46,127 nucleotides of DNA, taken from positions 1 to 46,127 of the forward strand of contig JANXYM010000056.1 of the NCBI GenBank assembly GCA_025350045.1, in the 5' to 3' direction. The notes under the pieces were generated by a model. The model was not told where the DNA came from, did no database searches, and worked only from the letters and a program-made list of their open reading frames with translations. Position 1 is the first letter of the stretch, and every line of letters begins with the position of its first letter. Shown piece by piece: positions 1 to 46,127 of this stretch. This DNA comes from Methanomicrobiales archaeon. Lineage in GTDB: Archaea; Halobacteriota; Methanomicrobia; Methanomicrobiales; Methanospirillaceae. Both the position numbers and the translations under genes were made by a program.

Positions 1-2
1 GG

Positions 3-578
3 TTCAAGGTGACCCTGCAGGAGAGGATGCTCCCCCTTCCGCTTGAGTGGAGGAAGCCCCGGATGATCTTTGTCAACTCGATGAGCGATCTCTACCACAA
101 GGATGTCCCGACACCCTTTATCAAAAAAACCTTCGATGTCATGAGAAAGGCATCGTGGCATACATTCCAGATACTCACCAAACGATCGGATCGGTTCAGG
201 GAAATTGAGGAGACCATCAGGATCCCTAAAAATGTCTGGCTGGGTGTCAGTGTGGAGAGCGAGGATTATCTTTTCAGGATAGATGATCTCCGGGCAACAT
301 ACGCACCAGTCAAATTTCTCTCGCTGGAACCTCTGATCGGCCCGCTGCCGGGTCTGAACCTTGACGGTATCGACTGGGTAATTGTCGGTGGGGAGTCGGG
401 ACCCGGTGCCCGGCCGATGCAGGAAGAGTGGGTGACGGATATCAGGGACATCTGCCTTGCGTCGAATGTACCGTTCTTCTTCAAACAGTGGGGTGGCGTT
501 ATCAAGAAACGGGCCGGCAGGGTGCTTGAAGGCCGGACGTGGGATCAGATGCCGGCTCTTAATGTCAGCGTGGCGTAA
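3..578 (+). CDS. DUF5131 (phage Gp37/Gp68-like) protein, 5' truncated by window edge
   Basis: The frame is open to the left edge, so the true start lies outside the window; a GTG at 9 is the first internal candidate but upstream codons (Phe, Lys) continue the family pattern. Recognisable family motifs are [10 protein letters not shown] near the N-terminus, [44 protein letters not shown] and FFFKQWGG near the C-terminus. DUF5131 proteins are found in phages and mobile DNA and resemble radical-SAM-related folds; no biochemical activity is established to my knowledge. The visible part holds no CxxxCxxC cluster, which would lie in the missing N-terminus if present. It sits 108 bp upstream of fic and hsdR on the same strand, so it may belong to the type I restriction locus or be cargo inserted in it. 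Family call is firm, function unknown. Confidence 0.8.
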
Positions 579-648
579 TCTCTGAAAAAACCTGAAAATT
601 TTTCCATCATTTACAGAACCTTTTTGTTCTCCCGCACCAACCAATCTG

Positions 649-680
649 TAAATACCTGAAAATTTTGCAAAATTTTTCAG
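649..680 (+). promoter_or_regulatory. TATA-like box and near-palindrome in front of fic
   Basis: TAAATA at 649-654 is a plausible box A about 33-38 nt before the fic ATG at 687, predicting a start of transcription near 677. Between the two lies a nearly perfect 25-nt palindrome (656-680) with arms CTGAAAATTTTGC and GCAAAATTTTTCAG, differing by one extra T. The half site CTGAAAATTTT occurs once more at 592-602. The position between box A and the start codon fits an operator for autoregulation of the fic-hsdR unit, but it could also be a hairpin terminator of the upstream gene. The match is seen; the role is inferred. Confidence 0.5.
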
Positions 681-686
681 TTATTA

Positions 687-2045
687 ATGGTAAATGAGGA
701 GTTCGGGTGCGGGATGAAAAAACCTCAGAAACCTCCGGGTTTTGACCGGATGTGGTCGGATTATCTTGAGAAGTATAATTATCTGGCGAACCGGGTCAAC
801 CAGAAGAACGAAGAATCGGCGGAAATCCGGAAGCTGATCCGGAAATATAACGAGCTTGAGTACGTTCACTGGGATGATCTGCGCCGGAAGAAACTCCCGT
901 TCGACCCCATCGCATTCTGGTTTGTCATACGCACCATGCGCAGCACGAAGTACCGTGAAATCTCAATCGGCGACGAAAAATTCCCCTTCTATTCCCCGGA
1001 AAAGTTCGACAAACAACTCCACCTCATCGACAAGGCCTCCCCCGCGTCGTTCGACCGGCTCTTCGGCGAGTCCCCGAGCGAGGCAAACCGGGAACAATAC
1101 CTCGTCAATTCCCTGATGGAAGAGGCCATCGCCTCCAGCCAGCTTGAAGGGGCAGCCACGACCCGGCCGGTAGCCAAGAAGATCCTCCGGGAAGGCAGGA
1201 AACCGAAGGACACTTCGGAGCGGATGATCGTCAACAACTATCGGACAATCCGCCGGCTCAAGGAACTGCGGAACAAGCCGTTATCCCGGGAACTGATCCT
1301 GGAAATCCACCACGAGATCACCCGGGGAACCCTTGAGACCGAGAGTGACGAATCGGAATTCCGCACCTGCGATGATATCGTAGTGGGAAGCAGGGCAGAC
1401 CCGACGAAGATCTTCCACTACCCCCCCGAATGTGCAAAAATTCCGGCAATGATCACCGACCTCATCGCATTTGCGAACGAGGAGGACGAGTTCATCCACC
1501 CCATCGTCAAAGCGATCATTCTTCACTTCCTCATCGGGTACATCCATCCCTTCGTTGACGGCAATGGCAGGACGGCCCGGGCACTCTTTTACTGGTACGC
1601 CCTGAAGCATCACTACGATCTGCTGGAGTACATCTCGATCTCGCGCATCTTCGTTCATGCCCCGGCGCAGTATTCCCATGCATACCAGCTGACCGAGACT
1701 GACGGCAACGACATGACCTACTTCATCGACTTCAATATCCACATCATCAGCAGGGCGCTTGAAGACCTCCGGCAGTATCTTATCCGCAAAAAGGAGGAGG
1801 AAGCAGAATCGCTCCAGCTGGTTGAACGGATTCCCGATCTCTCGTTCCGCCAGGCAGAGATCCTCAGGGACTTTATCCGTCACCCGTCACGGCCTTACAC
1901 GATCAGCGAGATTGCCGGGAAGTACAAAGTATCGTTACCAACGGCGAGAACCGATCTCACCCTCCTTGAGGAAAAGGGAAAACTGAAAAAGTACCTGGAC
2001 GGTAAACGGCAGATTTTCATATACAAAGGAGGGACGCGGCAATGA
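687..2045 (+). CDS. Fic family protein (AMPylase-type) with C-terminal winged helix
   Basis: 452 aa. The Fic core motif [12 protein letters not shown] is complete at residues 287-298, so transfer of AMP from ATP to a target hydroxyl is the expected reaction. An inhibitory motif S-S-Q-L-E-G at 150-155, of the (S/T)xxxE(G/N) type, lies N-terminal to the core, the class II arrangement in which an N-terminal helix blocks the active site. A large N-terminal Fic_N-like region precedes it, and residues about 385-445 form a winged helix ([20 protein letters not shown]), as in many archaeal and bacterial Fic proteins. ATG at 687 is chosen because it lies about 10 nt after the predicted transcription start; ATG at 714 is possible. 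The stop overlaps the ATG of hsdR by four bases (ATGA), so the two are translationally coupled. Target unknown; control of restriction activity is an inference from the coupling. Confidence 0.92.
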
Positions 2046-5000
2046 CCCCCGCTGCCCGCATAGCCGAATCCCACGTAGAAGAACACGCCCTCTCCTGGCT
2101 CCGGGAGCTCGGCTACACTACTCTTTTTGGCCCGGACATCGCCCCCGGTGAACCCAAAGCCGAGCGCGAACACTGGCACAACGCAGTCCTGAAACACCGG
2201 CTGGCAGCAGCAATCGCCCGGCTCAACCCGGGTATCCCGGCAGATGCCCAGGAAGCCGCATTAAAAAAGATCCTGCATCCCGATTCCCCGTCACTGGTGA
2301 ACAATAACCGGACATTCCACCGGATGCTTGTCGATGGGGTTGAAGTCGAGTACCACCGGCCCGATGGAACGATCAAAGGCGACCAGGTACGGCTGGCGGA
2401 CTTCGATCACCCGGGGAAGAACGACTGGCTCGCCGTCAACCAGTTCACCGTAATCGAGAACCACCACAACCGGAGACCCGATATTCTCCTGTTCCTCAAC
2501 GGCCTCCCCATCGTCATCATTGAGCTGAAGAACCCGACCGATGAAAAGGCAACGATCGAGACCGCGTACCGGCAGATCCAGACCTACAAGCAGCAGATCC
2601 CGGCCTTGTTCGCCCACAATGAGATGATCGTCATCTCGGACGGCCTCGAAGCCCGGATCGGCACCCTGACCTCTATCCGCGAGCGGTTCATGCCGTGGCG
2701 GACCATTGAGGGCGAACAGCTTGCCCCGCCAACCCTGCTTCGGCTCGAAGTGCTCATCCGGGGTGCATTCGACAAGCGGCGGCTCCTCGATCTGATCAGG
2801 AATTACATTGTCTTTGAGATCGATGATGAGGGCGGAATTGCCAAGAAGATGGCGGGGTACCACCAGTACCATGCCGTGAAAAAAGCGGTTGAAAGCACGG
2901 AACGGGCATCCCGGCCCAGCGGGGACCGGCGGGGCGGGGTTGTCTGGCACACGCAGGGATCGGGAAAGAGCTTAACGATGGTCTTTTTCACCGGTGAGAT
3001 TGTGCTCAGTCCCGCGATGGAGAACCCGACAATTGTGGTGATCACGGACCGGAACGACCTCGATGACCAGCTCTTCGGCACCTTCTCGCGCTGCCATGAG
3101 ATCCTCCGGCAGAAGCCGGTACAGGCAATCGACCGGGAGCACCTCAAAAAACTGCTCGCGGTCGGGTCCGGGGGGATCGTGTTCACGACCATCCAGAAAT
3201 TCTTACCGGAGAAGAAAGGCGGGAAATATCCCGAATTGAGCGGGCGCAAGAACATCATCGTGATCATCGACGAAGCTCACCGGAGCCAGTACGATTTCAT
3301 CGACGGGTTCGCCCGCCACATCCGGGACGCACACCCCGGGGCGACCTTCATCGGGTTCACCGGCACTCCCATAGAGAAGGAAGACAAGAACACCCGGCAC
3401 GTCTTCGGGGATTATATCAGCATCTACGATATCCAGCGGGCAGTCGAGGACAAGGCCACCGTCCCGATCTACTACGAGAGCCGGCTTGCAAAGATCTATC
3501 TCGACGAGAAAGAACGCCCGAAGATCGATCCCCAGTTCGAGGAGATCACCGAAGGAGAAGAGATCGAGAAGAAAGAGGATCTCAAATCGAAATGGGCGGC
3601 GCTCGAAGCCGTTATCGGGACCGAAAAACGGGTCTCGCTCATTGCACAGGATATCGTTGATCACTACGAGAAACGGCAGGAGGTCATTGAAGGCAAAGCC
3701 ATGATCGTTTGCATGAGCAGGCGGATCTGTGTCGATCTCTACAAAGAACTCGTACGGCTCCGCCCGGAATGGCATGCCTATGAGGATGACAAGGGTATGC
3801 TCAAGGTCATCATGACCGGATCGGCAACCGATGAATTGGAATGGCAGCAGCATATCCGGAACAAGCCCCGCAGGGAAGCGCTTGCAAAACGGTTCCAGAA
3901 GACAAAGCATGATGATAACCCGATGAAGATCGCCATCGTGCGTGATATGTGGCTGACCGGTTTCGATGTCCCGCCGCTCCACACCATGTACATCGACAAA
4001 CCCATGCAGGGACACACCCTCATGCAGGCCATCGCCCGGGTCAACCGGGTCTTCAAGGACAAACCGGGCGGTCTGGTTGTCGATTACATAGGTCTTGGGG
4101 AGGAGCTCAGGAAAGCGATCGCCAACTATACCGAAAACGGGGGCACCGGCAAAACCGCAATCGACCAGGAAGAAGCAGTCGCCGTCATGCAGGAGAAATA
4201 CGAGATCTGCTGCGGTATCTTCCACGGCTTCGACTGGTCGGACTGGGAAGACCCGCAGCGCCGGCTCGCACTCCTGCCGGTGGCCCAGAGTGTCATCCTT
4301 GGCAAAAAAGATGGGAAGAAACGGTTTATTGCAGCAGTTACGGAACTCTCCAAGGCGTTTGCCCTTGCAGTGCCTCATGACGAGGCTTTAAAGATCCGGG
4401 ACGATGTGGCCTTCTTCCAGGCAGTACGAACAGCGCTGGTAAAATTCGATGGTGACGGTGAAAAGGCAGACCGGACCTGGGACATGGAACATGCCATCCG
4501 CCAGATTGTCAGCGGGGCGATCGTTTCCGATCAGATCATCGACATCTTTTCTGCGGCCGGTCTCAAAAAGCCGGATATCTCGATCCTGTCCGAGGAATTC
4601 CTCGCAGAAGTCAGGGGACTCCCGCAGAAGAATGTAGCCGTGGAACTCTTAAGAAAGCTCCTGAATGACGAGATCCGGACCCGGCAGAAGAAGCGGCTTG
4701 TTCAGTCCCGTTCCTTTGAACGGATGCTCGAAGAGACCATTCACCGGTACAAGAACCGGGCCATTGAATCCGTTGAGGTCATCGAGGAGCTGATTAAGCT
4801 TGCAAAGGAACTGCGTGAAGCCGACAAACGAGGTCAGGATCTCGGGCTTACGGAAGCGGAACTGGCCTTCTATGAAGCCCTTGAGGTGAATGACAGTGCT
4901 GTCATGATCCTTGGTGACGAGGTTCTCCGGAAAATCGCTCATGAACTGGTGGATCAGATCCGGAAGAATGCCACGATTGACTGGACCGTAAAGGAAGGGG

Positions 5001-5131
5001 TCAAGGCCAAGATGCGGGTGATGGTGAAGCGTATCCTGACCAAATACCGGTATCCGCCCGACAAGCAGCCAAAGGCAGTTGCAACTATCCTGGAGCAGGC
5101 CGAGATTCTGTGTGCTGAGATTAGTGCCTGA
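2042..5131 (+). CDS. hsdR: Type I restriction endonuclease subunit R (HsdR)
   Basis: 1029 aa, normal length for HsdR. The N-terminal PD-(D/E)xK nuclease is visible as D147 in RRPDILL followed by E161-L-K163. The superfamily 2 translocase follows: Walker A QGSGKS at 305-310, DEAH box at 410-413, the GFTGTPI motif, WLTGFDVP and the motif VI-like AIARVNRVF. It cleaves DNA after ATP-driven translocation, in a complex with HsdM and HsdS. Neither partner is in the window, so they are presumably upstream beyond DUF5131. It starts inside the fic stop codon (ATGA overlap), making Fic-HsdR coupled. No frameshift or missing catalytic residue was seen, so it is likely functional if hsdM and hsdS are intact. 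Confidence 0.95.
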
Positions 5132-5285
5132 TTATTCGCCAACATAATTACACTTTTATAGGATTTTTGGTAGTACGATTACAAAGCCAGATCAAAATGA
5201 AGACGAATTTCCCGATACCGCACCACCCACTGCACCACTCACCCCCTCCGCTCACAATCCAGCGAAACCCCGCTCAAAAACTTTT

Positions 5286-5725
5286 CAACCGCACCCTGCC
5301 TGAAAATTTTCAACCAAGGATCGATTTCAGATTTTCAACCGACCCCACAGTTCCGGCAAAAAAATTCCCGTCGCGATCACGATCGCGTTTGAAAATCTTT
5401 CAAAGATCAACCGCACCTTGATTTTATTTTTTCAATCGCGATCACGTTAGCGACCGCTCACCCACAAAAACAGTGCCTGGATATCATCTCATTTCAGACG
5501 TGAAACCCTTCCGGGTTTTACCCCCGGACCCTGATTGAAAATGCTCAGCCGATCAACCGCACTCCGGTTTTCATTTTTCAATCGACCCCACCGCTCCGGT
5601 AAAAAAATTCCCGTCGCGATCACGATCGCGTTTGAAAATTGTTCAGCGATCAACTGCACCCAGATTCAAAATTTCGAGGAGTACGTTGATTTTTATTTTT
5701 CAACCGCACTTTGCCGGGAAAAAAT
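5286..5725. repeat. Degenerate 25-bp-phased repeat array, copy 1
   Basis: The gene-free stretch 5132-5828 holds recurrences of a core TTTTCAA(C/T)C followed by about 12 variable bases and TGAAAATTTT. The CAA(C/T) cores begin at 5286, 5311, 5336, then 5408, 5433, then 5554, 5579, then 5651 and 5701: spacings of 25, 25, 72, 25, 121, 25, 72 and 50. The junction of units often reads TGAAAATTTTCAA, close to the palindrome TTGAAAATTTTCAA. No open reading frame here looks coding. A second array with the same period is at 24259-24408. The unit is too variable for CRISPR. Function unknown. Confidence 0.75.
5331..5660. repeat. 87-bp direct repeat, two copies 243 bp apart
   Basis: Positions 5331-5417 and 5574-5660 are direct copies differing at about a dozen sites; within them 39 bases (5358-5396 and 5601-5639) are identical. 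The identical part contains the palindromic CGCGATCACGATCGCG. A third partial copy of CGCGATCACG lies at 5437-5446. Between the copies, AAACCC and GGGTTT around 5504-5519 form a short hairpin. The duplication is nested in the 25-bp-phased array, so it looks like an internal duplication of the array. Confidence 0.8.
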
Positions 5726-5828
5726 GACTCCAGTCTGAATATTTTCAGAAAAATCCGTTCAGCAGGAAACCGCAGCCGCACCAGATCGCGCAGCGAAGTG
5801 GTGCAAAACAAACAGAATGGTAACCCGC

Positions 5829-6143
5829 TCACACCAGCGCCATGAGCGCTGATGCCGCCATGACCGTGTTCACCGTGTTGATGGCCATGATCCCTCTCGC
5901 TTTCGTGTGGTACCCCCACGCAACCAGGATGAGGCCCCCGAGAACCCAGAGCAGGAACCCGATCAGCTGGGCCTCGTGGCTGCCGATCTGCCGGACCCCC
6001 AGCCATCCGATGATACCGAGACAGGCACCGGAATATTCGAGAACGGTATTGAGGGAGACCGGGAACATGCCGGCGATTCCGGTGTCCGGTGATTTTTCAG
6101 GAATGGAGTAACTCGTTGTGACTGGATGTAGGGTGGTATTCAT
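5829..6143 (-). CDS. Small membrane protein, unknown function
   Basis: 104 aa from ATG 6143; a TTG at 6170 is the only longer option. Three hydrophobic segments are visible: about residues 33-50 (LEYSGACLGIIGWLGV), 63-80 (LIGFLLWVLGGLILVAWGY) and 86-104 (IMAINTVNTVMAASALMALV), separated by short polar loops. It resembles small transporter-like or YgjV-like membrane proteins in layout only; I do not recognise the family. It stands alone between the repeat region and the methanogenesis operon, with about 220 bp to the AhpD gene downstream on the same strand. The region 6171-6362 shows no further gene. Confidence 0.6.
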   Translation of the reverse strand: MNTTLHPVTTSYSIPEKSPDTGIAGMFPVSLNTVLEYSGACLGIIGWLGVRQIGSHEAQLIGFLLWVLGGLILVAWGYHTKARGIMAINTVNTVMAASALMALV

Positions 6144-6362
6144 TGCTTTTGCGCTCCCGTTTGCGTTCAATTCTGTTGCAGGACATTCCTTTATGAAATA
6201 CTACGATGGCCGGGGTTCAACAGATAGGAGGATCGGGAGAACAGCACACGTAGCAAAAGATGGGCTGAAATGCAGAATTATCCAATAAAATCTTCGCTAA
6301 AGCGCAAGTTCCCTATAGCACCATGGTGAAAAGGAATGAAAAAAGATGATACCGATGAATGA

Positions 6363-6893
6363 TTACTTCTTTGCCGCAGCCCGTTTGACCGTGGCCTGCT
6401 TCTTCCCGGCCACCGCCTTCTTTGCTGCTCCCCGCTCAACTCCTTTCGTCTCGCACGGGATGCACTTCTCCGGCTTGTCGTCAATGATCCTATAAGCATT
6501 GGCCAGCACAGATGAGTTCGAGATCATGCCCGACAGGAGAATCACTTCGAGCACTTCCTCGCGGGTGGCTCCCATCCTGAGGGCTGCCTGCATGTGGTAC
6601 CCGGTACAGTGCGGACACTTGAGGGCCGCTCCCACCGCCATGCTGATGAGTTCCACGTACTTGGGATCGAGCGGGCTGGTCTGGGCCACAGTCCCCTTGT
6701 AGAGCAGGTGGGAGATGAGCACTTCGGGCCGCTCCCCCATCCGTTTGAAGACCAGCGGCACTTTTCCGTATTCCACCTCGATCGCTTTCAGCCACTCATC
6801 GGCCGTGACATCGGCGCCCTGCTTTACAATAAGGGCAAGTTTATCTTCGAACTGGTCCTTTGTGGATTGTGCTGATACTTTTTTTGCCATCAT
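6363..6893 (-). CDS. AhpD-like carboxymuconolactone decarboxylase family protein
   Basis: 176 aa. The core carries the AhpD-type redox motif C-P-H-C-T-G-Y-H, preceded by the helix SMAVGAALK and followed by RMGATREEVLEVI, as in thiol-disulfide or peroxidase members of the family. The last 30 residues form a basic Lys/Ala tail (KKAVAGKKQATVKRAAAKK region), unusual for the family and suggestive of nucleic-acid or acidic-protein contact. The two possible ATGs (6893 and 6890) overlap the mmp7 stop, so the gene is translationally coupled to the end of the MCR-activation operon. A thiol redox role next to an oxygen-sensitive nickel enzyme activation system is plausible but inferred; general peroxide defence is the alternative. 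Confidence 0.85.
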   Translation of the reverse strand: MMAKKVSAQSTKDQFEDKLALIVKQGADVTADEWLKAIEVEYGKVPLVFKRMGERPEVLISHLLYKGTVAQTSPLDPKYVELISMAVGAALKCPHCTGYHMQAALRMGATREEVLEVILLSGMISNSSVLANAYRIIDDKPEKCIPCETKGVERGAAKKAVAGKKQATVKRAAAKK

Positions 6894-7828
6894 ATCACCG
6901 TATTTGTCTCTGAAAATGGCAGGACTTTGACAAGGATATAGTCCCGCATCCGGGAAGGTTCGATCGCTGCCACGTCCCCGAGCGTAATCCCGTCCTCGAT
7001 CTCCATTGCCCGGAGTTCCGGAGCAAAGGTGTCGTAGGGCAGTTTCACCCGGAGCCCGGCCAGCTGGACCGTGAGCGGGGTGGGGGAGGTCACCTCAAGT
7101 ATCGCCGGCACCCGCTCGCGGATCAGGTTCATGAGCCGGGCCGGGGAGACCGAGAGCGGGTCTTTTGCGATATCTTCGCGTTTCTTCTCCAGCACCCGGG
7201 TGATCTCCGCGATGATCTCGTCGAGTTTGTCGAGCTGATCAGCTTCTTTGGTCCTGCGCATGAACCGCCCGACACCTCCGACATATCCCTCAACCGGCGG
7301 GTCAACGATCCGGATCAGCGTCTCCTTGTCCGGGCCGCCGCAGACCACGACCGGAACCTCAATTCCCCGCAGGAGAATGGGCATCTTGTGCTCAATGCAG
7401 GTCTCGAAGTTGCCCATGAGGTAGACGGCGGTATCATGCTCGTTGATCACGTCCCGCTCCTCGTCATTGAGCCCGGCGATCCGCTTGCCGGGACCCCGGG
7501 CAAGGCTCACCATGTTGCTCTTGGCCCCGATGCGGCGGACGTACTCGGCGATATCGCAGGACGGGTGGGGGAGGTGATGGATCTCCAGGCTCATGCTGAC
7601 GACCGCAATCTCGGTCCCTACGAGCGGGGAATCGGTCACTTCGCCGAAGAGGGGCCGTGATATCTCCCGGATCAGCTCGATATCGTCCCGGGGCACAAAG
7701 CACTGGAGTACCACTTCCTGCGCCAGCACATGCTTCTGGACCACGTAGCCCCCGAGATCCTCGATGAGATCGGTCACGATATCGTGCTGGTAGATTCCTC
7801 CCTTGTAGGTGACCGGTACCAGCGTCAT
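6890..7828 (-). CDS. mmp7: Methanogenesis marker protein 7 (MCR activation)
   Basis: 312 aa. Recognised by the family pattern of a conserved methanogen-only protein related to McrC, with cysteines in HHLPHPSCDIAEY, NFETCIEH and VVVCGGPDKE that are candidate iron-sulfur ligands. Biochemical work on MCR activation places Mmp7 with McrC, Mmp3 and Mmp17 in the complex that, with component A2, reduces the F430 nickel in an ATP-dependent way (as I recall). Its ATG overlaps the mmp17 stop by four bases and its stop overlaps the start of the AhpD gene. Full length, no defects seen. Confidence 0.88.
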   Translation of the reverse strand: MTLVPVTYKGGIYQHDIVTDLIEDLGGYVVQKHVLAQEVVLQCFVPRDDIELIREISRPLFGEVTDSPLVGTEIAVVSMSLEIHHLPHPSCDIAEYVRRIGAKSNMVSLARGPGKRIAGLNDEERDVINEHDTAVYLMGNFETCIEHKMPILLRGIEVPVVVCGGPDKETLIRIVDPPVEGYVGGVGRFMRRTKEADQLDKLDEIIAEITRVLEKKREDIAKDPLSVSPARLMNLIRERVPAILEVTSPTPLTVQLAGLRVKLPYDTFAPELRAMEIEDGITLGDVAAIEPSRMRDYILVKVLPFSETNTVI

Positions 7829-8406
7829 GGCGTCTCTCCCATCAGGGCAAATTTTGCCTTGACCAGTTCGTCGATGTTCTCCACAAGCGTGTTCTCACTG
7901 GCAACAAACGAGAACTTTCCTTTCTCAAAGCGCTCGCTGCGGAGCCGGAAACCTTCCGGCGCAACGCACCGGAACGCGTAGATGAGATCCCGGTTCAAGG
8001 ACTCGCTTGGGTGGCCGATGACGATCTCTTCGATCTCTTTTGCCGCCACCGGGACATTGTAGAGAACTACTGTGAAGCGGTCGGGTTGTTCGACCCTGTC
8101 CTTCCCGAAGCGTTCCCAGAATATTTTGAGCATGGATGCAAGATAGGTCTCTTCAGTGATGACGAGTGTCATCTTGCCCTCGAGCGGGTTGACGTTGGCA
8201 ATATCTCCCACGCGGACAACGTTCGTGATCGGCTTGAGTATGCCGACAGCGATAAAGACCGGCACTTTCGGGTCGATGTAGATGTGGAGTTTCTCGATCA
8301 CTTTGAGAAGATTATGGTCGAGCAGGACGTCGTTGGTTATCTGCTTGTAGTACTCCGCACCCACCGGCTCGGGGCATTCCACTTCAAAGTACTCAACGGC
8401 GAGCAT
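7825..8406 (-). CDS. mmp17: Methanogenesis marker protein 17 (MCR activation)
   Basis: 193 aa. It begins MLAVEYFEVECPEP and contains the characteristic FIAVGILKP and RVGDIANV segments of the family. The protein is restricted to methanogens and their relatives and is reported as a component of the MCR activation complex with Mmp7 and McrC. The start codon directly follows the mmp15 stop (no gap), and the end overlaps mmp7 by four bases, so all three are co-translated. No catalytic motif is visible; a structural role is likely. Confidence 0.87.
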   Translation of the reverse strand: MLAVEYFEVECPEPVGAEYYKQITNDVLLDHNLLKVIEKLHIYIDPKVPVFIAVGILKPITNVVRVGDIANVNPLEGKMTLVITEETYLASMLKIFWERFGKDRVEQPDRFTVVLYNVPVAAKEIEEIVIGHPSESLNRDLIYAFRCVAPEGFRLRSERFEKGKFSFVASENTLVENIDELVKAKFALMGETP

Positions 8407-9645
8407 CTAATCGTCCTTTATGAATCCTGATGCAAGGAGTGCAGATCCCACGGCACCGATATACTGCGAGTACGGCGGTACGACAATCTTTGTCTGGAGG
8501 AGTTCACCCATGGCAAAGACAAGCCCTTCGATGAGCGATGTGCCCCCGACCATGATCACCGGCTCCTTGATATCGACTTCCTGCAGCTGCTGCTCGTAGA
8601 CCTGCTCAGCAACACTGTGGCAGGCGGCCGCTGCGACATCTTCCCGGGTGCTGCCGGCAGCAAGGGCGTTGACCAGGCTCTGCGTGCCAAAGACGATACA
8701 GTAACTGTTCATCGGCACGCGTCCGCCCATCCCCTTCATGGAGAGCGGGCCGAGCTCGGTGATCTCGACACCGAGACGCTTGGCCGTCATCTCAAGGAAA
8801 CGGCCGCTGGCACCGGCGCAGATGCCGCCCATCGTAAAGACCCCGGGGATCCCGTCCATTACCGAGATGGCCTTGTTGTCCATACCGCCGATATCGATCA
8901 CCGTGGCCGGTCCATGCTGGCGGCCCGCGAGATATACCGCGCCTTTCGAGTTGACCGTCAGTTCTTCCTGGATGAGGTCCGCATTGATCTCTTTTCCTAC
9001 CAGGAACCGGCCGTATCCGGTTGTACCAACTGCCTGTATCTCATCGCGGGTGACCCCGGCCTCGGCAAGAGCATGGGCGATCACTTCATTGGCGCTTTTC
9101 AGGACTTCTGTTGTGGGCTGCCAGCCCGTACCGATGATCTTGTTGTCCCGCATCACGACCGCTTTTGTCGTGGCAGATCCCGAGTCAAGACCGAGGGTGA
9201 GACCTTTCTGGGTCTCCCTTGCGAGCAGGGCACGGCGCCGTGCAATGGTAGTGAGTGCTTCCATCCTGGTGAGGAGGGTACCAGATGTCGTGCGTTCGGT
9301 GAACGAGTAACTGACCACCGGCAACCGGGAATGTTCGTTGATATAGCGCCGGAGTTCGTTCCGGACAATGGCCGCCTCGGCACACCGGAAGCAGGTAGCG
9401 ATAAAGACAGCGTCGGCTTCCACCCGCCCCTCAACGAGGGCAATGGCCCGGGCGATTGCGAGTTTTAAGTCCGGGCTCCTGACATCCAGCCCGAACTTAT
9501 CGAAGTCCCGGCGGATATCTTTTAAGGCTACATCCGGGAAGAAGATCTCGCCGCCGACTTCCCGGGCTGCCTCATCGATCTCGTGCTGGATGCCGGAATA
9601 CTCCGGCCCGCAGGAGAGCTGGGCAATCCGTACCGGTTGCGTCAT
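8407..9645 (-). CDS. mmp15: Methanogenesis marker protein 15, BadF/HgdC-like ATPase
   Basis: 412 aa. Residues 1-140 are a family-specific N-terminal domain with C85-F-R-C88. From about 148 an ASKHA ATPase domain of the BadF/BadG/HgdC type begins: [10 protein letters not shown] (152-161) is phosphate motif 1 and DIGGMDNK (251-258) motif 2. Two cysteines, C276 in [13 protein letters not shown] and C316 in [10 protein letters not shown], sit where HgdC activases have the pair that binds one [4Fe-4S] cluster across the dimer. This supports an ATP-driven low-potential electron donor (archerase) role, the kind of chemistry MCR activation needs; that function is inferred from the motifs. It overlaps mmp5 by four bases (ATGA) and abuts mmp17. 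Confidence 0.92.
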
Positions 9646-10088
9646 TTTGCTGCTCCCAGTCCGGTTAAGAATCGCTTGATCGCTGCTACGAACTTCACGC
9701 CCTCATCCTCGTTCTTCGGGTAGTTCAGCTCGAGTTTGGGAATATCTTTCTGGTGGACAAGGAACTTGATCAGCTCGTTGGTGCGGGCGCATCCCATGCA
9801 CCCGAACGCGAGATCGGCATCGTTGATGATGATCGCTGCCTCAGCCGCCTCAATCATCGGTCCATAGAGGGACATACGGCCCCGCACCCCGGCGGGCACT
9901 TCGACTGCTGCCCATTTCAGTCCCTTTTTGGGCTCTTCCGGCGTAATCTGGAGCGGCGGGGATTCGAGTCCTGCGGTCTGGATGCGTTCGCGGATAGCAA
10001 TAGCAGATGATAGGGGTGTATGCCCGAAGCGTGCCACCATGTCAGAGAGGATCAGGCTCGTTGCCGGGTAGATGAATACTTTTACCAT
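9642..10088 (-). CDS. mmp5: Methanogenesis marker protein 5
   Basis: 148 aa from ATG 10088 ([11 protein letters not shown]). I prefer this start because GGAG lies 8 nt upstream and it leaves one base after the mmp6 stop; an ATG six codons upstream is weaker. The family hallmark [15 protein letters not shown] contains a CxxC pair, a possible metal or cluster site. No enzymatic activity is known to me. Coupled to mmp15 by a four-base overlap, and therefore produced with the MCR activation proteins. Confidence 0.88.
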
Positions 10089-10089
10089 T

Positions 10090-10548
10090 TCAGGACTCCT
10101 GTGCATCGATCAGTTTTTTGAGTTTATGAATATCGAGTAACGGGTGCTCCAGCGGATCTTCCGGCGGAGGAACGCTTTTCTCATCCTTTTTGTCAAGTAC
10201 TTCAAGCCCGTGCGAGATATAGGGAAGGATCGACATCTCGAACTCCAGGCCATTGTACCCGGGCCGGGCACCGCCAAGGTTTGCCCGGCAGCGCCGGGCA
10301 TCACCGGGAGGAAAGCCCCGGTCTTTGACAAAGATATGGTCGGGATCGATCTTCCGCAGCTCGGCAACGATCCGGTCGACCTCCTCCTCTTTCCCATTGA
10401 TGACGAGGCCGAAACAGGTCTCTTTGATCATTACCCCTTTTGAGATCTCGTAACCCCGGCTCGCAAGGTCCGCCGGCGTAATCTCGAATGACTCCACCAT
10501 CACGTATTTCGTGACACTGCCAACGTGGGTAGGCGTATACCCGGTCAC
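10090..10548 (-). CDS. mmp6: Methanogenesis marker protein 6
   Basis: 152 aa. Starts inside the mmp3 stop (ATGA overlap). Family features: an N-terminal segment after MTGYTPTHVGS, the conserved KGVMIKETCFGLVINGKEEE, DHIFVKDRGFPPGDARRCRANLGGARPG, and a helical C-terminus. The arginine- and glycine-rich loop RGFPPGDARRCRANLGG looks like a ligand- or RNA-binding surface, but no function has been shown to my knowledge. Position between mmp3 and mmp5 is conserved in many methanogens. Confidence 0.88.
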   Translation of the reverse strand: MTGYTPTHVGSVTKYVMVESFEITPADLASRGYEISKGVMIKETCFGLVINGKEEEVDRIVAELRKIDPDHIFVKDRGFPPGDARRCRANLGGARPGYNGLEFEMSILPYISHGLEVLDKKDEKSVPPPEDPLEHPLLDIHKLKKLIDAQES

Positions 10549-12074
10549 GGTTTCACCTCGCGGATATACACGGTCTCTTTCTCCCGCACTTTTTTGAGCT
10601 TGTCCGTATCGATCACGCGCCCGATGATATTGGTTCCTTCAAATGGCTCTGAGGTAGGGCCGAATTCTTTACTCGCCGAGAGACGCACACCAACGAGCCC
10701 CGTACCTTTCCGGGAATCGTTGGTGATGGCGAGCGCAGCTGCCGGTGCCTCATCCTTCGGTGTGTTTTCCGGGTTGAGTTTCAGGCCGGCAGGTATCTCC
10801 GGCTTGAAGAGGACCACATCATCGAACCTGAAAAAGACCGGTATCATACCGGCATCATGCTGGTGGAGACCGGTTACCCGGCGAAAGACATCACAGCTGA
10901 GAGGAGCTGCGATATCATCGAGCGTGATATCGATCACCTTCTCCAGCGGGGCCGTTGTCACCTTCACTGCTTTTTCAGCAAGCACATCAAGGGTTGTGCC
11001 GGGTTCCTGTGACACAATGATCCTCGCAGCATCCTGTTTGTCTGAAGTCAGCGTCACGCCCCGGGCAGTGCAGATCTCCTGTGCTTTACTGAACGGGAGA
11101 CCCAGCAGGTCGATACGTGCCGGTTCTACGCTGACAGCAAAGATATCGTGTTCTTTGGCCAGTTTTGCCAGTTCGACACCCTGCACAACCTGGCCGGTGA
11201 CACTGTGTACGAGACTTGAGGGGACATCTGCCCGGTAGAGGTAAACACCGCCCGCCGTCTTTCCGGTGGCCCGTACCGTAACGGTCCCCTCACGACGGGG
11301 GCGGCGGAACTCCCTGGGCACGTCCTCGGTTCCTGCCAGCCCCTGGTCGAGGATATGGGTGCTCGTTGCCCTGCCTACGGTATACTTTCCTGACTGGAGT
11401 GCGAGCAGCATATGCTCCACGCTGCCGGCAGCTTCGGTGGAAATTTTGTCGGGAGTATATCCCTGTGCCATGATCTTCATGCGGGTGACGATCTGCACCC
11501 CGTCCTCCAGCACAAGGTCCATGTCGGTGGTAGTGAACGAGCGGCTCGTATCGGCCCAGCTGATGACCGGCTCAATCTTTGTGATCCGATCGCCGGAAGA
11601 AAAACGATCGAGTACTGCCCTGCCGCTCACGATCGTTCCCACGATTCCACCGCTCTCGTCAGCTCCGTGGTCAGCGGAATGCCGGACACGGGAGAAGATG
11701 AGATAGGAGCGGGCTGATTCATAGCCGCCACACCCGAGGATCACGTCCCCGCGATCGTAGAGATGGGGTTTGCGCTCGGGGCGGATGCCGGAAGGAAAGG
11801 GCCCGAACGCGGTGGCGTACCGGTCAGTCCAGTGAAGCCTGAGCTGCTCAATGATACCGGGTGATTCCAGGAATGCCGCTGCCTGTCCCTGGACCTCGAT
11901 CGTGACTTCACCTGCAGTTGTGGTGATCGCAAGACTGCTGGTCTTTGCCTGCTCTTTTACTGCCGGGCGAATGATCGCCACGCAGCAGCCCGGCTCGTGA
12001 CCGGACAGGATCGATGCGAGTGTACTGCCCGCAGCGATCTCCCTCCTGTCTCCATCAACATGGATGGTGATCAT
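10545..12074 (-). CDS. mmp3: Methanogenesis marker protein 3 (MCR activation)
   Basis: 509 aa, normal for the UPF0288/Mmp3 family. The N-terminus (MITIHVDGDRREIAAGSTL) looks like a beta-grasp domain; a cyclophilin-like barrel follows in the middle, which is why the family is sometimes called peptidyl-prolyl isomerase-like. The C-terminal third contains GVRLSASKEFGPTSEPFEGTN. Mmp3 has been found in the MCR activation complex with component A2, McrC, Mmp7 and Mmp17. Eight bases separate its ATG from the atwA stop, with a weak GTGAG ribosome site. Confidence 0.9.
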   Translation of the reverse strand: MITIHVDGDRREIAAGSTLASILSGHEPGCCVAIIRPAVKEQAKTSSLAITTTAGEVTIEVQGQAAAFLESPGIIEQLRLHWTDRYATAFGPFPSGIRPERKPHLYDRGDVILGCGGYESARSYLIFSRVRHSADHGADESGGIVGTIVSGRAVLDRFSSGDRITKIEPVISWADTSRSFTTTDMDLVLEDGVQIVTRMKIMAQGYTPDKISTEAAGSVEHMLLALQSGKYTVGRATSTHILDQGLAGTEDVPREFRRPRREGTVTVRATGKTAGGVYLYRADVPSSLVHSVTGQVVQGVELAKLAKEHDIFAVSVEPARIDLLGLPFSKAQEICTARGVTLTSDKQDAARIIVSQEPGTTLDVLAEKAVKVTTAPLEKVIDITLDDIAAPLSCDVFRRVTGLHQHDAGMIPVFFRFDDVVLFKPEIPAGLKLNPENTPKDEAPAAALAITNDSRKGTGLVGVRLSASKEFGPTSEPFEGTNIIGRVIDTDKLKKVREKETVYIREVKP

Positions 12075-12082
12075 TGCTCATC

Positions 12083-13696
12083 TCACGCGGCTGGCTGGGT
12101 CATGACCTTGCGCTCTTCTTCGGTCAGGATCGCAAGCACGTCTGCGGTCTTTCCGATCTGGACGATCTTACCGCCCCGCATCAGGGCGAGCCGGTCGCAG
12201 ATGTCCCGCACGAACTCCATATCATGGGAAACAACGATAAAAGTCTCATCCATCTCCTCGCGGGCATGGAGGATGGAATGTTTCACATCGATCTTGGTGA
12301 TCGGGTCCATGGTTCCCGTAGGCTCGTCGAGGATCACGATACGCGGTTCCCGGATCAGCACCTGTGCCAGTGCCACGCGATGCCGTTCACCCTCCGAGAG
12401 CTGGGCAGGCATCCGGTTAAGGATCTCTTTGCTCTTTTCATCAGTGAATCCGGCCATCTTGAGCGTGACTAACGCCTTTCGCATGGCCAGTTCTTTGGGA
12501 AATTCAAGGCCGATCGCATCGGTCAGGTTGTCGAGAACCGTGCGGTGCGGGAAGAGGTCGTACTCCTGGTGCAGGAGGCCGATGTAGGGAGTTGCCCGTC
12601 CCCGCTGATCGATCCCCGGCTTGGTCATATCGATCCATTCTTCACCGATGCGGATGTTTATCTCCCCGCTGGTGGGTTCGATAAGGCCGGCGATGATGCC
12701 GGAAAGCGTGGTCTTTCCTGCCCCGCTCTTCCCGATAACCCCGAAGATTTCCTTGGTGGAGACATCAAACGTAACGCCGTTGACTGCCTTGACCACTCCC
12801 CGGTCAACCGAAATATAGCGCTTCACGAGATCCCGGGCGACCATGACATGTTCACCCATCTCAGCGGCTTCGAACTGCTCGGTATCGTCACACCCTTTCA
12901 TGAACTCGGCGATGACCTCTCTGGGTGAGCCGAGTTTCGCAATGCTCCCGTCTATGAGAAGGATCGCGCGGTTGGCGACATCCTCGATCACCTGCGAAAA
13001 GTGCGAGGTGACGATGATACCCATATTATTGGTCTTTGCCGCTTCGATGAGCATCGCATGCACGATCTTTGCGGTGCCGGGATCGAGCGTGCCGGTCGGC
13101 TCATCGGCAAAGAGCAGGAACGGCTCCTTTGCCAGCTGGCGGGCAAGCACCACCCGCTGCTTTTCACCCCCGGAAAGGTCACGGGCGATATGCATCATCC
13201 GGTGCGAAAGCCGGACCTGGTCGATCAAGTCCGCTGCACGGTTGATCGCCTGGTCCTGCGGGTAACTGATATCATCGAGTGCATGGAGGACATTTTCAAT
13301 CACGCGGTCATCGCCATACAGGGCGAAGGTGCGCTGGAACATGATCGCGGTACGACGCATAAGCCGGCGCCGCAGCTCCTCATCTTTCTCGTTCCAGAGA
13401 TCCACATTCATCGCCGTGAGTTTCGCGCCGCAGCGCGAACAGGGTTTGCCCACAGCGCTTCCAACATCCATGTAATCGCAGCTGCCGCAGGCTGCCACGT
13501 GATAGACAATGCTGCCGCTCGTGGGGGGCTGTTCCACGCCGCGCATCAGGTGCATCAGCACGGTCTTACCGGCCCCGCTCCTGCCGATAATCCCGAGGAT
13601 CTCCCCTTCTGCGATCTCAAAAGAAATATTCTTGAGTATCCTCTGGCCATCGAAATCCATGCAGAGGTTGTCGACCGTGATCAATGGAGCCTTCAT
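12083..13696 (-). CDS. atwA: Methyl-coenzyme M reductase system component A2, double ABC ATPase
   Basis: 537 aa with two ABC domains on one chain. Domain 1: Walker A GRSGAGKT, signature LSGGEKQR, Walker B LLFADEPTGTLD. Domain 2: Walker A GKSGAGKT, signature LSEGERHR, Walker B IVILDEPTGTMD. Domain 1 contains a four-cysteine insertion (CGSC ... CSRC, 16 residues between the pairs) that looks like a metal or cluster site. No membrane segments, so it is a soluble ATPase of the AtwA family that powers reductive activation of MCR. It is the first gene of the mmp operon; the ATG at 13696 lies about 20 nt downstream of the predicted transcription start. Confidence 0.95.
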   Translation of the reverse strand: MKAPLITVDNLCMDFDGQRILKNISFEIAEGEILGIIGRSGAGKTVLMHLMRGVEQPPTSGSIVYHVAACGSCDYMDVGSAVGKPCSRCGAKLTAMNVDLWNEKDEELRRRLMRRTAIMFQRTFALYGDDRVIENVLHALDDISYPQDQAINRAADLIDQVRLSHRMMHIARDLSGGEKQRVVLARQLAKEPFLLFADEPTGTLDPGTAKIVHAMLIEAAKTNNMGIIVTSHFSQVIEDVANRAILLIDGSIAKLGSPREVIAEFMKGCDDTEQFEAAEMGEHVMVARDLVKRYISVDRGVVKAVNGVTFDVSTKEIFGVIGKSGAGKTTLSGIIAGLIEPTSGEINIRIGEEWIDMTKPGIDQRGRATPYIGLLHQEYDLFPHRTVLDNLTDAIGLEFPKELAMRKALVTLKMAGFTDEKSKEILNRMPAQLSEGERHRVALAQVLIREPRIVILDEPTGTMDPITKIDVKHSILHAREEMDETFIVVSHDMEFVRDICDRLALMRGGKIVQIGKTADVLAILTEEERKVMTQPAA

Positions 13697-13735
13697 AATT
13701 CCCTTTTATCTAATGTGGTACTGGTGTCATATTAC

Positions 13736-13744
13736 CTTTTATAT
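13736..13744 (-). promoter_or_regulatory. Box A of the atwA-mmp operon
   Basis: On the - strand the sequence reads GCATATAAAAGG, a good archaeal TATA box centred near 13740 and about 45 nt before the atwA ATG. A transcript would begin near 13715, leaving a short leader ending in AAAGGGAATT before the ATG. No further promoter-like gap occurs until the end of the AhpD gene, so all eight genes are probably one transcript. Confidence 0.6.
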
Positions 13745-13776
13745 GCTGCACTACACCGTCACGATCGCAAATGACC

Positions 13777-14598
13777 TTACTGTTTCTGCGAGGTGAGCAG
13801 CTCCTGCACAATGGGGAGAACCGCACTGACATCGTGTACCACGTGATCTGCTGCAGCATAGAGTTCTTCAGGACGATCGCCTGCCTGCTGGATGGTGAGG
13901 ATAGCGATATCGGCGTTCCGCATTGCGTTGAGATCATTGATTCCGTCACCCACCATCAGTACTTTGTCATATTCCTGCTGCAGGTCGCTGATGATCTGTG
14001 CTTTTACCGTAGGTGTGGCAACCCCGTACACCCGGTCCCGGGGGATGCCGAGATGGTCTGCCATCTTCTCCAGTTTTGTCACCCGGTCGCCGGATGCAAT
14101 AAAAGTCGGGACACCCATCCTGTGGAGAGCGGAGATCGTCTCTTTTGCCCCGTCAAACGGCCAGCCCCCGGCGGTGATGGTAAATTCGATTGCTCCGAGT
14201 GCCATGTTGATGATCGCCCCGCTGTTTAACGTTACAATCGATTCGGCTTTGCAGATTGTCCAGACATTGCGGATGCACTCCTGTAAGTCGCCCACCCGTG
14301 CCCGCTTGTCCGCGTAGAGGATATCGCCTATCTCTTCTGCTGTTGTTATCTTGCGGGTGCAGCTCACCCCAAAGCCCATATCGTGCTGGACAAGATATTC
14401 CGAGAGGAGCACATCTGACGGTGTGTTGATCATCTCCTTGGACTGCACGGGCAGTACAACCAGGACCCGATCCGGTGAGCTGAAGGTGAGCGTGGTGGTC
14501 TCGATACCGGGCAACAGTTTTTTGTTACAGATGTCTTTTGCCACACGGTAGGTATTCAGGAGCGTTCCTGCACTGTCAAAGACTACGGCAACCGACAT
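13777..14598 (-). CDS. HAD-superfamily soluble P-type ATPase-like phosphatase
   Basis: 273 aa. HAD motif I is VVFDSAGTLL (the second Asp of DxD replaced by Ala, as in P-type ATPase-like HADs that use DxxGT); motif II lies in PTFIASGDRVTKLE; motif III/IV is the classic MVGDGINDLNAM with GDGxND. There are no transmembrane segments, so this is a stand-alone P-domain-like phosphatase of the COG4087 type found in methanogens. Substrate unknown. It is 80 bp upstream of atwA on the same strand with a separate promoter between, so functional linkage to MCR activation is only suggested by proximity. Confidence 0.85.
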   Translation of the reverse strand: MSVAVVFDSAGTLLNTYRVAKDICNKKLLPGIETTTLTFSSPDRVLVVLPVQSKEMINTPSDVLLSEYLVQHDMGFGVSCTRKITTAEEIGDILYADKRARVGDLQECIRNVWTICKAESIVTLNSGAIINMALGAIEFTITAGGWPFDGAKETISALHRMGVPTFIASGDRVTKLEKMADHLGIPRDRVYGVATPTVKAQIISDLQQEYDKVLMVGDGINDLNAMRNADIAILTIQQAGDRPEELYAAADHVVHDVSAVLPIVQELLTSQKQ

Positions 14599-14616
14599 GG
14601 GACTCCCGGTAATAAA

Positions 14617-14624
14617 CTTATATG
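14617..14624. promoter_or_regulatory. Shared bidirectional TATA element between HAD gene and R15P isomerase
   Basis: CTTATATG on the + strand reads CATATAAG on the - strand. It lies about 22 nt before the HAD gene ATG (14598, effectively leaderless) and 38 nt before the isomerase ATG (14659). The 60-bp divergent spacer has no other A+T-rich box, so both genes may use the same element in opposite directions. Confidence 0.5.
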
Positions 14625-14658
14625 TACTTCACAGTCTCCATTGAATCAATGAAGCTGA

Positions 14659-15615
14659 ATGTTTCCTACTGAAACTGCCGAGAAGATAAAATGCATGGAG
14701 ATCCGGGGTGCGGGCAGGATAGCGCGAGCCGCAGCCGAAGCCTTAAAAAATGAGGCTCTGGGCTCAAAATCATCGATGACGGCTGCATTTACCGGTGAGA
14801 TGGAACGGGCAGCAGCCCTGCTGGTTGCAACCCGGCCGACTGCAGTCTCGCTCCCGAACGCGGTGCATATGGTGATGGCCGGCATTGGCCGGTCAAAGAC
14901 CGTTGACGAGGCGCGGGCGGGGATTGTCCAGCGTGCGGATGCGTTTATCCAATCTTCCCTGCATGCGGTAGAGACGATCGCAGAGTTCGGTGCCCGGCAT
15001 ATCCGGGACGGCGACACGATCCTTACGCACTGCAACTCTGAAGTGGCGCTCGGGTGCATCATCGAAGCGCACAGGAGCGGAAAGGAGATCGAGGTCTTTG
15101 CCACTGAGGTGCGCCCGAGAAACCAGGGCCTCATCACCATCCGGACCCTCAACGATGCCGGCATAAAGACGAATTTTATTGTGGATTCCGCTGTGCGATC
15201 GTTCATCAGCGATGTCGATCTCGTTATCGTTGGTGCGGACGCAGTGACGGTGAATGGGGCGGTCGTGAACAAGATCGGCACTGCGCAGGTCGCCCACTCG
15301 GCTTACGAAGCCCGGGTGAATGTGCTGGTTGCTGCCGAGACCTACAAGTTTGCCCCCCGCACGATCATCGGTGAAATGATCCGGATCGAGGAGAGGGCAG
15401 CGGCAGAGGTTCTGCCGGATGAGATAAGGCGAACCCTCCCCCACGTGACCGTCCGCAACCCGGCCTTCGATGTCACTCCTGCAGAGTTTATCGATCTGAT
15501 CGTGACCGAGAAGGGAGCAATTCCCCCCCAGATGGCGTACGTGATCATCCGGGAGTACCTCGGCTGGGATATCGGGGAATTCAATAAAGGTTTTGAGATG
15601 AATATCTCACAATAG
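14659..15615 (+). CDS. Ribose 1,5-bisphosphate isomerase
   Basis: 318 aa, of the archaeal R15P isomerase branch of the eIF2B/methylthioribose-1-phosphate isomerase family. It converts ribose 1,5-bisphosphate to ribulose 1,5-bisphosphate between AMP phosphorylase and type III RuBisCO in AMP degradation. The catalytic pair is visible as C125 in ILTHCNSEVALG and D194 in VGADAV; the substrate-contact segments MEIRGAG and VRPRNQG are also present. ATG 14659 gives the usual N-terminal helix; ATG 14695 (MEIRGAG) would cut it off. The RuBisCO and phosphorylase genes are not in the window. Confusion with eIF2B alpha is the main alternative, made unlikely by the active-site residues. Confidence 0.88.
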   Translation: MFPTETAEKIKCMEIRGAGRIARAAAEALKNEALGSKSSMTAAFTGEMERAAALLVATRPTAVSLPNAVHMVMAGIGRSKTVDEARAGIVQRADAFIQSSLHAVETIAEFGARHIRDGDTILTHCNSEVALGCIIEAHRSGKEIEVFATEVRPRNQGLITIRTLNDAGIKTNFIVDSAVRSFISDVDLVIVGADAVTVNGAVVNKIGTAQVAHSAYEARVNVLVAAETYKFAPRTIIGEMIRIEERAAAEVLPDEIRRTLPHVTVRNPAFDVTPAEFIDLIVTEKGAIPPQMAYVIIREYLGWDIGEFNKGFEMNISQ

Positions 15616-15662
15616 CAATGAGAAACGCTGATTACCGGACTACAAAAGGGGAACGAAACATT

Positions 15663-16481
15663 ATGGAGATACCATTCACCAAATTGCAGGGCAATGGCAA
15701 TGATTTTGTATTGATTGACGAATACGAAAAGACGATCATTCCCGACGAGATGAAGGCACGGTTTGCTGCAAGTTTCTGCGACCGCAGGTTCGGGATCGGT
15801 GCGGACGGTATCCTGTACCTGATGAGATCTTCTGGTGGCAACCTGCGGATGCGTATCCTCCAGCCCGACGAGAGTGAAGCCGAGATGTGCGGCAATGGTA
15901 TCCGCTGCCTGGCGAAATATGCCTTTGATGCCGGTTACGTCAAAGGCACCTGCACGGTCGATACCCTTGCCGGCCCCGTGGGCGTCGACATGGCATATCG
16001 TGATGATACGTTTGTGGCAACAATCAGTATGCCCACCCCGAAGTTCAGCAGGCCGGATATCCCCGCCCAGGGAGCCGGGGAGTACCGGGAACATATCGGT
16101 GTTTTTGAGGTCTATGCCGCCAACACCGGTGTCCCGCACGCGGTGGTACTGGTCGACGATCTGGAGAGTGTGAATGTTGAGGCGCTTGCACCCCCCATCC
16201 GCCACCACGACTCGTTTACCAAAGGTGCGAACGTGAACTTCGTGCAGAAAACCGGTGAGGATAGTATCCGGATCCGCACATTCGAGCGCGGTGTGGAAGG
16301 AGAGACCCTGTCCTGCGGTACCGGGGCAACGGCTTCTGCGGCAGTGGTCCATCATCTCGGCATGATGGGAGAAACAGTGAAGGTGGAAACCGAGGGCGGA
16401 CCGCTGGTCATTTATTTACAGGGCGGTGCGAAGATGGAAGGCCCGGCCGAGACGGTCTTTAACGGGAAGATCTCCTACTGA
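15663..16481 (+). CDS. dapF: Diaminopimelate epimerase
   Basis: 272 aa from ATG 15663; an upstream ATG at 15618 would add 15 residues that no DapF has, while GGGG at 15649-15652 precedes 15663. It interconverts LL- and meso-diaminopimelate in lysine synthesis. Both catalytic cysteines are present: C76 in EMCGNGIRC and C218 in LSCGTGATAS. N-terminal FTKLQGNGNDFVLID is the family signature. It follows the R15P isomerase by about 47 bp on the same strand and is probably co-transcribed. A run of eight T at 16599 follows. Confidence 0.95.
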   Translation: MEIPFTKLQGNGNDFVLIDEYEKTIIPDEMKARFAASFCDRRFGIGADGILYLMRSSGGNLRMRILQPDESEAEMCGNGIRCLAKYAFDAGYVKGTCTVDTLAGPVGVDMAYRDDTFVATISMPTPKFSRPDIPAQGAGEYREHIGVFEVYAANTGVPHAVVLVDDLESVNVEALAPPIRHHDSFTKGANVNFVQKTGEDSIRIRTFERGVEGETLSCGTGATASAAVVHHLGMMGETVKVETEGGPLVIYLQGGAKMEGPAETVFNGKISY

Positions 16482-16598
16482 TTTCTCCTCCTCCCGTACG
16501 GAGTACGTATCCTGTAGTGTCCGTCACGGGTCTGGCAATGGAGTATACTTCCCGCTAAAAGGATCAGGAACAAATGACCTGTGGCCTCCAATCCGACG

Positions 16599-16606
16599 TT
16601 TTTTTT
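16599..16606 (+). terminator. T-run terminator after dapF
   Basis: Eight consecutive T about 118 nt downstream of the dapF stop, the only such run in the convergent gap to the PAS gene. Archaeal transcription commonly ends at such U-tracts without a hairpin. Confidence 0.4.
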
Positions 16607-16682
16607 GTCAATAGCAGTGATGTTACCGAGTGACAGGTGATCCATCAGGAATTATACCCTTTTGGATTCCCCCTATACAGGA

Positions 16683-18743
16683 TTATTCCCGGTTGTCAGA
16701 AATCTCCCGGAACACAACCTGGATTGCCGGGATACCGTTATCGATGAAACGGGTCGCCATGACTTCTACATCCACAATCTTTCCATCGGGCCGGATGAAT
16801 TTTTCTCTGGCAGGGGGCAGGGTCACGGATTGAGTATTTTCGAGTGCTGCAACCCGCATCTTTACAAAATGCCGGGAATCGTGGTGAATAAAATCAAAAA
16901 TGGATCGCCCGATAAGGTCTGCGGGTGATGTTACCCCTGCGATAGCCAGTGCGGCCTCATTTGCAACAGCGATCTTCCCCTCTTTATTGATGATAATCGC
17001 ATCAAACGAATACTCCAGGAGGCGCCGGTACCGCTCTTCACTGGCAATAAGTGCGTCTTCTTTTGCTTTTCGTTCGGTGATATCTCTCGATATGCTGAAC
17101 AGCTCCAGGATCTTTCCGGACTCCGGATCGCGGATTATGTTCGTTGTGGATTCAAACCAGAGGTAATGACCATCCCGGTGACGAAAGCGAAAGCTTGAGG
17201 TAACCCTGTTGAGACCCGCACTCATGATGCGCATCAGATCCTGCCGGACCCGGTCAAGATCATCGGGGTGCACCATCTCAAGCAGGGATCTTCCCAGCAC
17301 CTCCTCAGCCGGATACCCGAGAACCGGGGTAACTACCGGAGAGACATAGGTAAGGATACATCCGGGGGTCTGGCGGTTGATAATGTCGAGGGAATTCTCT
17401 GCAAGGAACCGGTACTTCCGTTCGCTCTCTTTGAGGTTTTCATCAGCCAGCTTGCGCTCGGTAATGTTCCGTAAAGCTACCAGTACTGCCGGTTTTCCAT
17501 CGATAAGTGTCCGAACCCCCCTGCCCTCCACGGTCACCGGTGTGCCATCGAGCCTGAGCATCTGCAATTCGGTGTGTGGCGAGAATTCTCCGCCAAGATC
17601 TTTCCTGATATTTGCCTTCACCGTATCGCGGGAACTCGGCTCGATAAAATCCAGGACTGATTTTCCGATCATCTCTTCAGGGTGCGAAGCGCCAATGAGG
17701 GTATGGGCTGCGGTATTTGCGTAGATGATCTTCCCGTCACGGTGAAGGATGACCGCATCCGGAGAGATCTCCAGGAGTTTACGGGACCTCTCTTCACTTT
17801 CCAAGAGCGCCTTCTCTGCGCGTGTGCGTTTGGTGATGTCGAGAGCGGTGAAGGTGACGCCCAACGCGAGATCTGTAGAATTGAGCGGTGCGGAACTGAG
17901 AAGAATATCGATGATGCTCCCGTCTTTTCTCTGCCATTGCGTCTGGACAGTACCCGCCCCCGTCTGGGCAATGAGTTCATATTTGTCCCTGCCAACGGCA
18001 TCATATTCTTCCCGGGTTGTGTAGAATATCCTGGCGGACCTGCCGATGAGTTCGCTGGCATGATACCCGGTCATCTGGCACAAGCGGTTATTGACCTCAA
18101 AAATAACCCGGTTTGATACTACGCCTATGCCTACGGGGGCTGCGCTGATGATGCTGCGGAGCCGCGCTTCGCTCTCCTGCAATGCGTGCTCGCGATGCCT
18201 GAGCTCAGTGAGATCTTCCAACCGGACCGAGACACCTTTGCGCCCGTCATGAAATACCATGGGAGTGACGTGACAGGAATAGAACCGGTCTCCTTTGTTC
18301 AGCGCCAGTGTCCCCTGCCAGTTTTTTCCTGAGATACCGGTTTTTACTATCGCGATAAAATCTTCAAGCGCATTATCGAATACCGGAACCGCGGCCGAGT
18401 ATTCAATATTCTTTCCCAGGAGGTCGGCACTTGTCACCCGGAGTATATTCAGAAAAGGCTCATTGGCAAAGACGATGCGCAGGCTGCTGTCCAGATGCAT
18501 GACGAGATCTGAAGAGATCGAGAGCATTGCCGACTGCGGCATCCGGTTTGAAAGGGCATAGATCTTTGCCATGCCGAAATGGCGCATCTCAACCTGGCCG
18601 GAGACCAGCAGGTTTTCGAGGTAGCGCCCGGCAGTGTTCCGGTTGATAGCGATCTTTTTTACAATATCTGTTATACTAAGCCCCTGCGGGTATTCCTTTA
18701 AGAGATCGGTTATTTGGGCAGTGATCTGCCTGCTCAGTGCCAT
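16683..18743 (-). CDS. Five-PAS-domain sensor protein with N-terminal HTH, no kinase
   Basis: 686 aa. Residues 1-65 form a helix-turn-helix or winged helix (GLSITDIVKKIAINRNTAGRYLENLL), followed by about five PAS/PAC repeats near 70-185, 190-310, 320-440, 445-565 and 570-683, each introduced by SE(A/E/R)xR-type linkers and ending in DITKRTRAE, NITERKLAD, DITERKAKE or a degenerate REISDNRE. No histidine kinase, GGDEF, receiver or transmembrane part is present, so it is a cytoplasmic one-component regulator with stacked small-ligand or redox sensors, typical of Methanomicrobiales. Effector and target genes unknown. A TATA-like sequence on the - strand at 18770-18780 places the transcript start close to the ATG. 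Confidence 0.88.
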   Translation of the reverse strand: MALSRQITAQITDLLKEYPQGLSITDIVKKIAINRNTAGRYLENLLVSGQVEMRHFGMAKIYALSNRMPQSAMLSISSDLVMHLDSSLRIVFANEPFLNILRVTSADLLGKNIEYSAAVPVFDNALEDFIAIVKTGISGKNWQGTLALNKGDRFYSCHVTPMVFHDGRKGVSVRLEDLTELRHREHALQESEARLRSIISAAPVGIGVVSNRVIFEVNNRLCQMTGYHASELIGRSARIFYTTREEYDAVGRDKYELIAQTGAGTVQTQWQRKDGSIIDILLSSAPLNSTDLALGVTFTALDITKRTRAEKALLESEERSRKLLEISPDAVILHRDGKIIYANTAAHTLIGASHPEEMIGKSVLDFIEPSSRDTVKANIRKDLGGEFSPHTELQMLRLDGTPVTVEGRGVRTLIDGKPAVLVALRNITERKLADENLKESERKYRFLAENSLDIINRQTPGCILTYVSPVVTPVLGYPAEEVLGRSLLEMVHPDDLDRVRQDLMRIMSAGLNRVTSSFRFRHRDGHYLWFESTTNIIRDPESGKILELFSISRDITERKAKEDALIASEERYRRLLEYSFDAIIINKEGKIAVANEAALAIAGVTSPADLIGRSIFDFIHHDSRHFVKMRVAALENTQSVTLPPAREKFIRPDGKIVDVEVMATRFIDNGIPAIQVVFREISDNRE

Positions 18744-18769
18744 TGGTCTGTTATTATCTGGTCTCTTTT

Positions 18770-18780
18770 GATATAATAAT
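18770..18780 (-). promoter_or_regulatory. TATA-like box of the PAS regulator gene
   Basis: TTATTATATC on the - strand, centred about 30 nt before the ATG at 18743, predicting a nearly leaderless transcript. Confidence 0.45.
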
Positions 18781-18809
18781 TACAATTTTCCTGCGATTTT
18801 TCTCTATCC

Positions 18810-18823
18810 AAAAAAAGAAAAAA
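18810..18823 (-). terminator. T-rich terminator after radB
   Basis: On the - strand the sequence 23-36 nt past the radB stop is TTTTTTCTTTTTTT, a strong U-tract. It separates larC-radB from the promoter of the PAS gene. Confidence 0.55.
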
Positions 18824-18846
18824 GAATGCGGCCGGGTACCCCGCCG

Positions 18847-19524
18847 TTACGCTTTTGTCGCGATACCCTCTTTGACAATCTCGAATTCGAACGATGCACC
18901 TTCGGGCTGGGAGCGGTGTTTGACGAGCCGGGCCCGGCGGCGCCCCATGGTGTCCGTCTTTTCGACACGGACGATCACTTTCGAGATATGTTCGAGGGCA
19001 AAACCGCCAAGGCCGTACCAGGTGTTCTTGCCGGTATCCATGTACACCTGGTTGGTGATGATGACGGGAATCTCGTAGCGTTTGGCATATCCCAGCAGGT
19101 GGATCATCTGCCGGGTGAGTACCTGGATGGCATCCCTGCCCTTATCGAGATCGGTGCGGTAGAGTGCGGTGGCAGAATCCATTACGAGCAGTTGCGGCTT
19201 TTGTGCCTTGAGCACCTTCTCGACCTCGGCAATTACCTGGCCCTGGTGCTCGAAATCGATGGGTTCGAAGAGGAAGAGCTTGTCGGCAAGTCTCTCGGTG
19301 TCGTCTCCAGCGATCTGGCGGAACCGTTCGATCGAGAAACCCTCGGAGTCGATATAGGCAACTGCGTGTCCGGCCCTGAGGCAGGAGACTGCGGCAAGGA
19401 TGCACAGCGTGCTCTTCCCGCTCGCCGGTTCCCCGTAGAGCTGCGTGATGGTCCGTACCTCAAGCCCGCCGCCCAGCAGCTGGTCGAAGGCTGCATTCCC
19501 GCTGCTTCTTTTGTCCGTCTTCAT
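18847..19524 (-). CDS. radB: DNA repair and recombination protein RadB
   Basis: 225 aa, the RecA-core-only length typical of RadB, without the N-terminal DNA-binding domain of RadA. Walker A GEPASGKST at 31-39, Walker B LLVMDSATAL, and the RadB-like VIITNQVYMD segment are all present. RadB is a euryarchaeal RadA paralogue that assists recombination, with weak ATPase activity. It starts 3 bp after the larC stop, so the two are co-transcribed although functionally unrelated. GGAVEX-like ends and C-terminal basic residues (GRRRARLVKHRS) fit DNA contact. Confidence 0.93.
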   Translation of the reverse strand: MKTDKRSSGNAAFDQLLGGGLEVRTITQLYGEPASGKSTLCILAAVSCLRAGHAVAYIDSEGFSIERFRQIAGDDTERLADKLFLFEPIDFEHQGQVIAEVEKVLKAQKPQLLVMDSATALYRTDLDKGRDAIQVLTRQMIHLLGYAKRYEIPVIITNQVYMDTGKNTWYGLGGFALEHISKVIVRVEKTDTMGRRRARLVKHRSQPEGASFEFEIVKEGIATKA

Positions 19525-19527
19525 GGT

Positions 19528-20736
19528 TTATCCCTGCCCGAATGGTTGTCCTTTTAAGGTTCTCCAGCCTGCGTCCTCGATCGCCCGGAGCACCTCTCTG
19601 ACCGGGATACCCAGTTCGCACGCCCAGTTACGGGCGGGATCGAACTCTGCCTTGAGCATGTAGACCTCGCCATGTATCCACCCTCTCTTGATTGGCATTT
19701 TTCGCTGCTGCCCTGCGATAGTGACGTCAATTTCTTCAATAGTGCGCTCTGCGATGAACCGGTGGACGGCAGGGATACAACGGATGCCCAGGGTGCCGAG
19801 TTCGCGTGCCAGGAGCTCTGCCAGTTCAGTGCTCTTATCAGCCTGGCAGATCACCCGGAACAGGAAGCCGGGCCGGCCTTTCTTCATGATGATCGGGCTC
19901 GCACTTGCATCCCGGGCACCGGCTTTCATGCACCGGGCGATCGTATGGGCGATCACTTCACCGCCCACGTCGTCCACATTGGTCTCGAGTATATCCACGG
20001 CATCCTGCGTGAACAGGCCGGATGCATTACCGGTATCGACGATCATTGCCCGGAGCACGTTGGGTGTATGCGCAGAATCCCGGCTGCCTGCACCGTAACC
20101 CGCCTCAAGTATGGCGTGCGTCCCCAGTGCTGCAGGATTCATTGTGGAGAACTCAGCGAGGAGTGCTGCACCGGTGGGTGTGCAGAGTTCTCCTTCATCG
20201 GGACCGGATAGTGTTGTAAGGCCAGTCGCTTTGAGGATAGCTGCAGTTGCCGGTGCAGGGATCGGGAACGTGCCGTGGGAACCGGTTGCTGTTCCCCGCC
20301 CGAGCGCAACCGGCAGCACCACGACCCCGTCAACTGCGAGGGTGTGAAGGGCAGTGCAGGCCCCGATGATATCGGCTATTGCATCATCCGCCCCGACTTC
20401 ATGGAAATGTACATGATGCCCGTGCACCGTCTCTTCCGCAGCATGGATCCGCTCAAAGACCTTCCGTGCCATCGCCAGCGCCGGTGCCGGGACTTCCGCT
20501 GCTGCCCCATCGAGATGTGCGAGCACATCAGCGAGTGTCCGGTGGGCCGGTGTGGCCTGCGTATCCACTTTCACCGCCCGGATGCCGGCCCGGGTCACTG
20601 TCGAGATCTTCGGTTCCGCTACCACGGCCTGCATTGCCCGCATGACGAGCGGGCGGTCGGCCCCGCAGTCCAGCAGGGCGCCCGTGATCATGTCTCCTGC
20701 CGCGCCGTGGAATGGATCGAAAATGAGGATGCGCAT
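19528..20736 (-). CDS. larC: LarC-type nickel-pincer cofactor synthesis / nickel insertion protein
   Basis: 402 aa. N-terminal FDPFHGAAGDM and the histidine motif ETVHGHHVHFHEVGADDAI identify the LarC/UPF0272 family, which in bacteria inserts nickel into the pincer nucleotide of lactate racemase using CTP. Here larB and larE are not adjacent. Methanogens handle much nickel for F430 and hydrogenases, so the client enzyme may be different; that is inference. The last residues run into radB with a 3-bp gap. It is divergent from cdc48 over a 42-bp spacer. Confidence 0.9.
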   Translation of the reverse strand: MRILIFDPFHGAAGDMITGALLDCGADRPLVMRAMQAVVAEPKISTVTRAGIRAVKVDTQATPAHRTLADVLAHLDGAAAEVPAPALAMARKVFERIHAAEETVHGHHVHFHEVGADDAIADIIGACTALHTLAVDGVVVLPVALGRGTATGSHGTFPIPAPATAAILKATGLTTLSGPDEGELCTPTGAALLAEFSTMNPAALGTHAILEAGYGAGSRDSAHTPNVLRAMIVDTGNASGLFTQDAVDILETNVDDVGGEVIAHTIARCMKAGARDASASPIIMKKGRPGFLFRVICQADKSTELAELLARELGTLGIRCIPAVHRFIAERTIEEIDVTIAGQQRKMPIKRGWIHGEVYMLKAEFDPARNWACELGIPVREVLRAIEDAGWRTLKGQPFGQG

Positions 20737-20746
20737 TTACAGTACC

Positions 20747-20753
20747 TATAAAT
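20747..20753 (+). promoter_or_regulatory. TATA box deciding the cdc48 start
   Basis: TATAAAT centred at 20750 predicts a transcript start near 20775. The ATG at 20764 would be upstream of it, whereas the ATG at 20779 would be nearly leaderless. On the opposite strand CATATACG at about 20762-20769 may serve larC, so two promoters overlap within 42 bp. Confidence 0.55.
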
Positions 20754-20778
20754 CCCTGCGTATATGACCTTTAAGGTA

Positions 20779-23196
20779 ATGCCTGAAGTGCAATTGAGAG
20801 TGGATTCCGCGTATCCCGGCGATCAGGGTGGCGGAAAGGCACGTCTCGATCCCGAGACGATGCTGCTGTTAAAGATCTCCCCCGGAGATCTGGTTGCAAT
20901 TGAGGGGAAACGCCGGACCGTGGCCAAGGTATGGCGGTCTCTTGTTGAGGACTGGAACCAGCGCAAGATAAGGATCGATAATTTTACCCGGCAGAACGCC
21001 GGTGTTGCAATAGGCGATTCGGTTACGGTCATAAAAATTACGGAGGAAGTGGAAGCCAAACGGGTGGTGCTTGCCCCCCCCGAAGACCTTCCGAAGAAGA
21101 TACCGGTAGCAAATAATCCCCATGTGATCAACGGGCTGATCGACTTTCCCGTGGCAAAGAACGATTCCGTACCGATCATGCTGGGTCTCCCCTTTCTCCA
21201 GCCCCAGATCGTGGCGTTCAAGGTCATGGAGATCGAGCCGGAAGAAGCCGTCATCATCACCAAGAACACCGAGATCGAGTTCTCGGACAAACCTGCGCTC
21301 GGCTTTGAGGGCATCAAGCGGTTCTCGTACGAGGATATCGGCGGCTTAAAAGACGAGCTCCAGCGGCTCAGAGAGACGATCGAGCTCCCGCTCAGGCACC
21401 CCGAGCTCTTCCAGAAACTGGGTATCGAACCCCCCAAGGGTGTCCTCCTGTATGGTCCGCCGGGTACGGGAAAGACCCTGATTGCAAAGGCCGTGGCAAG
21501 CGAGAGCGGGGCGCACTTCATCTCGATTGCCGGTCCTGAAGTCATATCGAAATATTATGGCGAGAGCGAACAGCGGCTCCGCGAGGTCTTTGAAGAGGCG
21601 CGGGAGAATTCCCCCTCGATCATTTTCATCGATGAACTGGATTCCATTGCCCCCCGGCGCGAGGAAGTGACCGGGGAAGTTGAGCGCCGGGTCGTGGCCC
21701 AGCTCTTAACCATGATGGACGGGCTCGAGGAACGCGGGCAGGTGGTGGTGATCGGTGCAACGAACCGTGTCGATGCGATCGATGCTGCGCTTCGCAGGCC
21801 CGGCCGCTTTGACCGGGAGATCGAGATCGGCGTGCCGGGAGAACCGGACCGGATCGATATCCTGAAGATCCACAGCCGGGGCATGCCCTTATCGGAAGAC
21901 GTGAGCCTTGAGGTGCTCGCCCAGCAGACCCATGGGTTTGTGGGAGCAGATCTTGCAGCGCTTGCCCGTGAAGCGGCAATCCGTGCCCTGCGCCGGTATT
22001 TACCCGACCTCGATCTCGATGCCGAGGAGATCCCGCAGGAGATCCTCGACACGCTCAAAGTTTATGCCAGCGACTTCCGCAGCGCCCAGCGCGATGTGGG
22101 ACCGAGTGCCATGCGCGAAGTGATGCTCGAAGTCTCGCACGTGAAATGGCAGAACGTGGGCGGACTCGAATCGGCCAAGACCGAAGTGCGGGAAGCCATC
22201 GAGCTCCCGCTCACCGACCGGCAGAAGTTTGAGGATCTGGGCATCGTACCCCCGCGGGGTATCCTGCTCTATGGGCCGCCGGGAACGGGAAAGACCCTGA
22301 TCGCAAAGGCGGTAGCCAGCGAGAGCGGGGCGAATTTTATCCCGGTCCGGGGACCCCAGTTGTTATCCAAGTGGGTAGGCGAGAGCGAACGGGCGGTCCG
22401 CGAGGTCTTCAAGAAAGCCCGGCAGGTGGCACCATCGATTATCTTCTTCGATGAGATCGATGCACTCGCTCCAGCCCGCGGCACAAGCAGCGATTCACAC
22501 GTGAGCGACAATGTGCTCAACCAGATCCTGACCGAGATGGACGGGCTCGAGGAGCTCAAGGATGTTGTTGTTATGGGCGCAACGAACCGCCCGGACATCG
22601 TGGACCCGGCCCTGCTGCGGGCAGGACGGTTTGACCGGCTCGTGTACATCGGGGAGCCGACACTTGAGGACCGGAAGAAGATCATCGGCATCCACACCCG
22701 CTTCATGCCGCTCGAAGGCTCGGCGCTCGAAGAGATTGTCGGGCTCTGCGGGAAATATTCCGAAGACAATATTGGCGAGCTGGTCGAGAAGCTCGGGAAG
22801 GACAAAACAATCACCGCCGATGAAATCAAGGCAGCGATCACACCGGCATCTGATGATGCAGTCGGTGCTCCTGCGGGGACCCGGCGCAGAAGGCTCATTG
22901 AACTGATGCAGGAGAAGAATCTCACGTTTTCCGATCCGGCCCGGGACACTCTCGCTGCAGCGCTCGCCAGCACTACGGAAGGATTCGTGGGCTCGGATCT
23001 TGAATCGGTATGCCGCGAAGCCGGTATGCTTGCCCTCCGGGACAACCAGACGATCATCTCCATGAAGTACTTTGACGAGGCGCAGAAGAAAGTGCACCCC
23101 ACGATGAACGAGAATCTCCGGAATTATTACGGCAAGATCCAGCAGCATTTCAAAGGCGGGTTACCGAAACAGGTGCAGCCGATGGAGTATCAGTAA
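20779..23196 (+). CDS. Cdc48/VCP-type AAA+ ATPase with insertion in D2
   Basis: 805 aa from ATG 20779 (see promoter); ATG 20764 would add five residues. The N-domain (about 1-185) is followed by D1 with Walker A GPPGTGKT at 226-233 and IIFIDELDSIAP, then D2 with Walker A from 499 and IIFFDEIDALAP. Substrate unfolding and segregase activity, partly for the proteasome, is the known family role. An extra segment of about 76 residues (bases 22723-22950) interrupts D2 after FMPLEGS and before LAAALASTTEGFVGSDLE; it is charged and contains RRRR. The C-terminus ends MEYQ, so the HbYX proteasome-docking motif is imperfect (Glu at the hydrophobic position). Ends in a T9 run. Confidence 0.95.
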   Translation: MPEVQLRVDSAYPGDQGGGKARLDPETMLLLKISPGDLVAIEGKRRTVAKVWRSLVEDWNQRKIRIDNFTRQNAGVAIGDSVTVIKITEEVEAKRVVLAPPEDLPKKIPVANNPHVINGLIDFPVAKNDSVPIMLGLPFLQPQIVAFKVMEIEPEEAVIITKNTEIEFSDKPALGFEGIKRFSYEDIGGLKDELQRLRETIELPLRHPELFQKLGIEPPKGVLLYGPPGTGKTLIAKAVASESGAHFISIAGPEVISKYYGESEQRLREVFEEARENSPSIIFIDELDSIAPRREEVTGEVERRVVAQLLTMMDGLEERGQVVVIGATNRVDAIDAALRRPGRFDREIEIGVPGEPDRIDILKIHSRGMPLSEDVSLEVLAQQTHGFVGADLAALAREAAIRALRRYLPDLDLDAEEIPQEILDTLKVYASDFRSAQRDVGPSAMREVMLEVSHVKWQNVGGLESAKTEVREAIELPLTDRQKFEDLGIVPPRGILLYGPPGTGKTLIAKAVASESGANFIPVRGPQLLSKWVGESERAVREVFKKARQVAPSIIFFDEIDALAPARGTSSDSHVSDNVLNQILTEMDGLEELKDVVVMGATNRPDIVDPALLRAGRFDRLVYIGEPTLEDRKKIIGIHTRFMPLEGSALEEIVGLCGKYSEDNIGELVEKLGKDKTITADEIKAAITPASDDAVGAPAGTRRRRLIELMQEKNLTFSDPARDTLAAALASTTEGFVGSDLESVCREAGMLALRDNQTIISMKYFDEAQKKVHPTMNENLRNYYGKIQQHFKGGLPKQVQPMEYQ

Positions 23197-23205
23197 TTTT
23201 TTTTT
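23197..23205 (+). terminator. T9 terminator directly after cdc48
   Basis: Nine T begin at the first base after the cdc48 stop codon; several further A+T-rich runs follow to 23280. Typical archaeal U-tract terminator. Confidence 0.6.
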
Positions 23206-23307
23206 AAAATTTATGAAGTGCCGAGAAAAATTAAATAACATTTTTGTGAGATTAAATTTTATGACGTGGCAGAATTTTTTTAGGTAAAATAGCTCGACCT
23301 ACTTCAA

Positions 23308-23445
23308 TTAAATTGCTTTAAGGATTTGCTCTCCTGCAACAGACCAACAGAATGCTAAAAAAATTACCAATATGATAAAAGCGATCACTCCCAAAACCCA
23401 CGGAGGAATATCCAAACCGCCAGAACCACTACCGCGCCGTGCCAT
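23308..23445 (-). CDS. 45-residue single-span membrane protein
   Basis: A short frame MARRGSGSGGLDIPPWVLG..., 45 codons plus TAA. The N-terminus is basic and Gly/Ser-rich, residues about 15-37 are a continuous hydrophobic span (VLGVIAFIILVIFLAFCWSV), and a short polar tail follows, so it would insert with the positive end in the cytoplasm. GTTATAAT on the - strand at 23468-23475 is a TATA box about 26 nt upstream of the ATG, fitting a leaderless message. The size resembles archaeal Sec61-beta/SecG-like subunits but the sequence does not match those I know. Codon use is ordinary. I consider it a real small gene with unknown function. Confidence 0.6.
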   Translation of the reverse strand: MARRGSGSGGLDIPPWVLGVIAFIILVIFLAFCWSVAGEQILKAI

Positions 23446-23467
23446 ACTCTACAATTTATATCTTCAG

Positions 23468-23475
23468 ATTATAAC
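23468..23475 (-). promoter_or_regulatory. TATA box of the 45-residue membrane protein
   Basis: GTTATAAT on the - strand, centre about 27 nt upstream of the ATG at 23445. This is the distance expected for a leaderless archaeal transcript and is the main non-coding support for the small gene. Confidence 0.45.
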
Positions 23476-23547
23476 CGATTTCTCTTTTTCATTATGAATA
23501 TTCATTGTCTGCAATTATCCCGCCAAATACCATCCTATTTTCACTTA

Positions 23548-24020
23548 TTTCTCCGACGTGACTGCATCCTCGGCCAACAGTGGCCTTTTCCATCGCCAAT
23601 CTCACCCCCTATGACCTGAAATGAGGTGGCAGAAAACGCAATTAACCGGAGCCCGCTAAATTGGCCGGTTAAATTCTGTTTTAAACGCGCATTTTCGAAA
23701 AATAACCGATTAAATTGACATTTTCTGCGGGCGTTGGCACCGTTTCCACTGGAGCCGGAAAATGGATCATGAAATGGGCAAACGGAGCCCGCAAAATGCC
23801 CGGAATAGATCATCTCCGGACCTAGGCAACCACCCGGAGTCCCGCTGTGTCTGACATGATCCGGACCCCCTGTTTGATCAAATATTCCAGGAGTTTTCGA
23901 TCAAACAGGGTCTCATTTACACCTAATCGGAGCCCATATTGAAGAGATTTAAAAATCAAAGCCCGCAAAATGCCCGGATTAGGGGTTTTTGCGATTGGAG
24001 TTAACTCGTTTTTTGGCAGG
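23548..24020 (+). repeat. Dispersed repeat E1, copy A
   Basis: About 470 bp that recur in inverted orientation at 45302-45770. Conserved blocks include CAACAGTGGCCTTTTCCATC, TATGACCTGAAATG, CCGGAGCCCGCTAAA, TGTCTGACATGATCCG, CCAGGAGTTTTCGAT and GGGTTTTTGCGAT. The outer 200-bp blocks match best; the central 75 bp (about 23667-23740) is diverged. An internal dyad TTAACCGG/CCGGTTAA with a 15-nt loop lies at about 23641-23671. No frame in it looks coding in both copies. Element type unknown; no transposase or clear target duplication seen. Confidence 0.8.
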
Positions 24021-24076
24021 GAAAATGCCACGATTCGGGAGGTACAAGAAGTCGCTCTTGGGGGCTCCAGCACCTT

Positions 24077-24215
24077 CGTGCTTCCACCCCCGCCGCTCGG
24101 GCATCCCCCAACAGAGCGATAACCTCCAGAAGGTTGTCAAGGATTTCCGAAACGGGGGTCAAGGGGACGCTCCCCTTGGGATGCCTCCCCCTCCGGGGGA
24201 GAGAGGGGGTCACCA
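24077..24215 (+). repeat. Dispersed repeat E2, copy A
   Basis: About 140 bp matching the reverse complement of 45990-46127. Shared blocks are TCGTGCTT, CCCCCGCC, GGCATCCCC, GGGGGTCAAGGGGA, CTTGGG and TGCCTCCCCCTC followed by GGGGGAGAGAGG and GTCACC. GGAGGGGGAGGC-type inverted halves at 24181-24207 can fold into a hairpin. The order of E1 and E2 differs between the two sites, so they are independent elements. Confidence 0.75.
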
Positions 24216-24258
24216 CTCTCCCAACTGCTGCTGATAGTAAACAACCGGATCTTTTTTT

Positions 24259-24408
24259 CAATCAAGGCCCGGTAAATTTTTTTCAATCAAAGTCTGCTTG
24301 AAATTTTTGAGTCAAGCTCGGGTTGAAAATTCCTAATCAAAGCTTGATAAAATTTTTTGAATCAAGGTATGTTTAAAAGTTTTAATCGAACTCCGGTTGA
24401 AATGATCC
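24259..24408. repeat. 25-bp-phased tandem repeat array, copy 2 (six units)
   Basis: Six units start with (A)ATCAA-type cores at 24260, 24285, 24310, 24335, 24360 and 24384, that is 25, 25, 25, 25 and 24 bp apart. A unit reads AATCAAG, about five variable bases, GGTTGAAA and a T-run ending in C or G. TTTCAA and TTGAAA flank each variable part, so each unit can form a small dyad. Period and core match the array at 5286-5725. It ends directly at the 3' end of the convergent PGF-CTERM gene, so it might also act in termination. Confidence 0.85.
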
Positions 24409-24419
24409 CGGCCCCGGTC

Positions 24420-24899
24420 TTACTGCCTTCCCCTCCGGATCATCAGGATACCCAGGCATCCCAAAACCGCAAATATCCCCTCAAACCCGGGCGACTTCTT
24501 TGTCGCAACGGGTGCCGGTGTTCCGGCCGGGGCCGCAGTAGAGGCCTGTGTTGCAGACGCCGTGACCGGTCCGGCCGCCCCGGCCTTTTGCCGGATAAAG
24601 GAGGTCATCCCGCTCCGCTGGGTTGCCACCGGGACTTTTTCCTTGAGCCAGCAGGACTGGTCGCGTGCAGCAAAGGTGGCGGCATTGCAGACCGGCTGGT
24701 TCAGGCAGTTCTCGCTGCAGGACTCAGGAGTCCCGTTATATCCCAATGTCCCGGGAAATAACGAGGTGTAGTCATTCCCATCCCTGTCCGTCCCGTCCTC
24801 GCGGGTCATGGTATCTGCGGCAACCGGAGCAATGACAAGTGCCAGTACCAGAACCATGCCGAGCGCAAGAATGGGCAATCGCTTCCTTTTCCCCATCAT
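24420..24899 (-). CDS. Secreted PAN/Apple-like protein with PGF-CTERM anchor
   Basis: 159 aa from ATG 24899 (24896 equally possible); longer starts lack a signal. Signal peptide: GKRKR followed by LPILALGMVLVLALVIAPVA. A small cysteine-rich domain follows (CSENCLNQPVC then SCWLK), the pattern of PAN/Apple domains that bind proteins or sugars. A Thr/Ala/Pro linker leads to the C-terminal tripartite signal SPGFEGIFAVLGCLGIL..RRGRQ, the PGF-CTERM motif processed by archaeosortase A with lipid attachment. It is therefore a cell-surface protein of the S-layer zone. Monocistronic, with an A+T-rich promoter near 24925-24940. Confidence 0.82.
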   Translation of the reverse strand: MMGKRKRLPILALGMVLVLALVIAPVAADTMTREDGTDRDGNDYTSLFPGTLGYNGTPESCSENCLNQPVCNAATFAARDQSCWLKEKVPVATQRSGMTSFIRQKAGAAGPVTASATQASTAAPAGTPAPVATKKSPGFEGIFAVLGCLGILMIRRGRQ

Positions 24900-25026
24900 G
24901 AAGCAGTTGTAGGAAAAAGAATTACAATAATGTATCTGTCCGGGTGCCGGAAAAATTATATTCAAAAAAATCAGGGAAATAGTACCTGGTTTTTCCGCCA
25001 GAAACCGTCGGATTGACTCTCGCGAA

Positions 25027-25833
25027 TCACCCGCTCACCAGCATCAGCACCCCAATCAGCACCATAAGCCCGGCAAAAATGATCTGCAGGTTCTGGCCTG
25101 AGCAGCTGTGGGCGCACCGAACCCCGAACCGGGCAAGCGGGATAGTAGTGACGGCGAGGATCGCAAAGGTTACGAGATCCACGTACCCGATCGAGTACGG
25201 CGGCAGCCCGGCAACCCCGATACCATTGATGACATACGCAGTCACGGCCCCGGTCGCAGAGAAGATGAGGCAGGCCGAGGATGTTCCGACCGCCCGGTGG
25301 ATCGGGTAGCCCAGCAGGATGACGAGGATGGGTACAAGCAGGGCCCCGCCGCCGAGTCCGGTCAAACCTGATAAGATGCCGATAAAAAATCCTATGCAAA
25401 GGTACTGGACAGTCGATCCCCGTATCTCGCAGGCAGGGCATTCCCTGAGTTGCCAGACCATGCGGACGGCCATGATGAGGATAAACACGGCAAAGAACAG
25501 CCGGAGCACACTGCCCGGGATGTGGGAAGCAGCCATCCCCCCGGCAAGGCCTCCGAAGATGGCAGCACACCCCATCGGAACCGTAGCCTTCCAGTCCACC
25601 GCCCCGCGCCGGTGATGCCCGAGAGCCCCGCTGACCATTGTCGGGATGATCACGGCAAGCGATGTGCCGAAAGCAAGACGGGTGGCAAGCGTGCTGTCCA
25701 TCCCGCCGGCGGTATACAGCCAGAACTGGACGGGAGTCATCAGGGAGCCGCCCCCGACCCCAAAGAGGCCGGATACGGTACCGGACACAATCCCCGTGAC
25801 AAAGAGGCAGGCATACTGGATGAGGGGATACAT
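25027..25833 (-). CDS. TauE/SafE family membrane transporter
   Basis: 268 aa with about eight hydrophobic segments in two repeats. The family glycine-rich motifs occur in both halves: SGLFGVGGGSLMTPV near the N-terminus and SGLTGLGGGALLVPIL in the middle. TauE/SafE proteins export sulfite, sulfoacetate or other organosulfur anions; the substrate is not readable from sequence. In methanogens these have been discussed for sulfonate or sulfite handling related to coenzyme M, which is inference here. The hydrophilic loop ECPACEIRG contains a CxxC. Divergent from the isochorismatase-like gene over 69 bp. Confidence 0.92.
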   Translation of the reverse strand: MYPLIQYACLFVTGIVSGTVSGLFGVGGGSLMTPVQFWLYTAGGMDSTLATRLAFGTSLAVIIPTMVSGALGHHRRGAVDWKATVPMGCAAIFGGLAGGMAASHIPGSVLRLFFAVFILIMAVRMVWQLRECPACEIRGSTVQYLCIGFFIGILSGLTGLGGGALLVPILVILLGYPIHRAVGTSSACLIFSATGAVTAYVINGIGVAGLPPYSIGYVDLVTFAILAVTTIPLARFGVRCAHSCSGQNLQIIFAGLMVLIGVLMLVSG

Positions 25834-25902
25834 GGGGGGGGCTCCAAAAATCTGTTGCAGTATTATTATGTCACGGATATCAATAGTCTAACGGGAACAA
25901 TC

Positions 25903-26475
25903 ATGGGACACGCTGCACTGCTCATCATCGATATGCAGAACGATTTCGTGCTCGAAGGAAAGCCGCTTAAAGTCGCGGGAGCCGCTGCCGTACTACCGAA
26001 AATCCAGTCTGTGCTGGCTGAGTTCAGGAAAAGAAAGCTGCCGGTCTTCCATATCCTGCGGGTGCACAGGCCGGACGGTTCGGACGTGGAGATCATCCGG
26101 CAGGAGCTCTTCCGGAAGCAGCCCTTTGCTGTTGCCGGCACGCATGGGGCTGCGGTCATCGATGAACTGGCACCCCGGGCCGGCGAGTATGTGCTCACCA
26201 AGACCCGGATGAGCGCGTTCATCGGTACGGAACTTGACCTGATGCTCCGGACTCTTAAGGTTACCATGCTTGTGGTCTGCGGTATCCAGACCCCGAACTG
26301 CATCCGGACAACGGTCTTTGACGCCATTGCCTACAATTACCCGGTGGTGCTGGTCGGGGATGCGACCGGGGCGGCGTCGGGTGAAGTGCATCTGGCCAAC
26401 ATGAGGGATATGCAGAATATCGGGATACGGATCGCAAAGGCGGTGGATGTAGCCGGTCTGCTGGAAAGCATATAG
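25903..26475 (+). CDS. Isochorismatase-like cysteine hydrolase
   Basis: 190 aa from ATG 25903; any longer frame runs backwards through the transporter gene and is antisense noise. The catalytic triad of the family is clear: D10 in IIDMQNDF, K100 in VLTKTRMSAF and C133 in GIQTPNCIRT. Members hydrolyse isochorismate, nicotinamide, N-carbamoyl compounds or biuret; the substrate here is not determined. The cis-peptide region before C133 is GIQTPN. It may share the divergent promoter with the TauE/SafE gene. Confidence 0.9.
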   Translation: MGHAALLIIDMQNDFVLEGKPLKVAGAAAVLPKIQSVLAEFRKRKLPVFHILRVHRPDGSDVEIIRQELFRKQPFAVAGTHGAAVIDELAPRAGEYVLTKTRMSAFIGTELDLMLRTLKVTMLVVCGIQTPNCIRTTVFDAIAYNYPVVLVGDATGAASGEVHLANMRDMQNIGIRIAKAVDVAGLLESI

Positions 26476-26581
26476 GGAGTTTAAAAAAAAAATCCATTCC
26501 CCGCTCAAATTGACTATCCTATAATGTCAGGAAGATAACATTGTAGACACAGAAATTCATACCGGCAGGCATTCCCCCAGC

Positions 26582-27526
26582 ATGGCAAACCAGACGAAAT
26601 CCGTTCCCGCAGCCCGGCCATTTCTCAAATGGGCCGGAGGAAAGACACAGTTACTGGGCGAGTTTGGCAAACGTCTGCCGGCTGAATTACACGAAGGAAA
26701 AATTACCCGGTATGTCGAACCTTTCATTGGCGGGGGAGCGGTCTTCTTCGCTCTTAACCAGAGATTTTCTTTTGAACGCAGCTACATCTGCGATGTCAAT
26801 GAAGAACTGTTTCTATCCTATCGCGTGGTTCAACGTTCCGTGAAAAAATTAATCTCTGAACTCGAGACGCTCGAAACAGCATATCTCTCCCGGAGTGAGA
26901 AGAAACGGGAAGAATTCTACTATGAAGTCCGGGATGGATTCAATAAGAAGCTGCCGGAGATCGACTTCAGGAAATACAAGCTCGAATGGATTGAACGTGC
27001 AGCCCAGATCATTTTTCTGAACCGCACCTGTTACAACGGCCTGTTCCGGGTAAACCGGAGGGGGGGATTCAATGTTCCATTTGGAAGATACAAGAATCCG
27101 GATATTCTGAACGAAGATAATCTGAATGATGTTGCTACTTTCCTGAAAACAACCACGATACTTCAGGGGGATTTCACCCAATGCCGGAAATTTGTCGATA
27201 AGCACACGTTCGTATATTTTGATCCTCCCTACCGCCCGCTTAACCCGACCTCGTCGTTCACCTCCTACTCAAAGAATGGATTTTACGATAAGGACCAGGT
27301 ACGTCTCGTGGATTTTTTTAAGGAACTTGACGGGAAGGGTGCAAAAATTTTGCTGAGTAATTCTGATCCGAAGAATGAGCATCCAGATGATACGTTCTTT
27401 GACGATCTCTTCTCGGAGTATTTCATAGAGCGGGTTCCCGCAAAGCGGATGATCAATTGCAATGGTGCCCGTCGTGGGAATATCAGCGAGCTGATTATTA
27501 CGAATTATCCGGTCCATACGAAGTGA
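26582..27526 (+). CDS. Dam-type N6-adenine DNA methyltransferase (D12 class)
   Basis: 314 aa. Motif order of alpha-class enzymes: FLKWAGGKTQLL at 14-25 (AdoMet region), VEPFIGGGAVFF (motif I), CYNGLFRVNRRGGFNVPFG, and the catalytic YFDPPYRPL with DPPY at 214-217. It methylates adenine in a short site, possibly GATC by similarity of the family, but the site cannot be read from sequence. No restriction enzyme is adjacent, so it is an orphan methylase or an antirestriction enzyme. CCTATAATG at 26519-26527 is a candidate box A. Flanked by unrelated genes on both sides. Confidence 0.93.
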   Translation: MANQTKSVPAARPFLKWAGGKTQLLGEFGKRLPAELHEGKITRYVEPFIGGGAVFFALNQRFSFERSYICDVNEELFLSYRVVQRSVKKLISELETLETAYLSRSEKKREEFYYEVRDGFNKKLPEIDFRKYKLEWIERAAQIIFLNRTCYNGLFRVNRRGGFNVPFGRYKNPDILNEDNLNDVATFLKTTTILQGDFTQCRKFVDKHTFVYFDPPYRPLNPTSSFTSYSKNGFYDKDQVRLVDFFKELDGKGAKILLSNSDPKNEHPDDTFFDDLFSEYFIERVPAKRMINCNGARRGNISELIITNYPVHTK

Positions 27527-27628
27527 CCTGAGTCACTTCTGACATACCATGATGTAGCCCCGGGGGTATTTGGTTCTCGTGCCCCCTCATAACAAAAACG
27601 GGAACGAACCGGCCTGACAAAGAAGATC

Positions 27629-28336
27629 CTATCCTTTTCTGCGCATCACTGCCCCTACACAGACCAGCCCGGCAAGCACCCCCGTGATCAGCAGCGGTTC
27701 TGGCCCGGGCGAATAGGTCACCTTTTTTGCAGGGGTCACTGGTGCTGCAGGTACCATCGTTACCGCCCGGGTTGCTTCCGGTGTCAGATCAATAGCCGGC
27801 GTACCGGGTGTCACCACCGGCTCTGGTGTCGGCACGACAACGTGTATCTGCTTCTGTACCAGTGAGCCGGCAACCGGCCTGGCGCCCGGGGTCATTTCCT
27901 GCAGCTTAATGACACTGATCTCCCCGGACTCGTTCAGGGCCGGTGTGGTGCCGGTCAGTTGCACGCTGAGATCGAAACGCTTGCCGGAGTAGCTCAGTGT
28001 CCAGCTGTCCAGCCGGACCAGCGAGGTCTGGCGGACAGGAACCGGTTCGATGATGGGGCTCTGATCCTCCATGGCCTCGATCTTTCTTACTACCCATTGC
28101 GGATTTGAGAGACCGGTGTACATAGTCAGCGAGTTGTCCTTCTCAAAGGTCGAACCGGTCTCCCACGAGTCGAAGTGGAGACTGAAGGCCGCCTTCACGG
28201 GTGTGCCGGGAGGAAGTTCCGATACGGCCGGGCTCACCGACCAGCTCTGGAATGTCCAGCCGGATACCCCCGGCAGGGAAATGAGCAGGAAGATGACGAG
28301 AAGCGTGAACCGGAACAGAAGACTGCGCGAGCTCAT
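27629..28336 (-). CDS. Secreted surface protein with C-terminal membrane anchor
   Basis: 235 aa. An N-terminal signal peptide (SLLFRFTLLVIFLLISLPGVSG) is followed by a beta-rich domain of about 130 residues, a Pro/Thr-rich linker (VVVPTPEPVVTPGTPAI), and a C-terminal SPGPEPLL, a hydrophobic span ITGVLAGLVCVGAV and MRRKG. The end resembles the PGF-CTERM architecture without the PGF, so it is either a variant sorting signal or a plain anchor. This domain family is widespread in Methanomicrobiales surface proteins but I cannot name a function. Stand-alone, convergent with the Dam gene. Confidence 0.72.
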   Translation of the reverse strand: MSSRSLLFRFTLLVIFLLISLPGVSGWTFQSWSVSPAVSELPPGTPVKAAFSLHFDSWETGSTFEKDNSLTMYTGLSNPQWVVRKIEAMEDQSPIIEPVPVRQTSLVRLDSWTLSYSGKRFDLSVQLTGTTPALNESGEISVIKLQEMTPGARPVAGSLVQKQIHVVVPTPEPVVTPGTPAIDLTPEATRAVTMVPAAPVTPAKKVTYSPGPEPLLITGVLAGLVCVGAVMRRKG

Positions 28337-28417
28337 ACCAAGTGAACGTCAGGAACAGGAATAAAGATAATCCTTGTTAAAAAACCCGGGAACAATCACT
28401 CTGGAAAGTATTTCTTT

Positions 28418-28425
28418 AAAAAAAA
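28418..28425 (-). terminator. T8 run after the disordered protein gene
   Basis: On the - strand TTTTTTTT begins about 43 nt after the stop of the gene at 28468, preceded by GGATCC-like inverted bases (GATCCGGATC) that can form a short stem. Confidence 0.4.
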
Positions 28426-28467
28426 GATCCGGATCTTTCAGGCATCAGGGCAACCCGGCCCGGATCC

Positions 28468-28782
28468 TTACTCGCAGTAGATATCGTTGGCCCATTCCTC
28501 AATGACCCGCTTGGGTGGCTTGCCCCGGCCGCCTCCCCGCGATGGCCGGGACTGTGAAGAACTCCTGTCCTGCTCTGTCTCTTCATCATCGGGATCTGAC
28601 TCTTTTGACTCCAGGGGTTTTTCAACCGGCTTTTCTGCAGGTCGGTTTTCTACCGGACGGGGGGCCTGTCCCCGGTAATTGCTGCGACGCTGGCTGCCAT
28701 GGTGCCGGGGCCCTTCTCTCCTTTGGCCCTGGGGATTTTGAGCATTTGGCGATGGCTGTGGATTTGGGGTGTTTTCATCCAT
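28468..28782 (-). CDS. Small disordered protein with conserved-looking C-terminus
   Basis: 104 aa from ATG 28782 (MDENTPNPQPSPNAQ); the upstream in-frame extension has atypical composition. The body is Pro/Arg/Gly/Glu-rich and surely disordered (GQRREGPRHHGSQRRSNYRG, RPAEKPVEKP), with a SR/RGGGRGKPP stretch that resembles RNA-binding RGG tails. It ends PKRVIEEWANDIYCE, an aromatic and acidic tail that looks like a docking peptide. I do not recognise the family. Divergent from the acyl-CoA synthetase gene. Confidence 0.6.
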   Translation of the reverse strand: MDENTPNPQPSPNAQNPQGQRREGPRHHGSQRRSNYRGQAPRPVENRPAEKPVEKPLESKESDPDDEETEQDRSSSQSRPSRGGGRGKPPKRVIEEWANDIYCE

Positions 28783-29022
28783 AAGTGTCAGGACAGATAA
28801 TTCGGGAGTTGTTATAGAAATAGCTTGGCTTTGCATTTCTGAAATGAAGCCTGCATTCCCTGTACATTGCAGCGCTGTATTCTTGCGGTAAAACCTACGA
28901 AAAAAAATTGACACCTATACCGGAAGGATCGCACCCTGCGAACCGCGTTACCCGCTCTTTGGATAATGCACACCTAAATACCCCAACGTCTCATTTTTAT
29001 CACCGAATCCTCCGGCCCTGCC

Positions 29023-30564
29023 ATGTCCAACGTCACCACCCTTCTGGATGCAAAGAGTGTGCCTGCAGCAAAAGCCGCACTCATCTGTCCCGCCCGCAAC
29101 GAGACGTACAGTTACGGGAAACTCCGGGACGAGATGAACCGTATCGGGCAGGGACTTGTTACCCTGGGGGTGAAAAAGGGCGACCGGGTCTGTATCTACC
29201 TCGACAGCTCGCCCGAGTACCTGATCAGCTACTTTGCGTGCTGGCGGATCGGTGCGGTGGCAGTGCCGACCAACAGCGTGTACCGGGGCGAAGAACTGCT
29301 CCATGCGATCAATAATGCCGGTGCCGTAGCGGTGATCACGGATGCACAGGGTGCAGCCGTTGTCGATTCGATACGGGCACGGGCAAAAAACCTTGTACAT
29401 ATCATCTGCACGGCGGGATCCTGCACGGGATCCGTTGCCTGGGCCTCGTTTCCCGGGGCTCCCGCGGGAATGCGGGCGGTGAATTGTGCTCCGGATGCAC
29501 TCTGCCACATCCAGTACACTGCCGGCACCACCGGCAAGCCCAAAGGTGCGATGCTCTCTCATGGCAACTGGATGACCGCACTCGATGCGGAACGCGAAGC
29601 CCTCCGCATGTGCCCGGACGATGTGTATCTCGGTATCTACCCGATGGGTCATGTCGGGCTCTCGTGGGGACTTGCGATGCTCCGGGCGGGCGGCACGTAC
29701 GTGATGATGGAACGCTTCGAGCTCGAACGGTATCTCGCGCTTGCTGAACAGTACAAGGCGACCGTGCTGGCCGGTATGCCGCCGGTTATTCACTCGCTCA
29801 ACACCGCCCCGCCCGGCACGGAACAGCGTCTCTGTGGTGCCCGGGTGATCATCTCGGGAGGAGGCCAGCTCCTCCCGGCAGTCTGGGAAGCGTTTGACCG
29901 GCGGTATCAGATCCCGGTGGCGAATTCGTACGGTTTGTCAGAAACAATCGTGATCGGTTCCGGCACAACAACGCTGCCCGGATACCCGCACCTGACCAGG
30001 AATTACCAGAGTGTCGGTGTTGCAGTCGGGTACACGGAAGTGAAGATCGTAGATGCCATACATCCGGAGACCGAGATGGCATGTGCGAAGGCCGGGGAGA
30101 TTGCGCTCCGCGGCCCCTCTGTTGCACAGGGCTACTGGCAGATGCCGGAGGCAACGGCCGAGGTATTCTTAGACGAGGGCTGGTTCCTTACCGGGGATAT
30201 CGGGTATCTTGATGAGGAGGGCATCCTGTTCATCACGGACCGGAAAAAGGATATGATCATCATGTCGGGCTGGAAGATCTACCCGACCGAAGTTGAGAAC
30301 GTCATAATCCAGCACCCGGCAATCGCCGATGTTGCGGTATTCGGTGTTTCCGATGAGCGAAAAGGGGAAGTACCGATCGCTGCAGTTGTGCTCAAACCGC
30401 ACATGACCCTGAGCGAATCCGATCTTGAAACCTACTGCCGGGCTCATCTTGCCGGGTATAAGATTCCCCGAAAACTGATGATCGTGGATTTTCTCCCCCG
30501 CGTCCATGGCTGGAAACTGCTGCGGAGGGATCTCCGGGAACGGTTCGGCGGATCCGGTTCTTAA
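29023..30564 (+). CDS. AMP-forming acyl-CoA synthetase
   Basis: 513 aa, adenylate-forming class I. The phosphate-binding motif YTAGTTGKPKG lies at 165-175; SYGLSET (A5), GWFLTGDIGYLDEEG (A7), DRKKDMIIMSGWKIYPTEVE (A8) and the C-terminal lysine region PRVHGWKLLRRDL are intact. It activates a carboxylic acid to acyl-AMP and then acyl-CoA; chain length or aryl substrate cannot be inferred. Methanogens with such genes may use them for acetate or fatty-acid-like substrates from syntrophic partners or for lipid recycling. A TATA-like CCTAAATACC at 28974-28983 precedes. Single gene. Confidence 0.92.
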   Translation: MSNVTTLLDAKSVPAAKAALICPARNETYSYGKLRDEMNRIGQGLVTLGVKKGDRVCIYLDSSPEYLISYFACWRIGAVAVPTNSVYRGEELLHAINNAGAVAVITDAQGAAVVDSIRARAKNLVHIICTAGSCTGSVAWASFPGAPAGMRAVNCAPDALCHIQYTAGTTGKPKGAMLSHGNWMTALDAEREALRMCPDDVYLGIYPMGHVGLSWGLAMLRAGGTYVMMERFELERYLALAEQYKATVLAGMPPVIHSLNTAPPGTEQRLCGARVIISGGGQLLPAVWEAFDRRYQIPVANSYGLSETIVIGSGTTTLPGYPHLTRNYQSVGVAVGYTEVKIVDAIHPETEMACAKAGEIALRGPSVAQGYWQMPEATAEVFLDEGWFLTGDIGYLDEEGILFITDRKKDMIIMSGWKIYPTEVENVIIQHPAIADVAVFGVSDERKGEVPIAAVVLKPHMTLSESDLETYCRAHLAGYKIPRKLMIVDFLPRVHGWKLLRRDLRERFGGSGS

Positions 30565-30660
30565 TTTTTGTTTTGCAGGGTGCGTTGCTGCGGAAAAAAA
30601 GCTCCGATCTCCCAAAACATTTTATGCAGCCTGTGAAAGATATTTGGTGGTTTATTCCTG

Positions 30661-31284
30661 ATGGATGTAAAAACCCGTATCCAGGACGTTCCCGTCAGCG
30701 GGAAGGTCAAGAAGCGGACCACCAGTATCGTGGGGCTCAACCTGCTCTTAGACGGTGGCTTTCCTGAGGGAACCCTCATCATGATTTACGGGACGCCGGT
30801 TGCCGGTGTTGATCTTGCGTCAAAGCAGTTCTGGAAGGCAGAAGGGGGCGAAGAGGGCACGTACCTCATCAACGAGGGGGATGTTGAAGACGGGATGACG
30901 GATACTACTGACCACCATCCCGAGATGTACATCCCCCTGATGGCGGGAGGCAGGATCGTTGTGGACTCGCTCTCCACGATCATCATCAAGTACGGTATTG
31001 ATGAAGCCCTTAAATTTTTACGACTGACCCGTGAAGTGATAAAGAAACGCGGTGCGAACATGTTGTTTGTTGTGTATACCGGTATCCATACACCTATGGA
31101 GATGACGAGGATCATGCGGGCATCCGATCTCGTGATCGAGTTCAAGACCGATATTCACCAGGCCGAGATCGAGCGTACGCTGGCCGTGCATAAGATCAAG
31201 GATGCAGCAGCCCCCCAGAGGCTGCTGCCCTTTATCATCACCGACAAGGGCATAGAAGCCTCAACCACTTCGCGTGTAGTCTGA
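30661..31284 (+). CDS. RecA/KaiC-fold protein lacking the Walker A lysine, paralogue 1
   Basis: 207 aa. The N-terminal GLNLLLDGGFPEGTLIMIYGTP is the KaiC/RadA-like lead into a P-loop, but the loop reads YGTPVAGVDLASKQF: the GK(S/T) of Walker A is absent. The Walker B position is GRIVVDSLSTII, and the C-terminal half (MRASDLVIEFKTD, RTLAVHKIKDAAAPQRLLPF) keeps the family layout. It probably does not hydrolyse ATP in the usual way and may be a regulatory or scaffold protein. A paralogue follows 475 bp downstream. A GGTGG site lies about 11 nt before the ATG. T8 follows at 31312. Confidence 0.82.
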   Translation: MDVKTRIQDVPVSGKVKKRTTSIVGLNLLLDGGFPEGTLIMIYGTPVAGVDLASKQFWKAEGGEEGTYLINEGDVEDGMTDTTDHHPEMYIPLMAGGRIVVDSLSTIIIKYGIDEALKFLRLTREVIKKRGANMLFVVYTGIHTPMEMTRIMRASDLVIEFKTDIHQAEIERTLAVHKIKDAAAPQRLLPFIITDKGIEASTTSRVV

Positions 31285-31311
31285 ACGGACCTGCCTGCAC
31301 ACCACGGTCTC

Positions 31312-31319
31312 TTTTTTTT
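31312..31319 (+). terminator. T8 terminator after paralogue 1
   Basis: Eight T about 28 nt after the stop of the first RecA-fold gene. It separates it from the second, which has its own TATA box. Confidence 0.5.
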
Positions 31320-31452
31320 AATTTCTGTACGGATTTCTGCGTGATTGGTGTGGCGTACCCCAATACGAAAAAATTGTGTACTGTTTTCCATTTACCGCAA
31401 TATTTCCCGTCTAAAAGAAAATTACGGCAAAATTTCATTTTTCTCAATTCGA

Positions 31453-31463
31453 CTTATTTATAT
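31453..31463 (+). promoter_or_regulatory. Strong TATA box upstream of paralogue 2
   Basis: ATTTATATATTTG is the best box A in this region and predicts a start near 31485. The 31285-31759 interval is otherwise gene-free: it contains the T8 run, this box and an open but non-coding-looking stretch. The predicted leader to the ATG at 31760 would be about 270 nt, unusually long for an archaeal message, so a small RNA or an earlier start is possible. Confidence 0.5.
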
Positions 31464-31759
31464 ATTTGAACAAACCGCTAAAAAAATTGAACACAAGATT
31501 TATCCCTACCTGTTCTCCACCTTGTAGTACACGCACAGAGAAATCCGAAGAAATTATTCCCCCGACAAAGATGTCAGGAATATCCCCATCCCGTGTTTTC
31601 CCACCGGTTTTTTGGGATGCCACCACCCTGTCCCGGGGGAGCGTGATCGGGCAGTTGGATTGCTTGACGTCAGGAGCCGTCTGCCCGTTATATGCACAGC
31701 ATTACCGGGAGCACGATACCATACTCATCCTTTCCGCACTGATCGGTCTTCTCGCTATC

Positions 31760-32443
31760 ATGGAAGTTACCGGCATATCATCTGTTGTCCGTGAATCTTC
31801 CGTCCCCGGTATGTCCCCGGCGACCGGTAAAACATCTCTTACGGAAATGTCGTCGGTTACCGGAAGGGTTAAGAAAAGGCCAACCGGCATTGTCGGCCTG
31901 AACCTCCTGCTGGATGGCGGCTTTCCGGAAGGTACGATGATCATGATCCACGGTACTGCTGTTGCTGGTCTGGAACTGGCAGCCCGGCATTTCTGTCACG
32001 ACCACCCGGATGAGGCCGGCTCATATGTTGTTCCTGAAGAGTGTATGGAAACGGCAGGAACGGCAGCGAAGATGAATCCCGCCCTGCTCCTCCAGAAGAT
32101 GATCGGGATGCGGATTGTGGTGGATTCCCTGTCCGATGTCATAGAACGGTATGGTATCGAGCAGGCGCTCTTCCTCTTAAGCATAGTCAAGGACGAATTA
32201 AAGAAGAACAATTCCAACCTGATGTTTATCGTTTATGCCGATGTGCACTCCCCCATGGATATGGCCAGGATCATGCGGGCATCCGATATCGTGATCGAGT
32301 TCAAGACCGATATTCACCAGGCCGAGATCGAGCGTACGCTTGCTGTACATAAGATCAAGGATGCAGCTGCCCCGCAGAGACTGCTGCCGTTTATTATCAC
32401 CGATCATGGCATCGAGGCTTCGACTACGTCGCGGGTGGTGTAA
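31760..32443 (+). CDS. RecA/KaiC-fold protein lacking the Walker A lysine, paralogue 2
   Basis: 227 aa from ATG 31760; ATG 31571 (with an extra hydrophobic stretch) and ATG 31847 (ACGGA site, length closest to paralogue 1) are alternatives. The P-loop reads HGTAVAGLELAAR, again without GK(S/T). Walker B is MRIVVDSLSDVI. From RVKKR to the C-terminus it aligns with paralogue 1 without large gaps; the last 65 residues are almost identical and a 74-bp DNA tract differs at one base (31108-31181 versus 32267-32340). The middle part is divergent. Function unknown; the pair could form a heteromer. Confidence 0.78.
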   Translation: MEVTGISSVVRESSVPGMSPATGKTSLTEMSSVTGRVKKRPTGIVGLNLLLDGGFPEGTMIMIHGTAVAGLELAARHFCHDHPDEAGSYVVPEECMETAGTAAKMNPALLLQKMIGMRIVVDSLSDVIERYGIEQALFLLSIVKDELKKNNSNLMFIVYADVHSPMDMARIMRASDIVIEFKTDIHQAEIERTLAVHKIKDAAAPQRLLPFIITDHGIEASTTSRVV

Positions 32444-32460
32444 TTAAAAAGAGTTTTTCT

Positions 32461-33159
32461 TTACTGCACAGCCAGGCAATCCCCGTACAAAAATTCCCCC
32501 GCCACCTGCCGGCAGAGCCGGTTGCTCTCCGCAAGGTACCGCTCCGAATCGCGCCCGATCTTCTCTTGTAAGAATTTTCTTTCACCGGCAGTCCAGTCCC
32601 GGATCAGTCTCCCGGTCATCTCAAGATGGAACTGGAGCCCGAGTGCCGACCCGAGCCGGAAACCCTGATGCGGGACCACATCACCACGGCATTGGAGTCT
32701 CCCGCGAACCGGCAGGTGGAATGTCTCGCCGTGCATCTGGAAGACGCGGAATGTCCCGGGGAACGAGGCAAACGCCCCGGTGGAATCGGGTGTTGTGTGG
32801 ACCGGGTACCAGCCGGTCTCGTTCACGAACCGGTACACGGTTGCGCCATGTGCAGACGCGATCAGCTGGGCACCAAGGCAGAGGCCGAGCACGGGAATCC
32901 GCCGCTTCACTGCCCGCCGGATCAGCTCCTTCTCGTCTTTGAGCCACGGGAGTTCCTGCTCATCGTTCACGCTCATCGGTCCGCCCAGGAAGACAAGATG
33001 CGTGGCGTCACCCCTGCAGACCGGGTCCCCTTCCCAGAGCCGGGTGTATTCAAACCCGATATCCTCTTCAGAAAAGATCTGTTCAAAGTAGCCGAGCGGT
33101 TCTGTGGGGGTGTGCTGGAATGCCCTGACCCGGATTGGATGTTTCTTTTCTCCCGACAT
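32461..33159 (-). CDS. Class I glutamine amidotransferase-like protein
   Basis: 232 aa. Nucleophile elbow PVLGLCLGAQLIA with C94, and the His-Glu pair H178/E180 in LGLQFHLEMT complete the GATase1 triad. HLVFLGGPMSVND is the typical oxyanion-region motif. It stands without a synthetase domain, like GMP-synthase-related or gamma-glutamyl hydrolase-like proteins (YfeJ-type); substrate unknown. AGGAGA 5 nt before ATG 33159 is a good ribosome site. Convergent with paralogue 2 with 17 bp between stops. Confidence 0.9.
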   Translation of the reverse strand: MSGEKKHPIRVRAFQHTPTEPLGYFEQIFSEEDIGFEYTRLWEGDPVCRGDATHLVFLGGPMSVNDEQELPWLKDEKELIRRAVKRRIPVLGLCLGAQLIASAHGATVYRFVNETGWYPVHTTPDSTGAFASFPGTFRVFQMHGETFHLPVRGRLQCRGDVVPHQGFRLGSALGLQFHLEMTGRLIRDWTAGERKFLQEKIGRDSERYLAESNRLCRQVAGEFLYGDCLAVQ

Positions 33160-33219
33160 GGTTTCTCCTTGTTCAGTATCTTTCCCGCGGGATATTTCGG
33201 GTTTGTGGTTTTGTGGCCG

Positions 33220-33247
33220 GGGGAATTTATGCTGAAATAAATTCCCC
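33220..33247. other. Perfect 11-bp-stem hairpin
   Basis: GGGGAATTTAT and ATAAATTCCCC are exact inverted repeats separated by a six-base loop. It lies about 60 bp upstream of the amidotransferase gene and 110 bp past the hydrolase gene. It has no T-run on the - strand, so an operator or RNA structure is as likely as a terminator. Confidence 0.5.
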
Positions 33248-33346
33248 GATGCCCCGACTCACAAGCGTTTTGAATTTAAGACAAACCGTCTCCTCAGTCC
33301 GTGATGTCACGGAAAGTTGACCCGTTATCAGGAAAACACAATCACC

Positions 33347-33356
33347 AAAAAAAAAA
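33347..33356 (-). terminator. T10 terminator after the lipoprotein hydrolase
   Basis: Ten T on the - strand begin directly after the stop codon of the gene at 33357. Confidence 0.55.
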
Positions 33357-34229
33357 TTACGTCCCCCACGGCGCCGATTCATTCGTGCCGAGGAACGCGA
33401 GGCCATTTTCCCCATACTCTACCGGGGCATATTGAGACCCTACATGTGGGAGTCCCTTGAACCGGACGAGCCATGATCCATTGATCTGCCCCGCCATCTG
33501 GACCGTAACTGCCTCGGGCGTCATGACATCATCCGTCCCCACCACGAGCATGACATCTTTCTGGATCCCGGAGAGACCGGCATACGATCCGTTCCAGGCG
33601 AGGTTTGCCTGTGCCTCCTGGTGGACACCAGCGGTCTGGTTGGGATCGACTCCCGCTGCTTCGATCGTTAAAAGCAGTCTTTTGGTCTCGGGAATCCGGA
33701 TGCTGTAGGTGACAGAATCGAGCACCAGTTTCCGCACGCGTTCGGGGTGCGAGATAACCAGCTGCTGCGAGACTGTTGAGCCCATCGAGACCCCGTACAC
33801 GTGCATGCTGTCATAGCCGAGTGCCGTCATCAGCCCGGCAGCATCGTCTGCGTACTGGGCGATCGTTGGTGTGGCATTATTGTCACCGCTGTACCCCATC
33901 CCCCGGTGGTCGTAGGTATAAACATGGTATTTTGTGGCAAGGATGCCGATGAAGGTCTGGTTCCACGTATCGATGGTTGCGCCAAATCCTTCAACCATCA
34001 GGAGAGGCTCGCCGGCACCGAACTCCCGGTATCCCAGCGAAATCCCGTTGACCTGGGCATACTTTACGGGTGTCGCATTGAATGATACAGCGGGATGTGG
34101 CTGGACCGCTGAAACTACCGGGGCCGTGGGAGCCGGGCAGGTGCCGGAGGTGGCATCCGTGCAACCCGCCACCGCGAGAAGGCAGATAGTGAAGGCGATT
34201 GCCAGAATTGCTATCAGTTTCTTGTTCAT
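33357..34229 (-). CDS. Alpha/beta-hydrolase lipoprotein
   Basis: 290 aa from ATG 34229, which has GAGGATC 7-13 nt upstream; the in-frame upstream codons lack a signal. Signal peptide NKKLIAILAIAFTICLLAVAGC with a lipobox cysteine C23, so it is anchored outside the membrane. The hydrolase domain has the nucleophile elbow YGVSMGS (S148), an acid in VVGTDDVMTPEA and the histidine in KGLPHVGSQY. The oxyanion HGxxx is replaced by VEGFGAT (Glu instead of His), a modest oddity. Substrate unknown. Ends with an immediate T10 run. Confidence 0.88.
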   Translation of the reverse strand: MNKKLIAILAIAFTICLLAVAGCTDATSGTCPAPTAPVVSAVQPHPAVSFNATPVKYAQVNGISLGYREFGAGEPLLMVEGFGATIDTWNQTFIGILATKYHVYTYDHRGMGYSGDNNATPTIAQYADDAAGLMTALGYDSMHVYGVSMGSTVSQQLVISHPERVRKLVLDSVTYSIRIPETKRLLLTIEAAGVDPNQTAGVHQEAQANLAWNGSYAGLSGIQKDVMLVVGTDDVMTPEAVTVQMAGQINGSWLVRFKGLPHVGSQYAPVEYGENGLAFLGTNESAPWGT

Positions 34230-34352
34230 GGAAGATCCTCGTAACCGATTCATCAAGAGTAAAAACCGGGTTATCACGTATTAGGTGAAGCCGGAAAATA
34301 ATTCTTTGCTGGTATGAGAACATCCAGAAAAAGATTTGAAAAAAAAATATGG

Positions 34353-34401
34353 AGTGCGATTCGTACTTCTTGTGCCGCATCACCCGGGTTCTTGAATTCC
34401 C
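34353..34401 (-). pseudogene. Fragment of a second methionine synthase 3' end
   Basis: The - strand frame reads EFKNPGDAAQEVRIAL, matching the last residues of the mesB product in this window (KLKNMCDAAKEVRIAL). The DNA also resembles 35376-35426 (GTACTTCTTGTGCCGCATC versus TTACTTCTTTTGCCGCATC). No start or upstream domain is recognisable, so it is a decayed duplicate end. The rest of 34278-34511 shows no gene. Confidence 0.55.
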
Positions 34402-34511
34402 GCAGGCCAGCCCCCGGCTCAGTTTCAAAAAATACTCCGGCTTTGACCGGAAAAGTTTTTTTATCCGGACCGGCCGCGAACCGAAGTCTCAGAGCCCGGC
34501 AACCCTCAGGT

Positions 34512-34518
34512 AAAAAAA
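34512..34518 (-). terminator. T7 run after the zinc-ribbon membrane protein
   Basis: Seven T on the - strand directly downstream of the stop codon. Confidence 0.4.
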
Positions 34519-35268
34519 TTATTTCCCTTCAAAACATTCCCTGCACATCATCTTTTTCTTGAGCAGCCCCATCACCCGGATGCAGTTACTGCACCCCTGC
34601 ACCCCGCACACCTCGCATTCCCGTACCTGGTCAGCAGGCACGATCTTCGAACAGTGCGGGCATTCAACATACTCCCGGTCCTCTCCCGCCTCATACTCCG
34701 CTGCCCCAACTTCCCCGTATTCCAGGGTATCATTGTCCGGGTCAGTCTTTCCTCCGCTGTCGACCATATCGTACATCAGGAAAATGACGGCAGCCAGCTC
34801 GCAGAAGATCCTCCATATCACGCTCCCGAAAATCAGAAAACCGATCCAGAACAGCGGTGAGGCGGAGGGATTCTCCACAAGGGCGGTGGTATTGACAAAC
34901 GATGCATTGGCAGCCCCGGTACCGGTTTTAGAAAATCCCGCACTGATTCCCAAGAGTGAAACCAGGATAATTACGATCGCTCCAAGGATGTAGATGAGCC
35001 GGAGATAATCTCTTGTGATGAGTTTTTTGAACGGCAGCGCCCCGCTCCTGCCGGTGTTCTGTTGGGCTGGTCTTCTTCCGGCGGTTCGTTCCTGTCGGGG
35101 CATTCCAATGGATGCGTTCCGGGGAACTGCGGCTGCTTCAGGCTCTCTCTGTTGCGGTACTGCGGATCTTTTCGGCTGGGGTTGCGGGAACGGGCAACCA
35201 CATTTGTTACAGAAAAGGGACTGATCATCAGCTGTCCGCGTTTTGCAACTGCTGCAAATCTTCACCAT
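34519..35268 (-). CDS. Zinc-ribbon membrane protein, DUF4282-like
   Basis: 249 aa. N-terminal zinc ribbon C-S-S-C ... C-N-K-C (CSSCKTRTADDQSLFCNKCG), a long Pro/Gln/Arg-rich linker, two membrane segments (LIYILGAIVIILVSLLGI and WIGFLIFGSVIWRIFCELAAVIFLMYDMV), then a C-terminal cysteine-rich module (CPHCSKIV, CEVCGVQGCSNC, MMCRECFE) that could bind two or three zinc ions. The second membrane segment resembles DUF4282. Double zinc-finger membrane proteins of this kind are common in archaea with no known function. T7 directly follows the stop at 34512-34518. Confidence 0.7.
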   Translation of the reverse strand: MVKICSSCKTRTADDQSLFCNKCGCPFPQPQPKRSAVPQQREPEAAAVPRNASIGMPRQERTAGRRPAQQNTGRSGALPFKKLITRDYLRLIYILGAIVIILVSLLGISAGFSKTGTGAANASFVNTTALVENPSASPLFWIGFLIFGSVIWRIFCELAAVIFLMYDMVDSGGKTDPDNDTLEYGEVGAAEYEAGEDREYVECPHCSKIVPADQVRECEVCGVQGCSNCIRVMGLLKKKMMCRECFEGK

Positions 35269-35371
35269 ACCTTCACGTAAAATATATTGGTAATGCGATG
35301 AACTATGAAGTTATTGATATGCATCTGAAAAATCCCGTTGTGGCGACCGGATATCGATTTTTACAACCCGT

Positions 35372-36277
35372 TCACAGCGCGATCCTTACTTCTTTTGCCG
35401 CATCGCACATGTTCTTGAGTTTCCAGTAAGCCGATTCCCGGCTCCGCATCCGCATGCCGCAGTCGGGATCGATGAGCATCGTCTTAGGCCCGAAGATCTC
35501 CACGCCTTTTTCGATTCGCTTGCGTATCTCGGGAACCGTCTCGACCTTGTCGATCGATGAGTCCACGCAGCCAAAGCCGATCATCCGCCCGCCAAGATCG
35601 CGCCGTGAGAGAAGGTCGATGTTTGCCGTGTTGTTCGCAAACTCGAAGTCAAACACGTTCACGTTGAACTTCAGGATCTCGTCGAGCACATTTCCCAGGC
35701 TTCCACAGACATGCATGCAGGTGGGAATACGGACCGAGGCGGTGATCGCCTCGACAGCCTGCCTGCCCACGCTGAGGTCTGCAATACCTGTCGAGAAGAT
35801 CGGCTCATCGATCTGGAGCAGGGTAACGCCGGCCGCTTCAAGACTTCGGGCTTCGACAATGAGGGCTGCGGCCAGATCAAGCGCAAGCTCCTCCTTGTTC
35901 CGGTACATCGGTGTGCTGATGTGCAGGCCGTGGGCGAGCGTGGAAGGCCCGGTGATGATGCCCTTGACTTTCGGGGCTTTTGACACCGCATATTTCGTGT
36001 CAGCAACGGTTATCGGGCCGTCGGCCGGCTGCACCTTGCCGATCACCTGCTGCTCCCGGATGCCGGGCAGCTTTGCGGTAAACGCCCCGATCATATCGCC
36101 CCGCACCTGGCCGTCCGATATGATATCTATGCCGGCATTCATCTGGTCGGCAACAGCAGTCTCTACTGCGGAGTGGAGGGGATCAAAGAGGCTCCGGAGT
36201 CCCCCGCCTTTGACCACCGGGTAGCTGCCCACCACGGTTGTCGCCAGCACTTTGTTGATGAAATATTCCTTTGCCAT
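35372..36277 (-). CDS. mesB: Core-MetE methionine synthase (MesB type)
   Basis: 301 aa, the C-terminal catalytic half of cobalamin-independent MetE only, as in archaeal MesB. The zinc ligands are in place: H189 and C191 in CMHVCGSLG, E212 in FDFEFANN and C273 in DPDCGMR. Archaeal core-MetE proteins transfer a methyl group to homocysteine from a methylated corrinoid rather than methyltetrahydrofolate; this is established for MesB, and assigning it here is by length and motifs. It follows aspS by 72 bp on the same strand with a GGAGATCC site about 13 nt before ATG 36277. A short degraded copy of its 3' end lies 1 kb away. Confidence 0.9.
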   Translation of the reverse strand: MAKEYFINKVLATTVVGSYPVVKGGGLRSLFDPLHSAVETAVADQMNAGIDIISDGQVRGDMIGAFTAKLPGIREQQVIGKVQPADGPITVADTKYAVSKAPKVKGIITGPSTLAHGLHISTPMYRNKEELALDLAAALIVEARSLEAAGVTLLQIDEPIFSTGIADLSVGRQAVEAITASVRIPTCMHVCGSLGNVLDEILKFNVNVFDFEFANNTANIDLLSRRDLGGRMIGFGCVDSSIDKVETVPEIRKRIEKGVEIFGPKTMLIDPDCGMRMRSRESAYWKLKNMCDAAKEVRIAL

Positions 36278-36349
36278 AACGGATACGGATCTCCGGCCTG
36301 TTGTACTTCCGGTTGACCCGGTTGCAAAAAAAGTAATGGGTCAGGGAAT

Positions 36350-37642
36350 TTAGGGTACGAGCCGGTGCATATCCCGGGGGAAGAGCACGGCCTCGCGGAC
36401 ATTGGGCAAGCCCAGCATCGTCATGATGAGACGGTCAGCACCCAGTCCCCAGCCGGCATGGGGGGGCATGCCGTACCGGAACGGGCGGAGGTAGAAGTCG
36501 AAGCTCTCGGGGTTGAGGCCCTTCTTTGCGATCTGCTGCACGAGCTGGTCGTGGTTGTGGACCCGCTGGGCACCGCTCGAGAGTTCCATCCTCGGGTGCA
36601 TGAGATCGAACGCCTTGCATATGGTGGGATCGTTCTCGTAGGGCATCGCATAGTAGGGCCGGATCCCGGATGGCCAGTCCACGATGAAGTAGTGGCCGCC
36701 CATCTCGGCACCGATCGCCCGCTCGGCAGCGCTGCCGATGTCGTCGCCGAACTTGATCGGTTCATCGATCTTCTTTGCCGCAATCTCGATCGCTTCGCAG
36801 TAGGGAAGCCGGGGGAACGGGCCTTTTGGAACCGCAAAGTCGGTAATATCCATGTTTGCGAGGTGGTCCGAGCAGGTCTTGTCCACGTATTCGTAGGTTT
36901 TTACCAGGACGTCTTCGAGGATGCGCATCACTTCGGTGTGGTCAGCGTACGAGACTTCGATATCGATGCTCGTTGCTTCGTTGAGGTGCTTGGTGGTGTT
37001 GTGCTCCTCGGCCCGGAAGATCGGCCCGATCTCGTACACCTTCTCAAGGCCGGCCGCCATCATCATCTGCTTGAAGAGCTGGGGACTCTGGTTGAGGTAG
37101 GCTTCCTTGTCGAAGTACGCGATCGGGAAGAGTTCGGTGCCGCCTTCGGTTGCAGCGGCCACGATCTTGGGGGTGGTGATCGAGATGAAGCCTTCGCGGT
37201 GGAAGTAATCATTGAGCGCGTGCATCGCGGCGCTGCGGATCGCAAAGACAGCAGCGACCCGGGGCCTCCGCACGTCAAGGAACCGCCCGTCGAGCCGGGT
37301 GTCGAGTTCCACGGATACTTTCTCCGATACATCGAGCGGCAGCGGGGTCTCGGCAAGGCTGATGATCTCAAACGTCTCGGGGATGAGCTCGCGCCCGCCG
37401 GGGGCTTTCTCAACGGCCTTGATCTGTCCGCTGATCCGCACAACCGATTCGCGGGAGACCGCTTTTGCCGCGGCAATGACCGCTTCACTCACTTTCTTCT
37501 TGGGAATGGTCACCTGGAGTATGCCGGTCCGGTCGCGGATCAAAAAGAAGGCAAGGCCTCCGAGGTCCCTGACCTCATGGACAAACCCGCAGACCTCCGC
37601 GTGCCCGATCTCCGGTGTGACTGACTGTATGGGTATACGCAT
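36350..37642 (-). CDS. aspS: Aspartyl-tRNA(Asp/Asn) synthetase, archaeal type
   Basis: 430 aa from ATG 37642; the codon before it is TTG. OB-fold anticodon domain at 18-100, then class II core: [14 protein letters not shown] (motif 2 region) and [16 protein letters not shown] with the motif 3 arginine. No bacterial GAD insertion, so it is archaeal/eukaryal type. H22 in [10 protein letters not shown] is the residue found in non-discriminating enzymes, where discriminating ones have Trp; together with tRNA-dependent Asn formation this would make it charge both tRNAs. The second marker residue is not clear. A TATA-like ATAATAT lies near 37672 on the - strand. Confidence 0.95.
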
Positions 37643-37787
37643 CAAAATCCTATAACAATGGGGTGCAGGATATTATGGACTTTATGGGAAAAACCGGTAT
37701 TCTGCAGGATGGACTGGTGCAGGGAATACTGCCAATCATCCAAAACCCGTAAATAGTTCCCTATCTCCTGTACAGTAGGAGAGAAAT

Positions 37788-38294
37788 ATGTCGAATATTC
37801 CTGCAAACACTGATAAGGAGAGTAAGAAGGGATGGGGTGCCGGGACAAAGATCCTCCTCGGTATCCTTGGCCTGGTCGCCATCATATGCGTTATTGCCAT
37901 CGTTACCCTGACCGTTGCGGTTATTGATTCGCAGACCGGGACTTCCTTTCCGTACAGCACCAGCTACCGTGTCTCGCTTCCTGACGGGGAGCCGGTAACT
38001 ATCGGAAATACCAAGATCATCGTCTTGGTCATGAGTGACGGTGTTGATACTTCCGTTGACGGTTCCAAGGAGAAACTGGCAGTTGGCCAGGAACGGGTTA
38101 TCAGCCCGCACTTTGCCCGGATCACCGCACTGGGAATCCCCCTGATTGACACCGATTTCCAGATCACGTTAAAGTATCTCGGGTCTTCTGGGAACAATGC
38201 CCTCTTTGACATGACCATCAAGACCTCGAAACAGATCCCCGAAATGGTTCTCCGTCGGTTGATCCCGGCGAATATGAATGCGCAGCCGAATTAA
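37788..38294 (+). CDS. Membrane-anchored small protein, unknown function
   Basis: 168 aa. A polar lysine-rich N-terminus (NTDKESKKGW) precedes one membrane span (ILLGILGLVAIICVIAIVTLTVAV), then an extracytoplasmic beta-type domain of about 110 residues, ending NMNAQPN. TAGGAGAG 3-10 nt before the ATG is an excellent ribosome site. Domain layout resembles archaeal type IV pilin-like or DUF4352-like proteins, but no specific family is recognised. Ends with T8 at 38301. Confidence 0.7.
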   Translation: MSNIPANTDKESKKGWGAGTKILLGILGLVAIICVIAIVTLTVAVIDSQTGTSFPYSTSYRVSLPDGEPVTIGNTKIIVLVMSDGVDTSVDGSKEKLAVGQERVISPHFARITALGIPLIDTDFQITLKYLGSSGNNALFDMTIKTSKQIPEMVLRRLIPANMNAQPN

Positions 38295-38300
38295 TTCCCC

Positions 38301-38308
38301 TTTTTTTT
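38301..38308 (+). terminator. T8 terminator
   Basis: Eight T starting 7 nt after the stop of the small membrane protein. Confidence 0.55.
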
Positions 38309-38422
38309 CAGTGATGAGTCATACCTGAAAATGGAATGACCCGTCCGGTAAATCCAGAGAGCTCCTTTGTCAATTGCCCGGACCGCCTCCGGGAATTTTT
38401 CTGGTAGTTCCGGAAAAAGAGG

Positions 38423-38749
38423 TTAATCCAGGTTCAGCAGGTCCCGGATAAGAGCAACGATCGCGAGCCGCTGTGGTTCACTTGTGGCGCCGATCCGGTG
38501 CTGGAACCGCTCCCGGTCCAGGGCAACGATCTGGAATACGAGGGCAACACTCTCGGTATCGAGGCCGTTGTGCACGTCAGGGGCAATCGTGTGGGTATGC
38601 GAGAATCGTGCACTGCCCGTACTGCTGGTCAGCGGGACGACAAGGATGAGACCGTTTGCACCGCCGACAATAATTGCGGGCCTCATCCCCCGCTGCTCAT
38701 GTCCTTTTGCATCGGAGAGATCCACGAGCCAGATATCGCCGTTCTTCAT
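38423..38749 (-). CDS. MazF/PemK-like endoribonuclease toxin
   Basis: 108 aa. GDIWLVDLSD at the N-terminus, the catalytic arginine in GHEQRGMRPAIIV and the catalytic Thr/Ser in VVPLTSST match the MazF fold, which cleaves single-stranded RNA at short sites. It is normal length. The usual partner, a MazE AbrB-type antitoxin, is absent; instead a Panacea-like gene ends 4 bp upstream, and its tail carries the GGAG ribosome site for this gene. Last gene of a three-gene unit. Confidence 0.88.
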   Translation of the reverse strand: MKNGDIWLVDLSDAKGHEQRGMRPAIIVGGANGLILVVPLTSSTGSARFSHTHTIAPDVHNGLDTESVALVFQIVALDRERFQHRIGATSEPQRLAIVALIRDLLNLD

Positions 38750-38753
38750 CGAT

Positions 38754-39284
38754 TTAGTGCTCCAGTGATTTCAGTGAGGCCCTCTGCCAGATGCCGGTCT
38801 CCTTTTTCAGTTCTTCGAGATCCTTTGGAGTGGGCTTAAAGAGGAACTCTTTTGCCTTTGAGATGCCGAGAGCAATCTGGGCTTCTGAATAGAATGGTTT
38901 TAACCTTTTTACCTGCCTTGATGCTTCGAGTGGATCGCTGTTCTGCCGCAGGGCATAATACCCATAGGTTGCCCCGACTTCGAGCGGGACCGGCTTAAGA
39001 CCGAAGATCCTGCCGAGCTTATCTGCTGCTTCTTTCTCTGCGATATTCAGCCGGGTGCCGGTTTCCCTGCTCTCGAACTCGCGGGTGAAGGCGTACAGGT
39101 CCTGCGTCAGGTCCGGAGAATAGGGTCCCCGTACATACAGGCTGCAGGAATACCCGAGATCAATACCCTTCAGCTCAAGCAGGCATACGAGTTTCTGTGC
39201 AATCAACCGGTCATCGAACCGCGAGATATCGAATTCAAAGCCCAGTTCCCTGAAGAATGCAATGACTTTTTTCCTTTTTTCCAT
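38754..39284 (-). CDS. Panacea/YwgA-like protein, candidate antitoxin
   Basis: 176 aa. The core reads RLIAQKLVCLLELKGIDLGYSCSLYVRGPYSPDLTQDLYAF, which follows the pattern QKLxYLxxxxG-F-LYxxGPYS of YwgA-like and Panacea (DUF4065/SocA-like) proteins; Panacea domains act as chaperone-like antitoxin modules for diverse toxins. The N-terminus (MEKRKKVIAFFRELGFEFDI) and C-terminal helices are less characteristic. A strong ribosome site (GGAGGGT) lies at the end of the preceding regulator gene. Position directly before mazF supports an antitoxin role; the family match is by eye and tentative. Confidence 0.6.
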   Translation of the reverse strand: MEKRKKVIAFFRELGFEFDISRFDDRLIAQKLVCLLELKGIDLGYSCSLYVRGPYSPDLTQDLYAFTREFESRETGTRLNIAEKEAADKLGRIFGLKPVPLEVGATYGYYALRQNSDPLEASRQVKRLKPFYSEAQIALGISKAKEFLFKPTPKDLEELKKETGIWQRASLKSLEH

Positions 39285-39287
39285 AAT

Positions 39288-39614
39288 TTACCCTCCGCAG
39301 TGGAGGAACCGGCACAGCCAGGTCTTTGTTCTCTTCCATGCATCCTGCCCTTCGGTTGTGATGCTATAGAGTTCGAGTTCTTTTCCTTCCGAGGTGATCT
39401 TTTCTGAAGTGAGATAACCCATGTCTTTCAAAACATTGAGGTTGGCAAACAGCACACCGTCATTGATGTCGAGTGCTGCCCTGAGTTCGCGGTAGGTTGC
39501 CCCATCGGGTCCGAGGGCGGCAAGGCTGGCGAGCAGCTTCAGCCGGACGAGTGAGAAGACTTTCGCGTTGAGCCCTTCGGATTCGTTGAAGATGGAGAGG
39601 ATATCATTCTGCAT
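39288..39614 (-). CDS. Winged-helix transcriptional regulator
   Basis: 108 aa. Residues 20-90 form a winged helix of the HTH_34/ModE-N or ArsR-like type: LLASLAALGPDGATYRELRAALDINDGVLFANLNVLKDMGYL, then wing KELELYSITTEGQDAW. No ligand domain. GGAGAG lies about 9 nt before ATG 39614. It leads the unit regulator - Panacea-like - MazF with gaps of 3 and 4 bp, and inverted half sites ATTTACTT at its promoter make autoregulation likely. Confidence 0.85.
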   Translation of the reverse strand: MQNDILSIFNESEGLNAKVFSLVRLKLLASLAALGPDGATYRELRAALDINDGVLFANLNVLKDMGYLTSEKITSEGKELELYSITTEGQDAWKRTKTWLCRFLHCGG

Positions 39615-39656
39615 TTTTTGGTTCTCTCCTTTTCATGATGATTGGTGGCCCGGGTT

Positions 39657-39692
39657 ATTTACTTTGTTATTTACTTAAAGTTTAAAGTAAAT
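39657..39692. promoter_or_regulatory. Operator-like half sites at the regulator-toxin promoter
   Basis: ATTTACTT occurs at 39657-39664 and 39669-39676, and its inverse AAGTAAAT at 39685-39692. The last two form a 24-bp imperfect palindrome (20 of 24 symmetric). On the - strand the same bases make the A+T-rich TAAATAAC stretches 35-60 nt before the regulator ATG, so bound regulator would cover the promoter. Sequence pattern seen; binding inferred. Confidence 0.6.
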
Positions 39693-39819
39693 GAAAGCGG
39701 GGATTGGGGGCAGATCTAATTGTTGAATTTTCATTAAACTAACCCTTTTATCATTTCAGAATTTAAAGCAGAATCAGTGATAATGTGTCAATACCCGATT
39801 TTCAAAGTCTGATGTTACC

Positions 39820-40014
39820 CGTTCTGGAGTTTTCATCACGACATCGAAATTCACAAACGATGCCCAAGACTACGTGAAAAGGATTGAGAAGAAAATCGTC
39901 CTTATTGATGGTGAGCAATTAACGCAGCTGATGATCGATAACAGCGTTGGTGTTGCCGAGGAATCCCGTTATATCGTGAACCGGCTCGATGAGGATTATT
40001 TTATCGAGGAATAA
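39820..40014 (+). pseudogene. C-terminal remnant of Mrr-type restriction endonuclease
   Basis: In one + frame the sequence encodes SGVFITTSKFTNDAQDY, then KKIVLIDGEQLTQLMID, NSVGVAEE and RLDEDYFIEE before TAA at 40012: the conserved end of the Mrr_cat family (type IV, methyl-dependent nuclease). A TAA in frame at 39781 and lack of any start or catalytic QxK/D upstream show that only about 65 codons remain. It lies between the regulator-toxin unit and a zinc-ribbon gene. The rest of 39700-40064 has no gene. Confidence 0.8.
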
Positions 40015-40064
40015 TTCCCCTCGAAGAAATTCTATTATTCGTCGAAATTTTTATCGGGAAATTT

Positions 40065-40553
40065 TTACTGCTCGAATTTCGCGTGACAGCGCAGGCATTC
40101 AATCGTATTTCGCGATGAGAAATCGATAAAAAACAGGTCTTCTAACTTATCTGTTGACTTATATTGGTATTGCGAATCACAGGTTTTGCAGTGGACGTGT
40201 TTTATCTCACCGGATGCGTATTGAATTATCTGAAACAATGCATGGGGTAAATGTTCCCGAGTTTTGTAATAAATCTTTGATACGTATTTATCTGGATCGT
40301 CGAGATCGTCTTTTTTACACATCTCGTTGATTTCATACCGGGGTTGATTTTCGATTTTTTCCCCGCTTTGTAATTTAGTCGATATCGTTATTTCGCGATT
40401 GTGAATTATTGGCGGTGCAATCATGAGGTGATGACGGTGACCGCAAGAATAATAGTACGTTCCGGTCCGTTCCCCGCTTGGTGACTCTACATGCGATTCG
40501 GATACGAGTACTCCCGTCTCACAGGTTGAACATTTGAAATATTCTTCTTCCAC
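40065..40553 (-). CDS. Zinc-ribbon protein, unknown function
   Basis: 162 aa with a GTG start at 40553 and GGAG 7 nt upstream. Cysteine pairs CSTC near residue 8, CGHRHH near 38, CKTC near 121 and CLRC near 155 predict two zinc ribbons framing a polar middle part. A+T-rich codon use compared with the housekeeping genes suggests transfer. It sits among defence remnants, so a role in defence or regulation is possible, but no family is recognised. Confidence 0.68.
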   Translation of the reverse strand: MEEEYFKCSTCETGVLVSESHVESPSGERTGTYYYSCGHRHHLMIAPPIIHNREITISTKLQSGEKIENQPRYEINEMCKKDDLDDPDKYVSKIYYKTREHLPHALFQIIQYASGEIKHVHCKTCDSQYQYKSTDKLEDLFFIDFSSRNTIECLRCHAKFEQ

Positions 40554-40655
40554 AGATTTTCTCCACGCATCTAGTCCGGTCTCATTTCAATTCATTGGTT
40601 CAATATATCCGTCGATTTTTACTTTCTTTTGATGCAACAAAAAACGATATGGGAA

Positions 40656-41375
40656 TCAGGCGTCCATATATGATGATAATTGATCGAGAATTAAAATGGC
40701 TTGAAGTGTTTTTACCGGATTATAATCCTCCTCATTGATTGCTGCTCCGTGAGCTAAAGAATGTCGTGATAAATCGATTTCTTCAGATTTGCGATTAAAT
40801 TTCATAAAATAAGAATCAATAAGATATTCCTTAAAATTGTCTGGTAAAAGTAATCGAGTTTCAGGGTTTTTCGATTTTAAAAATGAGATTAATTTAGTTG
40901 TTAATCTCTCCCCTGCATCTCCCTGGGTCTCAATATCATAAGAAAGATCTTGTAAGATTCCTTCAATACATGGGTACAGAACGTGAATAGCACTTATGCA
41001 ATCTTTTTCAAGATATTCTTCAATTCCCTTTTTCAAAAATAACTCGCGTTTTTTAAAAAGTTGATTCGACACCCAGATATTATACATTAAAGTGATTTTG
41101 GTCTCATCGAACGAAGAGACAATCAACTTCTCAATATCAGTCAGAGGTAAATCATTCTTTATCACATTAAAAATTTCATTGAATGGTTTTCCCAAAATTT
41201 GAATAAATGGGAACCATCCTGCATTATATAATTTATTTTTTAACTCTGGATACGTTTGATATTGATAGATTTCGGGAAATGTTAAAAATGCATGACATGC
41301 ACCGAATAAAACACTCAAATCTGTTGGTTGTGAAATGGTTGTCTTTGGATCGATTGGAAGCAAATCAAAAAACAT
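40656..41375 (-). CDS. HEPN-like helical protein in restriction locus
   Basis: 239 aa from ATG 41375 (MFFDLLPIDPKTTISQP). The frame stays open to 41549, but codons between 41388 and 41480 translate a copied piece of the restriction enzyme tail, so the longer start is doubtful. The C-terminal third has EKDCISAIHVLYPCIEGIL, a long helix pair and RHSLAHG, an Rx4H motif as in HEPN ribonucleases and related abundant helical domains. Strikingly A+T-rich codons compared with mmp genes. Function may be RNA cleavage or a structural helper; confidence in the gene is good, in the fold moderate. Confidence 0.62.
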   Translation of the reverse strand: MFFDLLPIDPKTTISQPTDLSVLFGACHAFLTFPEIYQYQTYPELKNKLYNAGWFPFIQILGKPFNEIFNVIKNDLPLTDIEKLIVSSFDETKITLMYNIWVSNQLFKKRELFLKKGIEEYLEKDCISAIHVLYPCIEGILQDLSYDIETQGDAGERLTTKLISFLKSKNPETRLLLPDNFKEYLIDSYFMKFNRKSEEIDLSRHSLAHGAAINEEDYNPVKTLQAILILDQLSSYMDA

Positions 41376-41387
41376 TCCTCGATGCCA

Positions 41388-41480
41388 TCCCAGCATCTGC
41401 GTGACGAGTGCGACCATGCGATCGTGGTGGGCGACATCGGAGGGGTCGTTGGGGTTGATGGGGCGGATTGGATGAAAAAT
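41388..41480 (-). pseudogene. Duplicated tail fragment of the type IIG restriction gene
   Basis: This stretch translates as PINPNDPSDVAHHDRMVALV, then TQML, matching TINPNDSADITRHDRMVALV in the intact enzyme (bases about 42202-42285). At DNA level GCATCTGCGTGACGAG, GCGACCATGCGATCGTG and GTCGTTGGGGTTGATGG are shared. It is either the end of a lost second restriction gene or a recombination scar, and it runs in frame into the HEPN-like gene. Confidence 0.75.
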
Positions 41481-41508
41481 AATGCTTGCGGGAAAAAAGC
41501 AGGTTTGG

Positions 41509-41751
41509 TTAACATGGCATAGCAGAGCCGGGAACGTACTTTCGTACATCTACCTGTGCCCCACTCTTTGCCATGCGTTCTGCGATGGTAAGAATTTCAT
41601 GGGCGACATGCTCGTCAACATAATCCTCGCCGCAGTTTGTGCAGACCCGGGCAGGAACATCTTTTACGACAAGGGTCATGCCGTCGCGATCAAAGGTGAC
41701 GGTTGTTGTGCCCTCTTTGGTTTCCCCGTGTTTACAGATGACGCACTTCAT
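41509..41751 (-). CDS. YgiT-type zinc-finger protein (MqsA-like antitoxin)
   Basis: 80 aa. CVICKHGE and ARVCTNCGEDYVDEH form the YgiT/MqsA N-terminal zinc site (two CxxC), followed by a helix and a short tail. In MqsRA-like and DUF4258-YgiT pairs this protein is the antitoxin. The DNA-binding HTH_XRE part of MqsA is missing, as in most short YgiT proteins. Its ATG overlaps the stop of the DUF4258 gene (ATGA). Confidence 0.88.
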   Translation of the reverse strand: MKCVICKHGETKEGTTTVTFDRDGMTLVVKDVPARVCTNCGEDYVDEHVAHEILTIAERMAKSGAQVDVRKYVPGSAMPC

Positions 41752-42050
41752 GATCTTCTCCGTGTATTATTATAAGACCACACATCCGGGTCTGGTTCAT
41801 ATGCTGTGATAACAATAGCTTCACGATCTACATTATTGTATGCCATGACGACGTGAAGCGGGCGATTGTTTACCTCCCCTGAAACGAGACAACTGGGATA
41901 CGGCACATCATCAGGATAGTCTTCTATGATTGTGCCAAGTCCGAGTAATTCACGAATATCAGAATCCGATATTCTCCGCTGGAACATCTGCCGTAACGCA
42001 TGGATACGGAATGTCAGGTTTCGGTACACAGGATATTTTTTATCGTTCAT
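41748..42050 (-). CDS. DUF4258 domain protein, candidate toxin
   Basis: 100 aa. RIHALRQMFQRRISDSDIRELL followed by EDYPDDVPYPSCLVSGEVNNRPLHVVMA and a terminal aspartate-rich YEPD(P)DVW is the DUF4258 pattern, related to the RelE/BrnT-like toxin folds and typically paired with YgiT. It begins within the stop codon of the restriction enzyme gene (ATGA) and overlaps the YgiT gene by four bases, so three genes are translationally chained. Confidence 0.88.
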   Translation of the reverse strand: MNDKKYPVYRNLTFRIHALRQMFQRRISDSDIRELLGLGTIIEDYPDDVPYPSCLVSGEVNNRPLHVVMAYNNVDREAIVITAYEPDPDVWSYNNTRRRS

Positions 42051-45000
42051 TTCGTATTTCCCTCAACAATCGCAATCTCTTCAGCCGTCAGCCCATAAAG
42101 CTCGTACACCAACTTATCGATCGCCCCATCCGTCGCCTCAATCTGCCGGGACAGCATCGTCTTCTCCTGTTCAAGCCTTGCCTCCTGCAATTTCTTATTC
42201 ATGTCCAGCATCTGCGTGACGAGCGCGACCATGCGATCGTGCCGGGTGATATCGGCGGAGTCGTTGGGGTTGATGGTACGGATGGGGATTTTCACGACAT
42301 CCTGACTGAACCACCGAAGCCGTCCACCTTTATCGGGATCTCCTATGACGGTTGCGATTCTTTTGTAATAACTAAAAATAAGTTTTGAGTTTAAAACGCC
42401 GAGAAGATAGAGATCATTTTTAGGGATGATATAACCGGTATTGCCTACATAGAGACCGGTTGAATCGAAGGTCATTCTACTTTCTTTTGCAATATCCGGA
42501 AAAATTATTTTTGGCTTTTCAAATTCTTGGAAATAATCTACAGAATCTTGAAGTTCATACCATTGGTAAGACCCTTGTTTACGTCCTTCCCACGTTTCTC
42601 CTTGCCAGTCTTTTGGTTTTGGCATCAATTGATTTTTAAATGGTTTTAAATATTCGAGAATTGCGGGATAATCTGATATTTTAATCCCTCTTCGTGAGAA
42701 AATCAGATATTTTTTATTGAAATTAATCCGGTATTTTCGAATTTCATCGCCAATAATGAACGGTTTGATGATTTCGGAAGACATCTGATCTTTTTGAATT
42801 AGGCTTTCCTTCTGTTTTTCATCAATAACAAATACCTTATTGGAGCCTGTTTTTATCCCCCAATAAATTTCATTTTTGACATATTGCCCGAGAGGGATAC
42901 CAACTTTATTCAACTTTTCGATAATTTTTGTCTCGGAGTTATTTGTCAATGTCCACGTGTTATTTTTCAACGACGCAGAATTGAGATTTTGGCCAATTGT
43001 TTTCACTTCTTCGTCCAATGAGGAGAAATTTAACTCTTTCACTGGTGCATAAACAAAATTCTGTTCGTTCGGGCTCAAATTTTGAGTCAGGAAAATTGCC
43101 GGGAATGTTGATGCATTTTGAAAAACCGGTAATTCCCCGAAATCAATAATCTGAAGTAATTTTGATTTGGCCGAGAGAAACGATCGCAAATTGATTCCAT
43201 AATTCGACCGCATGAATTTATTGGCACAAATGACGCCGAAGAATCCCTCCTTGCGAAGTAGCTTGTGCCCTTTTTCAAAGAAGTATACGTAGAGGTCAGC
43301 AGTTCCCACGTACGTTTCGTAATTCTTTTTCGCGTATTCTTTAAACTCCGATCCGAGTGATTCCTGCCTCACATACGGCGGATTCCCAATCACCGCGTCG
43401 AACCCGCCCGCCGCCATCACCGGTGCGAATTCCTTTGCCCAGTCGAACGGATTAATCCGCTTCACTTCATCGGAGGGCATCTCTGGCGTCAAAATATCCC
43501 AGCCAATCAGCGAGTTCCCGCACTTGATGTTATGATCAAGGCTCGGGAGCGCCCGTTCCGCCGTGATCGTGAGCTGCTTTGAAACCGTCTCCTGGTTCTC
43601 CTCCTCCAGCACCTTGAGGAGCAGCGAGAGCTTCGTCACCTCGACTGCCTGCTGGTCGATATCCACACCGAAGAGGTTGTTTAAAAGAATCCGTTTCTTC
43701 TCTGCGGTCGTGAGTTTCCAGTCGCTCCGCATATGTTCGGAGAGCCGGACCTCCTTACCCGTACCGGATTTGTAAATCGGGAGATCAATCGTTGCCGCAG
43801 ACTTCTTCTTTCTCGGGGCCTGCTCCGGGAGAAGTGCCAGCACTGCCGGGTCAGTCACCGAGTTCTTCTCCTTGAAGACCGGCACAAGGTTTGCGATATA
43901 CCAGTCGCGGTGCCAGTCGAGGAGGAACTGGTAGGCGCCGATCAGGAACGAGCCAGAGCCGCACGCGGGATCAAGAATGCGGAGCTTCGACACTTCACGG
44001 GGCGTCTTGTCTTTTACGAGTTCGCCGACCGTGTGCTTCACGATATATTCGACAATGTACTGTGGTGTGTAGAACACCCCGCCGGCTTTCTTCACTTCGG
44101 GCTTGTACTCGACTTTTGCCTGGTGCCCGTCTGTAAGCCGGATCACTTTGCCGAGGAACTGCTCGTACACATGCCCGAGAATTGCCGGAGGGATAAGGGA
44201 AAACTCATACTGGCTGTCGGGGAAGTAAAGGCGTTTTATGATCCCTTTTAAGACCTTGTCATCCATCGCGACCGTGAGCGAGAGCGTATCGGGGGATTCG
44301 TCCCAGTCCGGCTCCTGCTGGAAATGGAAGAGCCCGGAATTGTATTTGTCATCGGCGTTGCGGAAGAGCTGGCAGAGCCGTTCATAGATCCCCTCGCCCT
44401 CCAGAAGTTTGTGGAGTGTCTCGTACTCCTCAATGCCGCGATCCTCGCAAATGCGGAGAAAGAGAATCCGATCGATGGTCCGCTGCACGATGCTGTTCAG
44501 TTCTTCAACGGTCAGAGACGGATTGCGCAGTGCGATATTTTTCGCAAGGGCATCCCGCCATTGCTCAATCTCGGCAAGAATATCGTCATCGACACTCGCC
44601 GTCCCCCGCTTACCCTTCGTTGTTTCGGCATACTTGTCAAACGATCCCAGTTGGATACTTTCCGGGGAGATGATAGAAACGAGCCAGTCCCATTTTCCCG
44701 GATATTCTTTGTAGGTGAAGTACTCGATCCGCGCCTTGGATGCGGCATCACCGTTCTCCGGTTTTATCCGGCAGTCATAGATGGCGAATTCTTCAAAATT
44801 CGTGAGAATCGAGAGCGGCAGTTTCTGGTTCCATGCATACCGCCGGATTTGAAGAGCGGCTTCAGCAGCATCCTTGATCCGCACAGACGGTTTCTTGGTC
44901 TCGACCAGAAACTTACGGGCGCCCCCGATCCGGAACGTATAATCGAAAAAGAGGGTCGTGCCCCGGATCCGCACCGGTTCCTCGTGCATGACCTCCTTGT

Positions 45001-45169
45001 ATTTCTCGGAAAATCCCTTGTTGTTATCCACGTCCCAGCCAAGCGCAGAGAAAAATTTATCGACAAATTCCCGCCGTAGTTGCGTCTCATTATAATTTCC
45101 CTGAATGTATGCCTGACGATGAAATTCAAAGCGCTCGATAAGAGAGAGAATCGGATCCGGGGCTGGCAT
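42047..45169 (-). CDS. Type IIG (Eco57I-like) restriction-modification enzyme
   Basis: 1040 aa from ATG 45169 (MPAPDPILSLIERFEFHRQ); the next start upstream is TTG. N-terminal nuclease: FFDYTFRIGG and FLVETKKPS give the D-ExK triad. A helical connector leads to the N6-adenine methylase: ILDPACGSGSFLIGAYQFL (motif I) and VIGNPPYVRQ (motif IV NPPY), then a TaqI-C-like target recognition region and a C-terminal coiled coil (HDRMVALVTQMLDMNKKLQEARLEQE). Cutting and methylation are in one polypeptide. Codon use becomes A+T-rich in the recognition domain (42300-43400), a sign of domain exchange. Its stop overlaps the DUF4258 start. Confidence 0.92.
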   Translation of the reverse strand: MPAPDPILSLIERFEFHRQAYIQGNYNETQLRREFVDKFFSALGWDVDNNKGFSEKYKEVMHEEPVRIRGTTLFFDYTFRIGGARKFLVETKKPSVRIKDAAEAALQIRRYAWNQKLPLSILTNFEEFAIYDCRIKPENGDAASKARIEYFTYKEYPGKWDWLVSIISPESIQLGSFDKYAETTKGKRGTASVDDDILAEIEQWRDALAKNIALRNPSLTVEELNSIVQRTIDRILFLRICEDRGIEEYETLHKLLEGEGIYERLCQLFRNADDKYNSGLFHFQQEPDWDESPDTLSLTVAMDDKVLKGIIKRLYFPDSQYEFSLIPPAILGHVYEQFLGKVIRLTDGHQAKVEYKPEVKKAGGVFYTPQYIVEYIVKHTVGELVKDKTPREVSKLRILDPACGSGSFLIGAYQFLLDWHRDWYIANLVPVFKEKNSVTDPAVLALLPEQAPRKKKSAATIDLPIYKSGTGKEVRLSEHMRSDWKLTTAEKKRILLNNLFGVDIDQQAVEVTKLSLLLKVLEEENQETVSKQLTITAERALPSLDHNIKCGNSLIGWDILTPEMPSDEVKRINPFDWAKEFAPVMAAGGFDAVIGNPPYVRQESLGSEFKEYAKKNYETYVGTADLYVYFFEKGHKLLRKEGFFGVICANKFMRSNYGINLRSFLSAKSKLLQIIDFGELPVFQNASTFPAIFLTQNLSPNEQNFVYAPVKELNFSSLDEEVKTIGQNLNSASLKNNTWTLTNNSETKIIEKLNKVGIPLGQYVKNEIYWGIKTGSNKVFVIDEKQKESLIQKDQMSSEIIKPFIIGDEIRKYRINFNKKYLIFSRRGIKISDYPAILEYLKPFKNQLMPKPKDWQGETWEGRKQGSYQWYELQDSVDYFQEFEKPKIIFPDIAKESRMTFDSTGLYVGNTGYIIPKNDLYLLGVLNSKLIFSYYKRIATVIGDPDKGGRLRWFSQDVVKIPIRTINPNDSADITRHDRMVALVTQMLDMNKKLQEARLEQEKTMLSRQIEATDGAIDKLVYELYGLTAEEIAIVEGNTK

Positions 45170-45263
45170 TAGTAGTGATCTTTTTCCCGGAGGCGTTAAA
45201 CCTGTTGAAAATATTTTTTGTTTGTCCCAGCAATCATTCCGGTAACCCTTTTTAAAATCCAGT

Positions 45264-45274
45264 GAATATATCAA
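45264..45274 (-). promoter_or_regulatory. TATA-like box of the type IIG gene
   Basis: TTGATATATTC on the - strand, about 100 nt before ATG 45169; predicted transcript start near 45240 gives a 70-nt leader. Confidence 0.4.
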
Positions 45275-45301
45275 ATGGACCTCAACTATGGGTTATCCTA
45301 C

Positions 45302-45770
45302 CCCCCAAAAAAACGAGTAAACCCCGATCGCAAAAACCCCCAATCCGGGCATTTTACGGGCTTTGATTTTCAAATCTCTCCAAAATGGACTCCGATTAGG
45401 TGAAAATGAGGCCCTGTTCGATCGAAAACTCCTGGAGTATTTACATAAACAGGGGGTTCGGATCATGTCAGACAACCGTCTGCCCGGATAGTCTTTCCTG
45501 ACCCAAAAGATGTACTATTCCGGGCCCTGAACGGGCTCCAATTTGCATTTTTCTGTATCGATTTCCCGGTTTTTGAAGAGGTGTGTCCACCACCCGGAAA
45601 AATACTGTTTAAAACGCTTATTTTCCAAAATTACCTCCATTAATCGGTTTTTGTCCCTGCTCTTTAGCGGGCTCCGGTTGGTCGCGGCACCCCATTTCAG
45701 GTCATATCGGGTGAGAAAGACGATGGAAAAGGCCACTGTTGCCCGATAGTGCGATCACGTCGGAGAAAGT
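45302..45770 (-). repeat. Dispersed repeat E1, copy B (inverted)
   Basis: Reverse-complement copy of 23548-24020. The outer parts align closely (for example TGTCTGACATGATCCG, CCAGGAGTTTTCGAT, CCTAATCGGAGYCCAT as pattern, and GGGTTTTTGCGAT). A central block around 45601-45635 (CTGTTTAAAACGC..ATTTTC) aligns better with copy A in the same orientation than in the inverted one. It lies directly upstream of the restriction gene promoter. Confidence 0.8.
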
Positions 45771-45989
45771 GGGGAGATTACAGGTTTATTCAGGTTTTTT
45801 GGTGTTGGAATAATTCTGTTTTGCAGGAGAATGCGTGTACAGATTTTTCCAAAAAAAAAGTTTCCGGATTTTTCTTTAAAAGCCCAAATGATTTTTCCGA
45901 ATTTCCCGGGAGCCGCCAAATTTTTTTGGGATTTTGGGGCTCTGTTGAAGACCTATTTTTCTGCGATTCGCTTCTTCTTACTGCCAGTT

Positions 45990-46127
45990 TGGAGGGTGAC
46001 CCCTCTCTCCCCCAGAGGGGGAGGCAGCCCAAGGCGGGTATCCCCTTGACCCCCGGTTTTTCATCAGCATCCTTAAAATCTGTCGCAGTATTGGGGATGC
46101 CTGAGGTGGCGGGGGCAAAAAGCACGA
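45990..46127 (-). repeat. Dispersed repeat E2, copy B (inverted, cut by window edge)
   Basis: Reverse-complement copy of 24077-24215, sharing GGGGGTCAAGGGGA, TGCCTCCCCCTC and the TCGTGCTT start. The copy reaches the window end. No gene is seen from 45275 to 46127; frames here are open only by composition. Confidence 0.75.

Follow-up and report, generated by a model that had tools for sequence, protein, structure and literature searches.

A KaiC-like protein family of Methanomicrobiales without the Walker A lysine, and a tandem paralogue with a probably converted C-terminal end

The Methanomicrobiales DNA analyzed here (the window, 46,127 nucleotides, all of contig C6 from a draft genome of 2.5 Mb) carries 2 neighboring genes, A and B, encoding KaiC/RecA-fold proteins without the Walker A lysine. 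The loss is shared by the whole order-wide family to which A belongs. A second finding concerns the end of gene B, where comparison of the sequences supports replacement of the last ~58 codons (~177 bp) by A-type sequence via ectopic gene conversion.

The gene pair and its fold

The features of the pair are as follows.
30661..31284, + strand: gene A, KaiC-like protein of 207 aa lacking the Walker A lysine, over the Pfam KaiC cut-off, from an order-wide single-copy family
30790..30813, + strand: degenerate P-loop of A, GTPVAGVD, residues 44-51 (K to V, T to D)
30955..30975, + strand: Walker B of A, IVVDSLS, residues 99-105, with the Asp and the Ser in 85/85 A-type genes
31760..32443, + strand: gene B, tandem paralogue of 227 aa from the ATG at 31760, in an ORF open from the TTG at 31466, matched by Pfam KaiC
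31952..31975, + strand: degenerate P-loop of B, GTAVAGLE, residues 65-72 (from the ATG at 31760)

Both reading frames are intact and are real ORFs. The start of B is likely the ATG at 31760, since this matches the related B genes of genomes G028 and G038. The original prediction had described a KaiC/RadA-type pair in which the expected GK(S/T) is missing, reading GTPVAGVD in A and GTAVAGLE in B, and this holds, with the Pfam KaiC family (PF06745) scoring 48.6 bits to A and 47 bits to B against a cut-off of 26.6, the match being mostly via the C-terminal half. A model of A gives VIA-align Z scores of 14.4 to KaiC, 14.0 to FlaH, and 13.3 to PH0284 (2dr3), and has a Foldseek match at E = 1e-6; it was built from 16 aligned close relatives with a mean pLDDT of 68 and is weak after residue 169, so 169-207 are uncertain.

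A RecA-type fold together with a PF06745 score above the curated cut-off places the proteins in the KaiC/RadA (RecA-fold) superfamily. Of the marks of an active KaiC-like ATPase, the Walker B Asp (Asp102, 85/85) is there and the Walker A GxxxxGK[ST] is not. Nor are these circadian KaiC proteins, having one domain of ~190 aa and scoring 33-37 bits on the NCBIfam equivalog against a cut-off of 408. They do fit the description of an inactivated KaiC (iKaiC), a KaiC-superfamily domain with the catalytic P-loop residues lost. A functional P-loop elsewhere in the chain had been named as something that would overturn this reading; a scan of the full A and B chains for GxxxxGK[ST] found none, and the sole candidate, an off-register GKT in the N-terminal extension of B (GMSPATGKT), was rejected as a feature that the other B genes do not share.

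An old loss of the lysine

At E = 1e-10, a homologue of A is found in 138 of the 159 genomes of the class, nearly always as a single copy. The Walker A lysine is present in 0/85 A-type genes, its place being taken by V, L, I, C, M, S, or A, and the former S/T position is Asp or Glu in 84/85. Of the 2 P-loop glycines, the first persists in 82/85 and the second in 84/85; Lys178 (84/85) and Pro185 (84/85) are likewise conserved, and nearly all 85 end in ...STTxRVV, the C-terminus of the protein being near-invariant across the order. Because the lysine is never there and the acid almost always is, the P-loop loss is ancient, fixed, and kept, rather than a quirk of the A/B pair; the original prediction was right that the lysine is gone, and its absence is not special to the 2 genes.

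Full-length members from the order score at least 219 bits to the order profile, and the best matches elsewhere in the phylum score at most 100 bits; those of the outside matches that were read are also lysine-less. A tree that also held KaiC-like proteins with the ATP loop puts the order family in a clade of its own (100/100), nested within a cluster of lysine-less proteins (90/93), and for this sample and an unrooted tree the sequences suggest that the lysine was lost once, long ago. An AU test rejected the order family and the outside lysine-less proteins as one clade, but its set held one member twice and the outcome therefore carries no meaning.

Several other KaiC-like genes were seen along the way. 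At L161 (G000:C78, ~61.7-63.2 kb), a lysine-less KaiC-like protein of 278 aa with GDLGAGSNEF is encoded directly upstream of one with an intact loop (GTYGTGKT), and the 2 look like an inactive/active pair; adjacent PF06745 matches at a similar spacing also occur in G036 and G062. At L139 and L149 (G187, G195), a lysine-less KaiC-like gene adjoins one with an intact P-loop, and at L135, L136, L141, and L143 there is a Methanosarcina-type lysine-less KaiC gene with its own conserved neighbors, a PIN-domain protein and a MKQDLVRILKDIF protein. Close to a LarC-like gene, the window also encodes a RadB-like protein (18859-19494, − strand) whose P-loop, GEPASGKS, is intact.

The shared C-terminal tract and its conversion

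The segments concerned are listed here.
31108..31181, + strand: 74-bp tract of A, codons 150-174, one mismatch to 32267-32340
31108..31284, + strand: C-terminal segment of A, likely the donor type of the conversion, 155/177 identical to 32267-32443, with trees in agreement
32267..32443, + strand: C-terminal segment of B, A-like, likely the conversion recipient, containing the 74-bp tract at 32267-32340

That 74 bp of the 2 genes differ at one base was already claimed and is borne out by the alignment, the sole mismatch being at 31129, C in A and A in B. The accompanying claim that the rest is diverged, synonymous sites included, was checked as had been proposed, by following synonymous divergence along the pair: at shared residues, leaving out Met and Trp, the same codon is used in 22/23 cases within the tract versus 21/64 over codons 12-149. 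What did not survive is the end of the tract at 31181, as the homogenized stretch continues to the stop codons, beyond which similarity is gone (13/60). Hence, the 74-bp tract is no longer read as a conversion endpoint.

The other proposed check, on homologues in other methanogens, was made within the genomes of the class given above, and the related A and B genes give discordant trees. The tree of codons 12-149 unites the four B genes in a clade with 100/100 support, and a grouping of window A with window B is rejected (AU p = 1e-5). In that of codons 150-207, window B instead nests among A genes from its own species group (97/87), and the B genes come together in no bootstrap tree. The tails cluster by species group and the remainder by gene type, as conversion would have it, with the C-terminal AU test against one B clade alone borderline (p = 0.06). 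For these trees, a frame shift in gene A of G006 was bridged by a masked codon, in the alignment only. Orthologues with equal identity along the whole gene, which would speak for a different history, were not found. A permutation test on the identical A/B run of the window gives p = 0.0003 for all variable sites, the lowest value that 3000 permutations can yield; for silent sites only, p is 0.006-0.013. The A/B pair of G038 likewise gives p = 0.0003 (by scored segments), and nothing significant is seen when window A is compared with A or B genes from other species. The A and B genes of G038 also have a common TTQRVV end, absent from the other rows listed.

In DNA of codons 150-174, window B is 0.89-0.92 identical to A tails of related species versus 0.73-0.80 to B tails. 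Because the window B tail is closer to A genes than to B genes, the direction is taken to be from A to B. The donor may have been the neighboring A, which the tandem position favors, or an A gene carried by a close relative; the latter could hold since the C-terminal AU p is 0.06 and window A and B do not form a strongly supported pair in the tree of codons 150-207.

As to age, codons at shared residues differ over codons 150-207 in 18/55 cases between window A and B, and in 21/56 between window A and its orthologue in G008 (p = 0.69). With these alike, the conversion dates to roughly the time at which the species group diverged. The conversion that had been predicted as recent is therefore upheld by discordant trees, permutation, and tail likeness, and its recency only weakly, the age being near that of the species splits. 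In pairs of window A with other A genes, the tract (codons 150-174) differs at 4-5 of 20-23 codons and the rest at 10-19 of 31-33, versus 1/23 in the tract and 17/32 in the rest for the window A/B pair (binomial p = 0.06). The 74-bp tract is the least diverged part of the converted stretch, and a separate younger event within it is suggested.

Distribution of gene B and alternatives to conversion

B-type genes (HGTAVAG...) are found just downstream of A only in the window genome, G006, G028, and G038, which are 4 Methanoregula-like genomes; G019 carries a different duplicate and G027 has 2 A-like pieces. Chance or an assembly artefact was considered for the A-B tandem and rejected, since it recurs in 3 other independent assemblies (L039, L040, L044). 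In gene A of G006 (L056/L040), the reading frame shifts within a run of C near codon 186, a shift that is either real or an assembly error. Over codons 12-149, dN between B genes is well below dS, e.g., 0.22 versus 1.08-1.69 (G038, G028), and by this sequence measure the B genes are under purifying selection.

The tract might have been held identical since the duplication, with no conversion, by purifying selection acting on both the protein and its codons, or by an overlapping DNA or RNA signal. The near-invariant C-terminus lends itself to this, and codons 150-174 in related A genes have a synonymous sharing of 0.76 observed versus 0.67 expected from residue make-up. However, the same selection would be expected on the other B genes, which do not have the tract, and neither the tree discordance nor the permutation tests agree with it; no Rfam element is found. 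We regard this explanation as improbable. Selection on the C-terminal protein is likely, but alone it gives no codon identity between paralogues. No more credence goes to B being a decaying pseudogene-like copy whose A-like tail is incidental: B is indeed rare and fast-diverged (a branch of 0.66 changes per site), but its reading frame is open in 4 genomes and dN is far below dS, as given above. Hence, conversion of the tail of a constrained gene B is the reading we keep.

Neighborhood and spacer

2 further features are needed.
29023..30564, + strand: AMP-forming acyl-CoA ligase of 513 aa, 96 bp before gene A (Pfam AMP-binding 264 bits, AMP-binding_C 72 bits)
31285..31759, + strand: A-B spacer with TTTATATA (~31457-31464) and a partly conserved leader, from the sequence and an alignment of 4 spacers

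The ligase is at most 190 bp upstream of the KaiC-like gene, on the same strand, in 67/85 genomes. In many genomes metE is convergent downstream, with an aspS-like gene past it, and in 28 genomes a cdc48/VAT-like gene is upstream, the aspS-like and cdc48/VAT-like genes being named from sequence rather than by a family search. Ligase homologues at G025:C83:31634-33169 and G048:C1:860250-861785, both away from the KaiC-like gene, have one in-frame TGA each.

The position of the ligase raises the idea that the KaiC-like protein is its dedicated regulator, with one operon and one function, and in G060 and G085 the KaiC-like starts estimated by alignment even overlap the ligase stop. Yet genera g29, g5, and g2 have the ligase without the KaiC-like gene, and several f3 genomes, G052, and G026 have the KaiC-like gene without the ligase. 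Where the ligase is missing, the KaiC-like gene is still beside metE or the cdc48-like gene, so the synteny may just be old. Since the phyletic patterns differ, the ligase was rejected as an obligate partner and a joint function is not required; a dedicated regulator seems doubtful to us, if the least so of the alternatives weighed here.

In the spacer, the TATA-like TTTATATA stands ~300 bp ahead of the B ATG and, by its sequence, is likely a separate archaeal promoter for B. Some 70 bp past it, TACACGCA (window 31528-31535) is invariant in the A-B spacers of the 4 genomes. An RNA element under the tract or the spacer was considered and dropped, there being no Rfam match, and a genus-wide search with the spacer leader gave G006 alone, apart from a 24-bp match in G037 that looks like chance. 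In 4 genomes, the leader (31570-31760) includes a run of hydrophobic residues (DTI...LLAIMEV) in the reading frame of B; in G006 and G028 no ATG, GTG, or TTG precedes it in that frame. The run may anchor B in the membrane, or it may be untranslated.

Proposed function

A has been vertically kept across the order as a protein whose P-loop retains its glycines while the lysine gave way to a hydrophobic or small residue and the S/T to Asp/Glu, and the tail of B was overwritten by A-type sequence about when the related species of the clade separated. We propose that the proteins would be without KaiC-type ATP hydrolysis and would act as nucleotide-independent assembly or scaffold subunits of a signaling complex. 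Subunits would make contact through the conserved C-terminal half (strand, Lys178, Pro185, ...STTSRVV). B is diverged in its N-terminal half and ends in an A-like tail, and in this account it could enter a heteromer with A, repeated conversion between neighboring copies holding the common surface alike. Co-assembly may give conversion a selective benefit, and neutral conversion between adjacent copies may suffice too. Taken whole, from fixed lysine-less A and B through tail conversion to nucleotide-independent scaffold, we hold this account to be moderately probable.

In P-loop chemistry, the lysine and the Mg-ligand S/T hold phosphate, and an acid or hydrophobic residue there is expected to repel it. 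That A and B still bind ATP, by an unusual loop in which the Asp/Glu and conserved glycines hold metal or nucleotide otherwise, is thus rather unlikely, although nearly all members retain the length of the loop, the 2 glycines, and Walker B beyond what drift would leave. The Walker B Asp, along with a conserved acid close to strand 2, may still allow weak or unusual nucleotide binding. Lys178 aligns near the KaiC Lys that reaches into the neighboring subunit's ATP site. A more speculative idea, a little less likely again, is that the loop G-x-P-x-x-G-hydrophobic-[DE] is a functional replacement, with its acid pairing with Lys178 in a nucleotide-free ring or filament whose interface conversion keeps common. 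The nucleotide-independent scaffold is the reading carried forward.

Comparison with known systems

The family is an order-wide clean case of a KaiC-fold protein with fixed loss of the ATP-gripping residues that is yet seldom lost, and the conserved gene neighborhood of A makes its function testable. The archaeal single-domain KaiC-like ATPases PH0284 and PH0186 (PF06745) are alike in fold, Walker B, C-terminal GI(E/x) region, and Pfam match, whereas A and B have no Walker A lysine or S/T, a shorter middle, and scores below the NCBIfam KaiC equivalog cut-off. Other families of the phylum also have lysine-less KaiC-like proteins (e.g., L136, L141, L145), which mostly have Asp/Glu at the S/T position and a similar ...GIELETTTRVL end and share the 90/93 cluster; they nonetheless match the order family at no more than 100 bits and have other neighbors, with no ligase or metE. 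In archaeal signaling, the term iKaiC has been used for KaiC-superfamily ATPase domains judged possibly inactivated, in archaea including methanogens (PMC5847659, citing Makarova et al. 2017). The examples given in PMC5847659 are mostly fused to REC or HalOD domains, whereas the A family stands alone in its own order-wide neighborhood.

For the conversion, the precedent is mtrA-1/mtrA-2 of Methanomicrobiales, paralogues in one operon with conversion confined to one domain and the rest diverged (PMC4632066), and A/B is a second example, after mtrA, of one-domain conversion between adjacent paralogues in these methanogens. The protein is a different one, and conversion in mtrA is very long-lasting and widespread, whereas that of A/B is sporadic and in few genomes. 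Inactivated KaiC and domain-limited conversion of tandem paralogues are therefore both known kinds already, to which A/B is an added member.
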